From Microbacterium thalassium (lineage in GTDB: Bacteria > Actinomycetota > Actinomycetes > Actinomycetales > Microbacteriaceae): a DNA stretch of 64,000 bases. The stretch is from assembly GCF_014208045.1 (NCBI RefSeq), contig NZ_JACHML010000001.1:3472001-3536000 (forward strand). Direction: 5' to 3'. This document shows positions 1 to 64,000 of the stretch, in pieces. Below the pieces are notes generated by a model. That model did not search any database, was not told the origin of the DNA, and was given only the letters and a program-made list of their open reading frames with translations. Each line of letters starts with the position of its first letter. Positions within the stretch are counted from its first letter, which is position 1. A program made the translations under genes and the position numbers.

Positions 1-202
1 GCGACGTCGCCTCGACGCCGTCGACACCCGGCATCCGCAGGTCCATCAGGACGACATCGGGCGAGGTCGCCGCGGCGACGCGCACCGCCTGCTCGCCGTC
101 GGCAGCCTCCCCCACGACCTCGAACCCCGGCTCGTCCGACAGCAGGCCGACCAGCCCCGCACGGACCACGGGGTGGTCGTCCGCGATCACCAAGCGGATC
201 AT
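1..202 (-). CDS. NarL/LuxR-family response regulator, N-terminal part (cut by window edge)
   Basis: Only the first 67 residues of the receiver domain are in the window; the rest, including the expected HTH output domain, lies beyond base 1. Visible receiver features are the acidic pair D8-D9 (VIADDHPVVRAGL) and the phosphoacceptor D54 in VLMDLRMPG. The ATG at 202 overlaps the TGA of the sensor kinase (ATGA), so the two are translationally coupled. This is the partner regulator of the HisKA_3 kinase and is expected to bind DNA, most plausibly upstream of the linked ABC exporter. Family assignment from the receiver sequence is firm; the target is inferred from the neighbours. Confidence 0.93.
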   Translation of the reverse strand, partial: MIRLVIADDHPVVRAGLVGLLSDEPGFEVVGEAADGEQAVRVAAATSPDVVLMDLRMPGVDGVEATS

Positions 203-1404
203 GCCGTCTCCTCCGCATCGACATGCGCGGGGAGGCGCACGGTCACCGTCGTCCCGCGTCCGACGCCCGAGTCGAGCTCGAGCTCACCGCCGGCGATCGC
301 GACCCGGTCGCTCATCCCGTCGAGGCCGAACCCGTTCCGACGCGCCGCCGCGTCGAAGCCCGTGCCGTCGTCGGCGACCTCGAGGGTCGCGCCGCCGTCG
401 GCCGCGGTCGACACCGTCACCTGCACACGCGTGGCCGCGGCGTGCTTGCGCACATTCGAGAGCGCCTCCTGCAGGCAGCGGAGCACGATGAGCTGCGTCT
501 CGCGCGGGATGCCGCCGGCGGGATCGAGCCGCAGGTCGAGGTCGATCGTCAGTCCGACCTCGGCGCGGAACCGGTCGACCAGCCGGTCCACGGCGTCGGC
601 GAGGGCGGTGTCCGAGGGGACGGCCGCCGTACGCGAGACGATCGCGCGCGCCTCGGCGAGCGCGTCCCGCGACAGACGCTCGACCGTCGTGATGGTGTCG
701 GAGGCCGCATCCGTCCTCCCCTCGCGCAGCTGCTTCCCGGCGCGCTCGGTGAGGATCGTCAGGCCCGCGAGCGTCTGCGCGAGGGTGTCGTGGATGTCGC
801 GCGCCAGGCGCTCGCGTTCCATCGAGGCGCCGCGGTCGCGGCTGAGCACCTCGATCTCGGCCTGTGCGGCGGTCAGCTCGCCGACCAGGCGCGCGCGCTC
901 CTCGCCGTATTCCACGATGCGCGTGATCCACAGGCCGAAGGCCACCGCGAAGGCGAGACCGAAGCCGGCCGTGGCGGCCGCCGACGTGAGCGCGGGGACG
1001 ACCGCGTCGGCGTCGTCGAGGACGCCGGAGAAGACGGCGAAGCCGGCGAACACTCCCAGCGCGACGACGATCGAGCCGATGACGGCGTCGCGGCGGCGTT
1101 CGGCCAGCAGCCACGCCATCGGGTAGGCGATCGCCTGCATGACGGCGAAGAACGGCTCGCCGGAGCAGCCGATCGCCAGGGCCGCGGCCGAGAGCGCCAC
1201 GAACACCGGCAGGCTCCACGTGCGCGGCGCCCCCAGCGCAGGCCGGGCGACGAGCACGTAGGCCAGCAGCAGGACGACGAGTGCGCCCGCCGCCAGCAGC
1301 CTGTCGCCCGCCGTCGAGGCGCCACCGAGTCCGACGATCAGCGCGACGACGACCATGAGGGACGCGGCGATGACCGCCGCGTCCCACCATCGTCGATTGA
1401 GCAT
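199..1404 (-). CDS. Two-component sensor histidine kinase, HisKA_3 (NarX/DesK-like)
   Basis: A 401-residue membrane sensor kinase. The first ~165 residues hold about five hydrophobic segments with almost no extracytoplasmic loop, as in intramembrane-sensing kinases. A short coiled region (about 168-190) leads to the HisKA_3 dimerisation domain with the phosphoacceptor H205 in RLARDIHDTLAQTL. The HATPase_c domain follows with an N-box (QEALSNVRKHA), a G1 box (DDGTGFD) and GFGLDGM/GRGTTV loops. It overlaps the regulator start by 4 bp and lies 21 bp after the ABC permease. The order ABC ATPase-permease-kinase-regulator resembles envelope-stress/drug-sensing modules in Gram-positives, so the exporter is its likely target. 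The signal is unknown. Confidence 0.93.
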   Translation of the reverse strand: MLNRRWWDAAVIAASLMVVVALIVGLGGASTAGDRLLAAGALVVLLLAYVLVARPALGAPRTWSLPVFVALSAAALAIGCSGEPFFAVMQAIAYPMAWLLAERRRDAVIGSIVVALGVFAGFAVFSGVLDDADAVVPALTSAAATAGFGLAFAVAFGLWITRIVEYGEERARLVGELTAAQAEIEVLSRDRGASMERERLARDIHDTLAQTLAGLTILTERAGKQLREGRTDAASDTITTVERLSRDALAEARAIVSRTAAVPSDTALADAVDRLVDRFRAEVGLTIDLDLRLDPAGGIPRETQLIVLRCLQEALSNVRKHAAATRVQVTVSTAADGGATLEVADDGTGFDAAARRNGFGLDGMSDRVAIAGGELELDSGVGRGTTVTVRLPAHVDAEETA

Positions 1405-1425
1405 GCTCTCCGTCCCGGGCTCAGG

Positions 1426-2280
1426 CTACGCGTCGCGCCGGTTCCACCGGAAGGTGACGCGCGCGAGGACGAGCCCGACGACCAGCCAGATCGCCAGCGC
1501 GATCGCCACGCCCGCGAGGTTCCACTCGCCGTTCTGCTCGAGCGCCGAGTACTCGTCGGGAAGGAAGACGTATCGCATGCCCTGCGCCATCCACTTCACC
1601 GGCAGCACCCCGGCGACGTTCTGCAGCCACTCGGGCAGCATGTAGAAGAACAGGTACACGCCCGAGATGAACTGCACGATCAGCACGATCGGGATCACGA
1701 CCGCCGCCGCGCTGCGCGACGAGCGCGGAACCGTGGACAGCGCGACGCCGAGCAGCGCCGACGATGTGATGCCGAGCAGGAACACCCACGCGAACGTCAG
1801 CCACTTGTCGGGCTCGGTCGGCAGCGGGACCTGGAAGACGAGCACCGCGAAGACGATGATCGCGGCGGCCTGCAGCACACCGGTGACGGCCACCTGGAGG
1901 ATCTTGCCGATGAAGTAGCTCACCGGCGAGAGCGGGGTCGATCCGAGGCGCTTGAGCATACCCTCCGAACGTTCCACGGCGATGTCGATCGCGAGGTTCT
2001 GCAGTCCCGAGAGCAGCAGTCCCGCGGCCAGCATCGCCGGCAGGTACATCTGCGCGACGGGGACGGGCGGCAGACCCGGCCCCGGCTGCATGTCGCCGTC
2101 GGCGCCGAACGCGACGGAGAACAACCCCAGCATCAGGATCGGGAACAGGAAGGTGAAGACCACCGTGTCTCCCGAGCGGAAGTACTGCATCAGCTCGAAG
2201 CGGGCACGCCACAGGCCCATCCCGAAGGTGCTGCGACCGGCCGCGCTGCGGGCGCGGGTCGTGGCCGTCTGAGTGCTCAT
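1426..2280 (-). CDS. ABC-2 type transporter permease
   Basis: A 284-residue membrane subunit with about six hydrophobic segments and an extracellular loop near residues 75-85 (DGDMQPGPGLPPVPVAQMYLP). The ABC-2 layout, including VERSEGMLKRLGSTPLSP before the second helix, is that of drug/lipid export permeases (DrrB-like). I start at the ATG at 2280 (MSTQTATTR), which overlaps the ATPase TGA by 4 bp; the frame stays open upstream but that sequence is a shadow of the ATPase gene. With the ATPase it forms an exporter; the substrate cannot be told from sequence. Confidence 0.92.
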   Translation of the reverse strand: MSTQTATTRARSAAGRSTFGMGLWRARFELMQYFRSGDTVVFTFLFPILMLGLFSVAFGADGDMQPGPGLPPVPVAQMYLPAMLAAGLLLSGLQNLAIDIAVERSEGMLKRLGSTPLSPVSYFIGKILQVAVTGVLQAAAIIVFAVLVFQVPLPTEPDKWLTFAWVFLLGITSSALLGVALSTVPRSSRSAAAVVIPIVLIVQFISGVYLFFYMLPEWLQNVAGVLPVKWMAQGMRYVFLPDEYSALEQNGEWNLAGVAIALAIWLVVGLVLARVTFRWNRRDA

Positions 2281-3167
2281 CGCGACTCCTCCTTCACGGG
2301 GGCGTCCGCGGCATCCGCGGCGCCGTCGTCGTTGCTCACGAGGTCCAGGTAGATGTCCTCGAGGGTGGGGCGGACGATCTCGACGTCGGCCGGCTCCGCG
2401 CCGGCGCGCGCGACCAGATCCGCCACGAAACGGCCCGGCTCGCGCGTCCGCTGCTCGTGACGCGTGCCGGCGTCGGTCCACCGCACGATCGGGGTGCGGG
2501 CGTCCTCGCCGCCGATGGTGTCCACGGGGCCGATCGCTCCGAGCTGTCCTCCGACGATGATCCCGACCCGGTCGGCGAGGTGCGCCGCCTCCTCGAGGTA
2601 GTGCGTCGTGAGCAGGATCGTGGTCCCGTCGTGCGACAGGCCCTTGATCATCGCCCAGAAGTCGAGGCGGGCCTGAGGGTCGAACCCGGTCGTCGGCTCG
2701 TCGAGGAACAGCAGGTCGGGGCTCCCGACGATGCCCAGCGCCACATCGACGCGACGCTGCTGGCCGCCCGAGAGCTTGTTGACGCGCATGCCCGCCTGAG
2801 CCTCGAGGCCGACGGCGGCGATCACCTCGTCGACGTCGCGCGGCTTGGGGAAGAACCCGGCGAACTGCCGGATCTGCTCCCGCACCGTGAACGCGCCGAA
2901 CTCGCCGGCGCTCTGCAGCACGACGCCGATGCGCGCCTTCCAGGCCAGGCCCGCCTTGCCGGGGTCCTCGCCCAGCACGCTGACCTCGCCGCCGGTACGA
3001 CGCCGGAATCCCTCGAGGATCTCGACGGTCGTGGTCTTGCCCGCCCCGTTGGGTCCCAGGAGGGCGAATGTCTCACCGCGCGCGATGTCGAACGACACAT
3101 CGTCGACCACCGCGCGGTTCCCGTATTCCTTGCGCAGGTTCCGCACCCGCACCACGTTCTCGTCCAT
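2277..3167 (-). CDS. ABC transporter ATP-binding protein (daunorubicin-resistance type)
   Basis: A 296-residue ATPase with a Walker A motif ([14 protein letters not shown]), Q-loop ([17 protein letters not shown]), ABC signature ([17 protein letters not shown]), Walker B ([12 protein letters not shown]) and H-loop ([13 protein letters not shown]). The C-terminal ~80 residues match the DrrA-like tail of ABC-2 exporters. I chose the ATG at 3167 (MDENVVRV); a longer frame begins at 3254 but crosses the palindromic regulatory region. First gene of the exporter-kinase-regulator operon. Confidence 0.93.
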
Positions 3168-3186
3168 GGCTCCACGATCCCGCGAA

Positions 3187-3241
3187 CCGTGCCGGTCCCG
3201 GCACGGCCATCCGTCCGAACCGGTGTCCACCATTCGGTGGA
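3187..3241. promoter_or_regulatory. Palindrome and hairpin between the exporter operon and aspC
   Basis: The 128-bp divergent gap holds a 20-bp inverted repeat (CCGTGCCGG, 2-nt centre, CCGGCACGG; 3187-3206) and a second inverted repeat TCCACC-ATTC-GGTGGA (3226-3241). The decamer ACCATTCGGT at 3229-3238 recurs at 3284-3293 in the aspC promoter. The first palindrome lies 20 bp before the ABC ATPase start, so it could be an operator (for instance for the linked response regulator) or a leader hairpin. No experimental family consensus is matched. Confidence 0.4.
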
Positions 3242-3295
3242 TGCGCGCGGTCATCCCCCCGGCGGAACCGGATGCCGACGACTACCATTCGGTAT

Positions 3296-4501
3296 GTGAC
3301 CGAACGTGCTCCTCTGTCCCGCAAGCTCTCCGCCATCGCCGAGTCGGCGACCCTCAAGGTCGACGCCAAGGCCAAGGCGCTGCAGGCCGCGGGACGCCCC
3401 GTCATCAGCTTCGCCGCCGGCGAGCCGGACTTCCCCACGCCGCAGGCGGTCGTGGACGCCGCCGCCGACGCGCTGACGAACTCCGCGAACTTCCGATACA
3501 CCCCCGCGGCCGGCCTGCCGGCGCTGCGCGAGGCGATCGCCGCCGTGACGCTGCGCGACTCGGGACTGGCGGTCGAGCCGGCGCAGGTCGTGGTGACCAA
3601 CGGCGGCAAGCAGGCCGTCTACCAGGCGTTCCAGGCTGTGGTGAACCCCGGCGACGAGGTGCTGCTGCCCGCGCCGTACTGGACCACCTACCCCGAGGCG
3701 ATCGCCCTGGCCGACGGCACCCCCGTGCCGGTGTTCGCCGGTGCCGACCAGGACTACAAGGTGACCGTCGACCAGCTCGAGGCGGCGCGCACCGACCGGA
3801 CGACCGCGCTGGTGTTCGTATCGCCCTCGAACCCCACCGGCGCCGTGTACACGCCCGAGGAGACCACGGCGATCGCCCGGTGGGCTCTCGAGCACGGCAT
3901 CTGGATCATCTCGGACGAGATCTACCAGCACCTCGTCTACGAGGGCGTGAAGGCGGTCTCGATCGTCGAGGCCGTGCCCGAGGTCGCCGGCCAGACGATC
4001 CTCGTCAACGGCGTCGCCAAGACCTACGCGATGACCGGATGGCGCGTGGGCTGGATGGTCGGCCCGAAGGACGCCATGAAGCTCGCGGCGAACCTGCAGT
4101 CGCACCTGTCGAGCAACGTCAACAACGTCGCCCAGCGCGCGGCGCTCGCCGCGCTCACCGGCCCGCAGGACGCCGCCGAGGAGATGCGCGTCGCGTTCGA
4201 CCGCCGCCGGCAGCTGATCGTGTCGGAGCTGTCGAAGATCGACGGTGTCGTGGTGCCGAACCCGCTCGGCGCGTTCTACGTCTACCCCGACGTGCACGGG
4301 CTCCTCGGCCGCGAGTGGCGCGGCAAGACGCCGCAGACCACCCTCGAGCTCGCCGACCTGATCCTCGACGAGGTCGAGGTGGCGGTGGTTCCGGGCGAGG
4401 CCTTCGGGCCGAGCGGCTACCTGCGGATGTCGTACGCCCTCGGGGACGAGGCGCTGCTCGAGGGCGTCCACCGCCTCCAGCAGCTGTTCGCGCAGCCCTA
4501 G
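3296..4501 (+). CDS. aspC: Pyridoxal-phosphate aspartate aminotransferase (class I/II)
   Basis: A 401-residue fold-type I aminotransferase that interconverts aspartate/2-oxoglutarate and oxaloacetate/glutamate. Visible motifs are [12 protein letters not shown] near residue 40, [10 protein letters not shown], the SPSNPTG cofactor-phosphate loop, SDEIYQ, the Schiff-base lysine K242 in [13 protein letters not shown] and the substrate-carboxylate arginine near 370. I start at the GTG at 3296: a TACCAT -10 hexamer (3283-3288) ends 7 nt before it, so the mRNA would be leaderless; the in-frame ATG at 3272 lies upstream of that hexamer. The stop shares the tetranucleotide CTAG with the stop of convergent murB. 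The exact substrate range of this branch (Asp versus prephenate) is not resolvable. Confidence 0.93.
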
Positions 4502-5640
4502 AGGTCGACGCCCACGAGCACGGGTTCGGGCTGCAGGATCAGCCCGAACTCGGCCTGCACGCGTCCCTGGATGAACCGCGCCAGCTCGGCGACCTCCGCG
4601 GCCGTCGCACTGCCGCGGTTGGTCAGCGCGAGCGCGTGCTTGCTCGACAGGCTCGCGCGCGAACGGGGCAGCTTGAAGCCCTTGCGCAGGCCCGAGTGCT
4701 CGATGAGCCACGCGGCGCTGACCTTGACGTCGGACGGCTTCCCCTGCGGAGCCGGCACGTAGCCGTCGAACGATGCCAGCGGGATCACCAGGACCGGATC
4801 CATGTCGGGTGAGACCGGCCACCGCGGGCAATCGTCGGGAAGCGTGCGCGCGAAGGATGCCGACACGATCGCGTTCTGGAAGAAGGAGCCCGCGCTGCAC
4901 GTGTCGGGGTCGGCGTCGTCGAGCACCATCCCCTTGCTGCGGCGCGTGGCGAGCACATGGTCGCGGATCCACGCGACCGTCACCGCCTCGCCTTCGGCCA
5001 GACCCAGCGCCGAGCGCAGCTGCTGCCCCTGGATGGGGCGCGCGGCGTGCCCGACCTCGGCCAGCTCGAGGGTGACCGAGAGGATGACGGCCGAGCGCTC
5101 GGGCACCGAGCCGTAGTGGTGCTTGAGGACCGAGGTGCGGAAACCGAGCTCGAGGCCGGATGCCGGCACCGTCGAGACCTCACCCGTCGACTCGTCGATC
5201 AGATCGACCTCGACGAGAGTCTGCACGATCTCCTGGCCGTATGCGCCGACGTTCTGGACCGGCGCGGCGCCGACCGTGCCGGGAATCCCCGACATCGCCT
5301 CGATGCCGGCGAGGCCCTGGGCGACGGCATGCTCCACCAGCGCGTCCCAGTCGTGGCCGGCCTCGACGCGGAGCCGCGCATAGCCGTCGCGGGGCGAGGG
5401 CATCCGCTCGATCCCGGTCGTGCGGATGCGCACGACCGCCCCGTCGAAGGGCTCGTCGCCGACGAACAGGTTGGACCCGCCGCCGATCACCAGGACCGGC
5501 TCGCCCTCCGCCCACAGGTCGCGGAGCGTCTCGATGAGCTCATCCCGGGTGCGCGCCTCGAACATGCGGGCGGGGGCGGCTCCCGTGCGCAGGGTCGTCA
5601 GGTCGGAGAGCGGGACGGGGTCGATCTCGGGCATCGTCAC
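4498..5640 (-). CDS. murB: UDP-N-acetylenolpyruvoylglucosamine reductase
   Basis: MurB reduces UDP-GlcNAc-enolpyruvate to UDP-MurNAc with NADPH and FAD, the second committed step of peptidoglycan precursor synthesis in the cytoplasm. The 380-residue protein shows the FAD-binding segments [12 protein letters not shown] and [21 protein letters not shown], and the catalytic serine loop [12 protein letters not shown]. Length fits the long actinobacterial MurB form. I use the GTG at 5640, which overlaps the upstream dehydratase stop (GTGA); an ATG two codons later (5634) is equally possible. It is third in an operon with two MaoC-fold dehydratases, a conserved actinobacterial arrangement. Confidence 0.95.
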
Positions 5641-6041
5641 GCGACCCGCACGCGCACCTGCGCCTTGCCGAGCACGGTCGTCGAGCCGTGCGCGACGGTC
5701 AGGTCGATGCGGATCGTCTCGTCCTCGATCTGGCCGACCTTGGCGGTGACGGACACGTCGGCACCGGTGTCGGGGTCGACCACGACCGGCCGGGTGAAGC
5801 GCACGCCGTACTCGAGGATGCGGCCGGCATCGCCCAGCCACGGCACGATCGTCTCGACCGCGAGGCCCATGGTCAGCATGCCGTGCGCGAGGACGCCCGG
5901 GAGGCCCACGGCCTGGGCGACGTCGTCCCGGTAGTGGATGGGGTTGAAGTCGCCCGAGGCGCCGGCGTAGCGCACCAGCGACTCGCGCGTGAGATGGACG
6001 GTGCGCTCGGCGACGACGTCGCCCACGTTCAGGTCGCTCAT
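5637..6041 (-). CDS. MaoC-family (R)-3-hydroxyacyl dehydratase, catalytic subunit (HadB-like)
   Basis: A 134-residue hot-dog protein with the hydratase motif YAGASGDFNPIHY; D31 and H36 are the expected catalytic dyad. HadB-type subunits pair with a HadA-type partner to dehydrate 3-hydroxyacyl-ACP in type II fatty acid elongation, and the HadA-like gene lies directly upstream with a 4-bp ATGA overlap. The organism group makes no mycolic acids, so a role in ordinary or branched fatty-acid synthesis is an inference. The downstream overlap with murB is GTGA. Confidence 0.85.
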   Translation of the reverse strand: MSDLNVGDVVAERTVHLTRESLVRYAGASGDFNPIHYRDDVAQAVGLPGVLAHGMLTMGLAVETIVPWLGDAGRILEYGVRFTRPVVVDPDTGADVSVTAKVGQIEDETIRIDLTVAHGSTTVLGKAQVRVRVA

Positions 6042-6487
6042 GACTCGCCCTCCCCGACCAGCAGGACCGACGTCGCCGTGACGACGTGGGCGCCGGCGGC
6101 ATCCGTCACCTCGGCATCGCTGGTCACCATCGCGTTGCCGCCGATGGTGCGGATGCCGGACACGGTCAGCTGCGCGGTCAGCTCGTCGCCGGCGACGATC
6201 GGACGGCTGTAGCGGAAGCGCTGCTCGGCGTGGAGCACGCGCGACAGCTCGATGCCCGAGTCGGGCTCGGCCAGCAGCTGCTGGAGAGTGAGGTCCTGCA
6301 CGACCATCGCGAAGGTCGGCGGCGCGACGACGTCGGCATAGCCGAGCGCCTGCGCGGCGGCGGGGTCGTGATGCTGGGCGTCGTCGGCGAACACGGCGCG
6401 CGCGAACTCGCGCACCTTCTCGCGTCCGACGAGGTAGGGGGCCGTCGCGGGGAACACGCGACCCACGAGCTCGGGGTTCACTGGCAC
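6038..6487 (-). CDS. UPF0336/MaoC N-terminal-type dehydratase partner (HadA-like)
   Basis: A 149-residue protein of the FAS1-like dehydratase family (VNPELVGRVFPATAPYLVGREKVREFA, then APPTFAMVVQDL). It lacks the D-x4-H hydratase dyad of its neighbour, as expected for the substrate-binding partner in HadAB-type heterodimers. Translation starts at the GTG at 6487: a TAGGAT hexamer (6494-6499) ends 6 nt before it, marking a leaderless operon promoter for this gene, the HadB-like gene and murB. Confidence 0.85.
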   Translation of the reverse strand: MPVNPELVGRVFPATAPYLVGREKVREFARAVFADDAQHHDPAAAQALGYADVVAPPTFAMVVQDLTLQQLLAEPDSGIELSRVLHAEQRFRYSRPIVAGDELTAQLTVSGIRTIGGNAMVTSDAEVTDAAGAHVVTATSVLLVGEGES

Positions 6488-6493
6488 CGTGCC

Positions 6494-6499
6494 ATCCTA
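6494..6499 (-). promoter_or_regulatory. -10 element of the hadA-like/hadB-like/murB operon
   Basis: TAGGAT on the minus strand, 6 nt before the GTG at 6487, so transcription is expected to begin at or next to the start codon. It supports GTG 6487 over later starts. Confidence 0.6.
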
Positions 6500-6528
6500 C
6501 CGAGCCGGCCTGGGCGCCCCCGGGGGTG

Positions 6529-7326
6529 CTACTTGCGACCGCTGCGGACCGTCTTGTAGGCCATCTGCCCGGCGATGAAGGCGAGGTAGAGGGCGAACGT
6601 GATGTTGGCCACGAGCGGATCCATGAGCGTGGCGAGCCACGCTCCCAGCGCCGTGGTCGTGCACGCCGCCACGCCCACCAGCAGGGCCGCCGTCAGATCG
6701 ACGTTGCCGCGACGGAAGTTGCCGATGGTGCCCGAGATCGCGGTCGGGATCATCATGAGCAGCGACGTGCCCTTGGCGAGCAGATCGCTGGTGCCGAACA
6801 GGATCATGAGCGCCGGCACGACCACGATGCCGCCGCCCACGCCCAGCAGACCCGACAGCACGCCCGTGAGCAGACCCAGGACGACCAGGCCGAACCCGGA
6901 CAGCCACGTCAGCTCGAGCCCGGCATCGCGAGAGGGGATGACCACGAAGAGCATCACGATGACGATGCCGAGGAATCCGATGAAGCCCCAGCGCAGCACC
7001 TTCTGCGGCAGGCGCGCCAGCAGCCACGTGCCGACCTGCGCGCCGACCACGGCCGCACCGGCGAGGATCAGCGCCGCGAACCAGGCGACCTCACCGTGGA
7101 GGGCGTACGAGATGACGCCGACCGTCGCGATGGGGACGATCGCCGCGAGCGACGTGCCGGCGGCCAGGCGCTGATCGAACCCCAGGATCAGGACGAGCAG
7201 CGGCACGATGACCGTGCCGCCGCCCACGCCGAACAGGCCCGACAGCAGCCCCGCGAGCAGGCCGACGGCGATGCCGGTGAGGACGAATCGAAGATTCCGT
7301 TCAGCGCCGACCGGCCGCGCCGCCAT
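6529..7326 (-). CDS. TauE/SafE family anion permease
   Basis: A 265-residue polytopic membrane protein with the internal duplication typical of TauE/SafE: GLLSGLFGVGGGTVIVPLL in the first half and GVLSGLLGVGGGIVVVPAL in the second, each followed by an AAGTSLAAIVP/AKGTSLLMMIP segment. About eight membrane helices are visible. The family moves sulfite, sulfonates or other small anions; the substrate here is unknown since no sulfur gene is adjacent. The ATG at 7326 overlaps the TGA of the DUF2510 gene, so the pair is probably co-translated. Confidence 0.88.
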   Translation of the reverse strand: MAARPVGAERNLRFVLTGIAVGLLAGLLSGLFGVGGGTVIVPLLVLILGFDQRLAAGTSLAAIVPIATVGVISYALHGEVAWFAALILAGAAVVGAQVGTWLLARLPQKVLRWGFIGFLGIVIVMLFVVIPSRDAGLELTWLSGFGLVVLGLLTGVLSGLLGVGGGIVVVPALMILFGTSDLLAKGTSLLMMIPTAISGTIGNFRRGNVDLTAALLVGVAACTTTALGAWLATLMDPLVANITFALYLAFIAGQMAYKTVRSGRK

Positions 7327-8198
7327 CACTCGTATTCCACGCCGTCGATGAGCCACTCACCGTCGACGACCACGAGGAAGTAGTACAGGTAGTCCTCGTA
7401 TTCGATCCGCTCGTCGGAGAGCACGCCATCTTCGTCGTACAGGCTCGAATAGGTCTCGGTGGTGCCCACGAGGGCCGTCTCACCCTCGACCGACAGGAAG
7501 GTCACGAGGACGGAGTAGTCGTCGAGCGTCTCAGCGGCGCCCTCAGCGTCGGCCATGAACGATTCGCAGTCGGCGTAGCCGATGTTCTCGCGGAAGTCCG
7601 TCGTCGTGGAGGCGATGTACTGATCGCAGTCGATGCTCTGCCACGCGCTGTCGTACAGCGCCACGGTGTCGACGATCGCGTAGTCGTCGTCGGTCGACAG
7701 GACGACGCTGTCGTCGATCTCGACGGTCGACGACGGCGTCTGGGGCCCGTTGCCTCCCGAGCCGCCGAGGATCAGCAGCGGGATGAGCACGGCGGCGGCG
7801 ATCACGATGCCGAGCAGCACGATGCCGACGACGAGCCAGATGATCCACGCGCGCGACTTCTTCGGCTCGGTGGCGGAAACGAACGCGCCCCCGGGGTAGG
7901 GCTGCTGCGCGCCCGGCTGGCCCGCTCCGTACGCGCCGTAGGCGGGCACCTCGCCGGGTACCGGCACACCGACCGACGTCGCGGCGGCCGGCTCGAACTC
8001 CGCCGCGAGCTCGGGAGGCAGCGCCGCGGCGCCCTCGGGAGCGGGGGTCTCGGCACCCTCGGGGGCGGGGGTGTCGGCACCCTCGGGGGCGGGGGTCTCG
8101 GGCTCAGGCTGAGCAACATGCTCAGTCCACGCGGCTCCGTCCCACCAGCGCAGGGCACCGTGTCCGTCGTCATACCAGCCGGGAGGCGTCGTGCTCAT
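7326..8198 (-). CDS. DUF2510-domain membrane-anchored protein
   Basis: A 290-residue protein. The first ~30 residues form a DUF2510 domain (PPGWYDDGHGALRWWDGAAWTEHV). Then come a Pro/Glu-rich stretch with three tandem TPAPEGA-type repeats (encoded near 8031-8105), a linker with YGAYGAGQPG, one membrane helix (AWIIWLVVGIVLLGIVIAAAV) and an acidic outer domain of about 150 residues resembling DUF4878/NTF2-like lipoprotein domains. The start at 8198 is set by TAGTGT (8206-8211), 7 nt upstream. DUF2510 is common in actinobacterial envelope proteins; its role is not established. Confidence 0.8.
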   Translation of the reverse strand: MSTTPPGWYDDGHGALRWWDGAAWTEHVAQPEPETPAPEGADTPAPEGAETPAPEGAAALPPELAAEFEPAAATSVGVPVPGEVPAYGAYGAGQPGAQQPYPGGAFVSATEPKKSRAWIIWLVVGIVLLGIVIAAAVLIPLLILGGSGGNGPQTPSSTVEIDDSVVLSTDDDYAIVDTVALYDSAWQSIDCDQYIASTTTDFRENIGYADCESFMADAEGAAETLDDYSVLVTFLSVEGETALVGTTETYSSLYDEDGVLSDERIEYEDYLYYFLVVVDGEWLIDGVEYE

Positions 8199-8260
8199 GT
8201 GGGCCACACTACCGCTCCGCGCTCCTCCTGCCTGCCATCGGCGAGGTCTACCATCGGCAC

Positions 8261-10183
8261 GTGGCCTCCGCGCATCCGACCGACCCGTCCTCGCAGCCGC
8301 TCATGACGCACCGTCAGATCCTGCTGGTGATCGTCGGCCTCATGTCGGGGATGTTCCTCTCGGCGCTCGACCAGACGATCGTCGGGACGTCGATCCGGAC
8401 GATCGGCGACGACCTGAACGGGCTCAGCCAGCAGGCGTGGGTCACCACCGCCTACCTGATCACGTCGACCATCTCGACGCCGATCTACGGCAAGCTCTCC
8501 GACATCTTCGGCCGGCGCCCTCTGTTCATCGCCGCGATCGGCATCTTCATCGTGGGATCGATCCTGTCGACCTTCTCGACGTCGATGCTCGAGCTCGCCG
8601 CCTTCCGCGCGATCCAGGGACTGGGCGCCGGCGGGCTCATGTCGATGCCGCTGGCCATCATGGGCGACATGCTGGCGCCGCGCGAGCGCGCTCGGTACCA
8701 GGGATACTTCCTCGCCGTCTTCGGCATCTCGAGCCTCATCGGCCCGCTCGTGGGCGGCCTGTTCGCCGGCGCCGACGAGATCCTCTGGATCGCCGGCTGG
8801 CGGTGGGTGTTCCTCATCAACGTGCCGATCGGGCTGGTCGCGCTCGCGATCGTGCTGCGGTTCCTGCACCTGCCGGCGCATCCGCGCCCCGGCGTGCGGA
8901 TCGACTGGTGGGGGGCGACCACGGTGGTCCTCGGCCTCGTCCCGCTGCTGCTCGTGGCCGAGGAGGGACGCGACTGGGGCTGGACGAGCCCGGGCGCCGT
9001 CGCCTGCTACGTGGTCGGCGTCTCGAGCCTCATCGCGTTCGTGTTCATCGAGCGCGGCATGGGCGACGACGCGCTCATCCCGCTGAAGCTGTTCCGGTCC
9101 CCGACCTTCTCGATGGCCACCGTGATCGGGGTGTTCGTCGGGTTCGCCATGTTCGGCGGCATGCTCACCCTGCCGCTGTACCTGCAGATCGTGCTCGGGT
9201 CGTCTCCGACCCTCAGCGGGCTGCAGATGCTGCCGATGATCCTCGGCCTCATGATCGCCTCGATCACGAGCGGTCAGATCATCGCCCGCACCGGGCGATA
9301 CCGCATCTTCCCGGTGCTCGGCACCGCACTGCTGACCGCGGGCTACCTGTATCTGTCGTTCCTGCAGTGGGACTCCTCGTACTGGTTCGTGGCGGGCGCC
9401 ATGCTGCTGATCGGCCTGGGACTCGGGCAGCTCATGCAGACGCTCACGATCGCGAGCCAGAACTCCGTCGCCCTGCGCGACATGGGCGTCGCCACCAGCG
9501 GATCGACGTTCTTCCGTCAGATCGGCGGCACGCTCGGGACGGCCGTGCTCCTGTCGCTGCTGTTCACGACGATGCCCGCCAACATCACCGCGTCGCTGTC
9601 GGACGATCAGGTCCTCACCGAGGCGCTGGACGCGGCGCTGGACCCCGCGGTCGCCGACGCCCCCGAGAACGCCGCGATCATGGAGACGGTCTACGCCCCG
9701 ATCGTCGATCCGATCGTCGCCGGCCTTTCCGACCAGGTCGATCTGTCGGATGCCGCCGCTCGCGAGCAGGTCGTCGAGCAGGTCCTGCCCGACCTGCAGG
9801 CCGCCTTCGAAGGCGGTGACGGCTCGGCGTCCGCCGACGCCGCGACGCTCGACGACACGTCGTTCCTGAACGGGGCGGACACACGCCTGGCGAAGCCGTT
9901 CCTCGTCGGATTCGCCGAGTCGTCGGTGCAGATCTACGGGGTCGCCATGGCCGTGTCGGCGATCGCGTTCCTGCTGTCGCTGTTCTTCCGCACACCGCCG
10001 CTGCGCGCGAAGTCCGCGCTCCAGGAGGCCCACGACGAACGCGTCGCGGCGGAGAGGGAGCTCACGCCCGAAGAGGTCGAGGAGCGCGACGACACCGGCG
10101 CGATCGCCACGCTCGCCGCGGGCGAGTTCGGCGCGATGGTGGAGCCGGGCGGAGACGGGTCCCACCACGACCGCGCCACGTGA
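8261..10183 (+). CDS. DHA2-family MFS multidrug efflux transporter (EmrB/QacA type)
   Basis: A 640-residue major-facilitator antiporter with about 14 membrane helices. It has the DHA2 motif C-like SALDQTIVGTSI in helix 1, motif A GKLSDIFGRRP, and LGAGGLMSMPLAIMGDM. Between helices 13 and 14 there is a large acidic insertion (about residues 445-550), a feature of actinobacterial drug exporters. The start is the GTG at 8261, preceded by TACCAT (8249-8254) with a 6-nt gap. No regulator is adjacent; the divergent neighbour is the DUF2510 gene. Proton-coupled export of toxic organic compounds is the family role; substrates are unknown. Confidence 0.9.
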   Translation: MASAHPTDPSSQPLMTHRQILLVIVGLMSGMFLSALDQTIVGTSIRTIGDDLNGLSQQAWVTTAYLITSTISTPIYGKLSDIFGRRPLFIAAIGIFIVGSILSTFSTSMLELAAFRAIQGLGAGGLMSMPLAIMGDMLAPRERARYQGYFLAVFGISSLIGPLVGGLFAGADEILWIAGWRWVFLINVPIGLVALAIVLRFLHLPAHPRPGVRIDWWGATTVVLGLVPLLLVAEEGRDWGWTSPGAVACYVVGVSSLIAFVFIERGMGDDALIPLKLFRSPTFSMATVIGVFVGFAMFGGMLTLPLYLQIVLGSSPTLSGLQMLPMILGLMIASITSGQIIARTGRYRIFPVLGTALLTAGYLYLSFLQWDSSYWFVAGAMLLIGLGLGQLMQTLTIASQNSVALRDMGVATSGSTFFRQIGGTLGTAVLLSLLFTTMPANITASLSDDQVLTEALDAALDPAVADAPENAAIMETVYAPIVDPIVAGLSDQVDLSDAAAREQVVEQVLPDLQAAFEGGDGSASADAATLDDTSFLNGADTRLAKPFLVGFAESSVQIYGVAMAVSAIAFLLSLFFRTPPLRAKSALQEAHDERVAAERELTPEEVEERDDTGAIATLAAGEFGAMVEPGGDGSHHDRAT

Positions 10184-10216
10184 GTCACGGCGCCCGCGCG
10201 GGGGCACGCCGGACCG

Positions 10217-10894
10217 TTACGAGTTGGAGCGCTGCTGGGGGTTGACGCGCTTGATCCACTCGATCAGGTCGAGGCTCGAACGCGTCTGCATCCACACACG
10301 GCCAGGGCCCGTGAAGTCGGTGACCAGGCCCTCACCGCCCAGCAGCGTCGACTTCCAGCTGCCGGCCTTGCGGACCGAGTACTGCACGGTCTCGTCGAAC
10401 GCGACCACATGCCCGGTGTCGAGCGTGAGCGTCTCCCCCGCCGTCAGCTCGGTCGCGATGATCGCACCGTAGGAGGCGAGCAGCAGGTCGCCGGCTCCCG
10501 AGCAGCGCAGCAGGATCAGGCCCTCGCCGCTGAAGAACGACTTGCCGCCGCCCCACTTCGAATCGACATCCACCGACGGGTCGGATGCGCTCCACGACCC
10601 CGACTGCACCATCAGCGGCGTGCTGCCGAGGGTGACCTTCACCATGTCGCCGGGCAGGGTCGCCGCGACACCCACCTGACCGCCGGTGGCGGAGTGGTAG
10701 TCGTTCACGAAGAAGCTCTCGCCACCGAGCGCGCGGCGGATGCCCTTGAAGAACCCGCCCTGCGTCGACGTCTCGACCGTGATGTCCCCGCGGGTCATCG
10801 CCATCGCGCCCGCCTCGACGCGCACGGACCCGCCGGGCGGCACCGCCACCGTCCCCATCGCGAAGGCCGGTCCTGCTGAGATGCTGACGTCCAC
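10217..10894 (-). CDS. AIM24/TIGR00266 family protein
   Basis: A 225-residue beta-rich protein of the AIM24 (TIGR00266) family. Characteristic segments are VEAGAMAMTRGDITVETSTQGG, GGGKSFFSGEGLILLRCSGAGDLLLASYG and a C-terminal WMQTRSS. The family has a trp RNA-binding attenuator-like beta fold but no defined bacterial function. I chose the GTG at 10894 (VDVSISAGPAF) with a GGGAG Shine-Dalgarno about 7 nt upstream; the frame extends further but is Arg-rich and unlike the family. Confidence 0.87.
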   Translation of the reverse strand: MDVSISAGPAFAMGTVAVPPGGSVRVEAGAMAMTRGDITVETSTQGGFFKGIRRALGGESFFVNDYHSATGGQVGVAATLPGDMVKVTLGSTPLMVQSGSWSASDPSVDVDSKWGGGKSFFSGEGLILLRCSGAGDLLLASYGAIIATELTAGETLTLDTGHVVAFDETVQYSVRKAGSWKSTLLGGEGLVTDFTGPGRVWMQTRSSLDLIEWIKRVNPQQRSNS

Positions 10895-10966
10895 GTGTGC
10901 TCCCGCTTCCTCACTTCGGTCCTGCACGGCCCGCCGGCGCCGGCGCGTACGGCCGAGCATAGGCAG

Positions 10967-13054
10967 TCACGCGCCTCCGCGGCCACCCGGATCGCCGGAC
11001 CCGTCACCGCCCGAATCCGGCGGAGGGGCGAGCGCCGCGGCGAGATGCCGACGGCCGGCGACCCCGAGCTTGCGATACACCGACGACAGATGCGTCTCCA
11101 CCGTCTTGACCGACAGGAACAGCATCCGTGCGATCTCACGGTTCGTGGCCGGTCGTGCGGCCAGTTCGGCGACCCGCCGCTCCGAGGGCGAGAGCGACTC
11201 GGCGCCGGTGAGGGGCCGTGCGACCGCGCGTGCGCCCGCGGCGGAGAGCTCTCCGGTCGCGAGGGCATCGAGCTGCGTCGCACCGCACGCGCGGGCCAGG
11301 GCGGCGCCGTCGCGCAGCGCATCGCGCGCCGCGGCGCGATCATCGGCACGGCGCAGCGCCATCCCCCACTCGATCCGGGCAGCGGCGCGCTCGACCATCG
11401 GCGCGCCGGAGTCGGCGAGCGCGACGACCGCCTCCAACGCGAGGGCCCTCGCCGCGGGATCGGGGACGGTGCGTGACAGCAGTCGCGACGCCGCCGCCTC
11501 CGAGCCGACCGCGCCGGCGTCGCGCGCGAAGCGGACCTCGTCCTCGAGCAGCCCGATCGCCTCGCCGACGCGGCCGAGCAGAAGGAGCGCCTCGGCCGCG
11601 CGCCCGCGCCAGCCGCCCAGCAGCCCACTCGCGCCGTTGACCGTGAACGCACGCCCGGCGGCCCGGAACGCCGCCAGCGCGGCATCCGGTCGCCCCGTCA
11701 CCAGCGCGAGGGTTCCGCGCGCGAGCGCATCCCACCCCGTCATGAGTCCCGCTCCGTCGAGGGCGGGCGACTCGAGCGCCTGGGAAGCGTGTCCGAACTC
11801 CCCCCGCAGCACCGAAGCGCTCACGATCGCATAGCGCGCGGGGCCGATCGCCGCACGGCTCGCCGTGGGCGTCCGCCGGCTCAGGCGCAGCACGTCGTCG
11901 GCATCGGCCTCGGCCGCGCTGAGGTCGCCGCGGACGAACATCGCGAAGGCGCGGATCGCACGCAGCGAGGTGTACTCGACGACCGCATCCTCCGAGACCG
12001 CCTCCGCCAGGCCCGCATCGAGCACCTCGATCGCCCGGGCCGGCTCACCGCAGAACACGAGCGCGGCCGGGTGCGACTCGAGCAGGCTGCGCGGCATCGC
12101 ACGACCGGAGTCGGCGACCGCGTCCAGCCACCCGCGAACCACGGGGACACGACGATCGACTCCGAGCGCGAGGGTCCCCGCTGCGGTGGCGAGCAGGATC
12201 GCGGGCACCGGGCCCCGCCGGAGCCCCGCGTCGTCGGGGAGCGACTGCACGAGCCGATCGAGGCTCGCGAGACGGCCGGGGATGCTCTCGCCCATCAGCA
12301 GCCTGCTCACGATGTCGCCGGCGAGCGCCCGCGCACCCCACTCGTCGAGCTGCTCCCACCCGTCGCACCGCGCGTCGAGCACGGCCGCGAAGGTCGCGAC
12401 GGCCTCGGCGAAGCGGCCCATGCTGTAGAGGACCTCGCCGATCCTGACGAGCGCCGGCCGTTCGGTGATCGTGCGCGCGAGCCACCGAAGTCGCTCCGCG
12501 CCTTCCTCCCGGCCGGCCGCGAGCTCCGCCTGGGCCAGCTCGATCACCATCTCGGTGCGAACAGCCCCCTCGCATCCCGCCGACACGCACCAGTCGAGCC
12601 GCTCGACGGCTTCATCTCGCGCACCGCGGCGTCGCGCGGCCCGGGCCGCCTCGCGCTGCGCCTCGATCGCCCACGGCGCGCAGAACGGGTAGGCGGCGCC
12701 GAGGTGGGCGGCGACGCGCCCGGGCGGATGCCCGCACCGATGGAGCGCCTCCGCAGCGCGCCGCTGCACCTGGGCCTGTTCGGCGACCGTCATCGCGGCG
12801 ATGCGCTCGGCCCGTGCGGTGGGAGCGAGCGCGAACCGCGCCGGCGGCCGCGCGCGAACCTGCCCGATCAGCTCGAGCTCGGCGAGCGCCTCGACGGCGG
12901 TCGAGTCGTCCACGCCGAGCGCGTGCGCGACTTCCGCGACGCCGACGTCCTCGCCCAGCACCGCGAGCACGTCGAGCAGTCCGGCGAGCGCCCCCGAGCT
13001 CGCCGGACCGTCGAACGGCTCGACATCGGCGGCCGTCTCCCCAGCGCCCGGCAT
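10967..13054 (-). CDS. Large LuxR-family transcriptional regulator lacking a P-loop
   Basis: A 695-residue protein ending in a clear LuxR/GerE helix-turn-helix (about 620-675: LSPSERRVAELAARPATNREIA, then VKTVETHLSSVYRKLGV). The N-terminus resembles the winged-helix piece that normally follows the STAND ATPase in LAL/MalT regulators (VAEVAHALGVDDSTAVEALAEL), and the ~450-residue middle is Ala-rich and helical like their TPR sensor region. No Walker A or B is present, so the ATPase module appears to be missing rather than mutated. The start at 13054 follows TACGCT (13062-13067) by 7 nt. Target genes are unknown. Confidence 0.82.
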   Translation of the reverse strand: MPGAGETAADVEPFDGPASSGALAGLLDVLAVLGEDVGVAEVAHALGVDDSTAVEALAELELIGQVRARPPARFALAPTARAERIAAMTVAEQAQVQRRAAEALHRCGHPPGRVAAHLGAAYPFCAPWAIEAQREAARAARRRGARDEAVERLDWCVSAGCEGAVRTEMVIELAQAELAAGREEGAERLRWLARTITERPALVRIGEVLYSMGRFAEAVATFAAVLDARCDGWEQLDEWGARALAGDIVSRLLMGESIPGRLASLDRLVQSLPDDAGLRRGPVPAILLATAAGTLALGVDRRVPVVRGWLDAVADSGRAMPRSLLESHPAALVFCGEPARAIEVLDAGLAEAVSEDAVVEYTSLRAIRAFAMFVRGDLSAAEADADDVLRLSRRTPTASRAAIGPARYAIVSASVLRGEFGHASQALESPALDGAGLMTGWDALARGTLALVTGRPDAALAAFRAAGRAFTVNGASGLLGGWRGRAAEALLLLGRVGEAIGLLEDEVRFARDAGAVGSEAAASRLLSRTVPDPAARALALEAVVALADSGAPMVERAAARIEWGMALRRADDRAAARDALRDGAALARACGATQLDALATGELSAAGARAVARPLTGAESLSPSERRVAELAARPATNREIARMLFLSVKTVETHLSSVYRKLGVAGRRHLAAALAPPPDSGGDGSGDPGGRGGA

Positions 13055-13095
13055 CCTCCGGAGCGTAGCGGCATCACGCGGCCGATGTCGAAATC

Positions 13096-13686
13096 TCAGC
13101 TCACCACGTCGGCACTCAGCGTGCCGCTCACCGCCTTCTCGGCATCGGTGTACTCCAGGTCGAAGCAGATGCGATCGTCCGACACCTCGCTCACGCTGAG
13201 CGTTCCGGCACCATCCGTGCTCGTGCTGAACTGGTCGGCCCCGGACTGCACGATGACCGCGAAGGTGACGACGTCGAAGTCCCGCGTCCACGCGATCTCA
13301 TCTCCCGGTGCGAGCGCCGGGTGATCCGTCTCCTGGTTGAACACCGCCGTGCTGATGTATGCGATCGTGCCGTCGTCGGGCACAGGCGGATACTCCAGGA
13401 GCAGGTTCGTGTCGGGATCCGGCGCGAAGTCGGCAGCGAACGTCGAGTACGACACGCCGTCGCCGAATGTCGCCGCGCCCGCCTCGGTGAGGGACACCGA
13501 GGTGCCGTCGGGCAGGGTTGCCGTCAACGCCGTCGTGCACTCGGATCCGCCCCCGACCGACCCCCCGGCCTCGGCGTCCGCGGCATCCGTCGACCCATCG
13601 CCGCCGCCCGCGCAGCCGCTCAGGGCGAGCGCGACGCCGGCGACCGCCGCGACGAGGAGCGTTGCCCGGGCATGGTGTCGTGTCAT
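13096..13686 (-). CDS. Secreted lipoprotein of unknown function
   Basis: A 196-residue protein with a lipoprotein signal peptide (MTRHHARATLLVAAVAGVALALSGC shortened here; lipobox ALSGC, lipidated Cys at 24-25), a Gly/Ser/Asp-rich linker and a ~150-residue beta-rich domain. I recognise no family. The start at 13686 follows an AAGGAC Shine-Dalgarno-like run; upstream in-frame sequence would precede the signal peptide and is unlikely to be translated. The stop is 41 bp before the LuxR gene start on the same strand. Confidence 0.75.
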   Translation of the reverse strand: MTRHHARATLLVAAVAGVALALSGCAGGGDGSTDAADAEAGGSVGGGSECTTALTATLPDGTSVSLTEAGAATFGDGVSYSTFAADFAPDPDTNLLLEYPPVPDDGTIAYISTAVFNQETDHPALAPGDEIAWTRDFDVVTFAVIVQSGADQFSTSTDGAGTLSVSEVSDDRICFDLEYTDAEKAVSGTLSADVVS

Positions 13687-13851
13687 CGTGGCGTCCTTCT
13701 GTCCTCCGGAGACCAGGATGACGGCCCGCTGTCGGGGTGTCATCAGGGTGGACCCCTGAGAACTGGGGGCGCGCGTCGGGAATCGCGTCGGCCGGGGGCG
13801 CGCCTGCGCCCACACGTCGGGCGTGCCGCGTCACCATTCCCCGCAAAGCAA

Positions 13852-13875
13852 AAACCCCCGGATATCCGGGGGTTT
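13852..13875 (-). terminator. Intrinsic terminator of the tRNA-Thr/tRNA-Met unit
   Basis: A perfect 24-bp palindrome (AAACCCCCGGAT joined to ATCCGGGGGTTT) lies 7 bp downstream of the tRNA-Met 3' end. Read on the minus strand it is followed by a T-run (GGGGGTTTTTGC), the classic rho-independent layout. Confidence 0.85.
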
Positions 13876-13882
13876 CCTTGTG

Positions 13883-13956
13883 TAGCAGGAGCGGGGCTTG
13901 AACCCGCGACCTCACGATTATGAGTCGTGCGCTCTCACCAACTGAGCTACCCTGCC
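13883..13956 (-). tRNA. tRNA-Met(CAT), elongator type
   Basis: The minus strand folds as a 74-nt tRNA: acceptor GGCAGGG/TCCTGCT (two G-U pairs), D-arm with AGCTCAGTTGGTGAGAGC, anticodon stem CGACT-CATAATC with anticodon CAT, T-loop TTCAAGC. CCA is not encoded. The anticodon arm and the non-initiator acceptor indicate elongator Met rather than tRNA-fMet; a lysidine-modified tRNA-Ile2 is less likely. Confidence 0.93.
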
Positions 13957-13990
13957 GCGTGCATCCGCGGTCACGATGCCGGATGCTGCG

Positions 13991-14062
13991 AGCCCCGAGT
14001 CAGGATTGAACTGACGACCCCTTCCTTACCATGGAAGTGCTCTGCCACTGAGCTATCGGGGC
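13991..14062 (-). tRNA. tRNA-Thr(GGT)
   Basis: A 72-nt tRNA on the minus strand: acceptor GCCCCGA/TCGGGGC, D-arm AGCTCAGTGGCAGAGC, anticodon arm CTTCC-ATGGTAA-GGAAG giving anticodon GGT, T-loop TTCAATC, discriminator T. It lies 34 bp upstream of tRNA-Met in the same direction and probably shares its transcript. A TATCCT hexamer at 14091-14096 may be the -10. Confidence 0.95.
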
Positions 14063-14127
14063 GTGCTGCCTTCGAGAAGGCAACTAGAAGAGGATACCAG
14101 AGCCCACGGCCTCCTCTGAAACCGAGG

Positions 14128-15807
14128 TCACCCTCCGGCGTGCTGTCGCAGCCACGGGAGCGGGTCGATCGCCGTGGTGCCGTCCATCAGGATCTCGAAG
14201 TGCAGATGAGCGCCGTACGACCGGCCGGTGTTGCCGGTGCTGCCGATGACCTGGCCGACACTGACCTTCTGCCCGGGGACGACCTTGAGCGACCCGTAGA
14301 TCATGTGCCCGTAGCGGCTCGAGACCAGCTGGCCGTCGATCTCGTGGTCGATCACGATCGTCACCCCGTAGGCGCCGCCGGCGTTCGTGGCGATGCGGAC
14401 GGTGCCGTCGGCGATGGCCTGGATCGGCGCGCCGTAGCCGGGGACGAAGTCGATGCCCTCGTGCATCACGCCCGAGCGGAGTCCGAAGCCGTAGCTCATC
14501 GGCACGCCCACCGCGAACGGCCACTGGATGGCGGAGTTCGGGTCGTTGACGAACAGGCTCGAGTAGTTGGAGATGCCCGACTCGGATGCGATCTCGGCCA
14601 TCGTCACGGTGTCGTAGTTCTCGTCGCGCGACACGTCGGCGTTCTCGGTGTCGGCAGGGGTGACGTACGCCTGAATCTCTTCCGTGTCGATGCCGGCCTC
14701 GGCGTCGGCTGCGGCGAGCACCGACAGGTTCGTCTCGACGGCGGAGGATGCGGCGACCGCCTCGACCGGCGTGGTCATGCCGACCGTCATGAGTCCGACG
14801 ATGCCCATCACGCCGACCGAGAAGCCGGTCGCGGCGATGCGGCGCAGCGACGTGCGCGTCCGCGGACGACCCGGCGTCGCGTCGGGCTTGGCGGGCTCGG
14901 TCGCGGGAGTCTTCGAGGCCTCATCCGCATCGCGGGCGGCGGCGGCGCGCTGCACGGGCGTCTCGCCCGTGAACGAGAAGAGCGCGGCCGCGGTGGCGAA
15001 CTCATCGACGTCGGCAGCAGCCGAACGGGCCTGCTCCTGGGGCAGGGCATGCGCGTCGGGCAGCGACTCCGGCTCGGTCGGGGCCTGCTCGGTCGCGGCC
15101 ACGGGCTCGACCTCGACGTCGGCCTCGGGCACGACGATCGGCTCGGGCATGGCGGGCTGCTCGGGAGCGGCTGCCGGCTCGAGCAGTTCGAACGGCTCTG
15201 CCGGGGTGAGCACGGCATCCGGGAGGACGGTCGGCTCGTCGGCGCGCAGTCGGGCGCGACGTGCGCGGCGACCGCCGGTCTGCGTCGTCGGCGTGAAGGG
15301 ACCGGTGGACGTATCGGGCGCGGGCTGCTCGAGAACGGGCCCGGCGGGCGCGGAGTCGGCAGCGGGCAGCTCGGGCGCGACGGGGAGCGCGGCGACCGGC
15401 TTGGGAATGGTGAGGTCCATCGCGGGCAGGGCGACCGGCTCGGAAGCGGCTGCCGCCTCGGACTGCGGTGCGGGGGGCTGGGTGTCGCGAGGACGGCGCG
15501 AGCGGCGCGACGGCGAAGGAGTGTCGGCGGTGCGCTCGGGCAGAGCAGCCGGCAGAGCGGGAGTGACCGGCTTCGGCGCGGGGGTCGGGGTCTCGCGGCC
15601 CCACACGACCGCCGGCCGGGTCTCGACCGGGCCGGTCGAACGACGTCGCAGTTCGGCGCGTGAAGCCCCCGACGACGCCGCAGCGGGCGCTGCGACGGCA
15701 CGGCTCGAGCGTCGCGTGCGCGCCGGCTCGGCCTGGGGGGCTTCAGAGGACAACCAGTACTGCTCTCGTGTGGTCGCTCGGGCGCGACAGAGTGATTCGG
15801 GGGGCAC
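14128..15807 (-). CDS. M23-family (LytM) peptidoglycan endopeptidase, membrane-anchored
   Basis: A 559-residue cell-wall hydrolase. A long Ala/Pro/Glu-rich cytoplasmic region (about 1-370) with basic RRxxR blocks precedes one membrane helix (GFSVGVMGIVGLMTVGMTT). The C-terminal ~150 residues are a peptidase M23 domain: zinc ligands in GVMHEGIDFV (H-x3-D) and GAHLHFEI (HLH), with RYGHM between. It should cleave peptide cross-links outside the membrane. The start is the GTG at 15807, preceded by GAAGGGAAC; the frame continues upstream into the inositol monophosphatase gene in another frame and is not translated there. The leader carries regulatory structure (15808-15850). Confidence 0.87.
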   Translation of the reverse strand: MPPESLCRARATTREQYWLSSEAPQAEPARTRRSSRAVAAPAAASSGASRAELRRRSTGPVETRPAVVWGRETPTPAPKPVTPALPAALPERTADTPSPSRRSRRPRDTQPPAPQSEAAAASEPVALPAMDLTIPKPVAALPVAPELPAADSAPAGPVLEQPAPDTSTGPFTPTTQTGGRRARRARLRADEPTVLPDAVLTPAEPFELLEPAAAPEQPAMPEPIVVPEADVEVEPVAATEQAPTEPESLPDAHALPQEQARSAAADVDEFATAAALFSFTGETPVQRAAAARDADEASKTPATEPAKPDATPGRPRTRTSLRRIAATGFSVGVMGIVGLMTVGMTTPVEAVAASSAVETNLSVLAAADAEAGIDTEEIQAYVTPADTENADVSRDENYDTVTMAEIASESGISNYSSLFVNDPNSAIQWPFAVGVPMSYGFGLRSGVMHEGIDFVPGYGAPIQAIADGTVRIATNAGGAYGVTIVIDHEIDGQLVSSRYGHMIYGSLKVVPGQKVSVGQVIGSTGNTGRSYGAHLHFEILMDGTTAIDPLPWLRQHAGG

Positions 15808-15850
15808 GTTCCCTTCGTTTTCGGGTGCCGAAGGTAACGATCTCGTAAAC
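15808..15850 (-). promoter_or_regulatory. MtrA-like direct repeat and ribosome-site hairpin of the M23 gene
   Basis: On the plus strand, GTAAC-GATCTC-GTAAA (15834-15849) matches the two-GTAAC, 6-nt-spaced layout reported for MtrA sites in actinobacteria, where MtrA controls cell-wall hydrolases. Between it and the start codon the mRNA can form CCTTCG/CGAAGG (6-bp stem, 11-nt loop), and the right arm is the Shine-Dalgarno sequence itself, so the ribosome site could be masked. Both are sequence matches only. Confidence 0.5.
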
Positions 15851-15910
15851 CCTACCCAACGAGGCCTGGGAATGCCATGAACGAAACCCGATGGAAACGT
15901 GACATCCCGT

Positions 15911-16729
15911 TCAGCCGTTGCTGAGACCCGGTTCAGCCGGCTCGCTCGCCGCCGCGAGCAGGCGATCGAACAGCGCGGGCCCCGACGCGACGGTGAGTCC
16001 GCGACCGGGGACGCCGTCCGGCCCCCCGACCCTCCCGCCCGCTTCGACGACCAGCAGAGCACCTGCGGCGTGGTCCCACGGGTGGAGCCCGCGCTCGAAG
16101 TAGCCGTCCAGCCTTCCGGCCGCGACGAAGGCGAGGTCGAGCGATGCCGCCCCGATCCGGCGGAGGTCCCGCGCGAGCGGCATGACCCGGGCGACGCGCG
16201 CGAGGTCGGCCGCATGGGTGGCGGGGTCGTAGCCGAAGCCGGTCGCGAGCAGCGCTCCGGCCTCGGAGGGCTCCGGGTTGACGGAGATGCGCTTGCCGTC
16301 GAGCCATGCGCCTTCGCCCCGGGCCGCGTGGAACATCTCGCCGATCGCGGGGTTGAAGACAGCGCCCGCCAGCGCCCGCCACGAACGCGGGTCGGGCTCG
16401 CCGCTCACGGCCGCGATGCTCACGGCGTACGACGGGATGCCGTACGCGTAGTTGACGGTGCCGTCGATCGGATCGACCACCCAGGTGACACCGGACACCC
16501 CGGGCTCGGGCGCCGACTCCTCTCCGAGGAATCCGTCCTCGGGTCGAGCCACGCGGAGCCGGTCGCGGATGAGCGCCTCGACCTCCCGATCGGCTTCGGT
16601 GACGATGTCGGCGATGCCCGACTTCGTCGCCGCGATCGACACGCCCTCGGCACGCCGCTCGCGCGCGAGCGCACCGGCCTCCCGGGCGATCTCGATGGCG
16701 ATGTTCTGCAGTTCGGCGGGTGCGATCAC
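15911..16729 (-). CDS. Inositol monophosphatase family protein
   Basis: A 272-residue Mg-dependent phosphatase of the IMPase/FBPase-like/CysQ superfamily. Metal-site motifs are visible: FLGEES (Glu), WVVDPIDGTVNY (D-x-D-G-T) and HPWDHAAGALLVVEAGG. It should remove phosphate from inositol-1-phosphate or a related small molecule in the cytoplasm; histidinol-phosphatase activity is a known alternative in actinobacteria. GTG start at 16729; TAGCGT (16736-16741) ends 6 nt before it. Confidence 0.9.
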   Translation of the reverse strand: MIAPAELQNIAIEIAREAGALARERRAEGVSIAATKSGIADIVTEADREVEALIRDRLRVARPEDGFLGEESAPEPGVSGVTWVVDPIDGTVNYAYGIPSYAVSIAAVSGEPDPRSWRALAGAVFNPAIGEMFHAARGEGAWLDGKRISVNPEPSEAGALLATGFGYDPATHAADLARVARVMPLARDLRRIGAASLDLAFVAAGRLDGYFERGLHPWDHAAGALLVVEAGGRVGGPDGVPGRGLTVASGPALFDRLLAAASEPAEPGLSNG

Positions 16730-16835
16730 ACTCCCACGCTACGCCGCGGGCGCCGCCGCACGGCGGCGGTGCGCGGCGGCGCCGCATCCGTTCCCCGCGC
16801 GTTCGATGCACCGCCGCCGATTGTTACCGTGGAGC

Positions 16836-18428
16836 ATGCCGTCAGCTTCGCCCTCCCTGTACGACGTCGCGATCGTCGGAGGCGGGCACAACGCGCTCGT
16901 CGCCGCGGCGTACCTCGCCCGCGCCGGCTGCTCGGTCGTGGTCCTGGAGCGCCTCGACGCCGTCGGCGGCGCCGCGGTGTCGGAGCGCCCGTGGCCCGGG
17001 GTCGACGCGCGTCTCTCGCGCTACAGCTACCTGGTGAGCCTGCTCCCCCGCACGATCATCGACGACCTCGGACTGGACATCCGCCTCCGCCGGCGCCGCT
17101 ACTCCTCGTTCACACCCGACCCCGCGGACCCCGCCCGCGGCATCCTCGTCGACACGCAGGATGCCGCCGCCACGGCCGCCTCGTTCCAGCGCACGACCGG
17201 CGATCGACACGAAGCCGACCGGTTCGCGACGTTCTACGACCGCGTCGGGCCCGTCGCGAAGCTGCTCTTCCCGACCGTCACGGCGCCCCTCGCGCGCCGA
17301 TCCGACGTGCGGCGGGCGCTCGGCGACGACGCGCTGTGGGCCGACCTCGTCGAGCGGCCGCTCGGGGAGATGGTGCGCGGCGCGCTGGCCACCGACATCG
17401 CGCGCGGCATCGCGCTGACCGACGGGCTCATCGGCACCTTCGCGACAGCGGATGAGCCGAGCCTGCGGCAGAACCGGTGCTTCCTCTACCACGTGATCGG
17501 CGGGGGCACCGGTGACTGGGACGTCCCGGTCGGCGGCATGGGCATGGTCACCGGCGAGCTCGCCCGCGCGGCTCGCGAAGCAGGCGCCGTGCTGCGCACC
17601 GGTGCCGAGGTCGCGTCGGTCAGCCCCGACGGCGAGGTCGTCCTGGCCGACGGCGAGCAGGTCCGCGCGCGCCTGGTGCTCAGCGGCGTGGGACCGGCCG
17701 TGCTCGGCGACCTGCTGTCGGCGGGTGGCGCCGACGCGGCGGCATCCGCTTCGGCCGCGACGCCCGAGGGCGCCCAGGTCAAGGTCAACATGCTGCTGCG
17801 ACGGCTCCCCCGGCTGCGCGACACCGACGTCGCGCCCGAGGCGGCGTTCGCGGGGACGTTCCACATCAACGAGACGATGCCGCAGCTTGATGCCGCGTAC
17901 GCGACGGCTGCGGCGGGCGGCATCCCGGATCCCCTCCCGGCGGAGATCTACTGCCATTCGCTCACCGACCCGTCGATCATCGGTCCCGAGCTGCGGGCCG
18001 AGGGCGCCCAGACGCTGACGCTGTTCGGGCTCCAGGTTCCCCACTCACTCGCGGCGGGCGGCGACCCGGCGCGGGTGCGGGCCGATCTGCTGGCGGCGGC
18101 GCAGCGCTCGCTCGACGCGGTGCTCGCCGAGCCCATCGCCGAGTGCGTGTACGAGGCGCCGGACGGGTCGCCGTGCATCGAGGCGCGAACCACGGCCGAC
18201 CTCGAGGACTCGCTCGCGATGCGGGCCGGTGACATCTTCCACGGTCCGCTGTCGTGGCCGTGGGCCGAGGACGACGCTCCGCTCGCCTCCCCTGCCGAGC
18301 GCTGGGGGGTCGCCACGAAGCATCCGACCGTGCTCGTGTGCGGCTCGGGTGCGCAGCGCGGCGGAGCTGTGAGCGGCATCGGCGGGCACAATGCGGCCAT
18401 GGCGGCGCTCGAGATGCTCGGTGCCTGA
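16836..18428 (+). CDS. FAD-dependent phytoene-desaturase-like oxidoreductase
   Basis: A 530-residue NAD(P)/FAD-binding amine-oxidase/CrtI-like protein. The Rossmann motif VAIVGGGHNALVAAAYLARAG starts near residue 10, followed by LERLDAVGGAA, and the C-terminal FAD-binding segment is VLVCGSGAQRGGAVSGIGGHNAA. VPVGGMGMVTGELARAA is the usual substrate-domain motif. The family includes carotenoid desaturases and all-trans-retinol saturases, but no crt genes are adjacent, so this is probably not carotenoid synthesis. Start at ATG 16836, with TACCGT (16825-16830) 5 nt upstream. Confidence 0.85.
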   Translation: MPSASPSLYDVAIVGGGHNALVAAAYLARAGCSVVVLERLDAVGGAAVSERPWPGVDARLSRYSYLVSLLPRTIIDDLGLDIRLRRRRYSSFTPDPADPARGILVDTQDAAATAASFQRTTGDRHEADRFATFYDRVGPVAKLLFPTVTAPLARRSDVRRALGDDALWADLVERPLGEMVRGALATDIARGIALTDGLIGTFATADEPSLRQNRCFLYHVIGGGTGDWDVPVGGMGMVTGELARAAREAGAVLRTGAEVASVSPDGEVVLADGEQVRARLVLSGVGPAVLGDLLSAGGADAAASASAATPEGAQVKVNMLLRRLPRLRDTDVAPEAAFAGTFHINETMPQLDAAYATAAAGGIPDPLPAEIYCHSLTDPSIIGPELRAEGAQTLTLFGLQVPHSLAAGGDPARVRADLLAAAQRSLDAVLAEPIAECVYEAPDGSPCIEARTTADLEDSLAMRAGDIFHGPLSWPWAEDDAPLASPAERWGVATKHPTVLVCGSGAQRGGAVSGIGGHNAAMAALEMLGA

Positions 18429-18458
18429 GCCGCACGTCCGCCGCGCGGGCGCCCGCCA

Positions 18459-19532
18459 CTACGGGCGCGGCGGAAGCGGAGGCGGCGGCGGGTAGCCCTC
18501 GTACCCCGCGGGGGTGCCGGGACCCGATCCCGGCGCGCCGTGCGACGGCGCAGGGGGCTCGGCAGCGGACGGCTCCACAGCAGGAGCGGTCTGCTCAGGG
18601 GCCTGCGCGGGCTCGGGGCGCGTGAAGACCTGCGCCCCCTCGCTCGGATAGCCCGTGTAGTAGGCACCCCAGTCCGGCGACCCGTCGGGCATCATCGGCA
18701 GCGGCGTGACGCCGTCGACGAAGGTCGGCCAGGGCAGGAGCTCCTGCTGCTGAGCCGGCTGAGCAGGCGAAGCCGCAGGCGCCGCAGGCGCCGCCGAGCC
18801 GTAGGGGGCCGGCTGCGTGCCGTAGGGCACGGCCTGAGCGCCGTACGGAGCCGGCTGACCGCCGTAGGGTGCGGGCTGCGCGGTGACCGGCCGGGGCTTC
18901 TTCGGCGCGAACAGCACGTTCACGAGCGGGATGAGCGCGGTGCCGACCGCCGCGAGGATCGCCACGGCGACGGTGATGCGCCAGTAGATGTCGGCGAACC
19001 GGATCCAGTCGCTCAGCATGAGGGGAACGATCAGCAGCGCGGCGAGCCCGACGACGAGGGCGATCGTGACGATCGTGACGACCTGCGTGAAGACGGTGAC
19101 GTAGCGACGGAACGCCTTCATGTAGAGGCGGACGTGGAGCACTGCGAGCTGCAGGATCAGGACGATCAGGAGGAACGAGACGAACCGCCCGACGCCCGAC
19201 CATGAGTTCCGCTCGGGCATCCAGATCATGACGGCGCCGATGAGCAGCGCGACGATCCACGACGCCATGCTCGCCAGCGCGAACCACACCGGGCGGCGCG
19301 GCGCGAGATGCGCGTCGAGGATCGAGACGCCGGCGAAGCCGACGAGCAGCAGGATCGTGAGGAAGGCCCGCGCGACGATGCCGTTCTGCGAGCCGATCAG
19401 CACCCAGATGACGCACACGATCGCCGCGGCGATGAGGGCGCCGATCGCAACCCAGATGGCTGCGCGCAGCAGCTTCGACGCGTTCGGATCAGCGTGCTCC
19501 GGCTGCGACGGCTGCGGGGCGGGAGCGGTCAT
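18459..19532 (-). CDS. Six-helix membrane protein with Pro/Gln/Tyr-rich tail
   Basis: A 357-residue protein of unknown function. About six membrane helices lie between residues 25 and 235. The C-terminal third is low-complexity, with four tandem (Q/A)-x-(A/V)-PYG repeats (APYGGQPAPYGAQAVPYG) and a final PPPPPLPP run. Start at ATG 19532 with a GAGAGGA Shine-Dalgarno 6 nt upstream. The repeat tail resembles disordered, membrane-tethered scaffolds seen in actinobacteria. It is convergent with the oxidoreductase, 30 bp away. Confidence 0.75.
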   Translation of the reverse strand: MTAPAPQPSQPEHADPNASKLLRAAIWVAIGALIAAAIVCVIWVLIGSQNGIVARAFLTILLLVGFAGVSILDAHLAPRRPVWFALASMASWIVALLIGAVMIWMPERNSWSGVGRFVSFLLIVLILQLAVLHVRLYMKAFRRYVTVFTQVVTIVTIALVVGLAALLIVPLMLSDWIRFADIYWRITVAVAILAAVGTALIPLVNVLFAPKKPRPVTAQPAPYGGQPAPYGAQAVPYGTQPAPYGSAAPAAPAASPAQPAQQQELLPWPTFVDGVTPLPMMPDGSPDWGAYYTGYPSEGAQVFTRPEPAQAPEQTAPAVEPSAAEPPAPSHGAPGSGPGTPAGYEGYPPPPPLPPRP

Positions 19533-19641
19533 GGCGGTCCTCTCTTCCACGGACGACACGCGCCCGCACGCCCATCCTGGCACGCTGACCGGCGCGGCCC
19601 CCAGCCCTCAGCGTCGACAGCGCACGCGGCCGCGGAGACGA

Positions 19642-19670
19642 CGAGAGCCTCCCACGTGGGGAGGCTCTCG
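19642..19670 (-). terminator. Hairpin terminator downstream of tRNA-Tyr
   Basis: A perfect 12-bp inverted repeat (CGAGAGCCTCCC / GGGAGGCTCTCG) with a 5-nt loop begins 10 bp after the tRNA-Tyr 3' end. It lacks a T-run, as is common for GC-rich terminators. Confidence 0.7.
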
Positions 19671-19679
19671 AACGGCGCG

Positions 19680-19761
19680 TGGCGAGTGAGGGATTCGAAC
19701 CCCCGAAGTCTAAGACGGCTGATTTACAGTCAGATCCCTTTGGCCGCTTGGGTAACTCGCC
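19680..19761 (-). tRNA. tRNA-Tyr(GTA)
   Basis: An 82-nt class II tRNA: acceptor GGCGAGT/ACTCGCC with discriminator A, anticodon arm CTGAC-TGTAAAT with anticodon GTA, long variable arm (CCGTCTTAGACTTCGG) and T-loop TTCGAAT. CCA is not encoded in full. Confidence 0.96.
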
Positions 19762-19781
19762 AAATGCGCACCCGCCCGGCT

Positions 19782-19811
19782 TGTACAGTCGACCGGAGGC
19801 GCGATCAACAA
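19782..19811 (-). promoter_or_regulatory. Promoter of tRNA-Tyr
   Basis: On the minus strand TTGTTG (19806-19811), an 18-bp spacer and TGTACA (19782-19787) form a -35/-10 pair 20 bp before the tRNA 5' end. Confidence 0.6.
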
Positions 19812-19860
19812 TCCTACCCGGTCTTCGGCGGAGGCAGAAATCGGTGCGCGCCCGGGCGGG

Positions 19861-20778
19861 TCAGGTGCCGATCAGGTCCATGTCGATCCCCTTGAGGGCC
19901 GAGGGCTGGCGCAGGAGCGCGCCTTCGAAGCGGCACGTCGCCGCGGCGACGTCCATCGCGCCGTGGAGCACCTCCGACCAGGCGTCGGACCCCGCGGGAG
20001 TGTCCTCGACCATGGCGGCGACGGTCGCCGCGAACGCGGCATCCCCGGCGCCCATGGTGTCGACGATGGACCCCGGCAGTGCGGACACCGGTGCGTTCAC
20101 GTCCTCTCCCCCGACCTCGATGGTCGCCCCGGCGGCACCGGCCGTGGCCAGCACGGCGTGGGCGCCCAGGTCGATCAGCCGCTCACGGACGGTGGCGAGA
20201 TCCGTGTCGTACAGCACGGCGGCATCCTCTTCGCCGACCTTGACGAGGGATGCCGCGGGCACGAGCCCCTCGAACCCCGCCACGAACCGGTCGCGGTCGG
20301 CCATCATGCCGGTGCGCGGGTTCGGGTCGATCGCGAACCGCACGCCGGCGGTGCTGAGCGCCTCGGCGAGCTCGGCGGTCTGCTCGATGTCGTCCAGTGC
20401 GATGCAGCTGATGGCGATGAACGGCGCGGCGGCCATCGCTGCGCGCTCGGCCTCGCCGTAGCGGATGCGGCGAGCGCGCGACGCCTCGTTGAACACGTAC
20501 TCGGGCTCCCCGTACCTATTGCGCGTGCTGACAGCACGCGCCGAGCCCAGCGGCGACGTCGTAGCCACCAGCTCCACCCCGTAGTCGGACAGATACGCGC
20601 GGATGTGCGACCCGGCTTCGTCGTCGCCCACCATGGCGATGAGCGTCGTGGGGACGCCCAGCCTCGACAGCCCGACGGCGACGTTCAGGGCCGCTCCCCC
20701 GACGAACTCCCGCACATCCGTCTCGTCGCGCAGCTCATCGATGAGCGCGTCGCCGATCACCACCACTCGCCCGGTCAT
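19861..20778 (-). CDS. PfkB-family carbohydrate kinase
   Basis: A 305-residue ribokinase-like sugar kinase. The N-terminal FVGGAALNVAVGLSRLG is the PfkB substrate signature, and the C-terminal DTMGAGDAAFAATVA carries the anion-hole GAGD with the catalytic aspartate. It should phosphorylate a sugar (fructose, ribose or similar) with ATP; the sugar is unclear, since no transporter is adjacent. Start at ATG 20778 with a strong GGGGAGG site; it overlaps the FBP gene stop (ATGA). Confidence 0.9.
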   Translation of the reverse strand: MTGRVVVIGDALIDELRDETDVREFVGGAALNVAVGLSRLGVPTTLIAMVGDDEAGSHIRAYLSDYGVELVATTSPLGSARAVSTRNRYGEPEYVFNEASRARRIRYGEAERAAMAAAPFIAISCIALDDIEQTAELAEALSTAGVRFAIDPNPRTGMMADRDRFVAGFEGLVPAASLVKVGEEDAAVLYDTDLATVRERLIDLGAHAVLATAGAAGATIEVGGEDVNAPVSALPGSIVDTMGAGDAAFAATVAAMVEDTPAGSDAWSEVLHGAMDVAAATCRFEGALLRQPSALKGIDMDLIGT

Positions 20779-21275
20779 GCCGACCTCCCCGTCGTCTCGA
20801 GTATCCGTCCCACAAAGGCCTCTGTGCGCCGCTTCGTGCCGTCGATGCGCATGTCGACGCTCGCCCGGATCTCGTTCGGCGCGAGCGGCGCGACCAGGCG
20901 CACGTTCTCGTGGCACGACAGGTCCGCGCATATGTAGGTGCCGACGCTGTCGCCGTGCTCCCCGGCCCGCCCCGCCTTGCGGGCGCTGAAGAGCGACACC
21001 TGATCGGCCGGCTGCATGGTGTGGCACAGGTTGCACATCGCCGCACGCGCGCGCGAGTTGCCGGCGGCCTTGCGCAGCACGATGCCGCGCGGCTCACCGT
21101 CGACCTCGGCGACGAGGTATCCGCGATCCCGGAATTTCGGGTCGCGCCACGCGAGGAAGTCGAGCGGGTCCCAGTCGGTCATCACGACCTTCAGCGGAAC
21201 CTCGATGGCTCGGAGCTCGTCGGGTGCGGCGTTCACGAACGACGCACGGAGCTCGTCTGCGGTGAGCGGGCGCAT
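20775..21275 (-). CDS. FBP-domain zinc protein (EF-G-binding-like)
   Basis: A 166-residue protein of the FBP C-terminal family, a treble-clef zinc fold described in EF-G-binding proteins. The four zinc ligands are two CxxC pairs: MCNLCH near residue 80 and YICADLSCHENV near 115. It begins MRPLTADELRASFVNA, with ATG 21275 behind a perfect AGGAGGT site. EF-G-binding homologues are linked to rescue from fusidic-acid inhibition in other bacteria; here that is only family knowledge. Overlaps pfkB by 4 bp. Confidence 0.85.
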   Translation of the reverse strand: MRPLTADELRASFVNAAPDELRAIEVPLKVVMTDWDPLDFLAWRDPKFRDRGYLVAEVDGEPRGIVLRKAAGNSRARAAMCNLCHTMQPADQVSLFSARKAGRAGEHGDSVGTYICADLSCHENVRLVAPLAPNEIRASVDMRIDGTKRRTEAFVGRILETTGRSA

Positions 21276-21294
21276 GCCACCTCCTGCCGCCAGT

Positions 21295-22104
21295 CTACGA
21301 ACCGGTCGCGTCGCTGTCTCGCCCCCACCCCAGACGGATCGACACCGCATCCGCCGCGCGGCCCGGGAACTCGGGCCACCCGGGTTCGAGCTCCCCGAGC
21401 AGCGCGAACAGCTCCCGCGCGGCCGGTTCCACATCCTGCGCGACGGCGCGGGCGATGCGGTCGGCCCACTCGGGGAAGTCCCGCTCGAACCGCCGCGCCG
21501 GGTCGATGCGGTCGCGCGCAGCGCCCGATCGCTCGGGATGGCGTCCCCGCACCGCACGGATCAGATGCTGCACGGCCCACCAGCGCACGAACTGGCCGGC
21601 GACGAGCACCTCGCCGCGACGCGCCCGCCCGACGCCGATCAGGAGCTTCACGAGCACGAGCCGCGCGTCGTTCGCCGCATCGAACCGGTCACCCGCGGCC
21701 GCACGCTCGCGGGAACGCTCGACGAGTTCCGCGACCGAGTGCGCCGCGTCGTCGACGACGACCGTCGCCTCGCCCGCGAGGGCGCCCGAGAGCTCGGATG
21801 CCTCGGCGAACGCGAACTCCATGACGTGTCCGTCGTCGTAGACGGCGACGAACCCGACCTCGCCTTCGCGCGCCAGCAGGGCCAGCGCGGGCTGGTCGGG
21901 GAGCCACGACAGATCCGAGCGCACGGCGCCCGCCCGCCCGTCCCCGATGATCGCGAAGAAATCGTGATCGGACCATTCGTCGCGTCGCGCGGCGGCTTCG
22001 TCGGATGCCGAGCCCATCAGGGCGAGCCCGACGAGGTCCGGATGCTGCGCGACGCCCTCGGCCAGTCCGCGGCTGAGGGCGTCGAAGCGCTCAGGCGTCG
22101 CCAT
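21295..22104 (-). CDS. Nucleotidyltransferase-fold protein (aminoglycoside adenylyltransferase-like)
   Basis: A 269-residue protein with a nucleotidyltransferase core: GLALMGSASD followed by EWSDHDFF, the GS and DxD elements that bind metal and NTP, and an acidic partner near VVDD. A helical C-terminal half (FVRWWAVQHLIRAVRG) resembles streptomycin adenylyltransferase-type proteins. It could adenylylate a small molecule or be an antitoxin-like relative; resistance is not shown. The stop is 19 bp before the FBP gene, and its start overlaps the GH13 stop by 14 bp. Confidence 0.75.
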   Translation of the reverse strand: MATPERFDALSRGLAEGVAQHPDLVGLALMGSASDEAAARRDEWSDHDFFAIIGDGRAGAVRSDLSWLPDQPALALLAREGEVGFVAVYDDGHVMEFAFAEASELSGALAGEATVVVDDAAHSVAELVERSRERAAAGDRFDAANDARLVLVKLLIGVGRARRGEVLVAGQFVRWWAVQHLIRAVRGRHPERSGAARDRIDPARRFERDFPEWADRIARAVAQDVEPAARELFALLGELEPGWPEFPGRAADAVSIRLGWGRDSDATGS

Positions 22105-24025
22105 CGTCGTCTCCCGTCGGAACCGCCACTCCGGGCAGCAACCACACGGCGAAGGTCACGCCCTCGGAGGCGAGCACGGACTCGCCGTCCGCATCCGCTG
22201 TGAGCGCGGCGTCGCCGAACAGAAGCGACGCGTGATCGGCGCCGGCCACGGCACCGGCGGGGAGCGTGATCCGCGCATCGGCGGTGGAGGCCAGGACGAG
22301 AACACTCTCGTCGGCGCTCTCGCGCACGAACACCAGGCTCGTCTCGTCCGCGTGCAGCCATCGCAGTCCGCCCGTCGCCAACGCCGGGTGGGCGCGGCGC
22401 AGCGCGATGAGTTCCCGGTACAGGTCGAGCCGTTCGGCGACGCCCGGCTCGGACTCGGTCCCCCATGGCATCGGCGTGCGGCTGGCCTCGCCGTCGACGC
22501 CGGTCAGGCCGAACTCGTCGCCGGCGAACAGCACCGGCATGCCCGGCAGGGTCATCGACAGCCCGACCGCGGCCGGGATGACGTCGTCCGGCGCGTTCGT
22601 GGCGAAGCGCGCGGTGTCATGGCTGTCGAGGGTCTGCATGTTGCCGAGCCGCACGCGCCACGGGATCCCCGAGGCGAACCGCGTGACGGCGGCGGCGAAC
22701 CGCCGTGCGTCGTACCGCGGGATCCCGTCGACCGGCTGGCCGAAGAACCACGGCTCGGTGCGCTCGTGCCCCTCGCCGGTGACGTACGGGGCGCCACTCG
22801 GTTCGCACAGCCACGCCCACAGCGGCCGGGTGAACGCGGGGTAGGTCATCGCGCCGTGCCACCCGTCGCCGGTGAGATCGCCCGACGCGTCGTTCGTGAT
22901 CTCGGCGATGAGGAGTGTCTCGGGGTCGATGTCGATCATCGTCCGGCGGATCACCTGCCTCACGTCGGCGTTGAGATCGACGTCCCCCAGTCGCCCGGTC
23001 ATGTTCGCCACGTCGATGCGCCACCCGTCGAGGGAGAACGGAGGCTTCAGCCACCGGGCGACGACCGAATCCGGTCCCTCGATGAACCGACGTCGCAGTT
23101 CTGCGGACGACCAGTCGAACTTCGGAAGGGTGGGTGTGCCGAGCCACGACTCATAGCGCGTGCACGCGGCATCCGTGAAGTAGTAGAAGTCGCCCTCGGG
23201 GGCGCCGGGATTGCCCAGTGCCGCCTGGAACCACTCGTGCCGGTCGCCGGAGTGATTGGAGGTGAGGTCGCCGACGACGCGGATGCCGCGTGCGTGCGCC
23301 TCGTCCACCAGCCGGATGAGCGCCTCGTCACCGCCCAGCAGCGGATCGACCGCGGTGAAGTTCGATGCGTCGTACCGATGGTTCGAGGCCGCCGGGAAGA
23401 ACGGGGTCAGATAGAGCAGGTTCACGCCCAGACCCACGAGGTGGTCGAGCCTCTCGCGGATGCCGTCGAGGTCGCCGCCGTAGAACTGCTGCGAACGGCC
23501 CGGCATCGTCGGCTCGACCGGATCGTCCCACGCGGCCGGGATCGCCCAGTCGGGCACGGGATGCGCATCCGCCGCCGCCGACCGCGCGAACCGGTCGGGG
23601 AAGACCTGGTACATCACGGCCTCGGTCATCCACGCGGGCGGGGCAGGATGGGCGACGAGCGCGAAGTCGTCGGTGTTGCGGGTCTCGAGGTCCGACAGGC
23701 CGGCCTGGTTGAGCCACTCGACGCGCCCCGACTCGTGCACGAGCAGCCACCGGTAGCCGTGCCGCGGGTTCGCGACGACGACGGGTGCCTCCCACCACGT
23801 CCAGCCGCCCTGTCGGCCGAGCCGGACCGCATCGGTCCAGGCCGGCTCGTGGTCGGGATTGGAGAGGGTGCGAACGGCCCGCAGCGCGGGATAGGCGTCG
23901 GGAACGCGGAGCCTCACCCGCACCTCCTCGCCGAGAGCGGGCGTCTGCGTCGAGACGTGGAGCGGCGAGCCGTCGTGGTGCGGCAGTTCCGGGTGCCCGG
24001 GCAGAGGGGCGTGGAGCAGGGTCAT
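22091..24025 (-). CDS. Cytoplasmic GH13 alpha-glucosidase/cyclomaltodextrinase-like
   Basis: A 644-residue glycoside hydrolase family 13 enzyme without signal peptide. The N-terminal ~125 residues are a beta-domain (CBM34-like), then the catalytic barrel: nucleophile D338 in GWRIDVANM, acid/base E375 in LLIAEIT, and D470 in LDSHDTAR; VVGDLTSNHSG is conserved region I. It should hydrolyse maltodextrins brought in by the linked MalEFG transporter. I chose ATG 24025; an ATG at 24103 with a GAGGG site would add 26 unconserved residues and is a real alternative. Last gene of the maltodextrin operon. Confidence 0.87.
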   Translation of the reverse strand: MTLLHAPLPGHPELPHHDGSPLHVSTQTPALGEEVRVRLRVPDAYPALRAVRTLSNPDHEPAWTDAVRLGRQGGWTWWEAPVVVANPRHGYRWLLVHESGRVEWLNQAGLSDLETRNTDDFALVAHPAPPAWMTEAVMYQVFPDRFARSAAADAHPVPDWAIPAAWDDPVEPTMPGRSQQFYGGDLDGIRERLDHLVGLGVNLLYLTPFFPAASNHRYDASNFTAVDPLLGGDEALIRLVDEAHARGIRVVGDLTSNHSGDRHEWFQAALGNPGAPEGDFYYFTDAACTRYESWLGTPTLPKFDWSSAELRRRFIEGPDSVVARWLKPPFSLDGWRIDVANMTGRLGDVDLNADVRQVIRRTMIDIDPETLLIAEITNDASGDLTGDGWHGAMTYPAFTRPLWAWLCEPSGAPYVTGEGHERTEPWFFGQPVDGIPRYDARRFAAAVTRFASGIPWRVRLGNMQTLDSHDTARFATNAPDDVIPAAVGLSMTLPGMPVLFAGDEFGLTGVDGEASRTPMPWGTESEPGVAERLDLYRELIALRRAHPALATGGLRWLHADETSLVFVRESADESVLVLASTADARITLPAGAVAGADHASLLFGDAALTADADGESVLASEGVTFAVWLLPGVAVPTGDDDGDA

Positions 24026-24146
24026 GTCGGTCCGTTTCGAAGCGCCGGCGCGATGCGCCGCCGGTCGGGGAAAGGGGAGTCGTGGATGCACGGCGGTCGC
24101 CATGACAGAGCCCTCGTGTTGTTGTTCGGTTGTATCGGCCGGTTCC

Positions 24147-25631
24147 TCAGCGCCGTGACCCGAGATGGATCGCGGCCGCCGTGAGCGGCTCGAGGTCGAG
24201 GGTCGCGACACCGTCCGACACGGCGTACTCGCGCCCGGCGCATCCGTCATCATCCGCCGCGCCGGCGCCGCCCGAGACGACGTCGCAGTAGGCGCCGTCG
24301 GGCATCGAGGTCGGGATGTCGATCCGCTGCGCCTCCGCGCCGACGTTGACGGCGACGACGCCGCGGCCCTCGCACTCGAAGCCGTACGCGTCGCCCTCGT
24401 CGACTCCCGGCATCCGCGGTTCGTCGCCCGCGATCGCGCGGAACTCGAGCATTCCGCCGATCGCCGGCCATGACTGCACGCACGTGCGCTCGCCGTCGGC
24501 GTACTCGTCCGCCGGTTCGGCCACGCGCGGGCACGTCTCGGCGACCACCCGCCCGTCGTCACCCGTCGGGGCGCCCGCATCGCGGTCGCTGAAGGCGTAG
24601 CCCGAGTAGACGACGGGCGTGCCGTAGTCGTCGGCGAGCATCAGCACGTTCGCGATGACGTAGAGCGGACCGTGCCGGTAGGTCACGTCGGCCTCGCCGC
24701 GCTCGGTGTCGTGGTTGTCGACGAACACGATCGCGCGATCGGACGCCACGTGCAGAGGCCGGTCGCCGTCGAGCGCAGGATCGGCGAAGACTCCGTTGGA
24801 CAGCGGCGGCGTGAGGTCGCGCGCGTACGTGAACTCGAAGACCTCGCCGAACCCGGTGTACTCCTCGGGGGTGACCGGTTCGCCGCCGCCGCGGATCACC
24901 TCCGACAGGATCCGGGTGCCCTCGGGCAGGCTCGAGACGATGGCCTCGACGTCATCGGCGGCCATGTGCTTCGCGGCGTCGATGCGGAAGCCGGCTACCC
25001 CGAGAGAGAGGACGTCCTCGAGGTAGCCGGAGATGGTGGCTCGGACGGCGTCCGTGGAGGTGTCGAGGTCGGCGAGGTTCACCAGCTCGCACTGCTGCAC
25101 CTGATCGCGCGAGCGGTAGTCCTCGATGTCGTCGTAGGTGGTCAGCCCGCAATGGTGGAAGTCGTCGTAGCCGTACAGTCCCGGATACTCGTAGTGCTGG
25201 TACGTGGTTCCCGCGAAGCCGGTGCCGGGGGCCTCCTGGCCGGTCATGTGGTTGACGACGGCATCCGCGATGACGTCGATGCCGGCCGCGTCGCAGCGCG
25301 CGACCATATCGGCGAACTCGTCCCGAGTGCCCAGGCGCGATTCCAGCTCGTAGCTCACCGGCTGGTACGACGCCCACCACGGGTCGAGGTCGACGTGCTC
25401 GTTCGGCGGCGAGGTCAGCACCCACGCGAAGCCCGCGGGGCCGAGCGTCGTCTCGCACTCCTCGGCGAGGGTCGTCCATGGCAGCTGGAAGAGCTGGATG
25501 CCGACATCGGCCGGTGCCGGGTCGGGCGCGTCGCCGGGCGCACCGGCGCACCCGCCCAGAAGCGCCGCCGCGGCGAGCGCGCCGATGCCCGCGAACGCCC
25601 GCCGCACGAAGGAAGCGTGCTGACGAGGCAT
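24147..25631 (-). CDS. Secreted lipoprotein alpha-amylase (GH13)
   Basis: A 494-residue amylase with a lipoprotein signal (lipobox LLGGC, C28). GH13 residues are present: region I DVIADAVVNH, nucleophile D218 in GFRIDAAKH, acid/base E244 in ILSEVIRGG, and D308 in FVDNHDTER. The C-terminal beta domain is short, with two Cys pairs. Membrane-anchored outside the cell, it should cut starch into maltodextrins for MalE to capture. It begins 3 bp after malG. Confidence 0.9.
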   Translation of the reverse strand: MPRQHASFVRRAFAGIGALAAAALLGGCAGAPGDAPDPAPADVGIQLFQLPWTTLAEECETTLGPAGFAWVLTSPPNEHVDLDPWWASYQPVSYELESRLGTRDEFADMVARCDAAGIDVIADAVVNHMTGQEAPGTGFAGTTYQHYEYPGLYGYDDFHHCGLTTYDDIEDYRSRDQVQQCELVNLADLDTSTDAVRATISGYLEDVLSLGVAGFRIDAAKHMAADDVEAIVSSLPEGTRILSEVIRGGGEPVTPEEYTGFGEVFEFTYARDLTPPLSNGVFADPALDGDRPLHVASDRAIVFVDNHDTERGEADVTYRHGPLYVIANVLMLADDYGTPVVYSGYAFSDRDAGAPTGDDGRVVAETCPRVAEPADEYADGERTCVQSWPAIGGMLEFRAIAGDEPRMPGVDEGDAYGFECEGRGVVAVNVGAEAQRIDIPTSMPDGAYCDVVSGGAGAADDDGCAGREYAVSDGVATLDLEPLTAAAIHLGSRR

Positions 25632-25634
25632 CCG

Positions 25635-26597
25635 CTACTTCACGCTTCCGGCCGTCAGACCGCCGACGATATACCGCTGCAGTGCCAGGAACAGCGCCAC
25701 CGGCAGGATCGCGGCGAGCACCGCGCCGGCGGCGAAGATGCTCCAGTTCTTCGAGAACTCGTCGGAGATGAACTTGTACAGGCCCACCGCGAGCGTCTGC
25801 TTCTCGGGGTCGATGAGGATCACGCTCGCCAGCACGAACTCACTGGACGTGCCGATGAACGACAGCAGCCCCACGACCGCGAGGATCGGCGCCACCAAGC
25901 GCAGGATGATCGTGAAGAAGATGCGCGCGTGACCAGCGCCGTCGATCTTCGCGGCCTCGTCGATCGACGACGGCACCGTGTTGAAGAACCCGTACATGAG
26001 GTACGTGTTCACACCCAGCGCACCGCCGAGGTAGACCATGATGAGGCCGATCTGGCTGTTGAGCCCGATCGCCGGGAAGATGTCGCCGATCGCCACCATG
26101 AGCAGGAAGATCGCGACCATCGCGAGCATCTGCGGGAACATCTGCACCACCAGCAGTGTGGTGAGGCCGAACCTGCGGCCGGTGAACCGCATGCGCGAGA
26201 ACGAGTACGCCGCGAGCGCACCGAGCAGCACGGTGCCGGCTGCGGTGACGAGTCCGATGACGAGCGTGTTGACGTACCAGGCGCCGTACGGATGCCGCTC
26301 CGACGTGAACAGGCTGGCGTAGCTGCTGAAGTCGAGGTTGCGGAAGAGGCCGTTCGCCGTCAGCAGCGTGCCGCCCGGGTTGAGCGAGGCCGAGAAGACG
26401 TACAGCAGCGGGAAGATCGCGAACGCCGCCACGGCGATGCCGACGAGGTGTCGCCAGCCGGTCTCGCGGAAGTAGCGCTTGAAGGGGCGCCGCGGCGCCG
26501 CGGCGCCGCGGACGCCGGCGTCGTCGTGGGTGCCGCCGGGCCCGCCCGACGTGACGACCGAACGGGTCTCGGTCTGTGATTCACGCACGCTGGTCAT
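25635..26597 (-). CDS. malG: Maltose/maltodextrin ABC transporter permease
   Basis: A 320-residue permease with six membrane helices. The EAA loop that contacts the ATPase reads SSIDEAAKIDGAGHARIFF near residue 235, and the C-terminus RYIVGGLTAGSVK is the typical MalG ending. It pairs with the MalF protein encoded just upstream (1-bp gap). An N-terminal extension of ~40 polar residues is typical of actinobacterial homologues. Confidence 0.94.
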   Translation of the reverse strand: MTSVRESQTETRSVVTSGGPGGTHDDAGVRGAAAPRRPFKRYFRETGWRHLVGIAVAAFAIFPLLYVFSASLNPGGTLLTANGLFRNLDFSSYASLFTSERHPYGAWYVNTLVIGLVTAAGTVLLGALAAYSFSRMRFTGRRFGLTTLLVVQMFPQMLAMVAIFLLMVAIGDIFPAIGLNSQIGLIMVYLGGALGVNTYLMYGFFNTVPSSIDEAAKIDGAGHARIFFTIILRLVAPILAVVGLLSFIGTSSEFVLASVILIDPEKQTLAVGLYKFISDEFSKNWSIFAAGAVLAAILPVALFLALQRYIVGGLTAGSVK

Positions 26598-26598
26598 G

Positions 26599-28281
26599 TC
26601 AGTTCAGCTCCTCGAGGGCCTTGGTCCGTCGGAAGGCGATGACCGAGATCGTTCCGACGAGCAGGAAGATGATGATCGAGAACGCGCTCGCCAGGCCGTA
26701 GTCCGCGGTGGAGCCGACGAAGGCGACCTTGTAGACCATCGTGATGAGGATGTCGGTCGCGCCGACGTTGACCGACGCCGTCGCATCGCGCGGACCGCCG
26801 CCGGTGAGCATGTAGATCAGGCTGAAGTTGTTGAAGTTGTACGCGAACGAGGCGATGAGCAGCGGCGCGACCGCGACGAACAGCAGCGGCAGCTTGATGC
26901 TGCGGAACACCTGCCATGCGCTCGCACCGTCGACGCGGGCCGCCTCCTCGAGCTCGCCGGGGATCGCCTGCAGGGCGCCCGTCGAGATGAGGAACATGTA
27001 CGGGAAGCCGAGCCACAGATTCACCAGCAGGATGCTGACCTTCGCCAGCCACTCGTTGGTCAGCCACGGGATGTCGGCGCCGCCGAGCAGCACGACGTTG
27101 ATGAAGCCGAACTCCTGGTTCATCATGCCCGCCCACACCAGTGCCGAGAGGAACCCGGGGAACGCATACGGCAGGATCATGATGAGCCGGTAGTACTTCT
27201 TGGACTTCATGCGGGGGTCGTTGAAGACCACTGCGAGGAACAGGCCCATCACGAACGTGGTCGCCACCGAGAAGAAGGCGAAGACGAACGTCCAGGCGAG
27301 CACCGAGAAGAACGGCGCACGGATCGACTCCTCGGCGAACGCGCGCACGAAGTTGTCGAAGCCGACCCAGATCTGCCAGCCGGGACGCAGCTCGGTGCCG
27401 TCCTCGGCGACGAACGCGCCCGTGCCGATGTCGGAGTAGACGACGCCGGTGCGCGTGTCGGTCATGGTGTCGGCCTGCTCGTCGTACACGAGCTTCGACA
27501 GGTAGACGTAGGCGGAGGAGCCGTCGGGGGTGCGCAGCGCGCCGTCGTTGGGGTCGTCGCTCAGCGGCACCGCCATGTCGGCGATGACCTGCTGGTTGGC
27601 GACGATGTCGGCGAAGCCGAGGGTGGTGTGGCCGGGGACGGCGACGGCCTGGCCGCCGGACATCTCGGCGTTCGCGACCGGTTCGAGGGGGCGCTCGTCC
27701 CCGCCGATCGCGACGTTGCCGTCGGGGCCGGTCACGAGGAACGAGTACTCGCCGAGCTGCTCGACGATCGTGAGGTCGTACGCCGGCGAATCGGGCACGC
27801 GCTCCTGCGCCGACAGCATCAGCGAGTTGATCGCGCTGTCCTTGTCGGCGTTGTGGCCGGTGCCGTAGTTGGTGAACGCGACGTAGCCGGTGTACCCCGC
27901 GGCGAAGATCTGGAAGACGAAGAGGAAGACGAGACCGGGGATCAGGTACTTCGCGGGCAGGTGCCCGCGGCTGAAGTAGATCCAGTTCGCGTAGCCGGTC
28001 ACGGCGAGCACGATCAGCGCGGGGATCCACTGCGCGCTCTGCACGAGCACGAGGATCGAGTACAGCGCGAGCGCGTCGATCAGCCCGAGGGCGATGATCT
28101 TGACGAGCAGCACCTTCAGGCCGCCCGAGGCGGCGTCGGCCATGCGGGCGGCGCGCACGGCGCGCTTCGCGCGGCGCCCGCCGTCTTTGGCGTCGCCGGG
28201 CGACGTCTGGGCGGCGCTGTCCGCCTGCCCTGCGCGGGCGGTGTCGGCCGCGGTGTCGCGGTCCCTGGTCGGTGTCGTCAT
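26599..28281 (-). CDS. malF: Maltose/maltodextrin ABC transporter permease, large subunit
   Basis: A 560-residue permease. A basic, Ala-rich N-terminus is followed by three helices, an external P2-type loop of roughly 190 residues (about 155-335) and the transport core with the EAA loop PGELEEAARVDGASAWQVF. The long outer loop is diagnostic of MalF as opposed to short sugar permeases. Start at ATG 28281 behind GGGAA; a GTG two codons earlier is possible. It lies 84 bp after malE, with a strong hairpin between them. Confidence 0.94.
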   Translation of the reverse strand: MTTPTRDRDTAADTARAGQADSAAQTSPGDAKDGGRRAKRAVRAARMADAASGGLKVLLVKIIALGLIDALALYSILVLVQSAQWIPALIVLAVTGYANWIYFSRGHLPAKYLIPGLVFLFVFQIFAAGYTGYVAFTNYGTGHNADKDSAINSLMLSAQERVPDSPAYDLTIVEQLGEYSFLVTGPDGNVAIGGDERPLEPVANAEMSGGQAVAVPGHTTLGFADIVANQQVIADMAVPLSDDPNDGALRTPDGSSAYVYLSKLVYDEQADTMTDTRTGVVYSDIGTGAFVAEDGTELRPGWQIWVGFDNFVRAFAEESIRAPFFSVLAWTFVFAFFSVATTFVMGLFLAVVFNDPRMKSKKYYRLIMILPYAFPGFLSALVWAGMMNQEFGFINVVLLGGADIPWLTNEWLAKVSILLVNLWLGFPYMFLISTGALQAIPGELEEAARVDGASAWQVFRSIKLPLLFVAVAPLLIASFAYNFNNFSLIYMLTGGGPRDATASVNVGATDILITMVYKVAFVGSTADYGLASAFSIIIFLLVGTISVIAFRRTKALEELN

Positions 28282-28317
28282 CGGCACATTCCCTGGTCGG
28301 TTCCGTCGGGTCGGGAA

Positions 28318-28351
28318 GGCGGGGCGGCATCCCGCAGGAGGCCGCCCCGCC
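28318..28351 (-). terminator. Intercistronic hairpin between malE and malF
   Basis: A perfect 11-bp inverted repeat GGCGGGGCGGC / GCCGCCCCGCC with a 12-nt loop lies directly after the malE stop, without a T-run. It probably acts as a partial terminator or 3'-end stabiliser giving more binding protein than permease, as known for other sugar ABC operons. Confidence 0.65.
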
Positions 28352-28365
28352 CGTCGACGCGAGGA

Positions 28366-29607
28366 TTACTCGATGGCGCCCTGGATGTCAGCGGCCATCT
28401 TGTCCCACAGCGACGTCGGGTCGCCGCCGTTGATGATCGCGCCCTCGGTGACGCCCCAGAACTGCCACACCGAGCCCATCTCGGGGATCGACGGCATCGG
28501 CACGGCGTTCGCGCCGACCTCGCCGAAGCCTGCCACGATCGGGTCGCCGGCCACGGCGGCGTCGAAGGCCGCGGTCAGGGCCGGGGCACGGCCGCCGACC
28601 TCGTAGAGCGCGGTCTGCACCTCTTCGGAGCCGATGTAGTTCACGAGGAACTCGTTGGCAGCCAGTCGGTTCTCGCTCTCGGCCGAGAGGAAGAAGCCCT
28701 GCACGCCCGCGAACGGCTGAGCCTCGCCGCCGCCGGCCGACGGGATCGGGTCGACGGCGATGTTCAGGCCTGCGGCGACCGCGTCCGGCGCGTTCCACGG
28801 GCCGGTGACGTAGTACGGCGACTTGCCGGCGAGGAAGTTCTCCTTGGCGAGGTCACCGGTGATGTTGGTGTTGAGGATGCCCGCGGCGCCCTGCTCGCCG
28901 AGCCACGCGGCGAACTCCTGGCCGCCCTCGTTGCCGATCTGGAGGTTGCCGGCGTCGTAGCTGCCGTCGGCGTTGCTGCCGAAGACGGGAGCGCCGAACG
29001 ACGTCTGGAACGGGTACAGGTGGTACGGGTCGGCGGCTTCGGGGTCGAGGCCGATGAGGAACGCGTACTCGGTGCCGGCGGCCTCGCCCTTGGCGATCAT
29101 GTCGTCGAAGTCGGTGGCGACCTCGGACACCAGGTCGGTGTTGCGCAGGAGCGCGATGTTCTCGATGGCGTAGGGGACCGCGTAGGTCTGGCCGTCGTAC
29201 GCCCAGGCGTCGAGCGCGACCTGCTCGAACTCGGCTGCCTTGTCGCCGAGCTCGACCGGAGCGACCACGCCGTTGGTGGCCAGGACGCCGAGCCAGTCGT
29301 GCGCGCCGACGGCGACATCCGGGCCCTCGCCGGTGGGAACCTGCTGGACGAACTGGTCGCGGATCTCGCCGAACTCCTTCTGGACGAGGTTGACCTTGAC
29401 GCCCGTGGTGTCGGTGAAGTCGGCCGCGGCCTCCTCCAGGACACCGGCGCGGTCGGCGTCGACCCAGACGGTGATCTCGCCCGAGAACTCGACGGCGGCC
29501 TCGCTGGGCTCAGCGGCCTCCGGCGATGCCGCGCAGCCCGCGAGGGCGAGAGCGGAAACGGCTGTGATTGCTCCGAGGGCGGCGAAGCTCCTCTTGTTCA
29601 CCTTCAT
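28366..29607 (-). CDS. malE: Maltose/maltodextrin-binding lipoprotein
   Basis: A 413-residue extracytoplasmic solute-binding protein (family 1). The signal peptide ends in lipobox LALAGC (Cys near 25). The mature domain has EITVWVDADRAGVLEEAA, then YAVPYAIENIALLRN and PYYVTGPWNAPD, all typical of MalE-like proteins. It delivers maltodextrins to MalFG. Start at ATG 29607 with a GAGAGG site. No ATPase gene is in the operon; a shared MsiK/MalK-type ATPase encoded elsewhere is expected. Confidence 0.94.
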   Translation of the reverse strand: MKVNKRSFAALGAITAVSALALAGCAASPEAAEPSEAAVEFSGEITVWVDADRAGVLEEAAADFTDTTGVKVNLVQKEFGEIRDQFVQQVPTGEGPDVAVGAHDWLGVLATNGVVAPVELGDKAAEFEQVALDAWAYDGQTYAVPYAIENIALLRNTDLVSEVATDFDDMIAKGEAAGTEYAFLIGLDPEAADPYHLYPFQTSFGAPVFGSNADGSYDAGNLQIGNEGGQEFAAWLGEQGAAGILNTNITGDLAKENFLAGKSPYYVTGPWNAPDAVAAGLNIAVDPIPSAGGGEAQPFAGVQGFFLSAESENRLAANEFLVNYIGSEEVQTALYEVGGRAPALTAAFDAAVAGDPIVAGFGEVGANAVPMPSIPEMGSVWQFWGVTEGAIINGGDPTSLWDKMAADIQGAIE

Positions 29608-29692
29608 TGGTGTGTTGTGCCTCTCATTTGCTGTTGGTCCCGACCCAGGGGTGCCGGGGGGAGGCATCCGAAGGCCGTTCTTCGTGCTCACA

Positions 29693-29739
29693 GGAATGCA
29701 AGCGCTTACATTCCTACCTGACGATCTGCGTGTTTGCAA
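29693..29739 (-). promoter_or_regulatory. malE promoter with overlapping LacI-type operator
   Basis: Minus-strand -35 TTGCAA (29734-29739), 17-bp spacer, -10 TAGGAA (29711-29716). A 22-bp palindrome at 29693-29714 (outer arms GGAATG/CATTCC, core AAGCGCTT, one mismatched pair) overlaps the -10 and start region. The core is that of LacI/MalR operators, so binding should repress transcription until inducer is present. The repressor gene is not in the window. Confidence 0.8.
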
Positions 29740-29779
29740 ACGGCGATTTTCCGCGGGCCCACCAGCGGCTGAACTCCCA

Positions 29780-29801
29780 GGAATGCAATCGCTCTCACGC
29801 C
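29780..29801 (-). promoter_or_regulatory. Upstream auxiliary LacI-type operator of the mal operon
   Basis: GGAATGCAATCGCTCTCACG repeats the left half of the main operator with a degenerate right half. Its centre is 87 bp from that of the main site, close to eight helical turns, which would suit repression by DNA looping. Confidence 0.55.
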
Positions 29802-29816
29802 GGCCTGCGGCGGCGG

Positions 29817-30185
29817 CTACCGGGCGGATCCGCGCTCGCGCAGGATCGCGTATCCCGCCACCGCCGCCGCGCCCGCCCCGACGAGGCAGAGCACCGGGAG
29901 GGCGAGTTGCGGCACGAACGAGCAGGCGAACGCCAGTTCCAGCGCAACCGTCCCGAGGCCGGGGATGGCGACGCCGACCGCCACCCATCCGCTCCCGAGC
30001 GCGGCGGCTCCGCCGGCGAGCAACACCCCGGCCAGCACCCCGGCGAGCAGCCAGGGCCCGTCCGATGCGACGCACGCGCCGGGCCCGTCCGCGGCGGCGA
30101 CCCGGTACACGCCCATCCACACGAGCCCGAACGATCCGACTGCGGCCGCGAACCACAGCACCACCGCTATCGCGCGCATCGGCAT
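29817..30185 (-). CDS. Small multi-helix membrane protein
   Basis: A 122-residue hydrophobic protein with about four membrane helices (AIAVVLWFAAAVGSFGLVWMG; WLLAGVLAGVLLAGGAAALG; VGVAIPGLGTVALELAF; LALPVLCLVGAGAAAVAGYA). I do not recognise a family. Start at ATG 30185, or ATG 30179 two codons later. It is divergent from yajQ, and its stop lies just beyond the auxiliary mal operator, so a link to the mal genes is not implied. Confidence 0.6.
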   Translation of the reverse strand: MPMRAIAVVLWFAAAVGSFGLVWMGVYRVAAADGPGACVASDGPWLLAGVLAGVLLAGGAAALGSGWVAVGVAIPGLGTVALELAFACSFVPQLALPVLCLVGAGAAAVAGYAILRERGSAR

Positions 30186-30295
30186 CCGATCCCCAGGTCT
30201 TCGCTGCCATGCTGGGCCTGCTTCCGCGCGAACGCAACCATCGAGTCTCTGCGCACCAGAGCCGTGCCCGGGCATCCGCTCGGTAGAATCGCCGC

Positions 30296-30784
30296 ATGGC
30301 TGATTCTTCGTTCGACATCGTCAGCAAGGTCGACCGCCAGGAGGCCGACAACGCGCTCAACCAGGCGCGCAAGGAGGTCGAGCAGCGCTACGACTTCCGC
30401 GGCACCGAGACCTCCATCGCCTGGACCGGCGAGGCGATCCTCATCAAGGCGAACAGCGAGGAGCGCGCGAAGGCGGCGCTGGATGTGTTCCAGTCCAAGC
30501 TCATCAAGCGCGGCATCTCGCTGAAGAGCCTCGAGTCCGGCGACCCGGTCGCCAGCGGCAAGGAGTACCGCATCGTCTCCTCGCTCAAGGAGGGCATCTC
30601 GCAGGAGAACGCCAAGAAGATCGGCAAGCTGATCCGCGACGAGGGTCCGAAGTCGGTCAAGTCGCAGATCCAGGGCGACGAGCTGCGTGTGCAGTCGAAG
30701 TCCCGCGACGACCTCCAGGAGGTCATCCGGATGCTCAAGGCCGCCGACCTCGACGTCGACCTGCAGTTCGTCAACTACCGGTAG
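30296..30784 (+). CDS. yajQ: YajQ-family nucleotide-binding protein
   Basis: A 162-residue protein with the two ferredoxin-like domains of the YajQ family: [43 protein letters not shown] and [22 protein letters not shown]. YajQ proteins bind nucleotides, with cyclic-di-GMP binding shown in some species, and tRNA/rRNA in others; the role here is unknown. ATG 30296 follows TAGAAT (30284-30289) by 6 nt, a leaderless start. Confidence 0.94.
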
Positions 30785-30806
30785 GCCGACCTCGCGGTGG
30801 CCCTCC

Positions 30807-31199
30807 TCAGAACGTGAGGCCGCCCCGACGCTCGGCGAAGCGCCATCCCTCATCGGTTCGCTCGAATCGATCGAGGAAGTAGCCGACCAGCGGCGGCTTG
30901 TCCGGCCCGGTGAACAGCAGCATCGTCGACTCGCCGGTCGCGTGCCGGGCGTCCGTGACGTCGATCACCACATTGCTGCACACGTGACGGGTGGTGCGGG
31001 ACGGCCGCGACAGGAATGCCTCCAGAATCGCCGCCCGTCCGGTGATCCAGTCATCCGGTGCGGTCGGTCTCGCCATGCGCCCCGTCGGCGTGTAGAGCTG
31101 CGCGACGTCCTGCCAGCGCGCGGCATCGTTCAGGTTGGCGTATAGCGAGATCAGACGGGCGCATTCGTGCTCGATGGCATGCCGTTCCTCTTCGGTCAT
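30807..31199 (-). CDS. SnoaL-like (NTF2-fold) protein
   Basis: A 130-residue NTF2-like protein: EHECARLISLYANLNDAARWQDVAQLYTPTGRM is the conserved helix-turn of the SnoaL-4 group, followed by GRAAILEAFLS and a beta-sheet ending FAERRGGLTF. Members include ring-hydroxylating dioxygenase small subunits and small-molecule isomerases; no partner gene is adjacent. Start at ATG 31199; the longer frame upstream is Arg-rich non-coding sequence. Confidence 0.78.
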   Translation of the reverse strand: MTEEERHAIEHECARLISLYANLNDAARWQDVAQLYTPTGRMARPTAPDDWITGRAAILEAFLSRPSRTTRHVCSNVVIDVTDARHATGESTMLLFTGPDKPPLVGYFLDRFERTDEGWRFAERRGGLTF

Positions 31200-31270
31200 A
31201 CCCGATTGTCCGTCACTTCCGGGTCCAGCCGCATCCGACCGGAGTGTCAGCGGGCGCGTCGGCGGAGGAG

Positions 31271-31732
31271 TCACGACGCGGAGGCAGTGACGCGTCCGTC
31301 CTCCCACTCCACGAGCCAGGAGCCGTCGTGACTGACGTGGACGGCTCCGACCGCGACGTAGCACCTGGGCGGGAGCCCGCCCTCGACCACTCCCGCCTCC
31401 CCGACGAGTTCGTACAGCTCGCGCCACGTCCAGCCCTGGATGTGCTTCGCGACGTACTCGTCGGCGTACCCGAGACGCAGCGGGATGGGATGGATGTAGT
31501 GGAGGAAGCCGTTCACGTCGTCCCTCGCGAGGGCCAGATCGCAGCGGCTGCGGGCGATGCTGTCCTGCCAGCGTGCGGCATCCACCGCGTCGCGCAGCCG
31601 TCGCTCGTCTTCGGCCCGCCTGCCGGCTTCGAGCGCCGCGAAGATGCGCTCGGCCCCTCCCGGCGCCTTGGCCTCCTCTGCGGTGAAGAAGATGCTCGTC
31701 GACGGCTCGCCGTCGTTCCTTCCGGTGAACAT
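31271..31732 (-). CDS. Hypothetical cytoplasmic protein
   Basis: A 153-residue protein with no recognised family. It has a helical charged middle (AERIFAALEAGRRAEDERRLRDAV) and a C-terminal segment GSWLVEWEDGRVTASAS. No signal peptide or membrane helix. ATG 31732 is used; ATG 31768 would add 12 residues (MGRHAPERGRSP) and has an AAGG nearby. Codon use fits the neighbours, supporting a real gene. Confidence 0.6.
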   Translation of the reverse strand: MFTGRNDGEPSTSIFFTAEEAKAPGGAERIFAALEAGRRAEDERRLRDAVDAARWQDSIARSRCDLALARDDVNGFLHYIHPIPLRLGYADEYVAKHIQGWTWRELYELVGEAGVVEGGLPPRCYVAVGAVHVSHDGSWLVEWEDGRVTASAS

Positions 31733-31969
31733 GGGCGATCGGCCCCTCTCCGGGGCATGCCGCCCCATCGAACCTTGCGGACGCCGGGTGGCATCACGCC
31801 CGTTCTTCCCCTGGGGCACCCGGAAGTCGATGGGACTCGGGTTGCCGTGCGGCCGGCCAGGTACCGACAGCCGCAGCTCGTGAACGTGGGATCGGGCTAG
31901 CGCACCCCGCCGACATCGCCCGCGCGCCCCGGACTCGCAACCGTCGAACGCGCCCACTCCTCCGGCGAA

Positions 31970-32039
31970 CGTCGGAGTTCTGCGCGTTCGTCGGCTGATT
32001 CGCGCCCATCCGCTCCGACGTTCGCGCAGAACTCCGACG
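31970..32039. repeat. REP-like palindromic element, copy 1
   Basis: Perfect 17-nt inverted arms CGTCGGAGTTCTGCGCG (31970-31986) and CGCGCAGAACTCCGACG (32023-32039) enclose a 36-nt loop that itself holds GTCGG/CCGAC pairs. It sits in the 332-bp gap 31733-32064, which otherwise shows no gene. A related element is at 32521-32608. Confidence 0.7.
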
Positions 32040-32064
32040 CTCCGTGCGCGCGGGCCCGGGCCTT

Positions 32065-32463
32065 TCAGTCGCAGGCGGTCGCGGCGCGCGCCAGCGCGGG
32101 CACGCGCTCGACGAGGGCGCACTCGAACGCGGCGACCTCTCCCCCGAGCGGCTCGAGGTCGCCGGGGCCGAGCGCGAGCTCGAGGCCCCGATCCGTGCGC
32201 ATGAGCACCGCCGGGGTGCCGTGCGGTTCGAGGGCGATGCGGATCTCGTCGTCGAACTCGTTCAGATGGCGCAGCTCGAACGGCAGTCCCAGGCGCGCGA
32301 CCATCGCGTCCCACTCGGGCTTGCGGCGCCACGTGTGGGTGATGTCGCACAGGGCGCAGTGCGCGGTGCCGAGCATGTGACCGACGACGTACTTCAGCTC
32401 GCCGATCGGCCCGCCGTCGGCGTGATACACCCCGACGAACCCCGTCACCGTCACGTCATCCAC
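32065..32463 (-). CDS. Conserved hypothetical protein with Cys pair
   Basis: A 132-residue protein beginning VDDVTVTGFVGVYHADGG. The segment VVGHMLGTAHCALCDITHTW holds a CxxC with flanking His, suggestive of a metal or thiol site. No helix or signal peptide is seen and I cannot name a family. GTG 32463 is the start. The gene is bracketed by two related palindromic repeats, which may matter for its mobility or mRNA ends. Confidence 0.65.
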   Translation of the reverse strand: MDDVTVTGFVGVYHADGGPIGELKYVVGHMLGTAHCALCDITHTWRRKPEWDAMVARLGLPFELRHLNEFDDEIRIALEPHGTPAVLMRTDRGLELALGPGDLEPLGGEVAAFECALVERVPALARAATACD

Positions 32464-32520
32464 ACCTCGATCCTCGCACCGTCTGCGACCGCGGGCTCCG
32501 CCGCGGACCCGCCGCCGCTC

Positions 32521-32608
32521 GCATCCGAATGTCGGAGTTCCGCGCCTTCGCAGGATGATTCAGGAGGAAACCATCCGGCGTACGCGCAATTGTCCGACGT
32601 TCGGATGC
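32521..32608. repeat. REP-like palindromic element, copy 2
   Basis: Imperfect 25-nt inverted arms (32521-32545 and 32584-32608); the outer 16 nt differ at one position (GCATCCGAATGTCGGA / TCCGACGTTCGGATGC). The left arm shares GTCGGAGTTC-GCGC with copy 1, so they belong to one family. Copy 2 lies 57 bp upstream of the hypothetical gene start. Confidence 0.68.
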
Positions 32609-32638
32609 GGCAGCCAGACCCCGCGGCCTGATGCCGCG

Positions 32639-33370
32639 TCAGCGAGCGACCGAGAGCGCCGCGACCGTCAGCGAGAACAGCGGCACGTAGATGAGCGCGA
32701 CCAGCAGCGCGTGACTCACGACGAATCCGATGGCCTCGAGGGTCTTCCCTCGAATGGCGAAGTGGGCGCGGAGCTTTCTGACCATGCCACCCGGATGCCG
32801 GACGTCCCAGCTGTTGAAGCGCAGGTACCGGCCGAGGTAGACACCCACCGCGCCGAGGACGATCACGACGCCCGCGAACACCCAACTCGCCGCCGGAGCG
32901 GTGAGCGCGACCGGGTCGAACACGAGTACGATCAGCCCGAACTGCACGATGGCGAGGCTCAGCACGGCGTTCGCGATGCCCGAGACGGTGAGGGTGAGGG
33001 TCTGGACGATGTCGTACCAGAGCGGCACCGGCGTCTTCCGCTCGCGATGGTTCAGGTTCAGCTCGGTGATCAGATACACCGAGTTCGGGAAGAACAGCAG
33101 CCACACCACGGTCGCGATCGCGAGGTATCCCCAGAGGAACAGGGCGGGCGAGATCCCGGCCGAGCCGATGCCCGCGAGGGCCGGCGTGAGCACGATCAGA
33201 CCGATCGCCCCGGCGATCGCGAGGACGACGGGCACGAACGACAGGGCGATGTTCACCAGCATGGGCCGGTAGAGCCGCACCCCGTAGACCGTCGCCCGCA
33301 GCACGATGAAGACCGCCGCTGTGACGTTCAGCAGCACAGCGCACACGACCGCCGTGATGACTGCGTACAC
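32639..33370 (-). CDS. DUF1361 family membrane protein
   Basis: A 243-residue protein with about seven membrane helices. LFFPNSVYLITELNL followed by VPLWYDIVQTLTLTVSG corresponds to the conserved PN-x-Y-x-x-T-[DE]-L and WYD motifs of DUF1361. Function unknown. GTG 33370 follows a GAGGTG site; a TAGGGT hexamer (33397-33402) is a likely -10. Divergent from the DUF4190 gene. Confidence 0.8.
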   Translation of the reverse strand: MYAVITAVVCAVLLNVTAAVFIVLRATVYGVRLYRPMLVNIALSFVPVVLAIAGAIGLIVLTPALAGIGSAGISPALFLWGYLAIATVVWLLFFPNSVYLITELNLNHRERKTPVPLWYDIVQTLTLTVSGIANAVLSLAIVQFGLIVLVFDPVALTAPAASWVFAGVVIVLGAVGVYLGRYLRFNSWDVRHPGGMVRKLRAHFAIRGKTLEAIGFVVSHALLVALIYVPLFSLTVAALSVAR

Positions 33371-33411
33371 GCCACACCTCGTTTCTTCGTGACATGACCC
33401 TATGGCAGCGC

Positions 33412-33417
33412 TACGGT
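33412..33417 (+). promoter_or_regulatory. -10 element of the DUF4190 gene
   Basis: TACGGT ends 7 nt before ATG 33425 and overlaps the alternative GTG at 33416, which therefore cannot be on the message. It decides the start. Confidence 0.55.
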
Positions 33418-33424
33418 GAGCCTC

Positions 33425-33688
33425 ATGACCGCCACCCCAGCACCCCAGAGCGACCGCTACAACCCGTTCGCGATCGTCGCGATCATCACCGTGTGGTTCG
33501 CCGGCATCTTCGGCCTCATCTTCGGATACGTCGCGCTGTCCCAGATCAAGAGCACCGGTGAGAAGGGGCACGGGCTCGCCCTGGCATCCGTCATCATCGG
33601 CTGGATCGCGGTGGGCATCGCGATCCTCATGATCATCTTCTGGACGGTCCTCTTCGGCGCCGCGGTCACCGTCAACTCGGCCGGCTGA
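33425..33688 (+). CDS. DUF4190-domain small membrane protein
   Basis: An 87-residue protein with two membrane helices separated by the DUF4190 motif GYVALSQIKSTGEKGHGLALASVIIGW (here YVALSQIKSTGEKG then GLALASVIIGW). DUF4190 proteins are widespread small actinobacterial membrane proteins without known function. It lies 17 bp before the rhomboid-like fusion gene and may be co-transcribed. Confidence 0.85.
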   Translation: MTATPAPQSDRYNPFAIVAIITVWFAGIFGLIFGYVALSQIKSTGEKGHGLALASVIIGWIAVGIAILMIIFWTVLFGAAVTVNSAG

Positions 33689-33705
33689 GCAGAGCGCACT
33701 CGGCA

Positions 33706-35763
33706 GTGACGATCGCCGGGGTGCTCCGGCGACTGCCCGCTACGGGGCTCTTCGTCGCCCTCCTCCTGGCGTGCGGCGTCGCGTGGCAGGGGCTGTGGAC
33801 GCCGTTCGAGGACAGCACGACGTTCGAGATCGTCGCGTACGGCGTTCCCGCTTTCGAAGCCGGCCACTGGTGGACTCCGGTCACCGGCACGTTCTTCGTG
33901 GTGCAGCCGTGGGTCTACGTGCCGACGCTGCTCGGTCTGTGGGGCTTCGCCGTTCTCGAATACCTGCGCGGCTGGAAGGTCGCGCTCGCGTACTACGTGG
34001 TGGGCCAGCTGTTCGCGATCTTCGCCGCGGCCCTGCTGCTGTGGCTCTTCGCGCTCGTGCCCGGGTGGGCGTGGGCGACCGAGCAGGCCGCCGCGCTCGA
34101 TGTCGGCCCGAGCGGCGGCGCGTTCGCGTGCATGGCGGCCGCGGCCGCGCTGTTCGTGTCGCCGTGGCGCGTTCGGGTGCTGCTGGTCCTCATCGCCGCG
34201 GCCACGATCGGGCTGGTGTTCCTCGGCACGATCGCCGATCTGGAGCACGCACTGGCGCTCGTCCTGGTGCTCGTGGCCGATCGCTCGCTGCACGTGCAGC
34301 GCATGACGGTCCGAGAGCAGCGGCTGATCGCCTTCGTCGGATTGCTGGCCTTCGCCGCGGTGGACGTCATCTTCGCGTTCGTTCCGACCGATGGGCCCTT
34401 CGGCACGTCCGAGCCTCTGGCGAGTCCGCTGTGGACGACGGCGATCGACCTGGTCATCGTCGCCCTCATCGCCGACGGTCTCCGGCGCGCTCGGCGATGG
34501 GCCTGGGTGATCGCCGTCATCCTGCTGGGACTGAATGTCCTGCTCGCGGCCGCGCTGTCGGCGCTGCTCGCGGCCGTAGGAGTGTTCACCCTCAGCACGC
34601 TCTTCGACGACAGCTTCGCTCTCGAGCTCGCCACCGCCGGCCTCGCGCTGGGTCTGCTGATCTATCTCATCCGCGTGCGAGCCGCGTTCCCCTCACGTCG
34701 CCATCGCACGCTCTCGAACGTCGCGCCGCCGACGACGGACGACGCGAGGGACCTCCTTCGCGCCCACGGCGGAGGGACGCTCTCGTGGATGACGACGTGG
34801 GACGGCATGGACTACGCGCGCACCTCCAGCGGGATCGTCGCCTACCAGCGCCGGGCGGGCGTCGCCATCGCGCTCGCCGACCCGCTCGGACCGGACGAGG
34901 GGCGCGCAGAATCCGTCACGGAGTTCGTCCGCATGGCGGAGCAGGCGGGTCTCACCCCGTGCTTCTTCAGCGCGAGCGACGCGACCCGCGCCGCCGTACC
35001 GCCCACGTGGCGCAGCCTCGTCGTCGCGGACGACACGATCGTGGATCTGCCCGGCCTGGCGTACACCGGCAAGCGCTGGGCGTCGATCCGCACGTCGATG
35101 AACCGCGCCGGGCGCGAGGAGATGACCTTCCGCATGACCCGTCTGCGCGACGAGCCCTGGGGCGTGCGGGCGCAGCTGCACGCCATCTCGGCGATGTGGG
35201 TCGGCGACAAGGGCCTGCCCGAGATGGGCTTCACCCTCGGCTCGCTCGAACAGGCCGAGGACCCCGAGGTGCGGGTGGCTCTCGCGATCGCGCCGAACGG
35301 CGACGTCGACGGGTTCCTCTCGTGGCTGCCGGTGTACGGCGAGGGGAGCGTGCGCGGTTGGACGCTCGACCTCATGCGCCGGCGGGACGGCGGATTCCCG
35401 CCCGTCATGGAGTACCTCATCGGTATGTCGGCGGCGCACTTCCGCGACGAGGGCGCGGAGATCCTCTCCCTCTCGGGCGCTCCGCTCGCCCACGAGTATC
35501 CGCCGGATGCCCGCATCATCGCCGACCTCAGCGACAAGCTCGCCGACGCCCTGGAACCGGTCTACGGGTTCCGCTCACTGCACCGCTTCAAGGAGAAGTT
35601 CCACCCCCGCTACGAGACCATGCACCTGCTCTTCCGGGACGAGGCCGACCTGCCGCGCATCGGCGCGGGTCTGACCCGGGCCTTCCTCCCCGACGCCACA
35701 CTGAGGCAGTTCGCCGGCGCGGGACGGGAACTCGTCCAGCGCGGAGCCGCGGACGAGCGCTAG
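33706..35763 (+). CDS. Rhomboid-like membrane domain fused to DUF2156 aminoacyl-PG synthase-type domain
   Basis: A 685-residue two-part protein. Residues 1-335 form about nine membrane helices; the first six resemble a rhomboid bundle, with HWWTPVTGTFF, the serine motif GPSGG (S136) and a late His (H181 in IADLEHALAL). The glycines of the rhomboid AHxxGxxxG helix are absent, so protease activity is doubtful. Residues ~345-680 are DUF2156, the GNAT-fold catalytic part of MprF-like lysyl/alanyl-phosphatidylglycerol synthases (RRAGVAIALADPLGPDEGR; KRWASIRTSMNRAGREE; SLSGAPLAHE). The likely role is membrane-lipid aminoacylation. GTG 33706. Confidence 0.82.
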   Translation: MTIAGVLRRLPATGLFVALLLACGVAWQGLWTPFEDSTTFEIVAYGVPAFEAGHWWTPVTGTFFVVQPWVYVPTLLGLWGFAVLEYLRGWKVALAYYVVGQLFAIFAAALLLWLFALVPGWAWATEQAAALDVGPSGGAFACMAAAAALFVSPWRVRVLLVLIAAATIGLVFLGTIADLEHALALVLVLVADRSLHVQRMTVREQRLIAFVGLLAFAAVDVIFAFVPTDGPFGTSEPLASPLWTTAIDLVIVALIADGLRRARRWAWVIAVILLGLNVLLAAALSALLAAVGVFTLSTLFDDSFALELATAGLALGLLIYLIRVRAAFPSRRHRTLSNVAPPTTDDARDLLRAHGGGTLSWMTTWDGMDYARTSSGIVAYQRRAGVAIALADPLGPDEGRAESVTEFVRMAEQAGLTPCFFSASDATRAAVPPTWRSLVVADDTIVDLPGLAYTGKRWASIRTSMNRAGREEMTFRMTRLRDEPWGVRAQLHAISAMWVGDKGLPEMGFTLGSLEQAEDPEVRVALAIAPNGDVDGFLSWLPVYGEGSVRGWTLDLMRRRDGGFPPVMEYLIGMSAAHFRDEGAEILSLSGAPLAHEYPPDARIIADLSDKLADALEPVYGFRSLHRFKEKFHPRYETMHLLFRDEADLPRIGAGLTRAFLPDATLRQFAGAGRELVQRGAADER

Positions 35764-36633
35764 TCAGCCGCGGTCGTGCGGCACCGGGCATCCGGCGGGG
35801 AACGTCCCCAGCTCTTCGACGCGGTAGCCGTTCGGGTACGAGCGGATCCAGGGCAGATCCTCCACCCGCGTGGCGCCGGGCTTCGGCCCCCGCAGACCGT
35901 CGATGCGGCCCCGCAGGCGCACCGCGGACCGCGACACCGCCACGACCGCGCGTGACGGCTTGTCGTAGCCGAACGCCTCGAGCAGCGCATCGTCCATCAG
36001 CGCACGGCTGAACGCCTCCATCGGCTTCTTCGGCGCACGCCGGAAGGTCAGCATCAGCGCCAGCGTCGCGTCGGCGACGCGGCGGCCGCCCTCGTCGAAC
36101 GCGAAGTGCTCGGCCTCGTAGGCGTCCATCAGCTCGGCGAACCCCTCGTACGTCTCGGGGATGTCGGGGATGTTCATGTGCTTGCCGAGCGTGCGGTAGT
36201 AGTTCACGGATGCCGCGAGCTCGCCGTCGGTGAAGGGACGCTTGCCGTACTCGTCCACCCAGCGCTTCGGCACCACGACGAACGTCGACAGGACGTACCG
36301 GAACTCGTGGTCGGGGATGTCGTAGGCGCGGTGCATCTGGTTGATGCGCCGGACGGCCGCTCGCGCCTCGGGGTCGGCGAACCCGAGGCGCGTGGGCACC
36401 TCGAGCAGCAGCGCGGTGTCGTCGTAGCGCTTCTGCGTGCGCTGCGTGAACTCCCCCGTCTCGTCGAGGAGACGCCCGATGCCGGGAACGGCATATGTCC
36501 GGAACAGCGCGAAGCTCAGCGACTGGTTCATGTCCCACGGGAACTCGTGCATCACGAGGTTCCGGTAGATCTCGACGAAGTCGGTCTCGGGATCCAGGGC
36601 GTCGTTGACCCGCAGCCAGTGGTCGCGCTTCAT
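35764..36633 (-). CDS. MpaB-family (DUF2236) oxygenase-like protein
   Basis: A 289-residue DUF2236 protein. The family includes the latex-clearing protein Lcp and a mycophenolic-acid oxygenase and binds heme b. Typical segments are HEFPWDMNQSLSFALFRTYAVPGIG, TQKRYDDTALLL, INQMHRAYDIPDHEFRYVLSTFVV and YYRTLGKHMNIPDIP, with candidate heme-ligand histidines. The stop directly abuts the fusion gene's stop. ATG 36633 is set by TAGGGT 7 nt upstream. Substrate unknown; a second member lies at 60964. Confidence 0.8.
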   Translation of the reverse strand: MKRDHWLRVNDALDPETDFVEIYRNLVMHEFPWDMNQSLSFALFRTYAVPGIGRLLDETGEFTQRTQKRYDDTALLLEVPTRLGFADPEARAAVRRINQMHRAYDIPDHEFRYVLSTFVVVPKRWVDEYGKRPFTDGELAASVNYYRTLGKHMNIPDIPETYEGFAELMDAYEAEHFAFDEGGRRVADATLALMLTFRRAPKKPMEAFSRALMDDALLEAFGYDKPSRAVVAVSRSAVRLRGRIDGLRGPKPGATRVEDLPWIRSYPNGYRVEELGTFPAGCPVPHDRG

Positions 36634-36640
36634 GCCGTTC

Positions 36641-36646
36641 ACCCTA
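36641..36646 (-). promoter_or_regulatory. -10 element of the first mpaB-like gene
   Basis: TAGGGT ends 7 nt before ATG 36633 and overlaps the alternative GTG at 36642, ruling that start out. Confidence 0.55.
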
Positions 36647-36679
36647 GGGCGCGAGAGGCGCCGTTATGTGAACGGCAGA

Positions 36680-37663
36680 TCACAATCGGATGCCGCGCAC
36701 CCACTCCCGCATCACCCGGTACGCCTCCTGCCGCGGCTCGGGCGCCGACAGGAACACGTCGTGCACCGCTGCGTCGATCCGCGCGATCGTGATGAGCCTG
36801 CCGATGCGCGTGGCGCTGCGGGCGATGTCGTCGACGACGAGGACCGAGTCGCTCGCGGTCATCTCGGGCGCCCATGCGAACGGCACGGTCGTGCGCGTCG
36901 ACAGCAGCACGAGCGCGGGGCAGCCGACATCCACGCCCTCGGCGATCCTCCGGTGGCCCTCCAGCACCGCGGAGAGCCAGCCCGGATGCGTCGGGAACCC
37001 CAGCTCCGGTCGCCACGCGAGCCGCTCCTGGCCGGCCGGCAGCGTTCCGAGTTCGCGCTGGGCCCGCGTGTAGAAGCCGTAGTCGACGAGCGGATGCGCC
37101 CCCAGCGGGTCCAGCCGCGCGCGGATGCCCACGATGGGCTCGATCGTCTGGCGCGCCATCGCCCCCACCTGCAGTTCGAGCCAGGGACTGTTGAGGATCA
37201 GCGCACTGGCCCGGCCCGGGTGACGCGCCGCCCACAGCGTCAGCGTGAGGCCCCCGGTGGAATGCCCCAGCAGCACGAGGCGGCGCTTGGGCACGGCATC
37301 CGCCGCGTGCCCGATGGCCGCGAGCGCCGCTTCGATGTCCTGGTCGTACAGGTCCAGCGACGACACGTACCCCGGGGTCTGGCCATCGCGCAGGCTCCGT
37401 CCGTACCGGCGAAGGTCCAGGGCGTGGAAGCGGGCGCCGAGCCCGGTCCAGAATGCGGCGAGCTCGACCTGGAAGAAGTAGTCGCTCCACCCGTGCACGT
37501 AGAGCACGTCGACGTCGGCCAGCGGACGTCCGAGCGATTCGAACCACGACGGGATGCTGCGCACGAGCGTCGCGACGACGGGGCCCTGGTCGTCGTCCTC
37601 GAGGGCGAGGGTCCGCTGCTCGAACCCGTCGCCGAGGATGTCGGGCGTCCAGTCGCCGGCCAT
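36680..37663 (-). CDS. Alpha/beta hydrolase (serine lysophospholipase-like)
   Basis: A 327-residue hydrolase. VLYVHGWSDYFFQ supplies the oxyanion region, LVLLGHSTGGLTLTLWA the nucleophile elbow (GHSTG), and VHDVFLSAP the C-terminal histidine. The layout matches the Hydrolase_4/monoacylglycerol lipase-like group (PldB-like). No signal peptide, so cytoplasmic. TAGGCT (37670-37675) ends 6 nt before ATG 37663. It is not a convincing MenH, which is shorter and keeps different motifs. Confidence 0.85.
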   Translation of the reverse strand: MAGDWTPDILGDGFEQRTLALEDDDQGPVVATLVRSIPSWFESLGRPLADVDVLYVHGWSDYFFQVELAAFWTGLGARFHALDLRRYGRSLRDGQTPGYVSSLDLYDQDIEAALAAIGHAADAVPKRRLVLLGHSTGGLTLTLWAARHPGRASALILNSPWLELQVGAMARQTIEPIVGIRARLDPLGAHPLVDYGFYTRAQRELGTLPAGQERLAWRPELGFPTHPGWLSAVLEGHRRIAEGVDVGCPALVLLSTRTTVPFAWAPEMTASDSVLVVDDIARSATRIGRLITIARIDAAVHDVFLSAPEPRQEAYRVMREWVRGIRL

Positions 37664-37724
37664 GCGGTCAGCCTAGCGAGGCTGTCTGCCCTCCCGGGCG
37701 AGGGATCGACGATACTGGACTGCG

Positions 37725-38921
37725 ATGCCCGGCACCCCACGCATGACACGCGGACTCCTCGCCGCGCTCGGGTTCCTCGCGGCTGTGCCGGTGCTCGCGA
37801 CCGACACCTACCTGGCGTCGTTCACCGACATCTCCGCCGACCTGGCGGTGGACCCCTCGGGGGTGCAGCTCACCCTCACCGCGTTCCTGATCGGCATCGG
37901 GGCCGGCCAGCTGACGCTCGGCCCGGTGTCGGATCGGCTCGGCCGACGGCGGGTCATGCTCGCCGCCCTCGCCGTCTTCACCCTGGCCAGCGTCACGATG
38001 GTGTTCAGCCCCGGCATCGAGGTCTTCGTCGCCCTGCGGCTCCTCCAGGGCTTCAGCGGCGCCGCCGGCGTGGTCGTCAGCCGCGCGATCGCCGCGGACC
38101 TGAGCGAGGGGACCACCGCGGTCCGCGCCCTCAGCCTCATCGCATCCGTCGTCGCGATCGGTCCGCTCATCGCTCCTCCGATCGGCGGCGTGATCAGCTC
38201 GCTGTGGGGGTGGCGCGGCGTGCTCGCGTTCATCGCGGTCGTGGCCGTGATGATGCTCGCCCTCGCCTGGATCGCGATCCCCGAGTCGCTCCCGGCGGAG
38301 GAGCGCCACGGCGGCGGAGCGGCCGCGATGCTCTCACGCTTCGGGGTGCTCGTCCGGGACCTGCCGTTCACGCTCCTGTCGGCGTCGTTCGCGATCGGGT
38401 TCGGAGCCCTCATGGCCTACATCGCCGCGTCGCCGTTCGTCGGCCAGGTCGTGGTGGGGATGACCCCGGTGGAGTACTCGCTCGGCTTCGCCGCCGGGGC
38501 GGCGGCCTTCGTCGTCGTCAACGTCATCAACGCCCGTGTCGCGGTGCGCGTCGGCCCCGACCGCATGCTGGTCGCGGGCTTCGTGCTGGCTCTGCTCGCC
38601 GGGATCTCGTTCGCGACGCTCAGCGCCACCGACACCCTGGTGCCGGCGACGTTCATCGCGACGGCGTTCGTGCTGTCGGGCGGCGTCGGACTCACCATGT
38701 CGAACGCGTCGGCCCTCGCCCTGGCGCGCGCCAGCCACGCACGGGGCTCCGGCGCCGCCCTCTTCGGCGCCGGCCAGTTCGCCGTCGGCGCGCTCGTCTC
38801 TCCGCTCGTGGGCCTGTGGGGCGAGGACACGGCGACGCCGATGGTGGTCGTCATGCTCGCGTGCTCCACGATCGCCCTGACCGTCGGGCTCGCCGGGCTC
38901 GCCGCCGCCCGCCGCCGCTGA
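37725..38921 (+). CDS. Bcr/CflA-family MFS drug transporter
   Basis: A 398-residue 12-helix transporter. ATDTYLASFTDISADLAV in helix 1 and GPVSDRLGRRRVMLAAL (motif A) are DHA1/Bcr-CflA hallmarks, as is LRLLQGFSGAAGVVVSRAIAADL. Proton-driven export of drugs such as bicyclomycin or chloramphenicol is the family role; the native substrate is unknown. Start at ATG 37725. Confidence 0.88.
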   Translation: MPGTPRMTRGLLAALGFLAAVPVLATDTYLASFTDISADLAVDPSGVQLTLTAFLIGIGAGQLTLGPVSDRLGRRRVMLAALAVFTLASVTMVFSPGIEVFVALRLLQGFSGAAGVVVSRAIAADLSEGTTAVRALSLIASVVAIGPLIAPPIGGVISSLWGWRGVLAFIAVVAVMMLALAWIAIPESLPAEERHGGGAAAMLSRFGVLVRDLPFTLLSASFAIGFGALMAYIAASPFVGQVVVGMTPVEYSLGFAAGAAAFVVVNVINARVAVRVGPDRMLVAGFVLALLAGISFATLSATDTLVPATFIATAFVLSGGVGLTMSNASALALARASHARGSGAALFGAGQFAVGALVSPLVGLWGEDTATPMVVVMLACSTIALTVGLAGLAAARRR

Positions 38922-38933
38922 GCCGGCTCGACC

Positions 38934-40307
38934 CTACTCGCCGCGCGAGATCGCGACCATCTCGTCGCGCGGGACGACCTTGACGCGCGCACGCTCCTGC
39001 GGCGCGCCCAGGGCGATCTCGTGCTCGTCGAGGCGGTGCCAGCCCTCGAGGTCGGTCCACTTCACGCCGCGCTCGGCCAGCAGCGCCGGGATCGCCCCCT
39101 CGGACGGATCCGCCGGGTGCCACCACGAGCCCTGGCTGTTGATGACGTGGCGGATGGTCTCCATCGCGTCGGACTTCGTGTGCCCGATCAGGCCCACCGG
39201 GCCGCGCTTGATCCAGCCGGTCGCGAACATGCCGGGGACGCGCTCGTTGGACTCGGGGCGCAGCACCTGACCCTCGCGGTTGGGGATCACGCCGTGGTGC
39301 TCGTCGAACGGCACACCCGGCATCGGCGAGCCGAAGTACCCGACGGCGCGGTACAGCGCCTGGATCTCGAGCTCGCGGATCTCGCCGGTGCCGACGACGC
39401 CGCCTTCGCCGTCGGGACGCGTGCGCTCCCAGCGCAGCGAGCGAACCCGGCCGTCGGCGCCTGTGAGCACCTCGAGGGGCTTGGCGTAGAAGTGCAGGTG
39501 GAGACGACGGGATGCCGTGCCGCCGGCGTTGTTCGCCGAGTCGCGCCCCCGCCACTTCTGCAGCACCCGGTCGATGACCATGACCTGCTTGTTGCTGGCG
39601 ATGGCGTCGCGGGAGGCCTCGTCGTAGTCGAAGTCCTCGTCGTAGACGACCATGTCGACGTCGCGCAGCTCGCCGAGCTCGCGCAGTTCGAGCGGCGTGA
39701 ACTTCACCTGCGCCGGCCCGCGACGGCCGAACACGTGGACGTCGGTCACCTTCGAGGCCGCCAGGCCCGCGTGGACGTTGTCGGGGATCTCGGTCGGCAG
39801 CAGGTCCTCGGCGTGCTTGGCGAGCATGCGCGAGATGTCGAGGGCGACGTTGCCGTTGCCGATGACGGCGACCGACTGCGCGTCCAGCGGCCACTCGCGC
39901 GGGACGTCGGGGTGGCCGTCGAACCAGCTGACGAAGTCTGCGGCGCCGTACGAGCCCTCCGCGTCGATGCCGGGGATGTTCAGGCCCGCGTCGCGGATGG
40001 CTCCGGTCGCGAAGATCACCGCGTTGTAGTGGCGCTTGAGGTCCTCGATCGTGATGTCCTCGCCGAAGCGGACGTTGCCGAAGATGCGGATGTCGCCGCG
40101 GTCGAGCACCTCGCGCAGGGCCGTGATGATCCCCTTGATGCGCGGGTGGTCGGGCGCCACGCCGTAGCGGACGAGGCCGTACGGGGCGGGGAGCTGCTCG
40201 AAGAGGTCGATGGAGACGTCGAACTTGCGCTCGGCCTTCAGAAGGATGTCGGCGGCATAGATGCCCGCCGGTCCTGCGCCGACGATGGCCAGCCGGAGCT
40301 TGGTCAT
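38934..40307 (-). CDS. fprA: Ferredoxin/flavodoxin-NADP+ reductase, adrenodoxin-reductase type
   Basis: A 457-residue FAD enzyme of the FprA/adrenodoxin reductase family. It has the FAD Rossmann motif LAIVGAGPAGIYAAD, LPAPYGLVRYGVAPDHPRIK, the NADP site SVAVIGNGNVALDISRML and the C-terminal GWIKRGPVGLIGHTKSDA. It moves electrons between NADPH and a ferredoxin in the cytoplasm. A clear AAGGAT site precedes ATG 40307. Stop is 69 bp after the prenyl synthase gene region on the same strand, so the two may be separately transcribed. Confidence 0.94.
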   Translation of the reverse strand: MTKLRLAIVGAGPAGIYAADILLKAERKFDVSIDLFEQLPAPYGLVRYGVAPDHPRIKGIITALREVLDRGDIRIFGNVRFGEDITIEDLKRHYNAVIFATGAIRDAGLNIPGIDAEGSYGAADFVSWFDGHPDVPREWPLDAQSVAVIGNGNVALDISRMLAKHAEDLLPTEIPDNVHAGLAASKVTDVHVFGRRGPAQVKFTPLELRELGELRDVDMVVYDEDFDYDEASRDAIASNKQVMVIDRVLQKWRGRDSANNAGGTASRRLHLHFYAKPLEVLTGADGRVRSLRWERTRPDGEGGVVGTGEIRELEIQALYRAVGYFGSPMPGVPFDEHHGVIPNREGQVLRPESNERVPGMFATGWIKRGPVGLIGHTKSDAMETIRHVINSQGSWWHPADPSEGAIPALLAERGVKWTDLEGWHRLDEHEIALGAPQERARVKVVPRDEMVAISRGE

Positions 40308-40376
40308 GGTGATCCTTTCGTGCGGCCCGGTCGCAGCCGAGCGACGGGCGGGGTGCCGTGCGGAGGCGGCCGCAGG

Positions 40377-41438
40377 CTAGCTGGAGCGGTCGGAGACGGC
40401 CTGGGCGAAGCGGGTGAGCGCGTCGCGGACCGGCCCGTCCGGCAGGGGGGTCAGCGCGTCGACGGCCGCGGCCGACCACGAATGTGCCAGCTCGAGGGTC
40501 TCTTCGGTGGCATCGTGGTCGCGCAGCTCGCCCAGAGGCCCGTCGAGGATGCCGGGATCGGCTCCGTCGGGGATGCGGGCCACGCCGTCGTCGATGCGGG
40601 CATGCAGGTCGCGGGAGGCCGCATCCGTGCGTCGCCCGAGAAGGAGGTACGGCATCGTCGGGACGCCCGCGCGCAGATCCGTGCCCGGCACCTTGCCGGT
40701 CTCGTCCGGGTCGGCCGACAGGTCGATGACGTCGTCGAGCAGCTGGAAGGCGACGCCGGCCTTCTCGCCGAACGTCGCCAGCGGCTCGGCGAACTCCTCC
40801 GGTGCGTTCGAGAAGATGACGCCGGACTGCGCGGCCGCGGCGATCAGCGAGCCCGTCTTGTCGGACAGGACCTGCAGCGAGAACGCGACCGGGTCGTCGC
40901 CCTCCTGCGGTCCGACCGTCTCATGCATCTGTCCGAGCACGAGCCGCTCGAACGTGTCGGCCTGCAGCTGAATGGCTCGCTCGCCGTTGCGGGCCATGAG
41001 CTGGCTGGCGCGCGAGAACAGCAGATCGCCGGTGAGGATCGCGATGTTGTTGCCCCACACCTCGTGGGCGCTGGGGACGCCCCGCCGCTTGTCGGCCGCG
41101 TCCATCACGTCGTCGTGATACAGCGAGCCCAGGTGGGTCATCTCGAGCGCCGCGGCGGCGTCGACGACGCCGTCGGTCGCACCGTCGCCGAGCTGCGCGG
41201 CCAGCAGGGTGAGCATCGGCCGCACACGCTTGCCTCCGGCGTCGTACAGGTACCGGCTCGTCGCGTCGGCGAGCGAGTCGGCGACCCGCAGTTCGAGCTC
41301 GAGCGCCCGGTCGACCTGGGCCATTCCCTCTTCGACCGTCTTGAGCAGTCGCCGCGACCGCGGACCGGCGAACACGCGGTCGGTGAGGCCCAGCTTGCTC
41401 GCCAGACGCGAGCCTGAGGCCGAGGCTGAGGGAGTCAC
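40377..41438 (-). CDS. Polyprenyl diphosphate synthase (menaquinone side chain)
   Basis: A 353-residue trans-prenyltransferase. GGKRVRPML, the first aspartate-rich motif HDDVMDAADKRRG and the second QLLDDVIDL are intact. In context with menG and the other men genes it most likely makes the long isoprenoid tail of menaquinone (HepPP/OctPP or longer); Microbacterium menaquinones have long tails. Chain length cannot be read with certainty. GTG 41438 with TAGGCT (41445-41450) 6 nt upstream. Confidence 0.92.
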   Translation of the reverse strand: MTPSASASGSRLASKLGLTDRVFAGPRSRRLLKTVEEGMAQVDRALELELRVADSLADATSRYLYDAGGKRVRPMLTLLAAQLGDGATDGVVDAAAALEMTHLGSLYHDDVMDAADKRRGVPSAHEVWGNNIAILTGDLLFSRASQLMARNGERAIQLQADTFERLVLGQMHETVGPQEGDDPVAFSLQVLSDKTGSLIAAAAQSGVIFSNAPEEFAEPLATFGEKAGVAFQLLDDVIDLSADPDETGKVPGTDLRAGVPTMPYLLLGRRTDAASRDLHARIDDGVARIPDGADPGILDGPLGELRDHDATEETLELAHSWSAAAVDALTPLPDGPVRDALTRFAQAVSDRSS

Positions 41439-41481
41439 CGTCCCAGCCTACCGGCGACCCGCGCCGGGGTCCTCCCGCGGG

Positions 41482-42213
41482 TCACGCGGCGGGCGGCTTG
41501 GTCGCCCGGTGCAGCGCCACGATCCCCCAGGTGAGGTTGCGGTGGGCGACGCCGATCCAGCCCGCCTCGCGGATCCACTCCGCCAGCTTCCGCTGGTCGG
41601 GCCAGTCCTTGATCGACTCGTTGAGGTAGTCGTACGCCTCGGCGTTCGAGCTCACCGCTCGCGCCACCGCGGGCAGCACGCGGTCGTTGTAGAAGCGGTA
41701 CAGGCCGTTGAAGGCGGGCGACGGCGGGTGGGAGAACTCGCACACCACGATCCGGCCGCCCGGCTTGGTGACCCGAAGCAGCTCGCGCAGCGCCTTGCGG
41801 GGGTCGATGACGTTGCGCAGCCCGAACGACATCGTCACGGTGTCGAACTCGTCGTCGGCGAACGGCAGGGCGGTGGCGTCCGCCTGGACGAACGACAGGT
41901 TCGGGATGTCGCCGTGCCGGCGCCGGCCCTCGCGGATCATGCCCTGCGAGAAGTCCGCCGCGACGACCTCCGCGCCGCTGCGGGCGAGCGACACGCTGGA
42001 GGCGCCCGTGCCCGCCGCGAGGTCGAGGATGCGCTGGCCCGGCCGCGGATCGACGGCACGCGTGGTCGCGACGCGCCACAGCCGGTCGTTGCCCATGCTC
42101 AGCACGGTGTTCGTGCGGTCGTAGCCTTCGGCGACCTCGTCGAACATGCCGCTGACGGCGGCGGGGTCCTTGCCCAGATCGGCGCGGTTCGGCTGAGGCT
42201 CGGGGGAACTCAC
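41482..42213 (-). CDS. menG: Demethylmenaquinone methyltransferase
   Basis: A 243-residue SAM methyltransferase of the UbiE/COQ5 family; it methylates demethylmenaquinone, the last step of the pathway. Motifs: [37 protein letters not shown] (SAM), [18 protein letters not shown], and [19 protein letters not shown] (42220-42225) sits 6 nt before GTG 42213. The downstream prenyl synthase has its own promoter. Confidence 0.94.
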
Positions 42214-42233
42214 GCGTCGAGTCTACGGCGCGC

Positions 42234-42563
42234 TCAGATCGCCTGAAGCGGCACCCGGACGTCGGCCGCCGCCGGAACGGCGCGCGTGGTCAGGAAGTCC
42301 CCGGTCGCGAAATCGGCGGAACCCGACGCGCTCCCGTGGGCTCGGACGGTGAAGCGCGAGCCCGGTCCCGGGGTGGGATAGTCCAGGTCCACCTCGACGG
42401 CGCCGCCCTCCGCCGGGACCTCGACGTCGGTCAGCGTCTTCTCGGCGACGACGTCCGCCGCGGCATCCGCCCGCGAGGTGTCCTCGACCCGCACGCGGAC
42501 GGCGGCGAGACGACGCCGTGCCCCCGTCGCCGGGAACTCCAGGATCGCGTGGAGCCTCTCCAT
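42234..42563 (-). CDS. YbaY-like (YscW-domain) small protein
   Basis: A 109-residue beta-rich protein. LAAVRVRVEDTSRADAAADVVAEKT and a late FLTTRAV segment resemble the YbaY/YscW domain (PF09619), usually found in lipoproteins; here there is no signal peptide. It is divergent from the astacin/ATP-grasp pair, with 119 bp between starts, so it may belong to that locus. Function unknown. Confidence 0.6.
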   Translation of the reverse strand: MERLHAILEFPATGARRRLAAVRVRVEDTSRADAAADVVAEKTLTDVEVPAEGGAVEVDLDYPTPGPGSRFTVRAHGSASGSADFATGDFLTTRAVPAAADVRVPLQAI

Positions 42564-42569
42564 GACCAC

Positions 42570-42575
42570 ACCGTA
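42570..42575 (-). promoter_or_regulatory. -10 element of the YbaY-like gene
   Basis: TACGGT ends 6 nt before ATG 42563 and lies directly beside the alternative GTG at 42569, favouring the ATG. Confidence 0.55.
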
Positions 42576-42682
42576 CCCCCGTTGCGGCCGCACCGGTTGT
42601 ATCTGGTCGGGACCGGGAGCACTCTGTGATCAGGAGGGCGGTCCGCCTCTGAGTCCGCCCCGCTATGGAGGAAGGGACGACC

Positions 42683-44008
42683 ATGGCTACTCCCAAGAAG
42701 GGCAGCGGCTCGAAGCCGCCGGAAGTGCCCGAGGAGCTCACGAGCGACACCGTCGGCACGACGATGCTCAACGGCTCGACGTTCGCCGGAAAGGAGCTCA
42801 CGTACGCCGAAGTCGACGAGCTCGCCATCTTCGAAGGCGATATCGTGCTCGGCCGCGCGGCCGACATGCAGGCCCCACGGGGTGTTCGCGACGTCGCGTT
42901 CGGCGTCGTCGTGATGCCGGCATCCATGCGATGGCCCAACGCCACCGTGCCCTACGAGATCGACCCGGCGATGCCGAACCAGAACCGCGTCACCGACGCG
43001 ATCGCGCACTGGGAGACCAATACGCCGGTCAGCTTCGTGCAGCGCACGAGCGCGAACGCGGGACAGTTCCCCAACTACGTCCGGTTCTTCGCCGGGAGCG
43101 GATGCTTCTCGTCGGTCGGCATGGTCGGCGGGCGGCAGGACATCTCGCTCGGGTCGAGCTGCTCGACCGGCAACGCCATCCACGAGATCGGCCACGCCGT
43201 CGGGCTCTGGCACGAGCAGAGCCGCGAGGACCGCGACACGTTCGTCACGATCAACTGGGCCAACATCGATCCGTCGAAGGTCCACAACTTCGACCAGCAC
43301 ATCAGCGACGGCGACGACGTCGGAGCGTACGACTACGGCTCGATCATGCACTACCCGGCCACGGCGTTCTCGACCAATGGCCAGCCGACCATCGTGCCCA
43401 CGCAGCCGGGCGTCACGATCGGCCAGCGCAATGGGCTGTCGGCCGGCGACATCGCGGCGATCCAGCAGATCTACCCCACGGGGCCCGTTCTGCCCAAGCA
43501 CATCCGCGACATCAACATCGGCGGGGTCAAGAAGGTCCGCGACGACAACGTCGTGGTCCAGCCCAAGAAGTTGCGCGACGACAACCTCGGCGGGGTCAAG
43601 AAGCTGCGCGACGACAACATCGTGGTCCAGCCCAAGAAGATCCGGGACGACAACATCGTGGTCCAGCCCAAGAAGCTGCGCGACGACAACCTCGGCGGGG
43701 TCAAGAAGGTCCGCGACGACAACGTCGTGACGGTGCCCAAGTCGGTGCGCGACATCACCGTCGGCAAGCGCATCGGCGACATCCCGCGGCCGCAGCGGCC
43801 CGGCTTCGACGTCAACGAACTGCTGCCGTTCATCCTCTCGACGCCGCATCACGCCGAGGCGGCGGGCGGCTACGAGGCCGCGGGAGCCGAGGACGACCCG
43901 GTCGGGCAGCTGCTCGCCGCGGCCGAGGCGGCGCAGGCGGCGGCGGACGCGCTGTCGGCCGCCGCGGTCACACTCGCCGGGCTGCTGGACGACGGGCAGG
44001 GCGTCTGA
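42683..44008 (+). CDS. Astacin-type (M12A) metallopeptidase with repeated Lys/Asp tail; candidate graspetide precursor
   Basis: A 441-residue protein. Residues 1-75 are a polar N-terminus without signal peptide, including ELAIFEGDIVLG, a piece usual in bacterial astacin propeptides. The catalytic domain (about 75-268) has HEIGHAVGLWHEQSREDRD (ligands H167, H171, H177; Glu 168) and the Met-turn SIMHY with Y224. Residues 271-362 hold eight 11-12-residue repeats, six reading KKxRDDN. A 70-residue tail follows, with ELLPFILSTP and an Ala-rich end. ATG 42683 has a GGAGGAAGG site; ATG 42665 lies upstream of it. The ATP-grasp gene follows after 4 bp. The peptidase call is firm; the precursor role is inference. 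Confidence 0.85.
   Translation: MATPKKGSGSKPPEVPEELTSDTVGTTMLNGSTFAGKELTYAEVDELAIFEGDIVLGRAADMQAPRGVRDVAFGVVVMPASMRWPNATVPYEIDPAMPNQNRVTDAIAHWETNTPVSFVQRTSANAGQFPNYVRFFAGSGCFSSVGMVGGRQDISLGSSCSTGNAIHEIGHAVGLWHEQSREDRDTFVTINWANIDPSKVHNFDQHISDGDDVGAYDYGSIMHYPATAFSTNGQPTIVPTQPGVTIGQRNGLSAGDIAAIQQIYPTGPVLPKHIRDINIGGVKKVRDDNVVVQPKKLRDDNLGGVKKLRDDNIVVQPKKIRDDNIVVQPKKLRDDNLGGVKKVRDDNVVTVPKSVRDITVGKRIGDIPRPQRPGFDVNELLPFILSTPHHAEAAGGYEAAGAEDDPVGQLLAAAEAAQAAADALSAAAVTLAGLLDDGQGV
43493..43768 (+). repeat. Eight tandem 33-36-bp coding repeats (KKxRDDN units)
   Basis: Encodes residues 271-362 of the astacin-like protein. Units alternate between 11 and 12 codons: [P/V]K[K/H/S]xRD[D/I][N/T] followed by x-GG or VVVQ-type spacers. 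Six units keep K-K-x-R-D-D-N exactly; the first (KHIRDIN) and last (KSVRDIT) are degenerate. Similar DNA copies suggest growth by unit duplication. Confidence 0.9.
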
Positions 44009-44012
44009 GCCG

Positions 44013-45059
44013 ATGATCCTCATCGAATCGCACGACGGCGACGACCATCTCGCGCCGGTGCGCAGCGAGCTCGAGAGCCGCGGCCACGAGGTCGTGGTGC
44101 TCGACACCGCCCGCTACCCGGTCGAGACGGCCATCGCCATCTCGTACGACGACGCCGGGGCGCAGCCGGACCTGCGGCTGCGCCTCGGCGGGACGGTGCA
44201 CGACCTCAACGCGTGCACCGCCGCGTGGTGGCGTCGCGCGCAGGCGTTCACGCTGCATCCGGAGCTGACGGATGCGGAGGCGCGCACGTTCGCGTACAAC
44301 GAGGCGGCCGAGGGGCTCGAGGGGCTCCGCGCGCTGCTGAAGGTGTCGTGGATCAACGACCCCACGCGGGATGCGCGCGCCGCTCACAAGCCGTACCAGC
44401 TGCGGGAGGCGCGCCGCGCGGGCCTGACGACCCCGCGCACGCTGATGACGAACGACCCGGAGGCGGCGCGCGGGTTCCTGGAAGGCCAGGGCGGGCGCCC
44501 GACGGTCTACAAGTCGTTCCTCGCCCTCGAGGGCGCGTGGCGCGAGACCCGCGTGCTCCGCGACGACGAGCACGACCGGCTGGACCTCGTGCAGGTCGCG
44601 CCCGTGATCTTCCAGGAGTACGTCGACGGAGACGTCGACCTGCGCGTGACCGTCGTGGGCGATGTCGTGCATGCGGCCAAGATCCACTCCGCCCGCACCG
44701 CCTACAACACCGACTACCGGATGGAGCTCGCCACGGTCCCGATGGAGCCGTACGAGCTGCCCGAGAAGGTCCGGCGCGGGGTCATCCGGCTCATGCGGCG
44801 GCTGGGGCTCGTGTACGGCGCGATCGACTTCCGCGTGCGCCCCGACGGCGAGCACGTGTTCTTCGAGATCAACCCCTCGGGGCAGTGGCTGTTCATCGAG
44901 GAGCGCACCGGGCTGCCGATCACGCGCACGTTCGTGGACGCGCTCGCGTCCGCCGACCGCGGCGCGCCGCATCCGCGCTCGGCTCCGAGCGGCTGCCCGG
45001 ACTGCGAGCAGAACGTGCCGCGCGCGCCGCGAGCGCGGGAGGCCGAGCCGGTCGTGTAG
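44013..45059 (+). CDS. ATP-grasp peptide ligase of the MvdC/MvdD (graspetide synthetase) family
   Basis: A 348-residue ATP-grasp enzyme. Features of the MvdC/MvdD branch are AWWRR near 72, WINDP (114-117 region), LMTNDPEAARGFLE, the ATP lysine K167 in VYKSFLAL, FQEYVDGDVDLRVTVVGD, LGLVYGAIDFRVRPDG (D272) and the metal residues E285/N287 in FFEINPSGQWLFIEE. Such enzymes join Lys/Ser/Thr side chains to Asp/Glu side chains of a ribosomal peptide. The tail has an extra CxxC (C328, C331). Its substrate is probably the repeat tail encoded 4 bp upstream. Confidence 0.87.
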   Translation: MILIESHDGDDHLAPVRSELESRGHEVVVLDTARYPVETAIAISYDDAGAQPDLRLRLGGTVHDLNACTAAWWRRAQAFTLHPELTDAEARTFAYNEAAEGLEGLRALLKVSWINDPTRDARAAHKPYQLREARRAGLTTPRTLMTNDPEAARGFLEGQGGRPTVYKSFLALEGAWRETRVLRDDEHDRLDLVQVAPVIFQEYVDGDVDLRVTVVGDVVHAAKIHSARTAYNTDYRMELATVPMEPYELPEKVRRGVIRLMRRLGLVYGAIDFRVRPDGEHVFFEINPSGQWLFIEERTGLPITRTFVDALASADRGAPHPRSAPSGCPDCEQNVPRAPRAREAEPVV

Positions 45060-45062
45060 CGA

Positions 45063-45623
45063 TCAGTGGTGCGAGGGGCCCAGCCCCAGGGCCGCAAGGC
45101 GGTCGAGCCATTCGTCGGCCGCGACGAGATCGAAGGGCGCCTCGTGCGCGCGCACCCGCCGCTCGAGGTCCTCGGCGAGCGCCTCGAGCTTCTCGACGAG
45201 CTCGGGCGGGTAGCCGTAGGCGACCCGGTGCTCGTCCCACTCGTCGCGGTCGTCGATGTACACGCCGGTCTCGGCGCGGTCGACGACGTCGAGGTCCATG
45301 TCGATGCCGGTGGGCGCGCCGTCGCGCCAGCGCACGTCCCACGCGATGTCGATGTAGACGCGCGTCCGGTGCGGGGCGGCGTTGTGCGTGAACGCGTAGT
45401 CGCCGGTGGGCGGGATGAGCGTGACGTTCGGATGCTGCGGCACGAAGTCGCGTCCGGGCCGCGAGCTGTGCCAGCCGGGCAGCTGACCGAACCAGTCGCC
45501 CCAGTCGTCCGTCCCGAGATACACGCACTCATGGATCCAGTGCGGGCCGCCGTCGAACTTGCGCCAGCGGAAGAGCAGGCGCGTGCCCGGCTCGGGGCGC
45601 ACATCGGCGTCGGGTTCGCTCAT
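45063..45623 (-). CDS. DUF402-domain protein
   Basis: A 186-residue DUF402 protein: RTRVYIDIAWDVRWRDG, TGIDMDLDVVDR and DDRDEWDEH supply the Asp/Glu cluster used as the metal site in phosphatases of this family. The N-terminal ~60 residues are Trp-rich (HWIHECVYLGTDDWGDWFGQLPGWHSS). It may hydrolyse nucleoside di/triphosphates, as shown for some members. Start at ATG 45623. It converges on the ATP-grasp gene with a 3-bp gap and is probably unrelated to it. Confidence 0.85.
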   Translation of the reverse strand: MSEPDADVRPEPGTRLLFRWRKFDGGPHWIHECVYLGTDDWGDWFGQLPGWHSSRPGRDFVPQHPNVTLIPPTGDYAFTHNAAPHRTRVYIDIAWDVRWRDGAPTGIDMDLDVVDRAETGVYIDDRDEWDEHRVAYGYPPELVEKLEALAEDLERRVRAHEAPFDLVAADEWLDRLAALGLGPSHH

Positions 45624-45629
45624 CCTCCG

Positions 45630-45692
45630 AGCCTATTGCGCCCCGGAGGTGCCGATGCACCGGGCCGGGCCCCGGCGCGGCGAGTCTAGGCT
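45630..45692. promoter_or_regulatory. Divergent leaderless promoters of DUF402 and menF genes
   Basis: TAGGCT appears twice, once per strand: minus strand at 45630-45635, 6 nt before ATG 45623, and plus strand at 45687-45692, 6 nt before GTG 45699. The identical hexamer and spacing on both sides make this the clearest example of the pattern. Confidence 0.65.
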
Positions 45693-45698
45693 GGTGAC

Positions 45699-47000
45699 GT
45701 GCATGACCCGGCTTCTCCGCGACCTCCACGGCTGGTGGCACGCACCCGGGAGATCGATCCCGTCGAGGAGCTGCTCGCCTACGCATCGCCCGGTTCGCCG
45801 ATGGTGTGGCTGCGACGCGGCGACGGCATGATCGGCATCGGCGAAGCGCTCCGCCTGGGCTTCGGCGGCCGCGACGTGTGGTCGCCGCCCCCCGGTTCCC
45901 CCTCGCCGTCTCCTGCCGATGCGTGGCGCCTGTTCTCGCGCGAGGCCGAGATCGACGACCCGGTGGGGCTCCCGGGGACCGGACTGGTCGCGTTCGGCTC
46001 CTTCGCGTTCGACGAGCGCTCCCGCGCATCGAGCCGCCTGATCGTCCCCGAGACCGTCATCGGCCGGCACGGCGACCGGTTCTGGATGACCCGCATCGGC
46101 GTCGATGAGGAGCCGACCGACGCGGTCCTGGAACCCGCCGCGTTCGGCCCGTACTGGTCCGCGACGATCGGCCCGGGAGCCCTCGACCCGGCGGGCTATC
46201 AGGATGCGGTGCGCGGCGCGCTCGGGACGCTCGCCGACGGCGAGGTCAGCAAGGTGGTGATCGCCCGCGATCTGGAGGGCACGATCCCCGCCGGTGCGGA
46301 CCTGCGACGCCTGGCCCGGGCTCTCGCGGACGGCTATCCCGACACGTGGGCGTTCGCCGTCGACGGACTGATCGGCGCGAGTCCCGAGACGCTCGTCACC
46401 GTGTCGGACGGCATCGCGGCGGCGCGCGTGCTCGCCGGCACGACACCGCGCGGCGCCGACCCCGACGCCGATGCCGAGGCCGCCATCGCGCTGTCGACGT
46501 CGGCGAAGGATCTCGACGAGCACCAGTACGCGGTGCAGAGCGTGCTCGCGTCGCTGCGCCCGCACACCAGCGCCCTGTCGGCCGGCGAGCAGCCGTTCGC
46601 GCTCAAACTCCCCAACGTGTGGCACCTCGCCACCGATGTCGCCGCCGACGTGGCACCGGGAACGAGCGCTCTCGACCTCGTCGAGGCGCTGCATCCGACC
46701 GCCGCCGTCGCGGGGACGCCGACGGATGCCGCGCTCGGCGTCATCCGCCGCCTCGAGCCGTTCGACCGCGGGCGCTACGCGGGGCCTGTGGGCTGGATCG
46801 ACGCCGCGGGCGACGGCGAGTGGGCGATCGCGCTGCGCTGCGCGCAGATCGACGTCGACCCCCGGGGCGACGCCAAGGACGCCGACCGGATCCGTGTCTC
46901 GGCGTTCGCGGGCGCCGGGATCGTCGCCGGGAGCGACCCCGAGTCGGAGCTGGTCGAAACCCGCGTGAAGTTCCGCCCGATCATCGACGCCCTCGCGTAG
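45699..47000 (+). CDS. menF: Isochorismate synthase
   Basis: A 433-residue chorismate-binding enzyme, the entry step from chorismate to menaquinone. Motifs: KVVIARDLEG, GLIGASPETLVTVSDG, ARVLAGTTPRG, STSAKDLDEHQYAVQSVL, NVWHLATDV and AFAGAGIVAGSDPESELVETRVKF. EntC/DhbC paralogs are excluded only by context, since the other men genes surround it and no siderophore genes do. Confidence 0.93.
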   Translation: MHDPASPRPPRLVARTREIDPVEELLAYASPGSPMVWLRRGDGMIGIGEALRLGFGGRDVWSPPPGSPSPSPADAWRLFSREAEIDDPVGLPGTGLVAFGSFAFDERSRASSRLIVPETVIGRHGDRFWMTRIGVDEEPTDAVLEPAAFGPYWSATIGPGALDPAGYQDAVRGALGTLADGEVSKVVIARDLEGTIPAGADLRRLARALADGYPDTWAFAVDGLIGASPETLVTVSDGIAAARVLAGTTPRGADPDADAEAAIALSTSAKDLDEHQYAVQSVLASLRPHTSALSAGEQPFALKLPNVWHLATDVAADVAPGTSALDLVEALHPTAAVAGTPTDAALGVIRRLEPFDRGRYAGPVGWIDAAGDGEWAIALRCAQIDVDPRGDAKDADRIRVSAFAGAGIVAGSDPESELVETRVKFRPIIDALA

Positions 47001-47025
47001 CGCGCGAGGTCCGCCGCCGCGCGGC

Positions 47026-47889
47026 TCAGGATGCCGCGAGCCGCGCCTTCTCCCGGGCGATGTCGTAGTCGGCGTCGGGCCATTGCGGGTCGATGTCGTC
47101 CAGCGCCTGCAGCAGGAGATTCTGGACGGCCAGGCGCGCGTACCACTTGCGGTCGGCGGGCACGACGTGCCACGGCGCGTAGAGCGTCGAGGTGCGGTCG
47201 AAGACGGTCTGGTACGCCGACATGTAGTGCGGCCACAGCACGCGCTCGTCGACGTCGCCCGGAGTGAACTTCCACTGCTTCTCGCCGCGGTCCAGGCGTG
47301 CCATCAGCCGGTCCCGCTGCTCCTCGTACGAGATGTGGAGCATGACCTTGACGATGCGGGTACCCGCCTCGAAGAGGGTCTTCTCGAACTCGTTGATCGC
47401 GTCGTACCGGCGCTCGATCTCGTCGGGACCGGCGAGCTCGCGCACCTTCGCCACGAGCACGTCCTCGTAGTGGGAGCGGTCGAACACCGCGATCCGGCCC
47501 GGCCCGGGGCGGTGCTTGGCGATGCGCCACAGGAAGTCGTGCTCGAGCTCCTCCTCAGTGGGCTTCTTGAACGCGGTGACGTCCACGCCCTGCGGGTTGC
47601 CGGCCCCGACGACGTGGCGGACGATCCCGCCCTTGCCGGCGGAGTCCATCGCCTGCAGCACCAGCAGCACGGATCCGCTCGTCGTCTCGGACTGGCTCGC
47701 GGCGAACAGGCGCTCCTGGTAGTCCTCGAAGTCCGCGGCGCCCGAAGACAGGTCGTCCTTTCCGTCGTCCTTGTCCCCGTCGTACCCCGGTGTCGAGCGC
47801 GGGTCCACACCCGACAGCACGAAGCCGTCGCGCACGCGCAGCAGGTCGGCGACGTCGTCGGTCCAGTTCTTGTGGCTCTTGGCGGTCAT
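47026..47889 (-). CDS. Polyphosphate kinase 2 family protein
   Basis: A 287-residue PPK2 enzyme, which transfers phosphate between polyphosphate and nucleotides. Walker A is VLQAMDSAGKGGIVRHVV and Walker B is IAVFDRSHYEDVLVAKV; lid arginines lie in EERRDRLM-like SYEEQRDRLMARL. Polyphosphate:AMP versus ADP specificity is unclear. CAGGAT (47896-47901) ends 6 nt before ATG 47889. Confidence 0.92.
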   Translation of the reverse strand: MTAKSHKNWTDDVADLLRVRDGFVLSGVDPRSTPGYDGDKDDGKDDLSSGAADFEDYQERLFAASQSETTSGSVLLVLQAMDSAGKGGIVRHVVGAGNPQGVDVTAFKKPTEEELEHDFLWRIAKHRPGPGRIAVFDRSHYEDVLVAKVRELAGPDEIERRYDAINEFEKTLFEAGTRIVKVMLHISYEEQRDRLMARLDRGEKQWKFTPGDVDERVLWPHYMSAYQTVFDRTSTLYAPWHVVPADRKWYARLAVQNLLLQALDDIDPQWPDADYDIAREKARLAAS

Positions 47890-47952
47890 GGAGCCATCCT
47901 GGCGTGACGGGCCGATCGGGAGGCAGAGGGTTGCGCCGCGGCGCGCGACGTG

Positions 47953-49764
47953 TCAGCGCTCGAGCGGCACCTCGATCAGCTGACGGCCGGCGACCGGCGA
48001 CGTCAGCAGCTGGTCGAGGGCCGACCTCGTCGTCGCGCGGTGGTACTCGCACCCGTAGGCGGCCGCGAGCTGGGCGAAGTCGATCCGCTGGGGCGTGTAC
48101 AGCACGCGGTCGATCACGTCGGCGCCCGCGGTCTGCGCGACCTCGAGGGTGTCGAAGATGGTCCCGCCGCCGTCGTTGCCCACGATCACCTGAAGGCGCG
48201 GCTCGTCCTCGCCCGGGGGCAGCGCGAGCGCTCCCGCGTCATGGGCTGCGGCCAGGTCGCCCAGGAGCACGCGCGTCACGCCCGGGGTGCCCGCCGCCTG
48301 GCTGGCGAGCGCGATGCCCGTCGCCGTCGCGATCGTGCCGTCGATGCCCGCGAGACCGCGGTTGGCATGGACCGGGACCTTCTTGCCCGGCAGCACCGCG
48401 TCGGCGACGCGCACGAGCCGCGACGATCCGAACACGAGCCGGTCGTGCGGCCACGTCGCCCGCCATACGGCATCGACGAGGGTCTGCCGGTCGAGCTCCG
48501 CGCGGATCGCCGCCATCTCGGACGCGATGGCCCCGAGCCGCTGCTCGGGAACGGTCGACGCGAGTCCGGCCGCATCGGGAGCGGGCGGCGACAGATCGAC
48601 CGCGGCCGCCCGCGACGCGGTGAGCCACGCCCCGAGCCACACGCGATCGGGCGGACCCGCCGCCACCGCCAGCGCATCGACCGCGACGGTCGCGCCGTTG
48701 AGATTGAGGGGCTCCCCCGGCCCGCGCACCGCGACGACCTCGACGTCCCTTCTGCCGAGCAGCGCCGCCGCCTCGCGGCTGAGCGTCGGATGCCCGAACA
48801 CGACCGCACGCTCGACGCGGCCGCCGAGCTCCGGATCGGTCAGTGCCGCGCGATAGCCGTGGATCACGAGCCGTCCGAAGCGGGCTCCGCTGACGATCTC
48901 GGCGACGAGCGGCCAGCCGCCCAGGTGCGCGAGGGTCTCGGCATCCGCTCCCGCGTCCGCTCCGGCGATCACGATCGTCCGGGGGCCTCGCTCGAGCACG
49001 AACGGGTCGTCGGCGGGGGCGAGGGGGACGTCGGCCTCGCCGATCCCCCCTCCGCCCTGGTACAGCGCGCCCGACGCATCGCCGAACGGCTCGTCGGCGT
49101 CGTCGGCGTCGCCCGCGACCGCCAGATCGGGAGGGGTGCCGAGCCGGCCGCGCGTCTCGGATGCCGCGACGCCGATCCATTCCGGCAGCGGACCGCTCAG
49201 CGGCTCGCGGTACGGCAGGTTCAGATGGACCGGGCCCGCCGACCACAGTCCGGCGCCGAGCGCGGCGGCGAGCGCCTGGTCGGCGACGTCGCGCAGCATC
49301 GCCGTCTGGTCGGCGTCGCCGTCCGGGTCGACGTCCTCGGGGACCGGCAGATCCGTCTCGAAGCGCGCGGCGGCCGAGAACATCCCCGGCTGCCGGGTGG
49401 TCTGGTTCGCCCCGACCCCGCGCAGCTCCGGCGGCCGGTCGGCGGTGAGCAGGATCAGCGGCACGCCGGCGTGATGCGCTTCGAGTGCGGCGGGCAGCAG
49501 GTTCGCGGCCGCCGTCCCCGAGGTGCAGATCACGGCGGCGGGCATTCCGCTCTCCCGTCCGATGCCGAGGGCGGTGAACCCCGCGACCCGCTCGTCGACG
49601 CGCACGTGCAGCGCGATGTCGCCGCGTCGCTCGAGGTCGGCGGCGACGACCGCCAGCGCCTGGGACCGCGAGCCGGGGCTCAGCACGACGTGCTGCACGC
49701 CCTGCTCGACCAGACGGCGCAGCAGTGCCGCGGCCGCGTCGGCCGCCGGCGACCGGCCCGTCAT
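47953..49764 (-). CDS. menD: SEPHCHC synthase
   Basis: A 603-residue thiamine-diphosphate enzyme joining isochorismate and 2-oxoglutarate. It has LSPGSRSQALA near 30, ERVAGFTALGIGRESG, ICTSGTAAANLLPA, LTADRPPELRGVGANQT, and the ThDP segment VIVGNDGGGTIFDTLE. An acidic Gly-rich insertion in the middle (about 195-235) is typical of actinobacteria. ATG 49764 follows the PLDc_N gene by 2 bp, so they are co-transcribed. Confidence 0.95.
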   Translation of the reverse strand: MTGRSPAADAAAALLRRLVEQGVQHVVLSPGSRSQALAVVAADLERRGDIALHVRVDERVAGFTALGIGRESGMPAAVICTSGTAAANLLPAALEAHHAGVPLILLTADRPPELRGVGANQTTRQPGMFSAAARFETDLPVPEDVDPDGDADQTAMLRDVADQALAAALGAGLWSAGPVHLNLPYREPLSGPLPEWIGVAASETRGRLGTPPDLAVAGDADDADEPFGDASGALYQGGGGIGEADVPLAPADDPFVLERGPRTIVIAGADAGADAETLAHLGGWPLVAEIVSGARFGRLVIHGYRAALTDPELGGRVERAVVFGHPTLSREAAALLGRRDVEVVAVRGPGEPLNLNGATVAVDALAVAAGPPDRVWLGAWLTASRAAAVDLSPPAPDAAGLASTVPEQRLGAIASEMAAIRAELDRQTLVDAVWRATWPHDRLVFGSSRLVRVADAVLPGKKVPVHANRGLAGIDGTIATATGIALASQAAGTPGVTRVLLGDLAAAHDAGALALPPGEDEPRLQVIVGNDGGGTIFDTLEVAQTAGADVIDRVLYTPQRIDFAQLAAAYGCEYHRATTRSALDQLLTSPVAGRQLIEVPLER

Positions 49765-49766
49765 GC

Positions 49767-50207
49767 TCAGCCGAGTGCGCCGCGCTGACCGCGGCTGTCG
49801 TCGTCGGGGTCGGTGGACCTCGTCGGCGGCTCGGCCGCACCGGTCCCGGCCGACGACGTCGGCGGGGTCGCGGGGCCGTCCGGACGCAGGTCGTCCTCGG
49901 CGTCGAGCTGGGCCAGCTCCTCCTCGAGGCGGCGGATGCGCTCGTCCTGGTCGCTGATCGTGCCGATGCTGCCCAGGAACTCGGGGTCGTCGTCCGGCGC
50001 CTTCGGAGCACGCATCTGCGTCGCGCGGGCACGTCCCACGACGAACCACAGGATGCCGCCGAGCACCGGAAGCAGGACGACGATCGCGATCCACGCCGGC
50101 TTCCCGACTCCGCGATGGCGGGTGGGATGCTGAACGGCGCAGTCCACGATGGAGTACACCCAGAAGGCCGCGGCCACCAGGGCACCGATCACAAGCGCTC
50201 GTGCCAC
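49767..50207 (-). CDS. PLDc_N-domain membrane protein
   Basis: A 146-residue protein. Two membrane helices (residues 2-24 and 36-58) with VDCAVQHPTRHRGVGKPAWIAIVVLLPVLGGILWF between them form the phospholipase-D N-terminal-like domain; no catalytic HKD motif is present. A coiled, acidic tail (DQDERIRRLEEELAQLDAEDD) follows. It is first in the operon with menD, with TAGGAT (50214-50219) 6 nt before GTG 50207. Confidence 0.85.
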   Translation of the reverse strand: MARALVIGALVAAAFWVYSIVDCAVQHPTRHRGVGKPAWIAIVVLLPVLGGILWFVVGRARATQMRAPKAPDDDPEFLGSIGTISDQDERIRRLEEELAQLDAEDDLRPDGPATPPTSSAGTGAAEPPTRSTDPDDDSRGQRGALG

Positions 50208-50275
50208 GACTCCATCCTAAGCACGCGCGGGGCCCGGCGCTCCGGTCGTGACCGAACCGTCGCCGGAGCGGAGAT

Positions 50276-50281
50276 TACGAT
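50276..50281 (+). promoter_or_regulatory. -10 element of the DUF4229 gene
   Basis: TACGAT ends 6 nt before the GTG at 50288 but only 3 nt before the GTG at 50285, so the second of the two adjacent GTG codons is the better start. Confidence 0.55.
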
Positions 50282-50287
50282 GGTGTG

Positions 50288-50626
50288 GTGAAAGCCCGTC
50301 CTGTCCTGGTCTATTCCGCGTTGCGGCTGCTGGCGTTCCTCGTGCCGTTCGGCCTGCTGATGCTGCTGCCGATCGGACGCGAGCTGTACTGGCTGTCGGC
50401 GATCTTCGCCGCCCTCATCGGTCTGAGCCTGTCGATGCTGTTCCTGCGCCGCCCCCTCGACGAGGTGACCACCGGTCTGGCGGAGCGCCGCGAGGCCGCG
50501 CGTGCGGCACGCAGCGACGAGGTCGACGAGGACGCCGCGGCGGACGCGCTCACCGCGGATGCGGCCCCGACGCCCGCAGCGCCGGCGGACGCGGCATCCG
50601 ACGGCGAGCGCCGCGACGACGCCTGA
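50288..50626 (+). CDS. DUF4229 family membrane protein
   Basis: A 112-residue protein with two membrane helices (VLVYSALRLLAFLVPFGLLMLL; YWLSAIFAALIGLSLSMLFL) and a charged, Ala-rich cytoplasmic tail. The sequence FLRRPLDEVTTGLAERRE is the DUF4229 signature. Function unknown; it sits among men genes in many actinobacteria. Its stop and the menA stop lie back-to-back in TGATCA. Confidence 0.8.
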   Translation: MKARPVLVYSALRLLAFLVPFGLLMLLPIGRELYWLSAIFAALIGLSLSMLFLRRPLDEVTTGLAERREAARAARSDEVDEDAAADALTADAAPTPAAPADAASDGERRDDA

Positions 50627-51607
50627 TCAGCCCACGAAGGCCCAGAACAGGAACGCGCCGTACGCCACCGACGTGAGCGAGGTCAGCCCCAGCGCGACCA
50701 CGAGCTCGCGCGGGTCGCGATAGGTCCACACGATCAGGATCGCCGGCAGCGCCGCGAGAAGCGCGAGCATCGTGAGCCACGCGATGGGGTAGAACAGCGC
50801 CAGCCATGCCGCGATGACGAACGCCGCCAGCACCAGCACCGTGAACAGCCACCGCGTCGCCGTGCGGCCGATCAGCACCGTGAGCGTGCGCTTGCCGGCC
50901 ACGCGGTCCTGCGAGATGTCGCGCAGGTTGTTCGCCAGCAGCACGGCGCACGCGATGAACCCCGCGCCGACGGCGCCGAACCACGCCTCCTGCGGAAGGG
51001 ACAGCGCCTGCACCCACGTGGTGCCGAGCGTGGCGACGAGCCCGAAGAAGACGAAGACGAACAGCTCGCCGAGTCCCGCGTACCCGTAGGGCCGCTTGCC
51101 GCCGGTGTAGAACCAGGCCGCGACGATGCACACGGCGCCCACGGCGATGAGCCACCACTGCTCGGTGCGGATCGTGATCGCCAGGCCCGCGAGGGCCGCT
51201 ATACCGAAGAACGCGAACGCCACGATGAGCACGGTGCGGGGCTTCGCCTTGCGCGAGGCCGTGAGGCGGGCGGGCCCCACCCGGTGGTCGTCGGTGCCGC
51301 GCACGCCGTCGCTGTAGTCGTTGGCGTAGTTCACGCCGATCTGCAGCGCCACCGCGACGACCAGGCAGGCCAGGGCGATCACCCAGTGGAGCTCGTCGGT
51401 GACGAGCATCGCCGCGCCCGTGCCGATGAGCACGGGGGTCACCGCGAGCGGGAGCGTTCGCAGCCGCGCGGCGCCGATCCAGTCGGCGAAGGTGGCCGGC
51501 TCGACCGACCGCGGGTTCGGGGACTGCTGCGCCTTCTGCGGGTTGCCGCGGGGCTTGTGCCGTGCGGGGCCCGACTTCTTGCGCTTCTTGCTCGAGGTTC
51601 CTGCCAC
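50627..51607 (-). CDS. menA: 1,4-dihydroxy-2-naphthoate polyprenyltransferase
   Basis: A 326-residue UbiA-family enzyme with about nine membrane helices. Both Asp-rich motifs are intact: NYANDYSDGVRGTDD and NNLRDISQDRVAGKRTL. It attaches the polyprenyl tail to DHNA in the membrane. The N-terminus is basic (TSSKKRKKSGPARHKPRG). GTG 51607 has TAGGAT (51616-51621) 8 nt upstream; the longer frame is not supported. Confidence 0.94.
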   Translation of the reverse strand: MAGTSSKKRKKSGPARHKPRGNPQKAQQSPNPRSVEPATFADWIGAARLRTLPLAVTPVLIGTGAAMLVTDELHWVIALACLVVAVALQIGVNYANDYSDGVRGTDDHRVGPARLTASRKAKPRTVLIVAFAFFGIAALAGLAITIRTEQWWLIAVGAVCIVAAWFYTGGKRPYGYAGLGELFVFVFFGLVATLGTTWVQALSLPQEAWFGAVGAGFIACAVLLANNLRDISQDRVAGKRTLTVLIGRTATRWLFTVLVLAAFVIAAWLALFYPIAWLTMLALLAALPAILIVWTYRDPRELVVALGLTSLTSVAYGAFLFWAFVG

Positions 51608-51665
51608 GAGTGCACATCCTAGAGCGCCGGGCTCTGATCGCGGCACAGGATGTCGCGCTCCGGGC

Positions 51666-52820
51666 TCAGTGCAGCGCCGCGACCGCCCGCCGGATCGACT
51701 CCCGGTCGGGCTTGCCCGAGGGGAGCGTCGCCAGCTCGTCGACGAGGATCAGCCGCGACGGCCGTGCGTGTGCGCCGACGGCGCGGCCGACGGCCGCCCG
51801 CGCCTCTTCGAGCTGCGTCGCCTCGGGGCGGCGGAGCGCCTCGCCGCGCGCGGCGACGATGACCGACGCCTCACCCCACCGCTCGTCGTCCACGCCGACG
51901 ACGACCGATCCCCCGAGCCCGGGGACGGTCCGCACGATCTGCTCGACGCGGTCGAGCGAGACGTTGATGCCACCCGAGACGATGACGTTGTCGAGCCGCC
52001 CGCGCACGCGGAGGACGCCGTGCTCGAAGATACCGACGTCGCCGGTGCGGTACCAACGCGTGCCGTCCGCGTCATGCGGGAACGCCGCCTCGGTCCGATC
52101 GGGGTCGCCGAGGTATCCCGTGGCGAGCGTGGGACCGGCGATGCGCACCTCGCCGTCGACGATCGCGACGCTGACGCCGTCCAGCGGCACGCCGTCGTAG
52201 ACGCACCCGCCGCTGGTCTCGCTGGAGCCGTACGTGCGGTGCAGCCGCACGCCGGCATCCTGCGCGCGCTCGAGCGTGGCCGGCGGCATGGCCTGCCCGC
52301 CGACGAGGATCCGCTCGAACGAGCGCAGGGCGGCCAGCACCGCGGTGTCGTGCTCGGCGGCGTCGAGCAGGCGCGTCAGCTGTGCCGGCACCAGCGACGT
52401 GTACGTGGCCGTGGCGTCGCCGAGGGGGCCGCGCACCATCATGAGCGCCGTGTCGGCGAAGCGCTCCGGCGTGAAGGGTCCTTCCAGCACGGCCGCATCC
52501 CGCCCGGCCAGGATCGAGCGCACCAGCACCTGGAGACCGGCGACGTAGCCGGCCGGAAGAGCCAGCAGCCATGCCCCCTCGCCCATGCGGGCCGCGGTCG
52601 CGCGTGCGCTCGCCACGAGCGCATCGGCGCCGAGCACGACGCTCTTGGGGATCCCGGTCGATCCCGATGTCGTGACGACGACGGCGGTGCCGTCGGGGAC
52701 CTCTGCGGCACGGGTCGTCATCAGGCCCAGTCCCAGCGCCGGGCCGCGCCCGTCGAGGGCCTCGCGCAGCCGCTGGGCGATCTCGTGCGGATCGTCGGCG
52801 GTGAGCTGTTCGAGTCTCAT
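51666..52820 (-). CDS. menE: o-Succinylbenzoate-CoA ligase
   Basis: A 384-residue AMP-forming ligase that activates OSB for MenB. Motifs: VVTTSGSTGIPKSVVLG (P-loop), RTYGSSETSGGCVYDG, WYRTGDVGIFEHGVLRVRGRLDN and LPSGKPDRESI (C-terminal Lys). It is shorter than generic acyl-CoA ligases, as usual for actinobacterial MenE. It begins 4 bp after menB. Confidence 0.93.
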   Translation of the reverse strand: MRLEQLTADDPHEIAQRLREALDGRGPALGLGLMTTRAAEVPDGTAVVVTTSGSTGIPKSVVLGADALVASARATAARMGEGAWLLALPAGYVAGLQVLVRSILAGRDAAVLEGPFTPERFADTALMMVRGPLGDATATYTSLVPAQLTRLLDAAEHDTAVLAALRSFERILVGGQAMPPATLERAQDAGVRLHRTYGSSETSGGCVYDGVPLDGVSVAIVDGEVRIAGPTLATGYLGDPDRTEAAFPHDADGTRWYRTGDVGIFEHGVLRVRGRLDNVIVSGGINVSLDRVEQIVRTVPGLGGSVVVGVDDERWGEASVIVAARGEALRRPEATQLEEARAAVGRAVGAHARPSRLILVDELATLPSGKPDRESIRRAVAALH

Positions 52821-52824
52821 GGGC

Positions 52825-53727
52825 TCAGAAGTGCCACGGATACGGCGACCAGTCGGGGTCGCGCTTCTGCAGGAACGCGTCGCGTCCCTCGACCGCCTCG
52901 TCGGTGCCGTATGCCAGACGCGTCGCCTCGCCGGCGAACACCTGCTGGCCGACCATCCCGTCGTCGACCGCGTTGAACGCGAACTTCAGCATGCGGATCG
53001 CGGTCGGCGACTTGGTCAGGATCGTGCGCGCCATCGCGATCGCCTCGCGCTCGAGGTCGGCGTGCGGGACGACGCGGTTCACGGCGCCCATCTCGTAGGC
53101 GCGCTGCGCCGAGTACTCCTCGGCGAGGAAGAAGACCTCGCGCGCGAACTTCTGCCCGATCTGGCGCGCGAAGTACGCCGAGCCGTAGCCGGCGTCGAAC
53201 GAGCCGACGTCGGCATCCGTCTGCTTGAACCGGCCGTGCTCGGCCGACGCGACGGACAGGTCGCACACGACGTGCAGCGAGTGCCCGCCGCCGGCAGCCC
53301 ATCCGGGGACGACGGCGATGACGACCTTGGGCATGAAGCGGATGAGCCGCTGCACCTCGAGGATGTGCAGTCGTCCGGCCCGGGCGGGATCGTGGACGGC
53401 GGTCTCGTCCTCGGAGTACTTGTAGCCGTCGCGGCCGCGGATGCGCTGATCGCCGCCGGAGCAGAACGCCCATCCGCCGTCCTTGGGACTCGGCCCGTTG
53501 CCGGTGAGGAGCACGACGCCGATCTTCGGGTCCTGCCGGGCGATGTCGAGGGCGCGGTACAGCTCGTCGACGGAGTGCGGCCGGAAGGCGTTGCGCACCT
53601 CGGGGCGGTCGAACGCGATGCGGGCGATGCGCCCGTCCGTCGAGACGTGCGCCGTGATGTCGGTGTAGTCCTCGGCGCCGGGTGCCGGCATCCACTCGCT
53701 CGGGTCGAACAGCTCGGAAACGCTCAC
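52825..53727 (-). CDS. menB: 1,4-Dihydroxy-2-naphthoyl-CoA synthase
   Basis: A 300-residue crotonase-fold enzyme that cyclises OSB-CoA. Diagnostic MenB segments are FCSGGDQRIRGRDGYKY, VPGWAAGGGHSLHVVCDLSVAS and QTDADVGSFDAGYGSAYFARQIG, with the C-terminal DWSPYPWHF. TAGGCT (53734-53739) lies 6 nt before GTG 53727; menB and menE form an operon. Confidence 0.96.
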   Translation of the reverse strand: MSVSELFDPSEWMPAPGAEDYTDITAHVSTDGRIARIAFDRPEVRNAFRPHSVDELYRALDIARQDPKIGVVLLTGNGPSPKDGGWAFCSGGDQRIRGRDGYKYSEDETAVHDPARAGRLHILEVQRLIRFMPKVVIAVVPGWAAGGGHSLHVVCDLSVASAEHGRFKQTDADVGSFDAGYGSAYFARQIGQKFAREVFFLAEEYSAQRAYEMGAVNRVVPHADLEREAIAMARTILTKSPTAIRMLKFAFNAVDDGMVGQQVFAGEATRLAYGTDEAVEGRDAFLQKRDPDWSPYPWHF

Positions 53728-53787
53728 CCGATCAGCCTACGCGCGGGGTGTCGTCGCACGGTGTCACGCGGCGGCGCGGCCGCATGC

Positions 53788-54384
53788 TCAATCGTCGGTG
53801 TCGGACGCGTCCGCCACGCGCAGCAGGTCGATGTCGTCGAGCCCCACCGGAGGCTCACCGGCGACGTAGAACGCCTGGGAGAGGTCGACCTCCTCGAGCG
53901 TGGCGCCGGTGAAGTCCACGCCGCTGACCTCCGTGCCGTCCAGCTGCGCCTCGCTCAGGTCCGCATCGGCGAGCACGGCACCGGCGAGATCCGCTCCGGT
54001 GAGGTCGGCTTCGACGAGCGTCGCGCCGGTCAGGTCGCTGCGCTTGAGTTCGGCGTCCCGCAGGTTCGCGTCCGAGAAGTCGGCTCCGGCGAGCCCGAGC
54101 CCGCTCAGCTGGGCGCCCTCGAGATTGAGGGCGGAGAACGGCAGCAGCTCGTTGCCGCCCATGACCGCTTCGCGCACGAAGAGCGAGTTCGACAGCGACT
54201 CCGCGTGCGACTCCCGAGAATCGGTGCTCGCCTGGTCGATGGCGAAGAACACCAGGCCGACAACGAGGGCGAGGATGACACCGCCGATCAATTCGAGCCA
54301 CAGCTCGTCCCGGTTGCGGCGCACGAAGCCGCGAAGCCCGCGCTCGCCGGACGTCGCCGGCTCCTCGGAGGCGGGTGTGGACAT
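53788..54384 (-). CDS. Membrane-anchored pentapeptide-repeat protein
   Basis: A 198-residue protein. A basic N-terminus (GLRGFVRRNRDE) and one helix (LIGGVILALVVGLVFFAI) are followed by about 15 pentapeptide units of A(D/N)LxX type (LEGAQLSGLGLAGADFSDANLRDAEL shown in part: GADFSDANLRDAEL), which fold as a right-handed quadrilateral beta-helix. The topology suggests an N-in, repeat-out arrangement by the positive-inside rule. Qnr-like DNA mimicry is therefore unlikely. A GGAGGT site precedes ATG 54384. Confidence 0.83.
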   Translation of the reverse strand: MSTPASEEPATSGERGLRGFVRRNRDELWLELIGGVILALVVGLVFFAIDQASTDSRESHAESLSNSLFVREAVMGGNELLPFSALNLEGAQLSGLGLAGADFSDANLRDAELKRSDLTGATLVEADLTGADLAGAVLADADLSEAQLDGTEVSGVDFTGATLEEVDLSQAFYVAGEPPVGLDDIDLLRVADASDTDD

Positions 54385-54595
54385 GGCGGCGACCTCCTCG
54401 TCGGACGGCGCCGTCTGCCCAGGTGCGCACCGGCGCGCGGTCGACCCTACTCCGGACCCGCCCGCCGACCCGGGCGCCCGCGCCGCGCGGGGCCGCACCC
54501 GACTGTGCAGAGCGGCCGGGCAGCCCACTCGGCTGTCACCGGTTCGTCATGGCGCGACCGACCCCGCCGGAGCGGTCCGGGCGTAGAGTCGCGCC

Positions 54596-55330
54596 ATGAG
54601 CGGACTCGACGATGCACCCGCCTCGTACGCCGACCTGCGGGCGGTCTACATCAACTGCACCCTGAAGCCCAGTCCTGAGCTGAGCCACACGCAGGGCCTC
54701 ATGGACCACAGCATGAACCTCATGCGCGCGCAGGGCGTGCACGTCGACGGCATCCGCTTCGTCGACCACGACGTCGCGACCGGCGTCTACCCCGACATGC
54801 GCGAGCACGGCTGGAAGACGGATGCCTGGCCGGACGAGATCTGGCCGCTGATCGACGCGGCCGACATCCTGGTGGTCGGCGGCCCGCTGTGGCTCGGCGA
54901 CAACTCGTCGATCACACGCAAGCTCATCGAGCGCCTCTACTCGATGAGCGGCCTGCTGAACGACCGTGGCCAGTACATCTACTACGGCAAGACCGGCGGC
55001 GCGATCATCACCGGCAACGAGGACGGCGTCAAGCACGCTTCGATGGCTATCCTGTACAGCCTCCAGCACATCGGGTTCATGGTCCCGCCGAACGCGGACG
55101 CCGGCTGGATCGGCGCGATCGGCCCCGGCCCGAGCTACCTCGATCCCGGGTCCGGCGGCCCCGAGAGCGACTTCACCAACCGCAACACCACGTTCATGAC
55201 CTGGAACCTGCTCCACACGGCGCGCATGCTCAAGGACGCCGGAGGCCTCCCCGCGTGGGGCAACGTCCGCAGCGAGTGGGATCACGGCGAGCACTACGGG
55301 TTCGAGGCGGCGAACCCCGAGTACCGCTGA
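54596..55330 (+). CDS. Flavodoxin-fold NAD(P)H-dependent oxidoreductase
   Basis: A 244-residue NADPH-FMN reductase family protein. YINCTLKPSPELSHTQGL is the FMN-phosphate loop region, ADILVVGGPLWLGDNSSITRKLIERL the second FMN segment, and TGGAIITGNEDGVKHASM the third. It probably reduces quinones or FMN. TAGAGT (54584-54589) is 6 nt before ATG 54596. Confidence 0.86.
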   Translation: MSGLDDAPASYADLRAVYINCTLKPSPELSHTQGLMDHSMNLMRAQGVHVDGIRFVDHDVATGVYPDMREHGWKTDAWPDEIWPLIDAADILVVGGPLWLGDNSSITRKLIERLYSMSGLLNDRGQYIYYGKTGGAIITGNEDGVKHASMAILYSLQHIGFMVPPNADAGWIGAIGPGPSYLDPGSGGPESDFTNRNTTFMTWNLLHTARMLKDAGGLPAWGNVRSEWDHGEHYGFEAANPEYR

Positions 55331-55332
55331 GC

Positions 55333-55908
55333 TCAGTCGCCTGAGCGCACCGCCTCGGCGAACGGCCCCGCGAGCCACTGCTCGACCTGCCGGGGTGTGC
55401 GCAGGCGCACCACGGTCAGGTGCGGGTGGGTCTGCTCGAGCGGCGGCACCTCGTCGCGGTACTGGCGGCGCTTGCGGACCGCCCAGCGCACGATGTGGTC
55501 GGGGTCGGTGAAGAACGTCCGCAGCGGCGGCTCGGTGTTGCCGTTCCACAGCTCCTCACCGGCGATCCGACGCCGGAGTGTCCGCGCGACCACCCGCGGG
55601 AGGGTGACCGTCGCGAACGGCAGATCGAGCCACACGAGCGTGTCGGCCCGCGCCGCGACCATCGGGCGCGCCGAACCGTACTGCCACTCGGTCACCCAGC
55701 GCTCGCCCGCGATGAAGGCGGCGACGTCGTCGAGGAACTCGGGGCGCCGCGTCCAGTCGGGACCGTGGAACAGCCCGTCGATGTCGACGTGCGGTCCGCC
55801 GATCGTCGGCGCGATGCGCGCGGCGAACGAGGTCTTGCCGACCCCCGCGACGCCGGCGACCGCCACCCGCCGCGGCGCGGCCGGGAGCGCATCATCGGCG
55901 GTCAGCAT
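55333..55908 (-). CDS. P-loop adenylate-kinase-like protein
   Basis: A 191-residue ATPase/kinase of the topology-modulation (FlaR/AAA_18-like) group. Walker A is VAVAGVAGVGKTSFAARI; HVDIDGLFHGPDW and RWVTEWQYGSARP are typical of the group, and TLVWLDLPF is Walker B-like. The phosphoryl acceptor is unknown. ATG 55908 follows TAGCAT (55915-55920) by 6 nt. Confidence 0.85.
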   Translation of the reverse strand: MLTADDALPAAPRRVAVAGVAGVGKTSFAARIAPTIGGPHVDIDGLFHGPDWTRRPEFLDDVAAFIAGERWVTEWQYGSARPMVAARADTLVWLDLPFATVTLPRVVARTLRRRIAGEELWNGNTEPPLRTFFTDPDHIVRWAVRKRRQYRDEVPPLEQTHPHLTVVRLRTPRQVEQWLAGPFAEAVRSGD

Positions 55909-55970
55909 CCCCCGATGCTAGAAGCCGCGCGCGCCGGCGCGCTTCGCCCCGCCGGTCCTCCGGTCACCTG

Positions 55971-56150
55971 TCGGCGGCACTTCGCGGCATCCGCGCCCCT
56001 TCTCGCACCGCCAGCCCCGCATCGGCGGCACCTCGCGGCATCCGCGGCCCTCCTGGCACCGCCAGCCCCACATTCGCGGCACTTCGCGGCATCCGCGCCC
56101 CTCCTGGCACCGCCAGCCCCACATTCGCGGCACCTCGCGGCATCCGCGCC
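55971..56150. repeat. 51-bp tandem minisatellite, about 3.5 copies
   Basis: Three full 51-bp units (55971-56021, 56022-56072, 56073-56123) and a partial fourth lie in the 470-bp gap between the kinase and the next gene. Units contain GCGGCATCCGCG and CACCGCCAGCCCC, and differ at few positions. Since 51 is a multiple of 3, all frames read as 17-residue repeats, but no ribosome site or codon bias supports translation. Confidence 0.85.
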
Positions 56151-56343
56151 ACCGATCGATGCGGCGGCTGCCGCACCCTGCCGCGCACGTGCGATCGGAT
56201 GCCGCGGGGGTCGCCGCGTCATGCGGCGCGCGTGCCCGAGACACCGCGATCCGACCGGGACGACGCCCGTGTGCGCCGCGTCTCAGCGAGAAACCCGGGT
56301 CTCGGCGATCCGGTGCGGGCCGGCGCATGCGTGGGGGCGCGGC

Positions 56344-56376
56344 GGGGCGCCTCCGCGGGGGGCGGGCAGGCGCCCC
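56344..56376 (-). terminator. Hairpin terminator after the 56379 gene
   Basis: Perfect 9-bp arms GGGGCGCCT (56344-56352) and AGGCGCCCC (56368-56376) start 3 bp downstream of the stop codon on the minus strand; there is no T-run. Confidence 0.6.
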
Positions 56377-56378
56377 GG

Positions 56379-57278
56379 CTACGGCAGGTCGGGCTCGGTG
56401 ATCGGCTCCGGAAGCTCGAGGCCCGCGTAGGGCTCGAGCAGCGCCAGATACTCCTCGGTCGGGACCGTCGAGAACGGGCCGCCGGTGTACCAGAAGGCCA
56501 CATCGGACCCGTCGACGGTCACCGTCAGTTCGCCGCCGACGCCGTCCGACCACACACGCTCACCGTCGCCCGCGGCGACGTCGCCCGCGGTGTCGGTCAC
56601 CTCGGTCAGCTCGAGCTGCGCGGCCGCTTCGTCGAGTGCGGCGAGCAGGACAGCGGCCTGCTCGGGCGACCCGTCGAAGTCCGGCGTGCTCCACCGCGCC
56701 GAATCGGCGCGGAAGAACACCGAGGGGCCGCCGAAGCCGTTCGCGATCGAGGCCACGCCGCCGATGTCTCCGTCGACCGTCCAGCTCCAGCCGAGCTCGC
56801 TCGAGAGCTCGTCGACGACGCCGCGCGTCGCGTCCTGGCTCGTGCCCGCGAGGGCGGCCGGGTCGACGACCGCGAGTTCATCGGGGGCGTCCCACCCGTC
56901 GATGCCCGGGTAGTCGTACCAGAAGATGATCCCGCGCTGGAACGACACGACTCCGACCAGGTTCGTCACATGCGCGGCGACGGCGCCGAGGATCACCGGG
57001 TTCAGCAGCGACACCAGCGCGATCGCGATCGGTGCGACGACGAGCGACCGACGGCGCATCGCGATGAAGGGACCCACCACGATCACGGCGAGCGCGGCCA
57101 GCGACAGGACGGCGCCCACGACCCATCCCAGGTCGAGGGCCAGGGCGACCAGCGACAGCACGCCGATCACGATCGCGGCCACCAGCAGCGTGCGCGCGCG
57201 CATGGCGGACGAGCGGGGCGGCGCCTCGGCCTCGGGCGCGACCTGCGCAGGCGGGGGCAGCTGCGTCGGAGCGGTCAT
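56379..57278 (-). CDS. Membrane protein with acidic outer domain, unknown
   Basis: A 299-residue protein. Three hydrophobic segments (about 28-50, 55-75, 80-110) precede a ~190-residue acidic domain, probably extracytoplasmic, with GWSWTVDGDIGGVASIANGFGGPS. No family recognised. It overlaps the upstream membrane-protein gene by ATGA, so both are likely made together. Confidence 0.7.
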   Translation of the reverse strand: MTAPTQLPPPAQVAPEAEAPPRSSAMRARTLLVAAIVIGVLSLVALALDLGWVVGAVLSLAALAVIVVGPFIAMRRRSLVVAPIAIALVSLLNPVILGAVAAHVTNLVGVVSFQRGIIFWYDYPGIDGWDAPDELAVVDPAALAGTSQDATRGVVDELSSELGWSWTVDGDIGGVASIANGFGGPSVFFRADSARWSTPDFDGSPEQAAVLLAALDEAAAQLELTEVTDTAGDVAAGDGERVWSDGVGGELTVTVDGSDVAFWYTGGPFSTVPTEEYLALLEPYAGLELPEPITEPDLP

Positions 57279-57694
57279 CAGCGCCCTCCCAGGAACACCA
57301 GCGGCAGGAGCGCCATCGTCCAGCTGTTGAAGACCGCCGTCAGCACCAGGGTCGCGATGCCGGTGACGCGCGTGCGGGGTCCGAGGAGCGCGATGAACGC
57401 GACCACCGCGACAAGGATCTGAAGGACGGCGAGCACGCTCCCCAGCTGATTGAAGACGGAGTCGCCGGTGTAGAAGTACACGTCGTAGGCGCTCATCGAG
57501 CCGACGCCGACCGCGAGGCCCACGAGCGGGAGCCAGCCGATCACGATCATCGTCCACAGCCAGCGCCGATGGTCGGGGGTCCCGCGACGCGGGCGCAGCG
57601 GGATGTCGTCGATCGCGGAACGGTGGTCCTTGGGGTGAGCGGCCCTGCCGCCGCTCACCGGGCCGCCGTGGCTGATGACCGGGTCCGGACTCAT
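57278..57694 (-). CDS. Small membrane protein, unknown
   Basis: A 138-residue protein with a His/Arg-rich cytoplasmic N-terminus (~45 residues) and three membrane helices (WTMIVIGWLPLVGLAVGVG; LGSVLAVLQILVAVVAFIALL; GIATLVLTAVFNSWTMALL). No family recognised. TATGCT (57701-57706) ends 6 nt before ATG 57694, so it heads the two-gene operon. Confidence 0.7.
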   Translation of the reverse strand: MSPDPVISHGGPVSGGRAAHPKDHRSAIDDIPLRPRRGTPDHRRWLWTMIVIGWLPLVGLAVGVGSMSAYDVYFYTGDSVFNQLGSVLAVLQILVAVVAFIALLGPRTRVTGIATLVLTAVFNSWTMALLPLVFLGGR

Positions 57695-57755
57695 GGCCTC
57701 AGCATAGGCTCGGGGTCCGACAGACCGGGATGACCGCGCGGGCCTGTGGATAACG

Positions 57756-58556
57756 TCAGCCGCCGTTCTTGGCGTCCCGCCAGTCCAGCCACCCCTGCAC
57801 GATGCCGAAGTCGTAGTCGGGGCCGTCGAAGCCGAGCGTGAACAGCCGCGTGCCGCCGTCGTACAGGGCGTCCGCCGTCTCGACCCCGCGACGCTGCAGC
57901 TCGTTCGAGACGACGAGGTCCGACGTGTCGCGCTCCTCCTTCTCGGCCCAGCGCTCGATCACGTCGAGCTTGTGGGCGAGCCCGTCGGGGCGGACGAAGC
58001 TGTGCCAGATGTCGGCGTGCCGCGCGACGAGGCGCAGGGTCTTCTGCTCGCCCGCGCCCCCGATGAGGATCGGGATGTCGCGCGTGGGCTCCGGATTCAG
58101 CACGTCCCAGCGCTTCTCGATGCGCTTCAGGCCCGCGGCGAGGTCGTCCAGGCGCGAACCGACCGTGCCGAACTCGTAGCCGTACTCCTCGTAGTCCCGC
58201 TCGAACCAGCCCGATCCGGTGCCGAAGATGAAGCGTCCCGGGCCGTCGCCCTTCGCCGAGATGTGATCGATCGTGCGGGCCATGTCGGCCTGCAGATCGG
58301 GGTTGCGGTAGCTGTTGCAGTTGACGAGGGCGCCGAACTCGACGCGCTCGGTCTGCTCGGCCCACGCGGCGAGCATCGTCCATCCCTCGAAGTGGAGGCC
58401 CTCGGGGTCCCCCGAGAGCGGGAAGAAGTGATCCCAGTTGAAGAGGATGTCCACGCCCATGTCCTCGAGGCGGAGGACGGCGTCGCGGATCTGCGGATAG
58501 GTGACGTGCTGGGGATGCAGCTGCACGCCGAGGCGCACGGGGGTGTCCAGGAGCAT
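57756..58556 (-). CDS. LLM-class F420-dependent oxidoreductase
   Basis: A 266-residue luciferase-like TIM-barrel protein. RLGVQLHPQ at the start, ILFNWDHFFPL, GALVNCNSYRNPDLQADMARTIDHIS, RFIFGTGSGWFERDYEEYG and PILIGGAGEQKTLRLVARHADIWHS follow the F420-dependent LLM pattern. Cofactor F420 versus FMN is inferred, not shown. TAGGCT (58563-58568) is 6 nt before ATG 58556. Confidence 0.88.
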   Translation of the reverse strand: MLLDTPVRLGVQLHPQHVTYPQIRDAVLRLEDMGVDILFNWDHFFPLSGDPEGLHFEGWTMLAAWAEQTERVEFGALVNCNSYRNPDLQADMARTIDHISAKGDGPGRFIFGTGSGWFERDYEEYGYEFGTVGSRLDDLAAGLKRIEKRWDVLNPEPTRDIPILIGGAGEQKTLRLVARHADIWHSFVRPDGLAHKLDVIERWAEKEERDTSDLVVSNELQRRGVETADALYDGGTRLFTLGFDGPDYDFGIVQGWLDWRDAKNGG

Positions 58557-58594
58557 GCTCCCAGCCTAGGGATCCCCGTGCGCCCCGGCGCCGG

Positions 58595-59539
58595 TCAGAT
58601 CGGCCGCGCGAAGGCCTTGCGGAAGGTGTCGATGATGCCCCAGATCGCGCTGCCGGCGATCGCGAACCCGATGATCACGGTGATGATCCCCTGCACGTCC
58701 TCCCCGCCCTCCGGGAGCACGGTCGGGAAGAACTCCGGGTTCAGCAGCTGCCCGTTCACGAGGAGCAGGAGCGCCGGCACCGCCAGCGCGAGAGTCAGCA
58801 GCGCGCTGGCGATCGCCAGGGCGGGGGTCCAGCGGCGGGCCGCGTGCACCACGATCAGCAGGATCGCGTCGAGCGCCAGGACCAGCAGCGCGTACGTCAC
58901 GCCGACCGGCCACAGGCTCTCGGAGAAGAACGACACGTCCATCCCCGGCACGAAGCCGATGAAGTGATCCCACATCAGCGCCGCGGCGGCCGCCAGCAGC
59001 CCGATGAACGCCCCCACGACGTCGCCGACGCCGGCGCCGCGCTGGCGCGGCTCGGGCAGATCGTCGAGCGTCCAGCCGCCCAGGGACGTCTTGGCCCCCC
59101 GGCGCTCCATGATCGCGAAGACGAGCGTGACCCAGAACAGGACGTTGACGGCGACGCTGATCGCCGCACCGATCACCGCGCCGACCAGCTCTCCGAAGCT
59201 CGCTCCGGCGAGCGCCTGTGCGAGCGCGAGCGCGAAGGCGACCGCGGGCACCGCGATCCACAGCAGCAGCTTGATCAGTCGCAGCCAGTCGAGGAAGTAG
59301 GCCGGCCCGATCAGGTGGAGCGGGCGTCCGGTGTAGCCGGCGGCCAGCTTGTCGGGATCGCCCAGGTCGGTGAGGACGGCGCGCTCTGCATCCGCTCGCT
59401 CCTCGCCGGCCTCGACGCGCGCGTCGATCTGATCGTCGATCGACCCGCGCAGCTCGGTGGCGAGGTCGCCGCGCTGCGCCTCGGGCACGGTGCGCATCGC
59501 CGCGGCGACGTAGCGCTCGGTCAGGGTGGTGTCGCTCAT
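58595..59539 (-). CDS. Permease-prefix (HAAS-type) membrane protein
   Basis: A 314-residue protein. The first ~70 residues (LTERYVAAAMRTVPEAQRGDLATELRGSIDDQIDARV) are the helical domain found before membrane parts in HAAS-type proteins encoded with PadR regulators; about seven helices follow. It starts 1 bp after the PadR stop. In such pairs the membrane protein is thought to respond to envelope conditions, but the function is not established. Confidence 0.8.
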   Translation of the reverse strand: MSDTTLTERYVAAAMRTVPEAQRGDLATELRGSIDDQIDARVEAGEERADAERAVLTDLGDPDKLAAGYTGRPLHLIGPAYFLDWLRLIKLLLWIAVPAVAFALALAQALAGASFGELVGAVIGAAISVAVNVLFWVTLVFAIMERRGAKTSLGGWTLDDLPEPRQRGAGVGDVVGAFIGLLAAAAALMWDHFIGFVPGMDVSFFSESLWPVGVTYALLVLALDAILLIVVHAARRWTPALAIASALLTLALAVPALLLLVNGQLLNPEFFPTVLPEGGEDVQGIITVIIGFAIAGSAIWGIIDTFRKAFARPI

Positions 59540-59540
59540 G

Positions 59541-59876
59541 TCAGCTCCCGTGGGGAAGGGCGTCGATCGCACTCGCGATCGCGCCGAATTCGTCGGTGAG
59601 GACGTCCGCCAGTCTCACACCGGCGGCGCTGGTGCGGTAGAACTTGCGAGGCCGCGCCTCGTCGGTGTTCCACTCGCTCGTGAGGTGCCCCTGCTTCTCG
59701 AGCCGGCGCAGCAGGGGGTACAGCGTGTTCGCGTCGGTGTCGAAGCCCCGCGCCTGGAGGTCTTCGAGCAGGCCGTAGCCGTAACCGGGCGTCTCGAGCA
59801 GCCGCAGGCACGCGAGCACGACGGTGCCGCGCCGCAGCTCCTGCATGTGCGTCTCGCGGGCCTCTGTGTCGCTCAT
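59541..59876 (-). CDS. PadR-family transcriptional regulator
   Basis: A 111-residue winged-helix repressor: LRRGTVVLACLRLLETPGYGYGLLEDL, TLYPLLRRLEKQGHLTSEW and RKFYRTSAAG are PadR hallmarks, and the short length puts it in subfamily 2. It should bind its own promoter and control the linked membrane protein. ATG 59876 is chosen because TACAGT (59884-59889) ends 7 nt upstream; a GTG at 59900 lies before that hexamer. Confidence 0.9.
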   Translation of the reverse strand: MSDTEARETHMQELRRGTVVLACLRLLETPGYGYGLLEDLQARGFDTDANTLYPLLRRLEKQGHLTSEWNTDEARPRKFYRTSAAGVRLADVLTDEFGAIASAIDALPHGS

Positions 59877-59883
59877 ATCCAAC

Positions 59884-59930
59884 ACTGTACTGTGTGACAC
59901 ACACTATTGGCAAGGGCACAAGTGTGTGAC
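59884..59930. promoter_or_regulatory. PadR promoter and candidate operator
   Basis: Next to the TACAGT -10 is the palindrome GTGTG-A-CACAC (59892-59902), and TGTGTGAC recurs as a direct repeat at 59891 and 59923, 32 bp apart. The position suits autoregulation and perhaps control of the divergent menC gene. Confidence 0.45.
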
Positions 59931-59954
59931 GGCCGCGCGCGCGATGATGGAGAC

Positions 59955-60959
59955 GTGAGCACCGATCGCACGCCGTCCCTCCCGTCACTCGACGACCTGC
60001 TGGCCTCGGCCCGCATCGTCTCGCTCCCCCTCGCCGTGCGCTTCCGCGGCGTGGACGTGCGCGAGGCCGCGCTGTTCGAGGGTCCCGAGGGGTGGACGGA
60101 GTTCTCGCCGTTCCTCGAGTACGGCGATGCCGAGGCCGCGACCTGGCTGGCGGCGGCGATCGACTTCGGATGGCTGCCGCAGCCGGCGCCGGTGCGCGAT
60201 CTCGTGGTCGTCAACGCGACGGTCCCCGCCGTGCCGGCGGCATCCGTCCCCGGTGTCCTCGCCCGCTACGACGGATGCCGCACGGCCAAGGTCAAGGTCG
60301 CAGAACGCGGGCAGACGCTCGCCGACGACGTCGCGCGGGTGCGCGCCGTGCGCGAGGCCATGGGCCCCGAGGGTCGCGTGCGCATCGACGCGAACGGCGC
60401 CTGGAACATCGACGAGGCCGAGCACGCGGTGCACGCCCTGGCCGAGTTCGACCTCGAGTACGTCGAGCAGCCGTGCGCCGGCATCGACGAGCTCGCCGAA
60501 CTGCGGCGGCGGGTGAAGTACATGGGCATCCCGATCGCCGCCGACGAGAGCGTGCGCAAGGCCTCCGACCCACTCGCCGTGGCCCGTGCGGGAGCGGCCG
60601 ACCTGCTCGTGATCAAGGCCCAGCCGCTCGGCGGCGTGCGGCGAGCGCTCGACATCGTCGCCGAGGCCGGGCTGCCGGCGGTCGTCTCGAGCGCCCTCGA
60701 CACATCGGTCGGCCTGTCGATGGGCGCGGCGCTGGCGGCATCCCTCCCCGACCTGCCGTACGACTGCGGGCTGGGCACGGCGTCGCTGCTCGGCGCCGAC
60801 GTCGCCGAGCCGGCTCTCCTCCCCCGCGCCGGCCGCGTGCCCGCTCAGCGCGTCGAGGCGGACCCGCGCCTGCTCGACGCGTTCGCCTCCGCACCCGGGC
60901 GCGCCGCGTGGTGGCGCGAGCGCATCGCGCGCTGCCACGCGCTGCTCGCCCTCGGGTGA
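59955..60959 (+). CDS. menC: o-Succinylbenzoate synthase
   Basis: A 334-residue enolase-superfamily enzyme that dehydrates SHCHC to OSB. KVKVAE supplies the catalytic lysine (KxK), VRIDANGAWN and EYVEQPC the metal ligands, IAADES the third, and VIKAQPLGG the second lysine. GTG 59955 has GATGAT (59943-59948) 6 nt upstream, a weak version of the usual hexamer. It is separate from the other men genes by ~6 kb. Confidence 0.92.
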   Translation: MSTDRTPSLPSLDDLLASARIVSLPLAVRFRGVDVREAALFEGPEGWTEFSPFLEYGDAEAATWLAAAIDFGWLPQPAPVRDLVVVNATVPAVPAASVPGVLARYDGCRTAKVKVAERGQTLADDVARVRAVREAMGPEGRVRIDANGAWNIDEAEHAVHALAEFDLEYVEQPCAGIDELAELRRRVKYMGIPIAADESVRKASDPLAVARAGAADLLVIKAQPLGGVRRALDIVAEAGLPAVVSSALDTSVGLSMGAALAASLPDLPYDCGLGTASLLGADVAEPALLPRAGRVPAQRVEADPRLLDAFASAPGRAAWWRERIARCHALLALG

Positions 60960-60963
60960 GAGC

Positions 60964-61848
60964 TCAGAACAGGGGAACGCGCTGCGCGAGCCGACGCCGG
61001 ACATCGCGCAGCCGACGCCGGATCGGCAGCTCGCGCAGCCACCGCGGCGCCAGCTTCTGCACCGCCTTGATGCGCCGGTTCGACGTGTCGAGCGCGCGCT
61101 GATCCTCGTCGCTCCACGCCATGCCCATCAGGTCGCGGAACACCGGCGGCAGGTGCCCGGCGACCGTCCTCCGGCGGATGCGGAGCAGCCATGCCGGGAT
61201 CCGCCGCCCGAGGTACTCGAGCCGCACGATGCGCATCAGGTAATCGCGCACGGGATCGTCGATCACGAGGTCGTCGAGGGTCTCGTCCCAGTACTCCCCG
61301 AACGCCTCGCGCGACGCCGGCCACGCGTCTTCGGGCATCTGGAGCGTCGTGCCGAACACCATGCCCTGCCGGTAGAAGTCGTCGGCGAAGTCGCCCTCGA
61401 GCGGTCCGTTCTGCAGGGTGTACGCCGATTCGGCGCCCATGTACAGACACGCGGCGACCCACTTCTGCAGCGCGGGGTCGAACGCCTTGTACGGCACCGT
61501 GTCACCGGGCTCGGACTTCACGCGGGCGTGCGAGCGGTTCGTCGCCAGGCGGTACGCGGCTCGCTCGTCGGCGCCGCCGAGCATCGCCACCGCGATGTAG
61601 CCCAGGGTCGTGCGCACGCGCCGCTTCGGGTTGCCGAACAGGCTCCCCTCGGTGACCTTGCTCTGCATCACGCCGTAGCCGACCGGCTGCATCGCCAGCT
61701 GCATGATGACGTTCGAGGTGCCGCCCACCAGCAGGAACCAGTTGACGGCCCGGCGCAGCGCGCGCGTGTCCATCGCGTCGAGCTCGCGCCGCCGCGACAC
61801 CCGGGATCCCTGCCGGACGACCGGCGCGGCTTCCTGGTGCGCGGTCAT
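60964..61848 (-). CDS. MpaB-family (DUF2236) oxygenase-like protein, second copy
   Basis: A 294-residue DUF2236 protein, more typical than the one at 35764: FLLVGGTSNVIMQLAMQPVGYGVMQSKV, TLGYIAVAMLGGADERAAYRLATNRSHARVK, WVAACLYMGAESAYTLQ and DFYRQGMVFGTTLQMPEDAWP. H in SHARVK is the expected heme ligand region. TACGAT (61855-61860) lies 6 nt before ATG 61848. Substrate unknown. Confidence 0.87.
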   Translation of the reverse strand: MTAHQEAAPVVRQGSRVSRRRELDAMDTRALRRAVNWFLLVGGTSNVIMQLAMQPVGYGVMQSKVTEGSLFGNPKRRVRTTLGYIAVAMLGGADERAAYRLATNRSHARVKSEPGDTVPYKAFDPALQKWVAACLYMGAESAYTLQNGPLEGDFADDFYRQGMVFGTTLQMPEDAWPASREAFGEYWDETLDDLVIDDPVRDYLMRIVRLEYLGRRIPAWLLRIRRRTVAGHLPPVFRDLMGMAWSDEDQRALDTSNRRIKAVQKLAPRWLRELPIRRRLRDVRRRLAQRVPLF

Positions 61849-61880
61849 GACCCGATCGTATCCCCAGATGTGAATTTCGG

Positions 61881-62537
61881 TTAACTTGACTGCGGGCCGG
61901 CGGGCGCCTGAAACAGCAGCTGCGCGACCCGTGCGAGGTCCTCGTGCGTCCGTCGGCGCATCTCGGCATCATCGTGGCCGGCCATGACGGCCCGCACGGC
62001 GGAGTGCTCCCACACGGTCAGCATCAGGGCGGCGGCATCGTCCGCCGGAACCCGGAACTCCAGCGCGCGCGTGGCCGCGATGTCGGAGATGATCTGCGCG
62101 ACGCTGCGGCGCATCTCCTCCTCCTGCGCCAGGTACGCCGCCGCGAGGGCGGGATTGCGCAGCGCATGGATGCGGACCTCGCTCATCAGGAGCACGCCCA
62201 GCCGGTCGTCGGCCGACACATCGAGCACCTGCCGGACGATCTCGGACGCGTCCGTCGGGAGCGCCGCGAGCGCACCGTCGCGCCCCAGCTGCGCGATGCG
62301 GTCGCGCACCGCCCCGACGCGCTCGCGGGAGACGCGCGCGGCGAGCTCGAGGAAGAGCTCCTCCTTGGACTCGAAGTTCGAGTAGAACGCCCCGCGGGTG
62401 AATCCGGCGCGGTCGCACACGGCCTCAACCGATGCAGCATCCAGTCCCACTTCGGCGAAGACGAGTGCTGCGGCGTCGAGCAGCTTCTGCCGCGTCGCCT
62501 CACGGCGGCGCGAGGTCGCCACGACGGTGTCTGTCAT
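61881..62537 (-). CDS. TetR-family repressor of the divergent exporter
   Basis: A 218-residue TetR regulator. The HTH is at about 15-60 (RQKLLDAAALVFAEVGLDAASVEAVCDRAGFTRGAFYSNFESKEEL), and the ligand domain is a TetR_C of the AcrR-like type. ATG 62537 has a GGAGGA site. It is divergent from the MMPL gene with 128 bp between them, which carry two matching palindromes, so it should repress that gene and perhaps itself. Confidence 0.92.
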   Translation of the reverse strand: MTDTVVATSRRREATRQKLLDAAALVFAEVGLDAASVEAVCDRAGFTRGAFYSNFESKEELFLELAARVSRERVGAVRDRIAQLGRDGALAALPTDASEIVRQVLDVSADDRLGVLLMSEVRIHALRNPALAAAYLAQEEEMRRSVAQIISDIAATRALEFRVPADDAAALMLTVWEHSAVRAVMAGHDDAEMRRRTHEDLARVAQLLFQAPAGPQSS

Positions 62538-62601
62538 GCGTTCTCCTCCGCGCTCATCTTCACACGAACCCTTCAGTTTGCGGGGAGCCGATCGCACTAC
62601 G

Positions 62602-62632
62602 ATACACACATGTATTCGATACAGCGCTGTAT
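62602..62632. promoter_or_regulatory. Two tandem TetR operators (ATACA-N4-TGTAT)
   Basis: ATACA-CACA-TGTAT (62602-62615) and ATACA-GCGC-TGTAT (62619-62632) have the same arms and gap, centre-to-centre 17 bp; the second extends to an 18-bp perfect palindrome CGATACAGCGCTGTATCG. The layout fits two TetR dimers on offset faces, as in QacR/CgmR-type operators. Confidence 0.8.
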
Positions 62633-62665
62633 CGTTCCGATCTGATCCCTGGCCCGGAGGCGCTG

Positions 62666-64000
62666 TTGTCCACCCTGCTGTACTCGCTCGGACGCTGGGC
62701 GTATCACCGCCCCTGGCGCGTCCTCATCAGCTGGCTCCTCCTGCTCGTCCTCGCCGGCGGCGGCGCGGCGCTGTTCATGAAGGGCACCGACAACGCCTTC
62801 TCGATCCCGGGGACCGAGGCGCAGGAGGGCATCCAGATGCTCGAGCGCACGTTCCCGCAGGCCAGCGGCACGAGCGCGCAGCTGGTCGTGGTCGCCGCGG
62901 ACGGCGACCTGATCACCGAAGACACGTACGCGACCGGCATCGACGACACCGTCACCGCGCTCGAGGACCTCGACGGCGTGATCGCCGTCACCGACCCCTT
63001 CGGCGACCTCGTCTCGGGCCTCGTCGCCGATGACGAGTCGGCGGCGATCATCCAGCTGCAGTTCGAGGGCCAGGCCACCGAGGTCTCGGACGAGACGAAG
63101 GAGATGCTCCAGGGGGTCTCGGCCGAGCTGCTCGCCGACCTCCCCGACGGCGCTCAGGCCGCCATGGGCGGCGACCTGTTCTCGACCGACGTCCCCGCGC
63201 TCTCGCTGATCGAGGCCGTCGGCGTACTCATCGCGCTGTTCGTGCTGATCGTCACGTTCCGCTCGCTCGTCGTGGCGTGGTTCCCGCTCGTGAGCGCGAT
63301 CATCGGCGTCGGGCTCGCGATCGCCCTCATCTTCGTGGCGACCGCGTTCGCATCGGTGTCGTCCACGACCCCCATGCTCGCGATCATGCTGGGCCTGGCC
63401 GTCGGGATCGACTACGCCCTCTTCATCGTCGCGCGACATCAGGATCAGGTGCGCCACGGCATGGACCCCGCCGAGTCCACGGCCCGCGCGACCGGCACGG
63501 CCGGATCGGCCGTCGTGTTCGCCGGCGTCACGGTGCTGATCGCGCTCATCGGCCTCGGCTTCGCCGGCATCCCGTTCCTGACGACCATGGGCATCGCCGC
63601 CGCCGTCGCCGTCGCGATCGCCGTCCTGGTCGCCGTCACCCTCACGCCCGCCCTGCTCGGGTTCGCGAAGCACCGCGTCGCCGGCTGGAAGCCAAGCCGC
63701 GGCATCCGCCTCGGACGACGCGGGAAGACGGATGCCGCGAGCGCCGGCACCGACCAGCCGCGCCGTGCGAAGCGCCCGAACCGCTGGGTCATGCTCGTGA
63801 CGCGACACCCGGTCATCACGACCGTCGCCGTCGTCGTGGGCCTGGGCATCGTCGCCGTGCCCGCCGCGAGCCTCACCCTCGCCCTCCCCAACGCCGGCGT
63901 CCAGCCCGAGACGAGTCAGGCCCGCCAGGCCTACGACCTCACGGCCGAGCACTTCGGACCCGGTTCGAACGGCCCGCTCATCATGACGGGAACGATCGTC
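62666..64000 (+). CDS. MMPL/RND-family exporter, N-terminal part (cut by window edge)
   Basis: The 445 codons to the window end encode the first half of an MMPL transporter: helix 1 (VLISWLLLLVLAGGGAALFM), the outer domain with FSIPGTEAQEGIQMLERTFP, then helices 2-6 with LGLAVGIDYALFIVARHQDQ (the GIDY proton-relay motif). The start is a TTG at 62666 with GGAGG 5 nt upstream; no ATG or GTG gives a full N-terminus, so automated gene finders may miss it. The family exports lipids, siderophores or drugs in actinobacteria. Controlled by the divergent TetR. Confidence 0.9.
   Translation, partial: MSTLLYSLGRWAYHRPWRVLISWLLLLVLAGGGAALFMKGTDNAFSIPGTEAQEGIQMLERTFPQASGTSAQLVVVAADGDLITEDTYATGIDDTVTALEDLDGVIAVTDPFGDLVSGLVADDESAAIIQLQFEGQATEVSDETKEMLQGVSAELLADLPDGAQAAMGGDLFSTDVPALSLIEAVGVLIALFVLIVTFRSLVVAWFPLVSAIIGVGLAIALIFVATAFASVSSTTPMLAIMLGLAVGIDYALFIVARHQDQVRHGMDPAESTARATGTAGSAVVFAGVTVLIALIGLGFAGIPFLTTMGIAAAVAVAIAVLVAVTLTPALLGFAKHRVAGWKPSRGIRLGRRGKTDAASAGTDQPRRAKRPNRWVMLVTRHPVITTVAVVVGLGIVAVPAASLTLALPNAGVQPETSQARQAYDLTAEHFGPGSNGPLIMTGTIV

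Follow-up and report, generated by a model that had tools for sequence, protein, structure and literature searches.

A candidate two-gene cassette for graspetide-type stapling of a repeated enzyme tail in Microbacterium thalassium

The window, a 64,000-nucleotide stretch of the Microbacterium thalassium genome, encodes an astacin with a repeated C-terminal tail and, beside it, an ATP-grasp ligase (Table 1). Together the two genes probably form a cassette for natural graspetide-type stapling of the enzyme tail, guided by a follower motif. In a broader reading, which is slightly more likely than not, the C-terminal repeats and follower are portable between unrelated enzymes and would recruit the graspetide ligase encoded next door, leaving a tail of lactam or lactone rings on the full-length, active enzyme. 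The evidence consists of gene architecture, co-occurrence, a conserved motif, the residue pattern of the repeats and the family of the ligase.

Table 1. Features of the astacin-ligase pair in the window
Feature	Position	Strand	Basis
Astacin ribosome-binding site (likely), GGAGGAAGG	42667..42675	+	Sequence
LegP-like tailed astacin gene, 441 aa; carrier and proposed substrate	42683..44008	+	ORF, Pfam, NCBIfam
FEGDI propeptide motif, residues 50-54	42830..42844	+	Alignment of tailed astacins
Astacin catalytic domain with HExxHxxGxxH and SxMHY	42929..43474	+	Pfam, residues 83-264
Repeated tail, residues 272-368; proposed core	43496..43786	+	Eight K..RD units and weaker ninth; modelled as disordered
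PFILSTPHH, residues 382-390; proposed follower (recognition) motif	43826..43852	+	Motif in listed relatives
C-terminal helix, residues 406-438	43898..43996	+	Structure model
MvdC/D-type, TIGR04187-like ATP-grasp ligase; proposed tail-stapling enzyme	44013..45059	+	Domain and family profiles, fold search

The astacin and its repeated tail

The preferred start of the astacin is the ATG at 42683, with GGAGGAAGG just upstream, and the gene ends with the stop codon at 44006-44008; at 42234, the start given in the original prediction, an unrelated ORF on the minus strand ends. The protein matches Pfam Astacin over its catalytic domain (E 2.5e-53), and its intact active-site motifs, HEIGHAVGLWHE and SIMHY, place it in M12A. 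It also scores 336.2 bits against the NCBIfam LegP model (NF045530), above the curated cutoff of 300; the model has 244 positions, and the tail lies outside it. The name LegP is used here as a family label taken from this match only. In the propeptide motif, E-G-D-I is invariant in 30/30 aligned tailed astacins, and [EQ]GD[IV] is present in 120/120 astacins, a count that includes the untailed P0020; FEGDI presumably acts as an aspartate switch, as in pro-astacin. Active-site motifs are retained in all of the astacins (120/120) and M43 proteins (27/27) checked, and a hydropathy test found no evident signal peptides in 240 listed relatives.

As originally described, the astacin with its intact motifs carries eight K..RD units, six of them KKxRDDN, and is followed after a gap of 4 bp by the MvdC/D-type ligase. 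The units begin at residues 272, 283, 295, 306, 318, 330, 341 and 353, at a spacing of 11-12; the outer two read KHIRDIN and KSVRDIT, and the weaker ninth, KRIGDIP, begins at residue 362. The tail is low-complexity and charged, and is disordered in a whole-protein model of poor quality (mean pLDDT 58.6). The helix that follows the PF motif in the window protein is absent from the protein of one related locus (L106).

Across the tails, the Lys to Asp distance is commonest at i,i+4 (2034 observed vs 394 in shuffles), unit position 3 is Lys in 1168 cases vs Arg in 14, and position 5 is Arg in 686 vs Lys in 10, in tables where some units (e.g. NKFRDDG) lie one residue out of register and inflate the "neither" class. 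Because such units swell that class elsewhere, the K2-unit count of the astacin set is the cleaner figure: among 632 K2 units, Lys at position 3 and an acid at position 7 covary, with both present in 426, neither in 202 and one only in 4. Wider covariation tables take in bits of the catalytic domain, and unit counts overstate significance, as the repeats of one family are interdependent. The coupled variation of donors and acceptors fits bonds between them. The tails are diverse across loci, comprising KE-, KxxDP- and T..D-types, and the ligase also accompanies T..D tails in which Lys is scarce or missing. The linked macrolactam rings originally proposed agree with the Lys/Asp pattern, but in the tails of L091 and L102 Thr replaces most Lys, and macrolactams would therefore not account for every tail.

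The ligase and a motif after the repeats

The ligase contains an MvdD pre-ATP-grasp domain (E 1.7e-10) and scores 245.6 bits against TIGR04187, under the cutoff of 350, 178 against MvdC, 175 against MvdD and 52.7 against the RimK family. When its profile is compared with solved relatives, MdnB (217 bits) and MdnC (210) stand well ahead of RimK (40), and the top matches of a fold search are MdnC, PruB, AMdnB, CdnC and PsnB, with RimK-type folds next. The predicted membership of the graspetide ligase family is thus upheld, the nearest relatives being proven graspetide macrocyclases. A RimK-type glutamate ligase was rejected as first choice on these scores (40 vs 217 bits) and fold ranks.

As in graspetide systems, the synthetase belongs to the MvdC/MvdD/TIGR04187 group, and the product of the adjoining gene offers Lys, Thr or Ser donors and Asp or Glu acceptors. 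In contrast to the small precursor peptide of those systems, the carrier is here a 441-aa enzyme (other carriers are at least 376 aa, stop to stop), and in place of a Phhx(1,2)h leader before the core, PFILS lies C-terminal to the repeats. The original prediction overlooked this motif, PFxLxTPHH, which resembles a motif in the leaders of small graspetide precursors, where it precedes the core; the usual leader-core order is reversed. Among the matches listed, it lies downstream of the repeats in 234/240 relatives, 120 of which were selected by tail similarity. The six without it are P0008 and P0010, both with PLILATGHH; P0083, with PFTAATAHH; the untailed P0020; P0096, whose C-terminus is aberrant; and the truncated P0106. 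In L012, where the tail has decayed and the locus has no ligase, the PF motif is still kept.

Tail and ligase across loci and carriers

The co-conservation suggested as a check is borne out in 27 related astacin loci, where the ligase adjoins the astacin in 12/12 judgeable tailed loci vs 0/14 without an intact tail. The pairing is seen in several phyla, and this recurrence, together with the position of the motif after the repeats in nearly all listed relatives, argues against chance. Ligases regularly placed beside small precursors would have spoken against the proposal; in a comparison of 75 rows, a few of which coincide or adjoin in position (L035/L104, L075/L083, L085/L090), distant relatives of the window ligase do adjoin small proteins, but near relatives adjoin tailed enzymes. 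The exception is G225, where a related ligase has only a 16-residue ORF upstream and no tailed gene beside it. The tail-linked ligases are not a single clade, as 11 non-tail rows fall within the same part of the tree.

The same kind of tail occurs on M43, subtilisin-type and trypsin-type proteases and on tyrosinases; among the matches listed, carriers are mostly proteases, with tyrosinases making up 29/120 by hand count. The ligase is confirmed next to astacin, M43 and trypsin-like carriers and next to one that is unclassified; tyrosinase and subtilisin/subtilase carriers are known as proteins without genome DNA, and these and the BNR carriers stand outside the adjacency counts. Equal lengths among listed contigs hint that some are shared, but carry no weight in these counts. 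G1755 has no astacin, and there, as predicted from the ligase alone, a tailed peptidase of the M43 family is encoded upstream of the ligase. The claim of a repeated core on an astacin stands for the astacin tail, but tails on several unrelated enzyme families rule out an astacin-only system.

Across 19 loci, no third gene is widely common apart from the astacin-ligase pair and overlapping frames; other genes are common only to close relatives or single locus pairs (e.g. two in L001 and L003), and this gene-sharing comparison rules out a larger conserved gene cluster. A tail profile that recovered 7/12 known tails and the decayed one found at most one place per genome in 23 genomes; given this sensitivity, further tailed proteins may lie elsewhere in them. 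The wide genome searches scored few candidates per genome. A first scan of viral contigs gave two distant ligases, neither with a tailed enzyme upstream, and a second gave a single match, judged chance. Among plasmids, a tyrosinase carrier query returned 32 records, none spanning 80% of the query (in the 20 listed, coverage ends within its first 281 residues), and an astacin query returned 12, none reaching the tail. The ligase query returned 16 records, the best one of which is L091, with its T..D-type tail and ligase.

Proposed mechanism and known systems

The ligase would dock at the C-terminus of the upstream gene's product, on the PFxLxTPHH follower. Using ATP, it would activate Asp side chains within the disordered repeats and join them to side chains of Lys, or of Thr in some tails, that lie a few residues N-terminal. 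Small lactam or lactone rings would thereby be strung along the tail, in the window probably through K2-D6 and K3-D7 bonds in each xKKxRDDN unit. The likely end product is a full-length enzyme with a retained, stapled and protease-resistant stalk, which may serve in protection from self-digestion, as an anchor or as an export element.

Alternatively, the enzyme could merely carry the tail or serve as the protease of its own maturation, with the cross-linked tail cut off as a small graspetide, perhaps a protease inhibitor. Most listed carriers are proteases, and characterised graspetides are small; according to PMC8939145, those characterised so far are all protease inhibitors. However, no evidence was found for the original suggestion that the protease frees the tail; the share of tyrosinases among listed carriers implies that the carrier need not be a protease, the conserved active-site motifs suggest that the enzyme matters in its own right, and the loci share no further gene widely, which makes release unlikely. 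A tail that is simply a charged linker, or that serves for anchoring or export, with the ligase substrate elsewhere, would suit its low-complexity, charged and disordered character, and the lack of evident signal peptides leaves room for a role in export. Such a tail would not explain the ligase pairing, the discrimination between Lys and Arg in the units, the retention of the ligase beside Lys-poor T..D tails or the missing ligase where the tail has decayed, and the idea is very improbable. Addition of amino acids to tail side chains without cross-linking, as RimK adds glutamates, draws on a shared superfamily and on the rank of RimK-type folds directly after the macrocyclases; the far closer profile and fold of the macrocyclases and the paired change of donors and acceptors make it very improbable.

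If stapling of the retained tail is correct, graspetide chemistry would reach beyond peptides, with bacteria using it to modify whole enzymes post-translationally, and the core-then-follower order recently engineered (PMC13003496) would already be natural. It would also offer an answer to the puzzle, stated in PMC8939145, of ATP-grasp branches beside peptidases without a precursor. A genetically encoded tail and ligase pair would become available for protein stapling.

Multi-core graspetides such as plesiocin and chryseoviridin arise from peptide precursors with the leader first. As proposed for the window system, one ligase modifies repeated cores (PsnB for PsnA2 in plesiocin; PsnB and CdnC of chryseoviridin are among the structural matches), but their precursors have no enzyme domain. 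The microviridin systems (MdnA/B/C, AMdnB) include the nearest solved ligases, although the microviridin precursor is small, with an N-terminal PFFARFL-type leader and as a rule one cage-like core. Within a longer motif that core reads TxKxPSD (PMC8939145), and its T-x-K-x-x-x-D spacing matches TLKFRDD tail units. In corallotide, a group 15 graspetide (CorA/CorB), a TIGR04187 ligase links Lys to Asp by isopeptide bonds within KxxxD repeats, and the proven i,i+4 bond in KIVADDP has the spacing commonest in the enzyme tails; on the other hand, its precursor is ~22 kDa with modified repeats after an N-terminal region, its locus has an oxygenase and a beta-lactamase alongside, and it is not a tailed enzyme with a C-terminal motif (PMC13097080). 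PMC8939145 and PMC13097080 also tie ligases of branches 7 and 8 and of group 32, respectively, to proteases of diverse families. There the proteases are taken to supply peptides or to act in maturation or resistance, and the former paper found no precursor for branches 7 and 8. Compared by description, the window system is likely the same as branches 7/8 or group 32. In engineered ThfA/ThfB, a leader relocated to the C-terminus still functions (PMC13003496) and ThfB cyclises proteins, accepting folded substrates (PMC12291112); these laboratory constructs thus share the C-terminal leader and folded-protein substrate with what are, in the window, natural genes.

The astacin-ligase gene pair

In the window, the astacin domain is complete by Pfam and NCBIfam models; behind it come eight K..RD units (KKxRDDN in six cases), then the PF motif PFILSTPHH and a helix. 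The ligase carries the MvdD pre-ATP-grasp domain (Pfam), and its top NCBIfam model is TIGR04187, at 245.6 bits against a cutoff of 350 and thus below it. The original prediction of a complete astacin with an eight-unit tail and an MvdD-type ligase 4 bp downstream is borne out. In a fold search with the ligase model (pLDDT 87.5), MdnC, PruB, AMdnB, CdnC, PsnB and MdnB ranked ahead of RimK, and profile scores were 217 bits for MdnB, 210 for MdnC and 40 for RimK. The model of the astacin is of low quality as a whole (mean pLDDT 58.6); in it the tail is disordered, with a helix at the terminus.

Features of the gene pair and its surroundings in the window
Feature	Coordinates	Strand	Basis or remark
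Region around the pair	41482-50094		Pair adjoins a demethylmenaquinone methyltransferase gene (NCBIfam)
109-residue ORF between methyltransferase and astacin	42237-42563	-	No Pfam/NCBIfam match
Astacin gene	42683 (ATG) to 44008 (stop)	+	ORF reading
ATP-grasp gene	44013-45059	+	4 bp gap to astacin gene
Ligase C-terminus CPDCEQN	44994-45014		
ORF resembling isochorismate synthase	45699-47000		By eye
ORF resembling MenD	47953-50094		By eye

The ending CxxCEQN is shared by the ligases of loci L001, L002 and L003 and by ligase P0135 and, oddly, also closes P0020, a tailless astacin named as from Cellulomonas fimi. The astacin P0002 is 90% identical to that of the window and differs in repeat number (406 versus 441 residues), and a ligase possibly from the same contig as P0002 is 99% identical to the window ligase; repeat units therefore seem to be quickly gained and lost.

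Co-occurrence of tail and ligase

The cassette is real, sparse and taxonomically broad; as an example of its sparseness, of the 396 genomes searched in the window's order, 7 have a match at E 1e-70, the untailed G225 among them. Astacin relatives sought in one genome per species gave 27 loci, whose translations comprise 13 with a Lys/Asp- or Lys/Glu-rich repeated tail and PF motif (from Cellulomonas, Streptomyces, Polaromonas and unclassified actinobacterial and proteobacterial genomes), one with a decayed tail (L012) and 13 without a tail of this kind. By tblastn, 12 of the 13 tailed loci have the ligase immediately downstream, the contig of the thirteenth (L004) stopping inside the tail, and it was found in none of the 14 remaining loci (Fisher p = 1e-7; 9/9 versus 0/14, p = 1e-6, with three near-duplicates dropped). 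Co-conservation of repeats and ligase, the check proposed with the original prediction, thus stands at 12/12 judged loci versus 0/14. A profile search (E 1e-20) extended to the complete genomes in which the 13 untailed loci lie found no ligase in eight, two weak matches in a Bacteroidia MAG (G409), and one distant ligase in each of four Nocardia, preceded by a small protein whose stop-to-stop length is 141 residues in three of them and 244 in the fourth.

Locus L012, from Streptomyces malachitofuscus (G399), retains the PF motif and is without a ligase, only a distant one being present elsewhere in the genome; this looks like recent loss of the system. The astacin relatives of the untailed loci L013 (Rhodococcus) and L014 (Nocardia) have at their end, instead of such a tail, long tandem repeats with a unit of about 50 residues (WSGxGDRWRNIGGVFP...) and a lectin-like appearance.

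A query with the ligase matched 26 of 396 Actinomycetota genomes at E 1e-15, and the best match beyond the window's own genome (48% identical) has upstream of it a Peptidase_M43 protein whose tail is of the kind seen on the astacins. An alignment of 19 ligases (A1) then served as the query against 297 genomes from the phylum of genome G407, 398 from that of G397, 396 from the window's order and 199 from the class of G078; eight loci were read over longer stretches, and 75 ligase rows were compared by score against the A1 rows. Each of the 18 rows at or above 242 bits has upstream of it a protein that measures 376 residues or more from stop to stop and bears a donor/acceptor-rich tail and, close to the C-terminus, a PF motif; upstream of the 57 rows at or below 198 bits are small proteins or no tailed enzyme. 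Ten of the 18 score high by construction, since they belong to A1 or coincide in position with one of its rows; loci L005, L091, L099-L103 and L106 are independent of A1. The possibility raised with the original prediction, that such ligases regularly adjoin small precursors, is contradicted by the close ligases, which adjoin tailed proteins, with G225 as the exception.

In the ligase tree, all 19 tail rows fall inside one 30-row part (support 94/93), and three state changes are needed versus 17 in shuffles. The same part also holds 11 non-tail rows, and the tail-linked ligases do not form one clade. One of these non-tail rows, on a long branch, is the ligase of G225 (locus L104), upstream of which is only a 16-residue ORF, MHPQFAPYGDDRGAVA, overlapping the ligase start; this ligase may have been repurposed and have a minimal precursor.

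In the family of G397, 133 genomes were examined for both genes. Such an astacin occurs in two, both tailed and followed by the ligase, and three contain a closely related ligase (at E 2e-132 or below). In the third of these, G1755, no astacin was matched; as predicted from the ligase alone, the gene upstream of it encodes a tailed M43 peptidase with PFVLSTPHH. No tailed enzyme lies upstream of the six other, weaker ligase matches in five genomes of this family (E 7e-72 or worse).

Tails on unrelated enzymes and the repeat pattern

A tail-only query (residues 290-489 of the M43 protein of locus L030) against 5.8 billion proteins gave 150 tail relatives among 7995 scored candidates. By a hand count of Pfam classes, the best 120 of the 150 comprise 52 M43, 29 tyrosinase, 16 trypsin-like, nine astacin, six subtilase, two BNR-type, one PF25819 and five domainless proteins; repeats and motif were present in all 24 of their tails that were read. 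A domain rescan of six of these and four carriers from loci placed M43, trypsin-like, tyrosinase and subtilase domains above cutoff, BNR_2 narrowly so and PF25819 only below it, and in none of the scanned proteins is the tail covered by a Pfam/NCBIfam model above cutoff. The PF motif is found in 234 of 240 proteins listed (114/120 picked by astacin similarity, 120/120 picked by tail). Active-site motifs are intact in all 120 listed astacins, the untailed P0020 included, and in 27/27 M43 proteins checked of the 52 listed. Six of the 240 N-termini passed the threshold of a hydropathy test, none resembling a signal peptide by eye; three untailed relatives picked for comparison pass.

Beyond astacins, the ligase adjoins M43 carriers (L105, L091, L120), a trypsin-like carrier (L102, at a distance of 126 bp) and an unclassified one (L106); tyrosinase, subtilase and BNR carriers are known from protein sequences alone. 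The L106 protein, from an Acidobacteriota genome (G610), has no Pfam match, a short N-terminal region and a very long KxxDP repeat, with GPFILTTNWPY at the extreme C-terminus and the ligase directly after; the PF motif alone, without the helix, may be enough.

Over 237 tails, Asp is enriched at +4 (2034 versus 394 in shuffles), +3 (1388 versus 398) and +5 (1027 versus 389) from Lys, and depleted at +1, +2 and +6 to +8; enrichment at -5 to -7 is due to the neighbouring unit. Within units of the form x1-x5, D6, x7, Lys outnumbers Arg by 1168 to 14 at position 3, and Arg outnumbers Lys by 686 to 10 at position 5. K3 and an acid at position 7 occur jointly: the 632 K2 units of the astacin set divide into 426 with both, 202 with neither and four with just one. 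A complete donor-acceptor pair thus separates KKxRDD from KxxxDP units. In the tail of L091 (Burkholderia stagnalis), most units resemble TLASTD or TIATAD, keeping T1 and D6 with K3 and the acid at 7 both absent; the L102 tail is similar, and KE tails occur in L100 and L103. These sequence patterns are more consistent with side-chain bonding than with a simple charged linker, though they do not prove it.

Comparison with graspetide systems

Such tails were not found described among the listed titles and abstract openings of open-access literature on graspetides and on ATP-grasp with astacin/LegP. In PMC8939145, two ligase branches are linked to peptidases of several families, with no detectable precursors, and some large motif-matching proteins were excluded as far from the ligase or incompatibly annotated. 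PMC13097080 describes a group 32 adjoining diverse proteases, interpreted there as serving maturation or resistance, and a proven Lys-Asp isopeptide in the KxxxD repeats of corallotide. The ligases described here are likely those branches or group 32. Engineering work in PMC13003496 and PMC12291112 shows that such ligases tolerate a leader at the C-terminus and take proteins as substrates.

The favoured interpretation of the cassette is graspetide-type stapling, through putative bonds, of enzyme tails that carry a follower motif. A stapled tail might shield against the enzyme's own proteolysis, form a stiff stalk or act as an export element. In its proposed working the cassette resembles a graspetide system, but unlike a classic graspetide its precursor is not small and no leader stands before the core.
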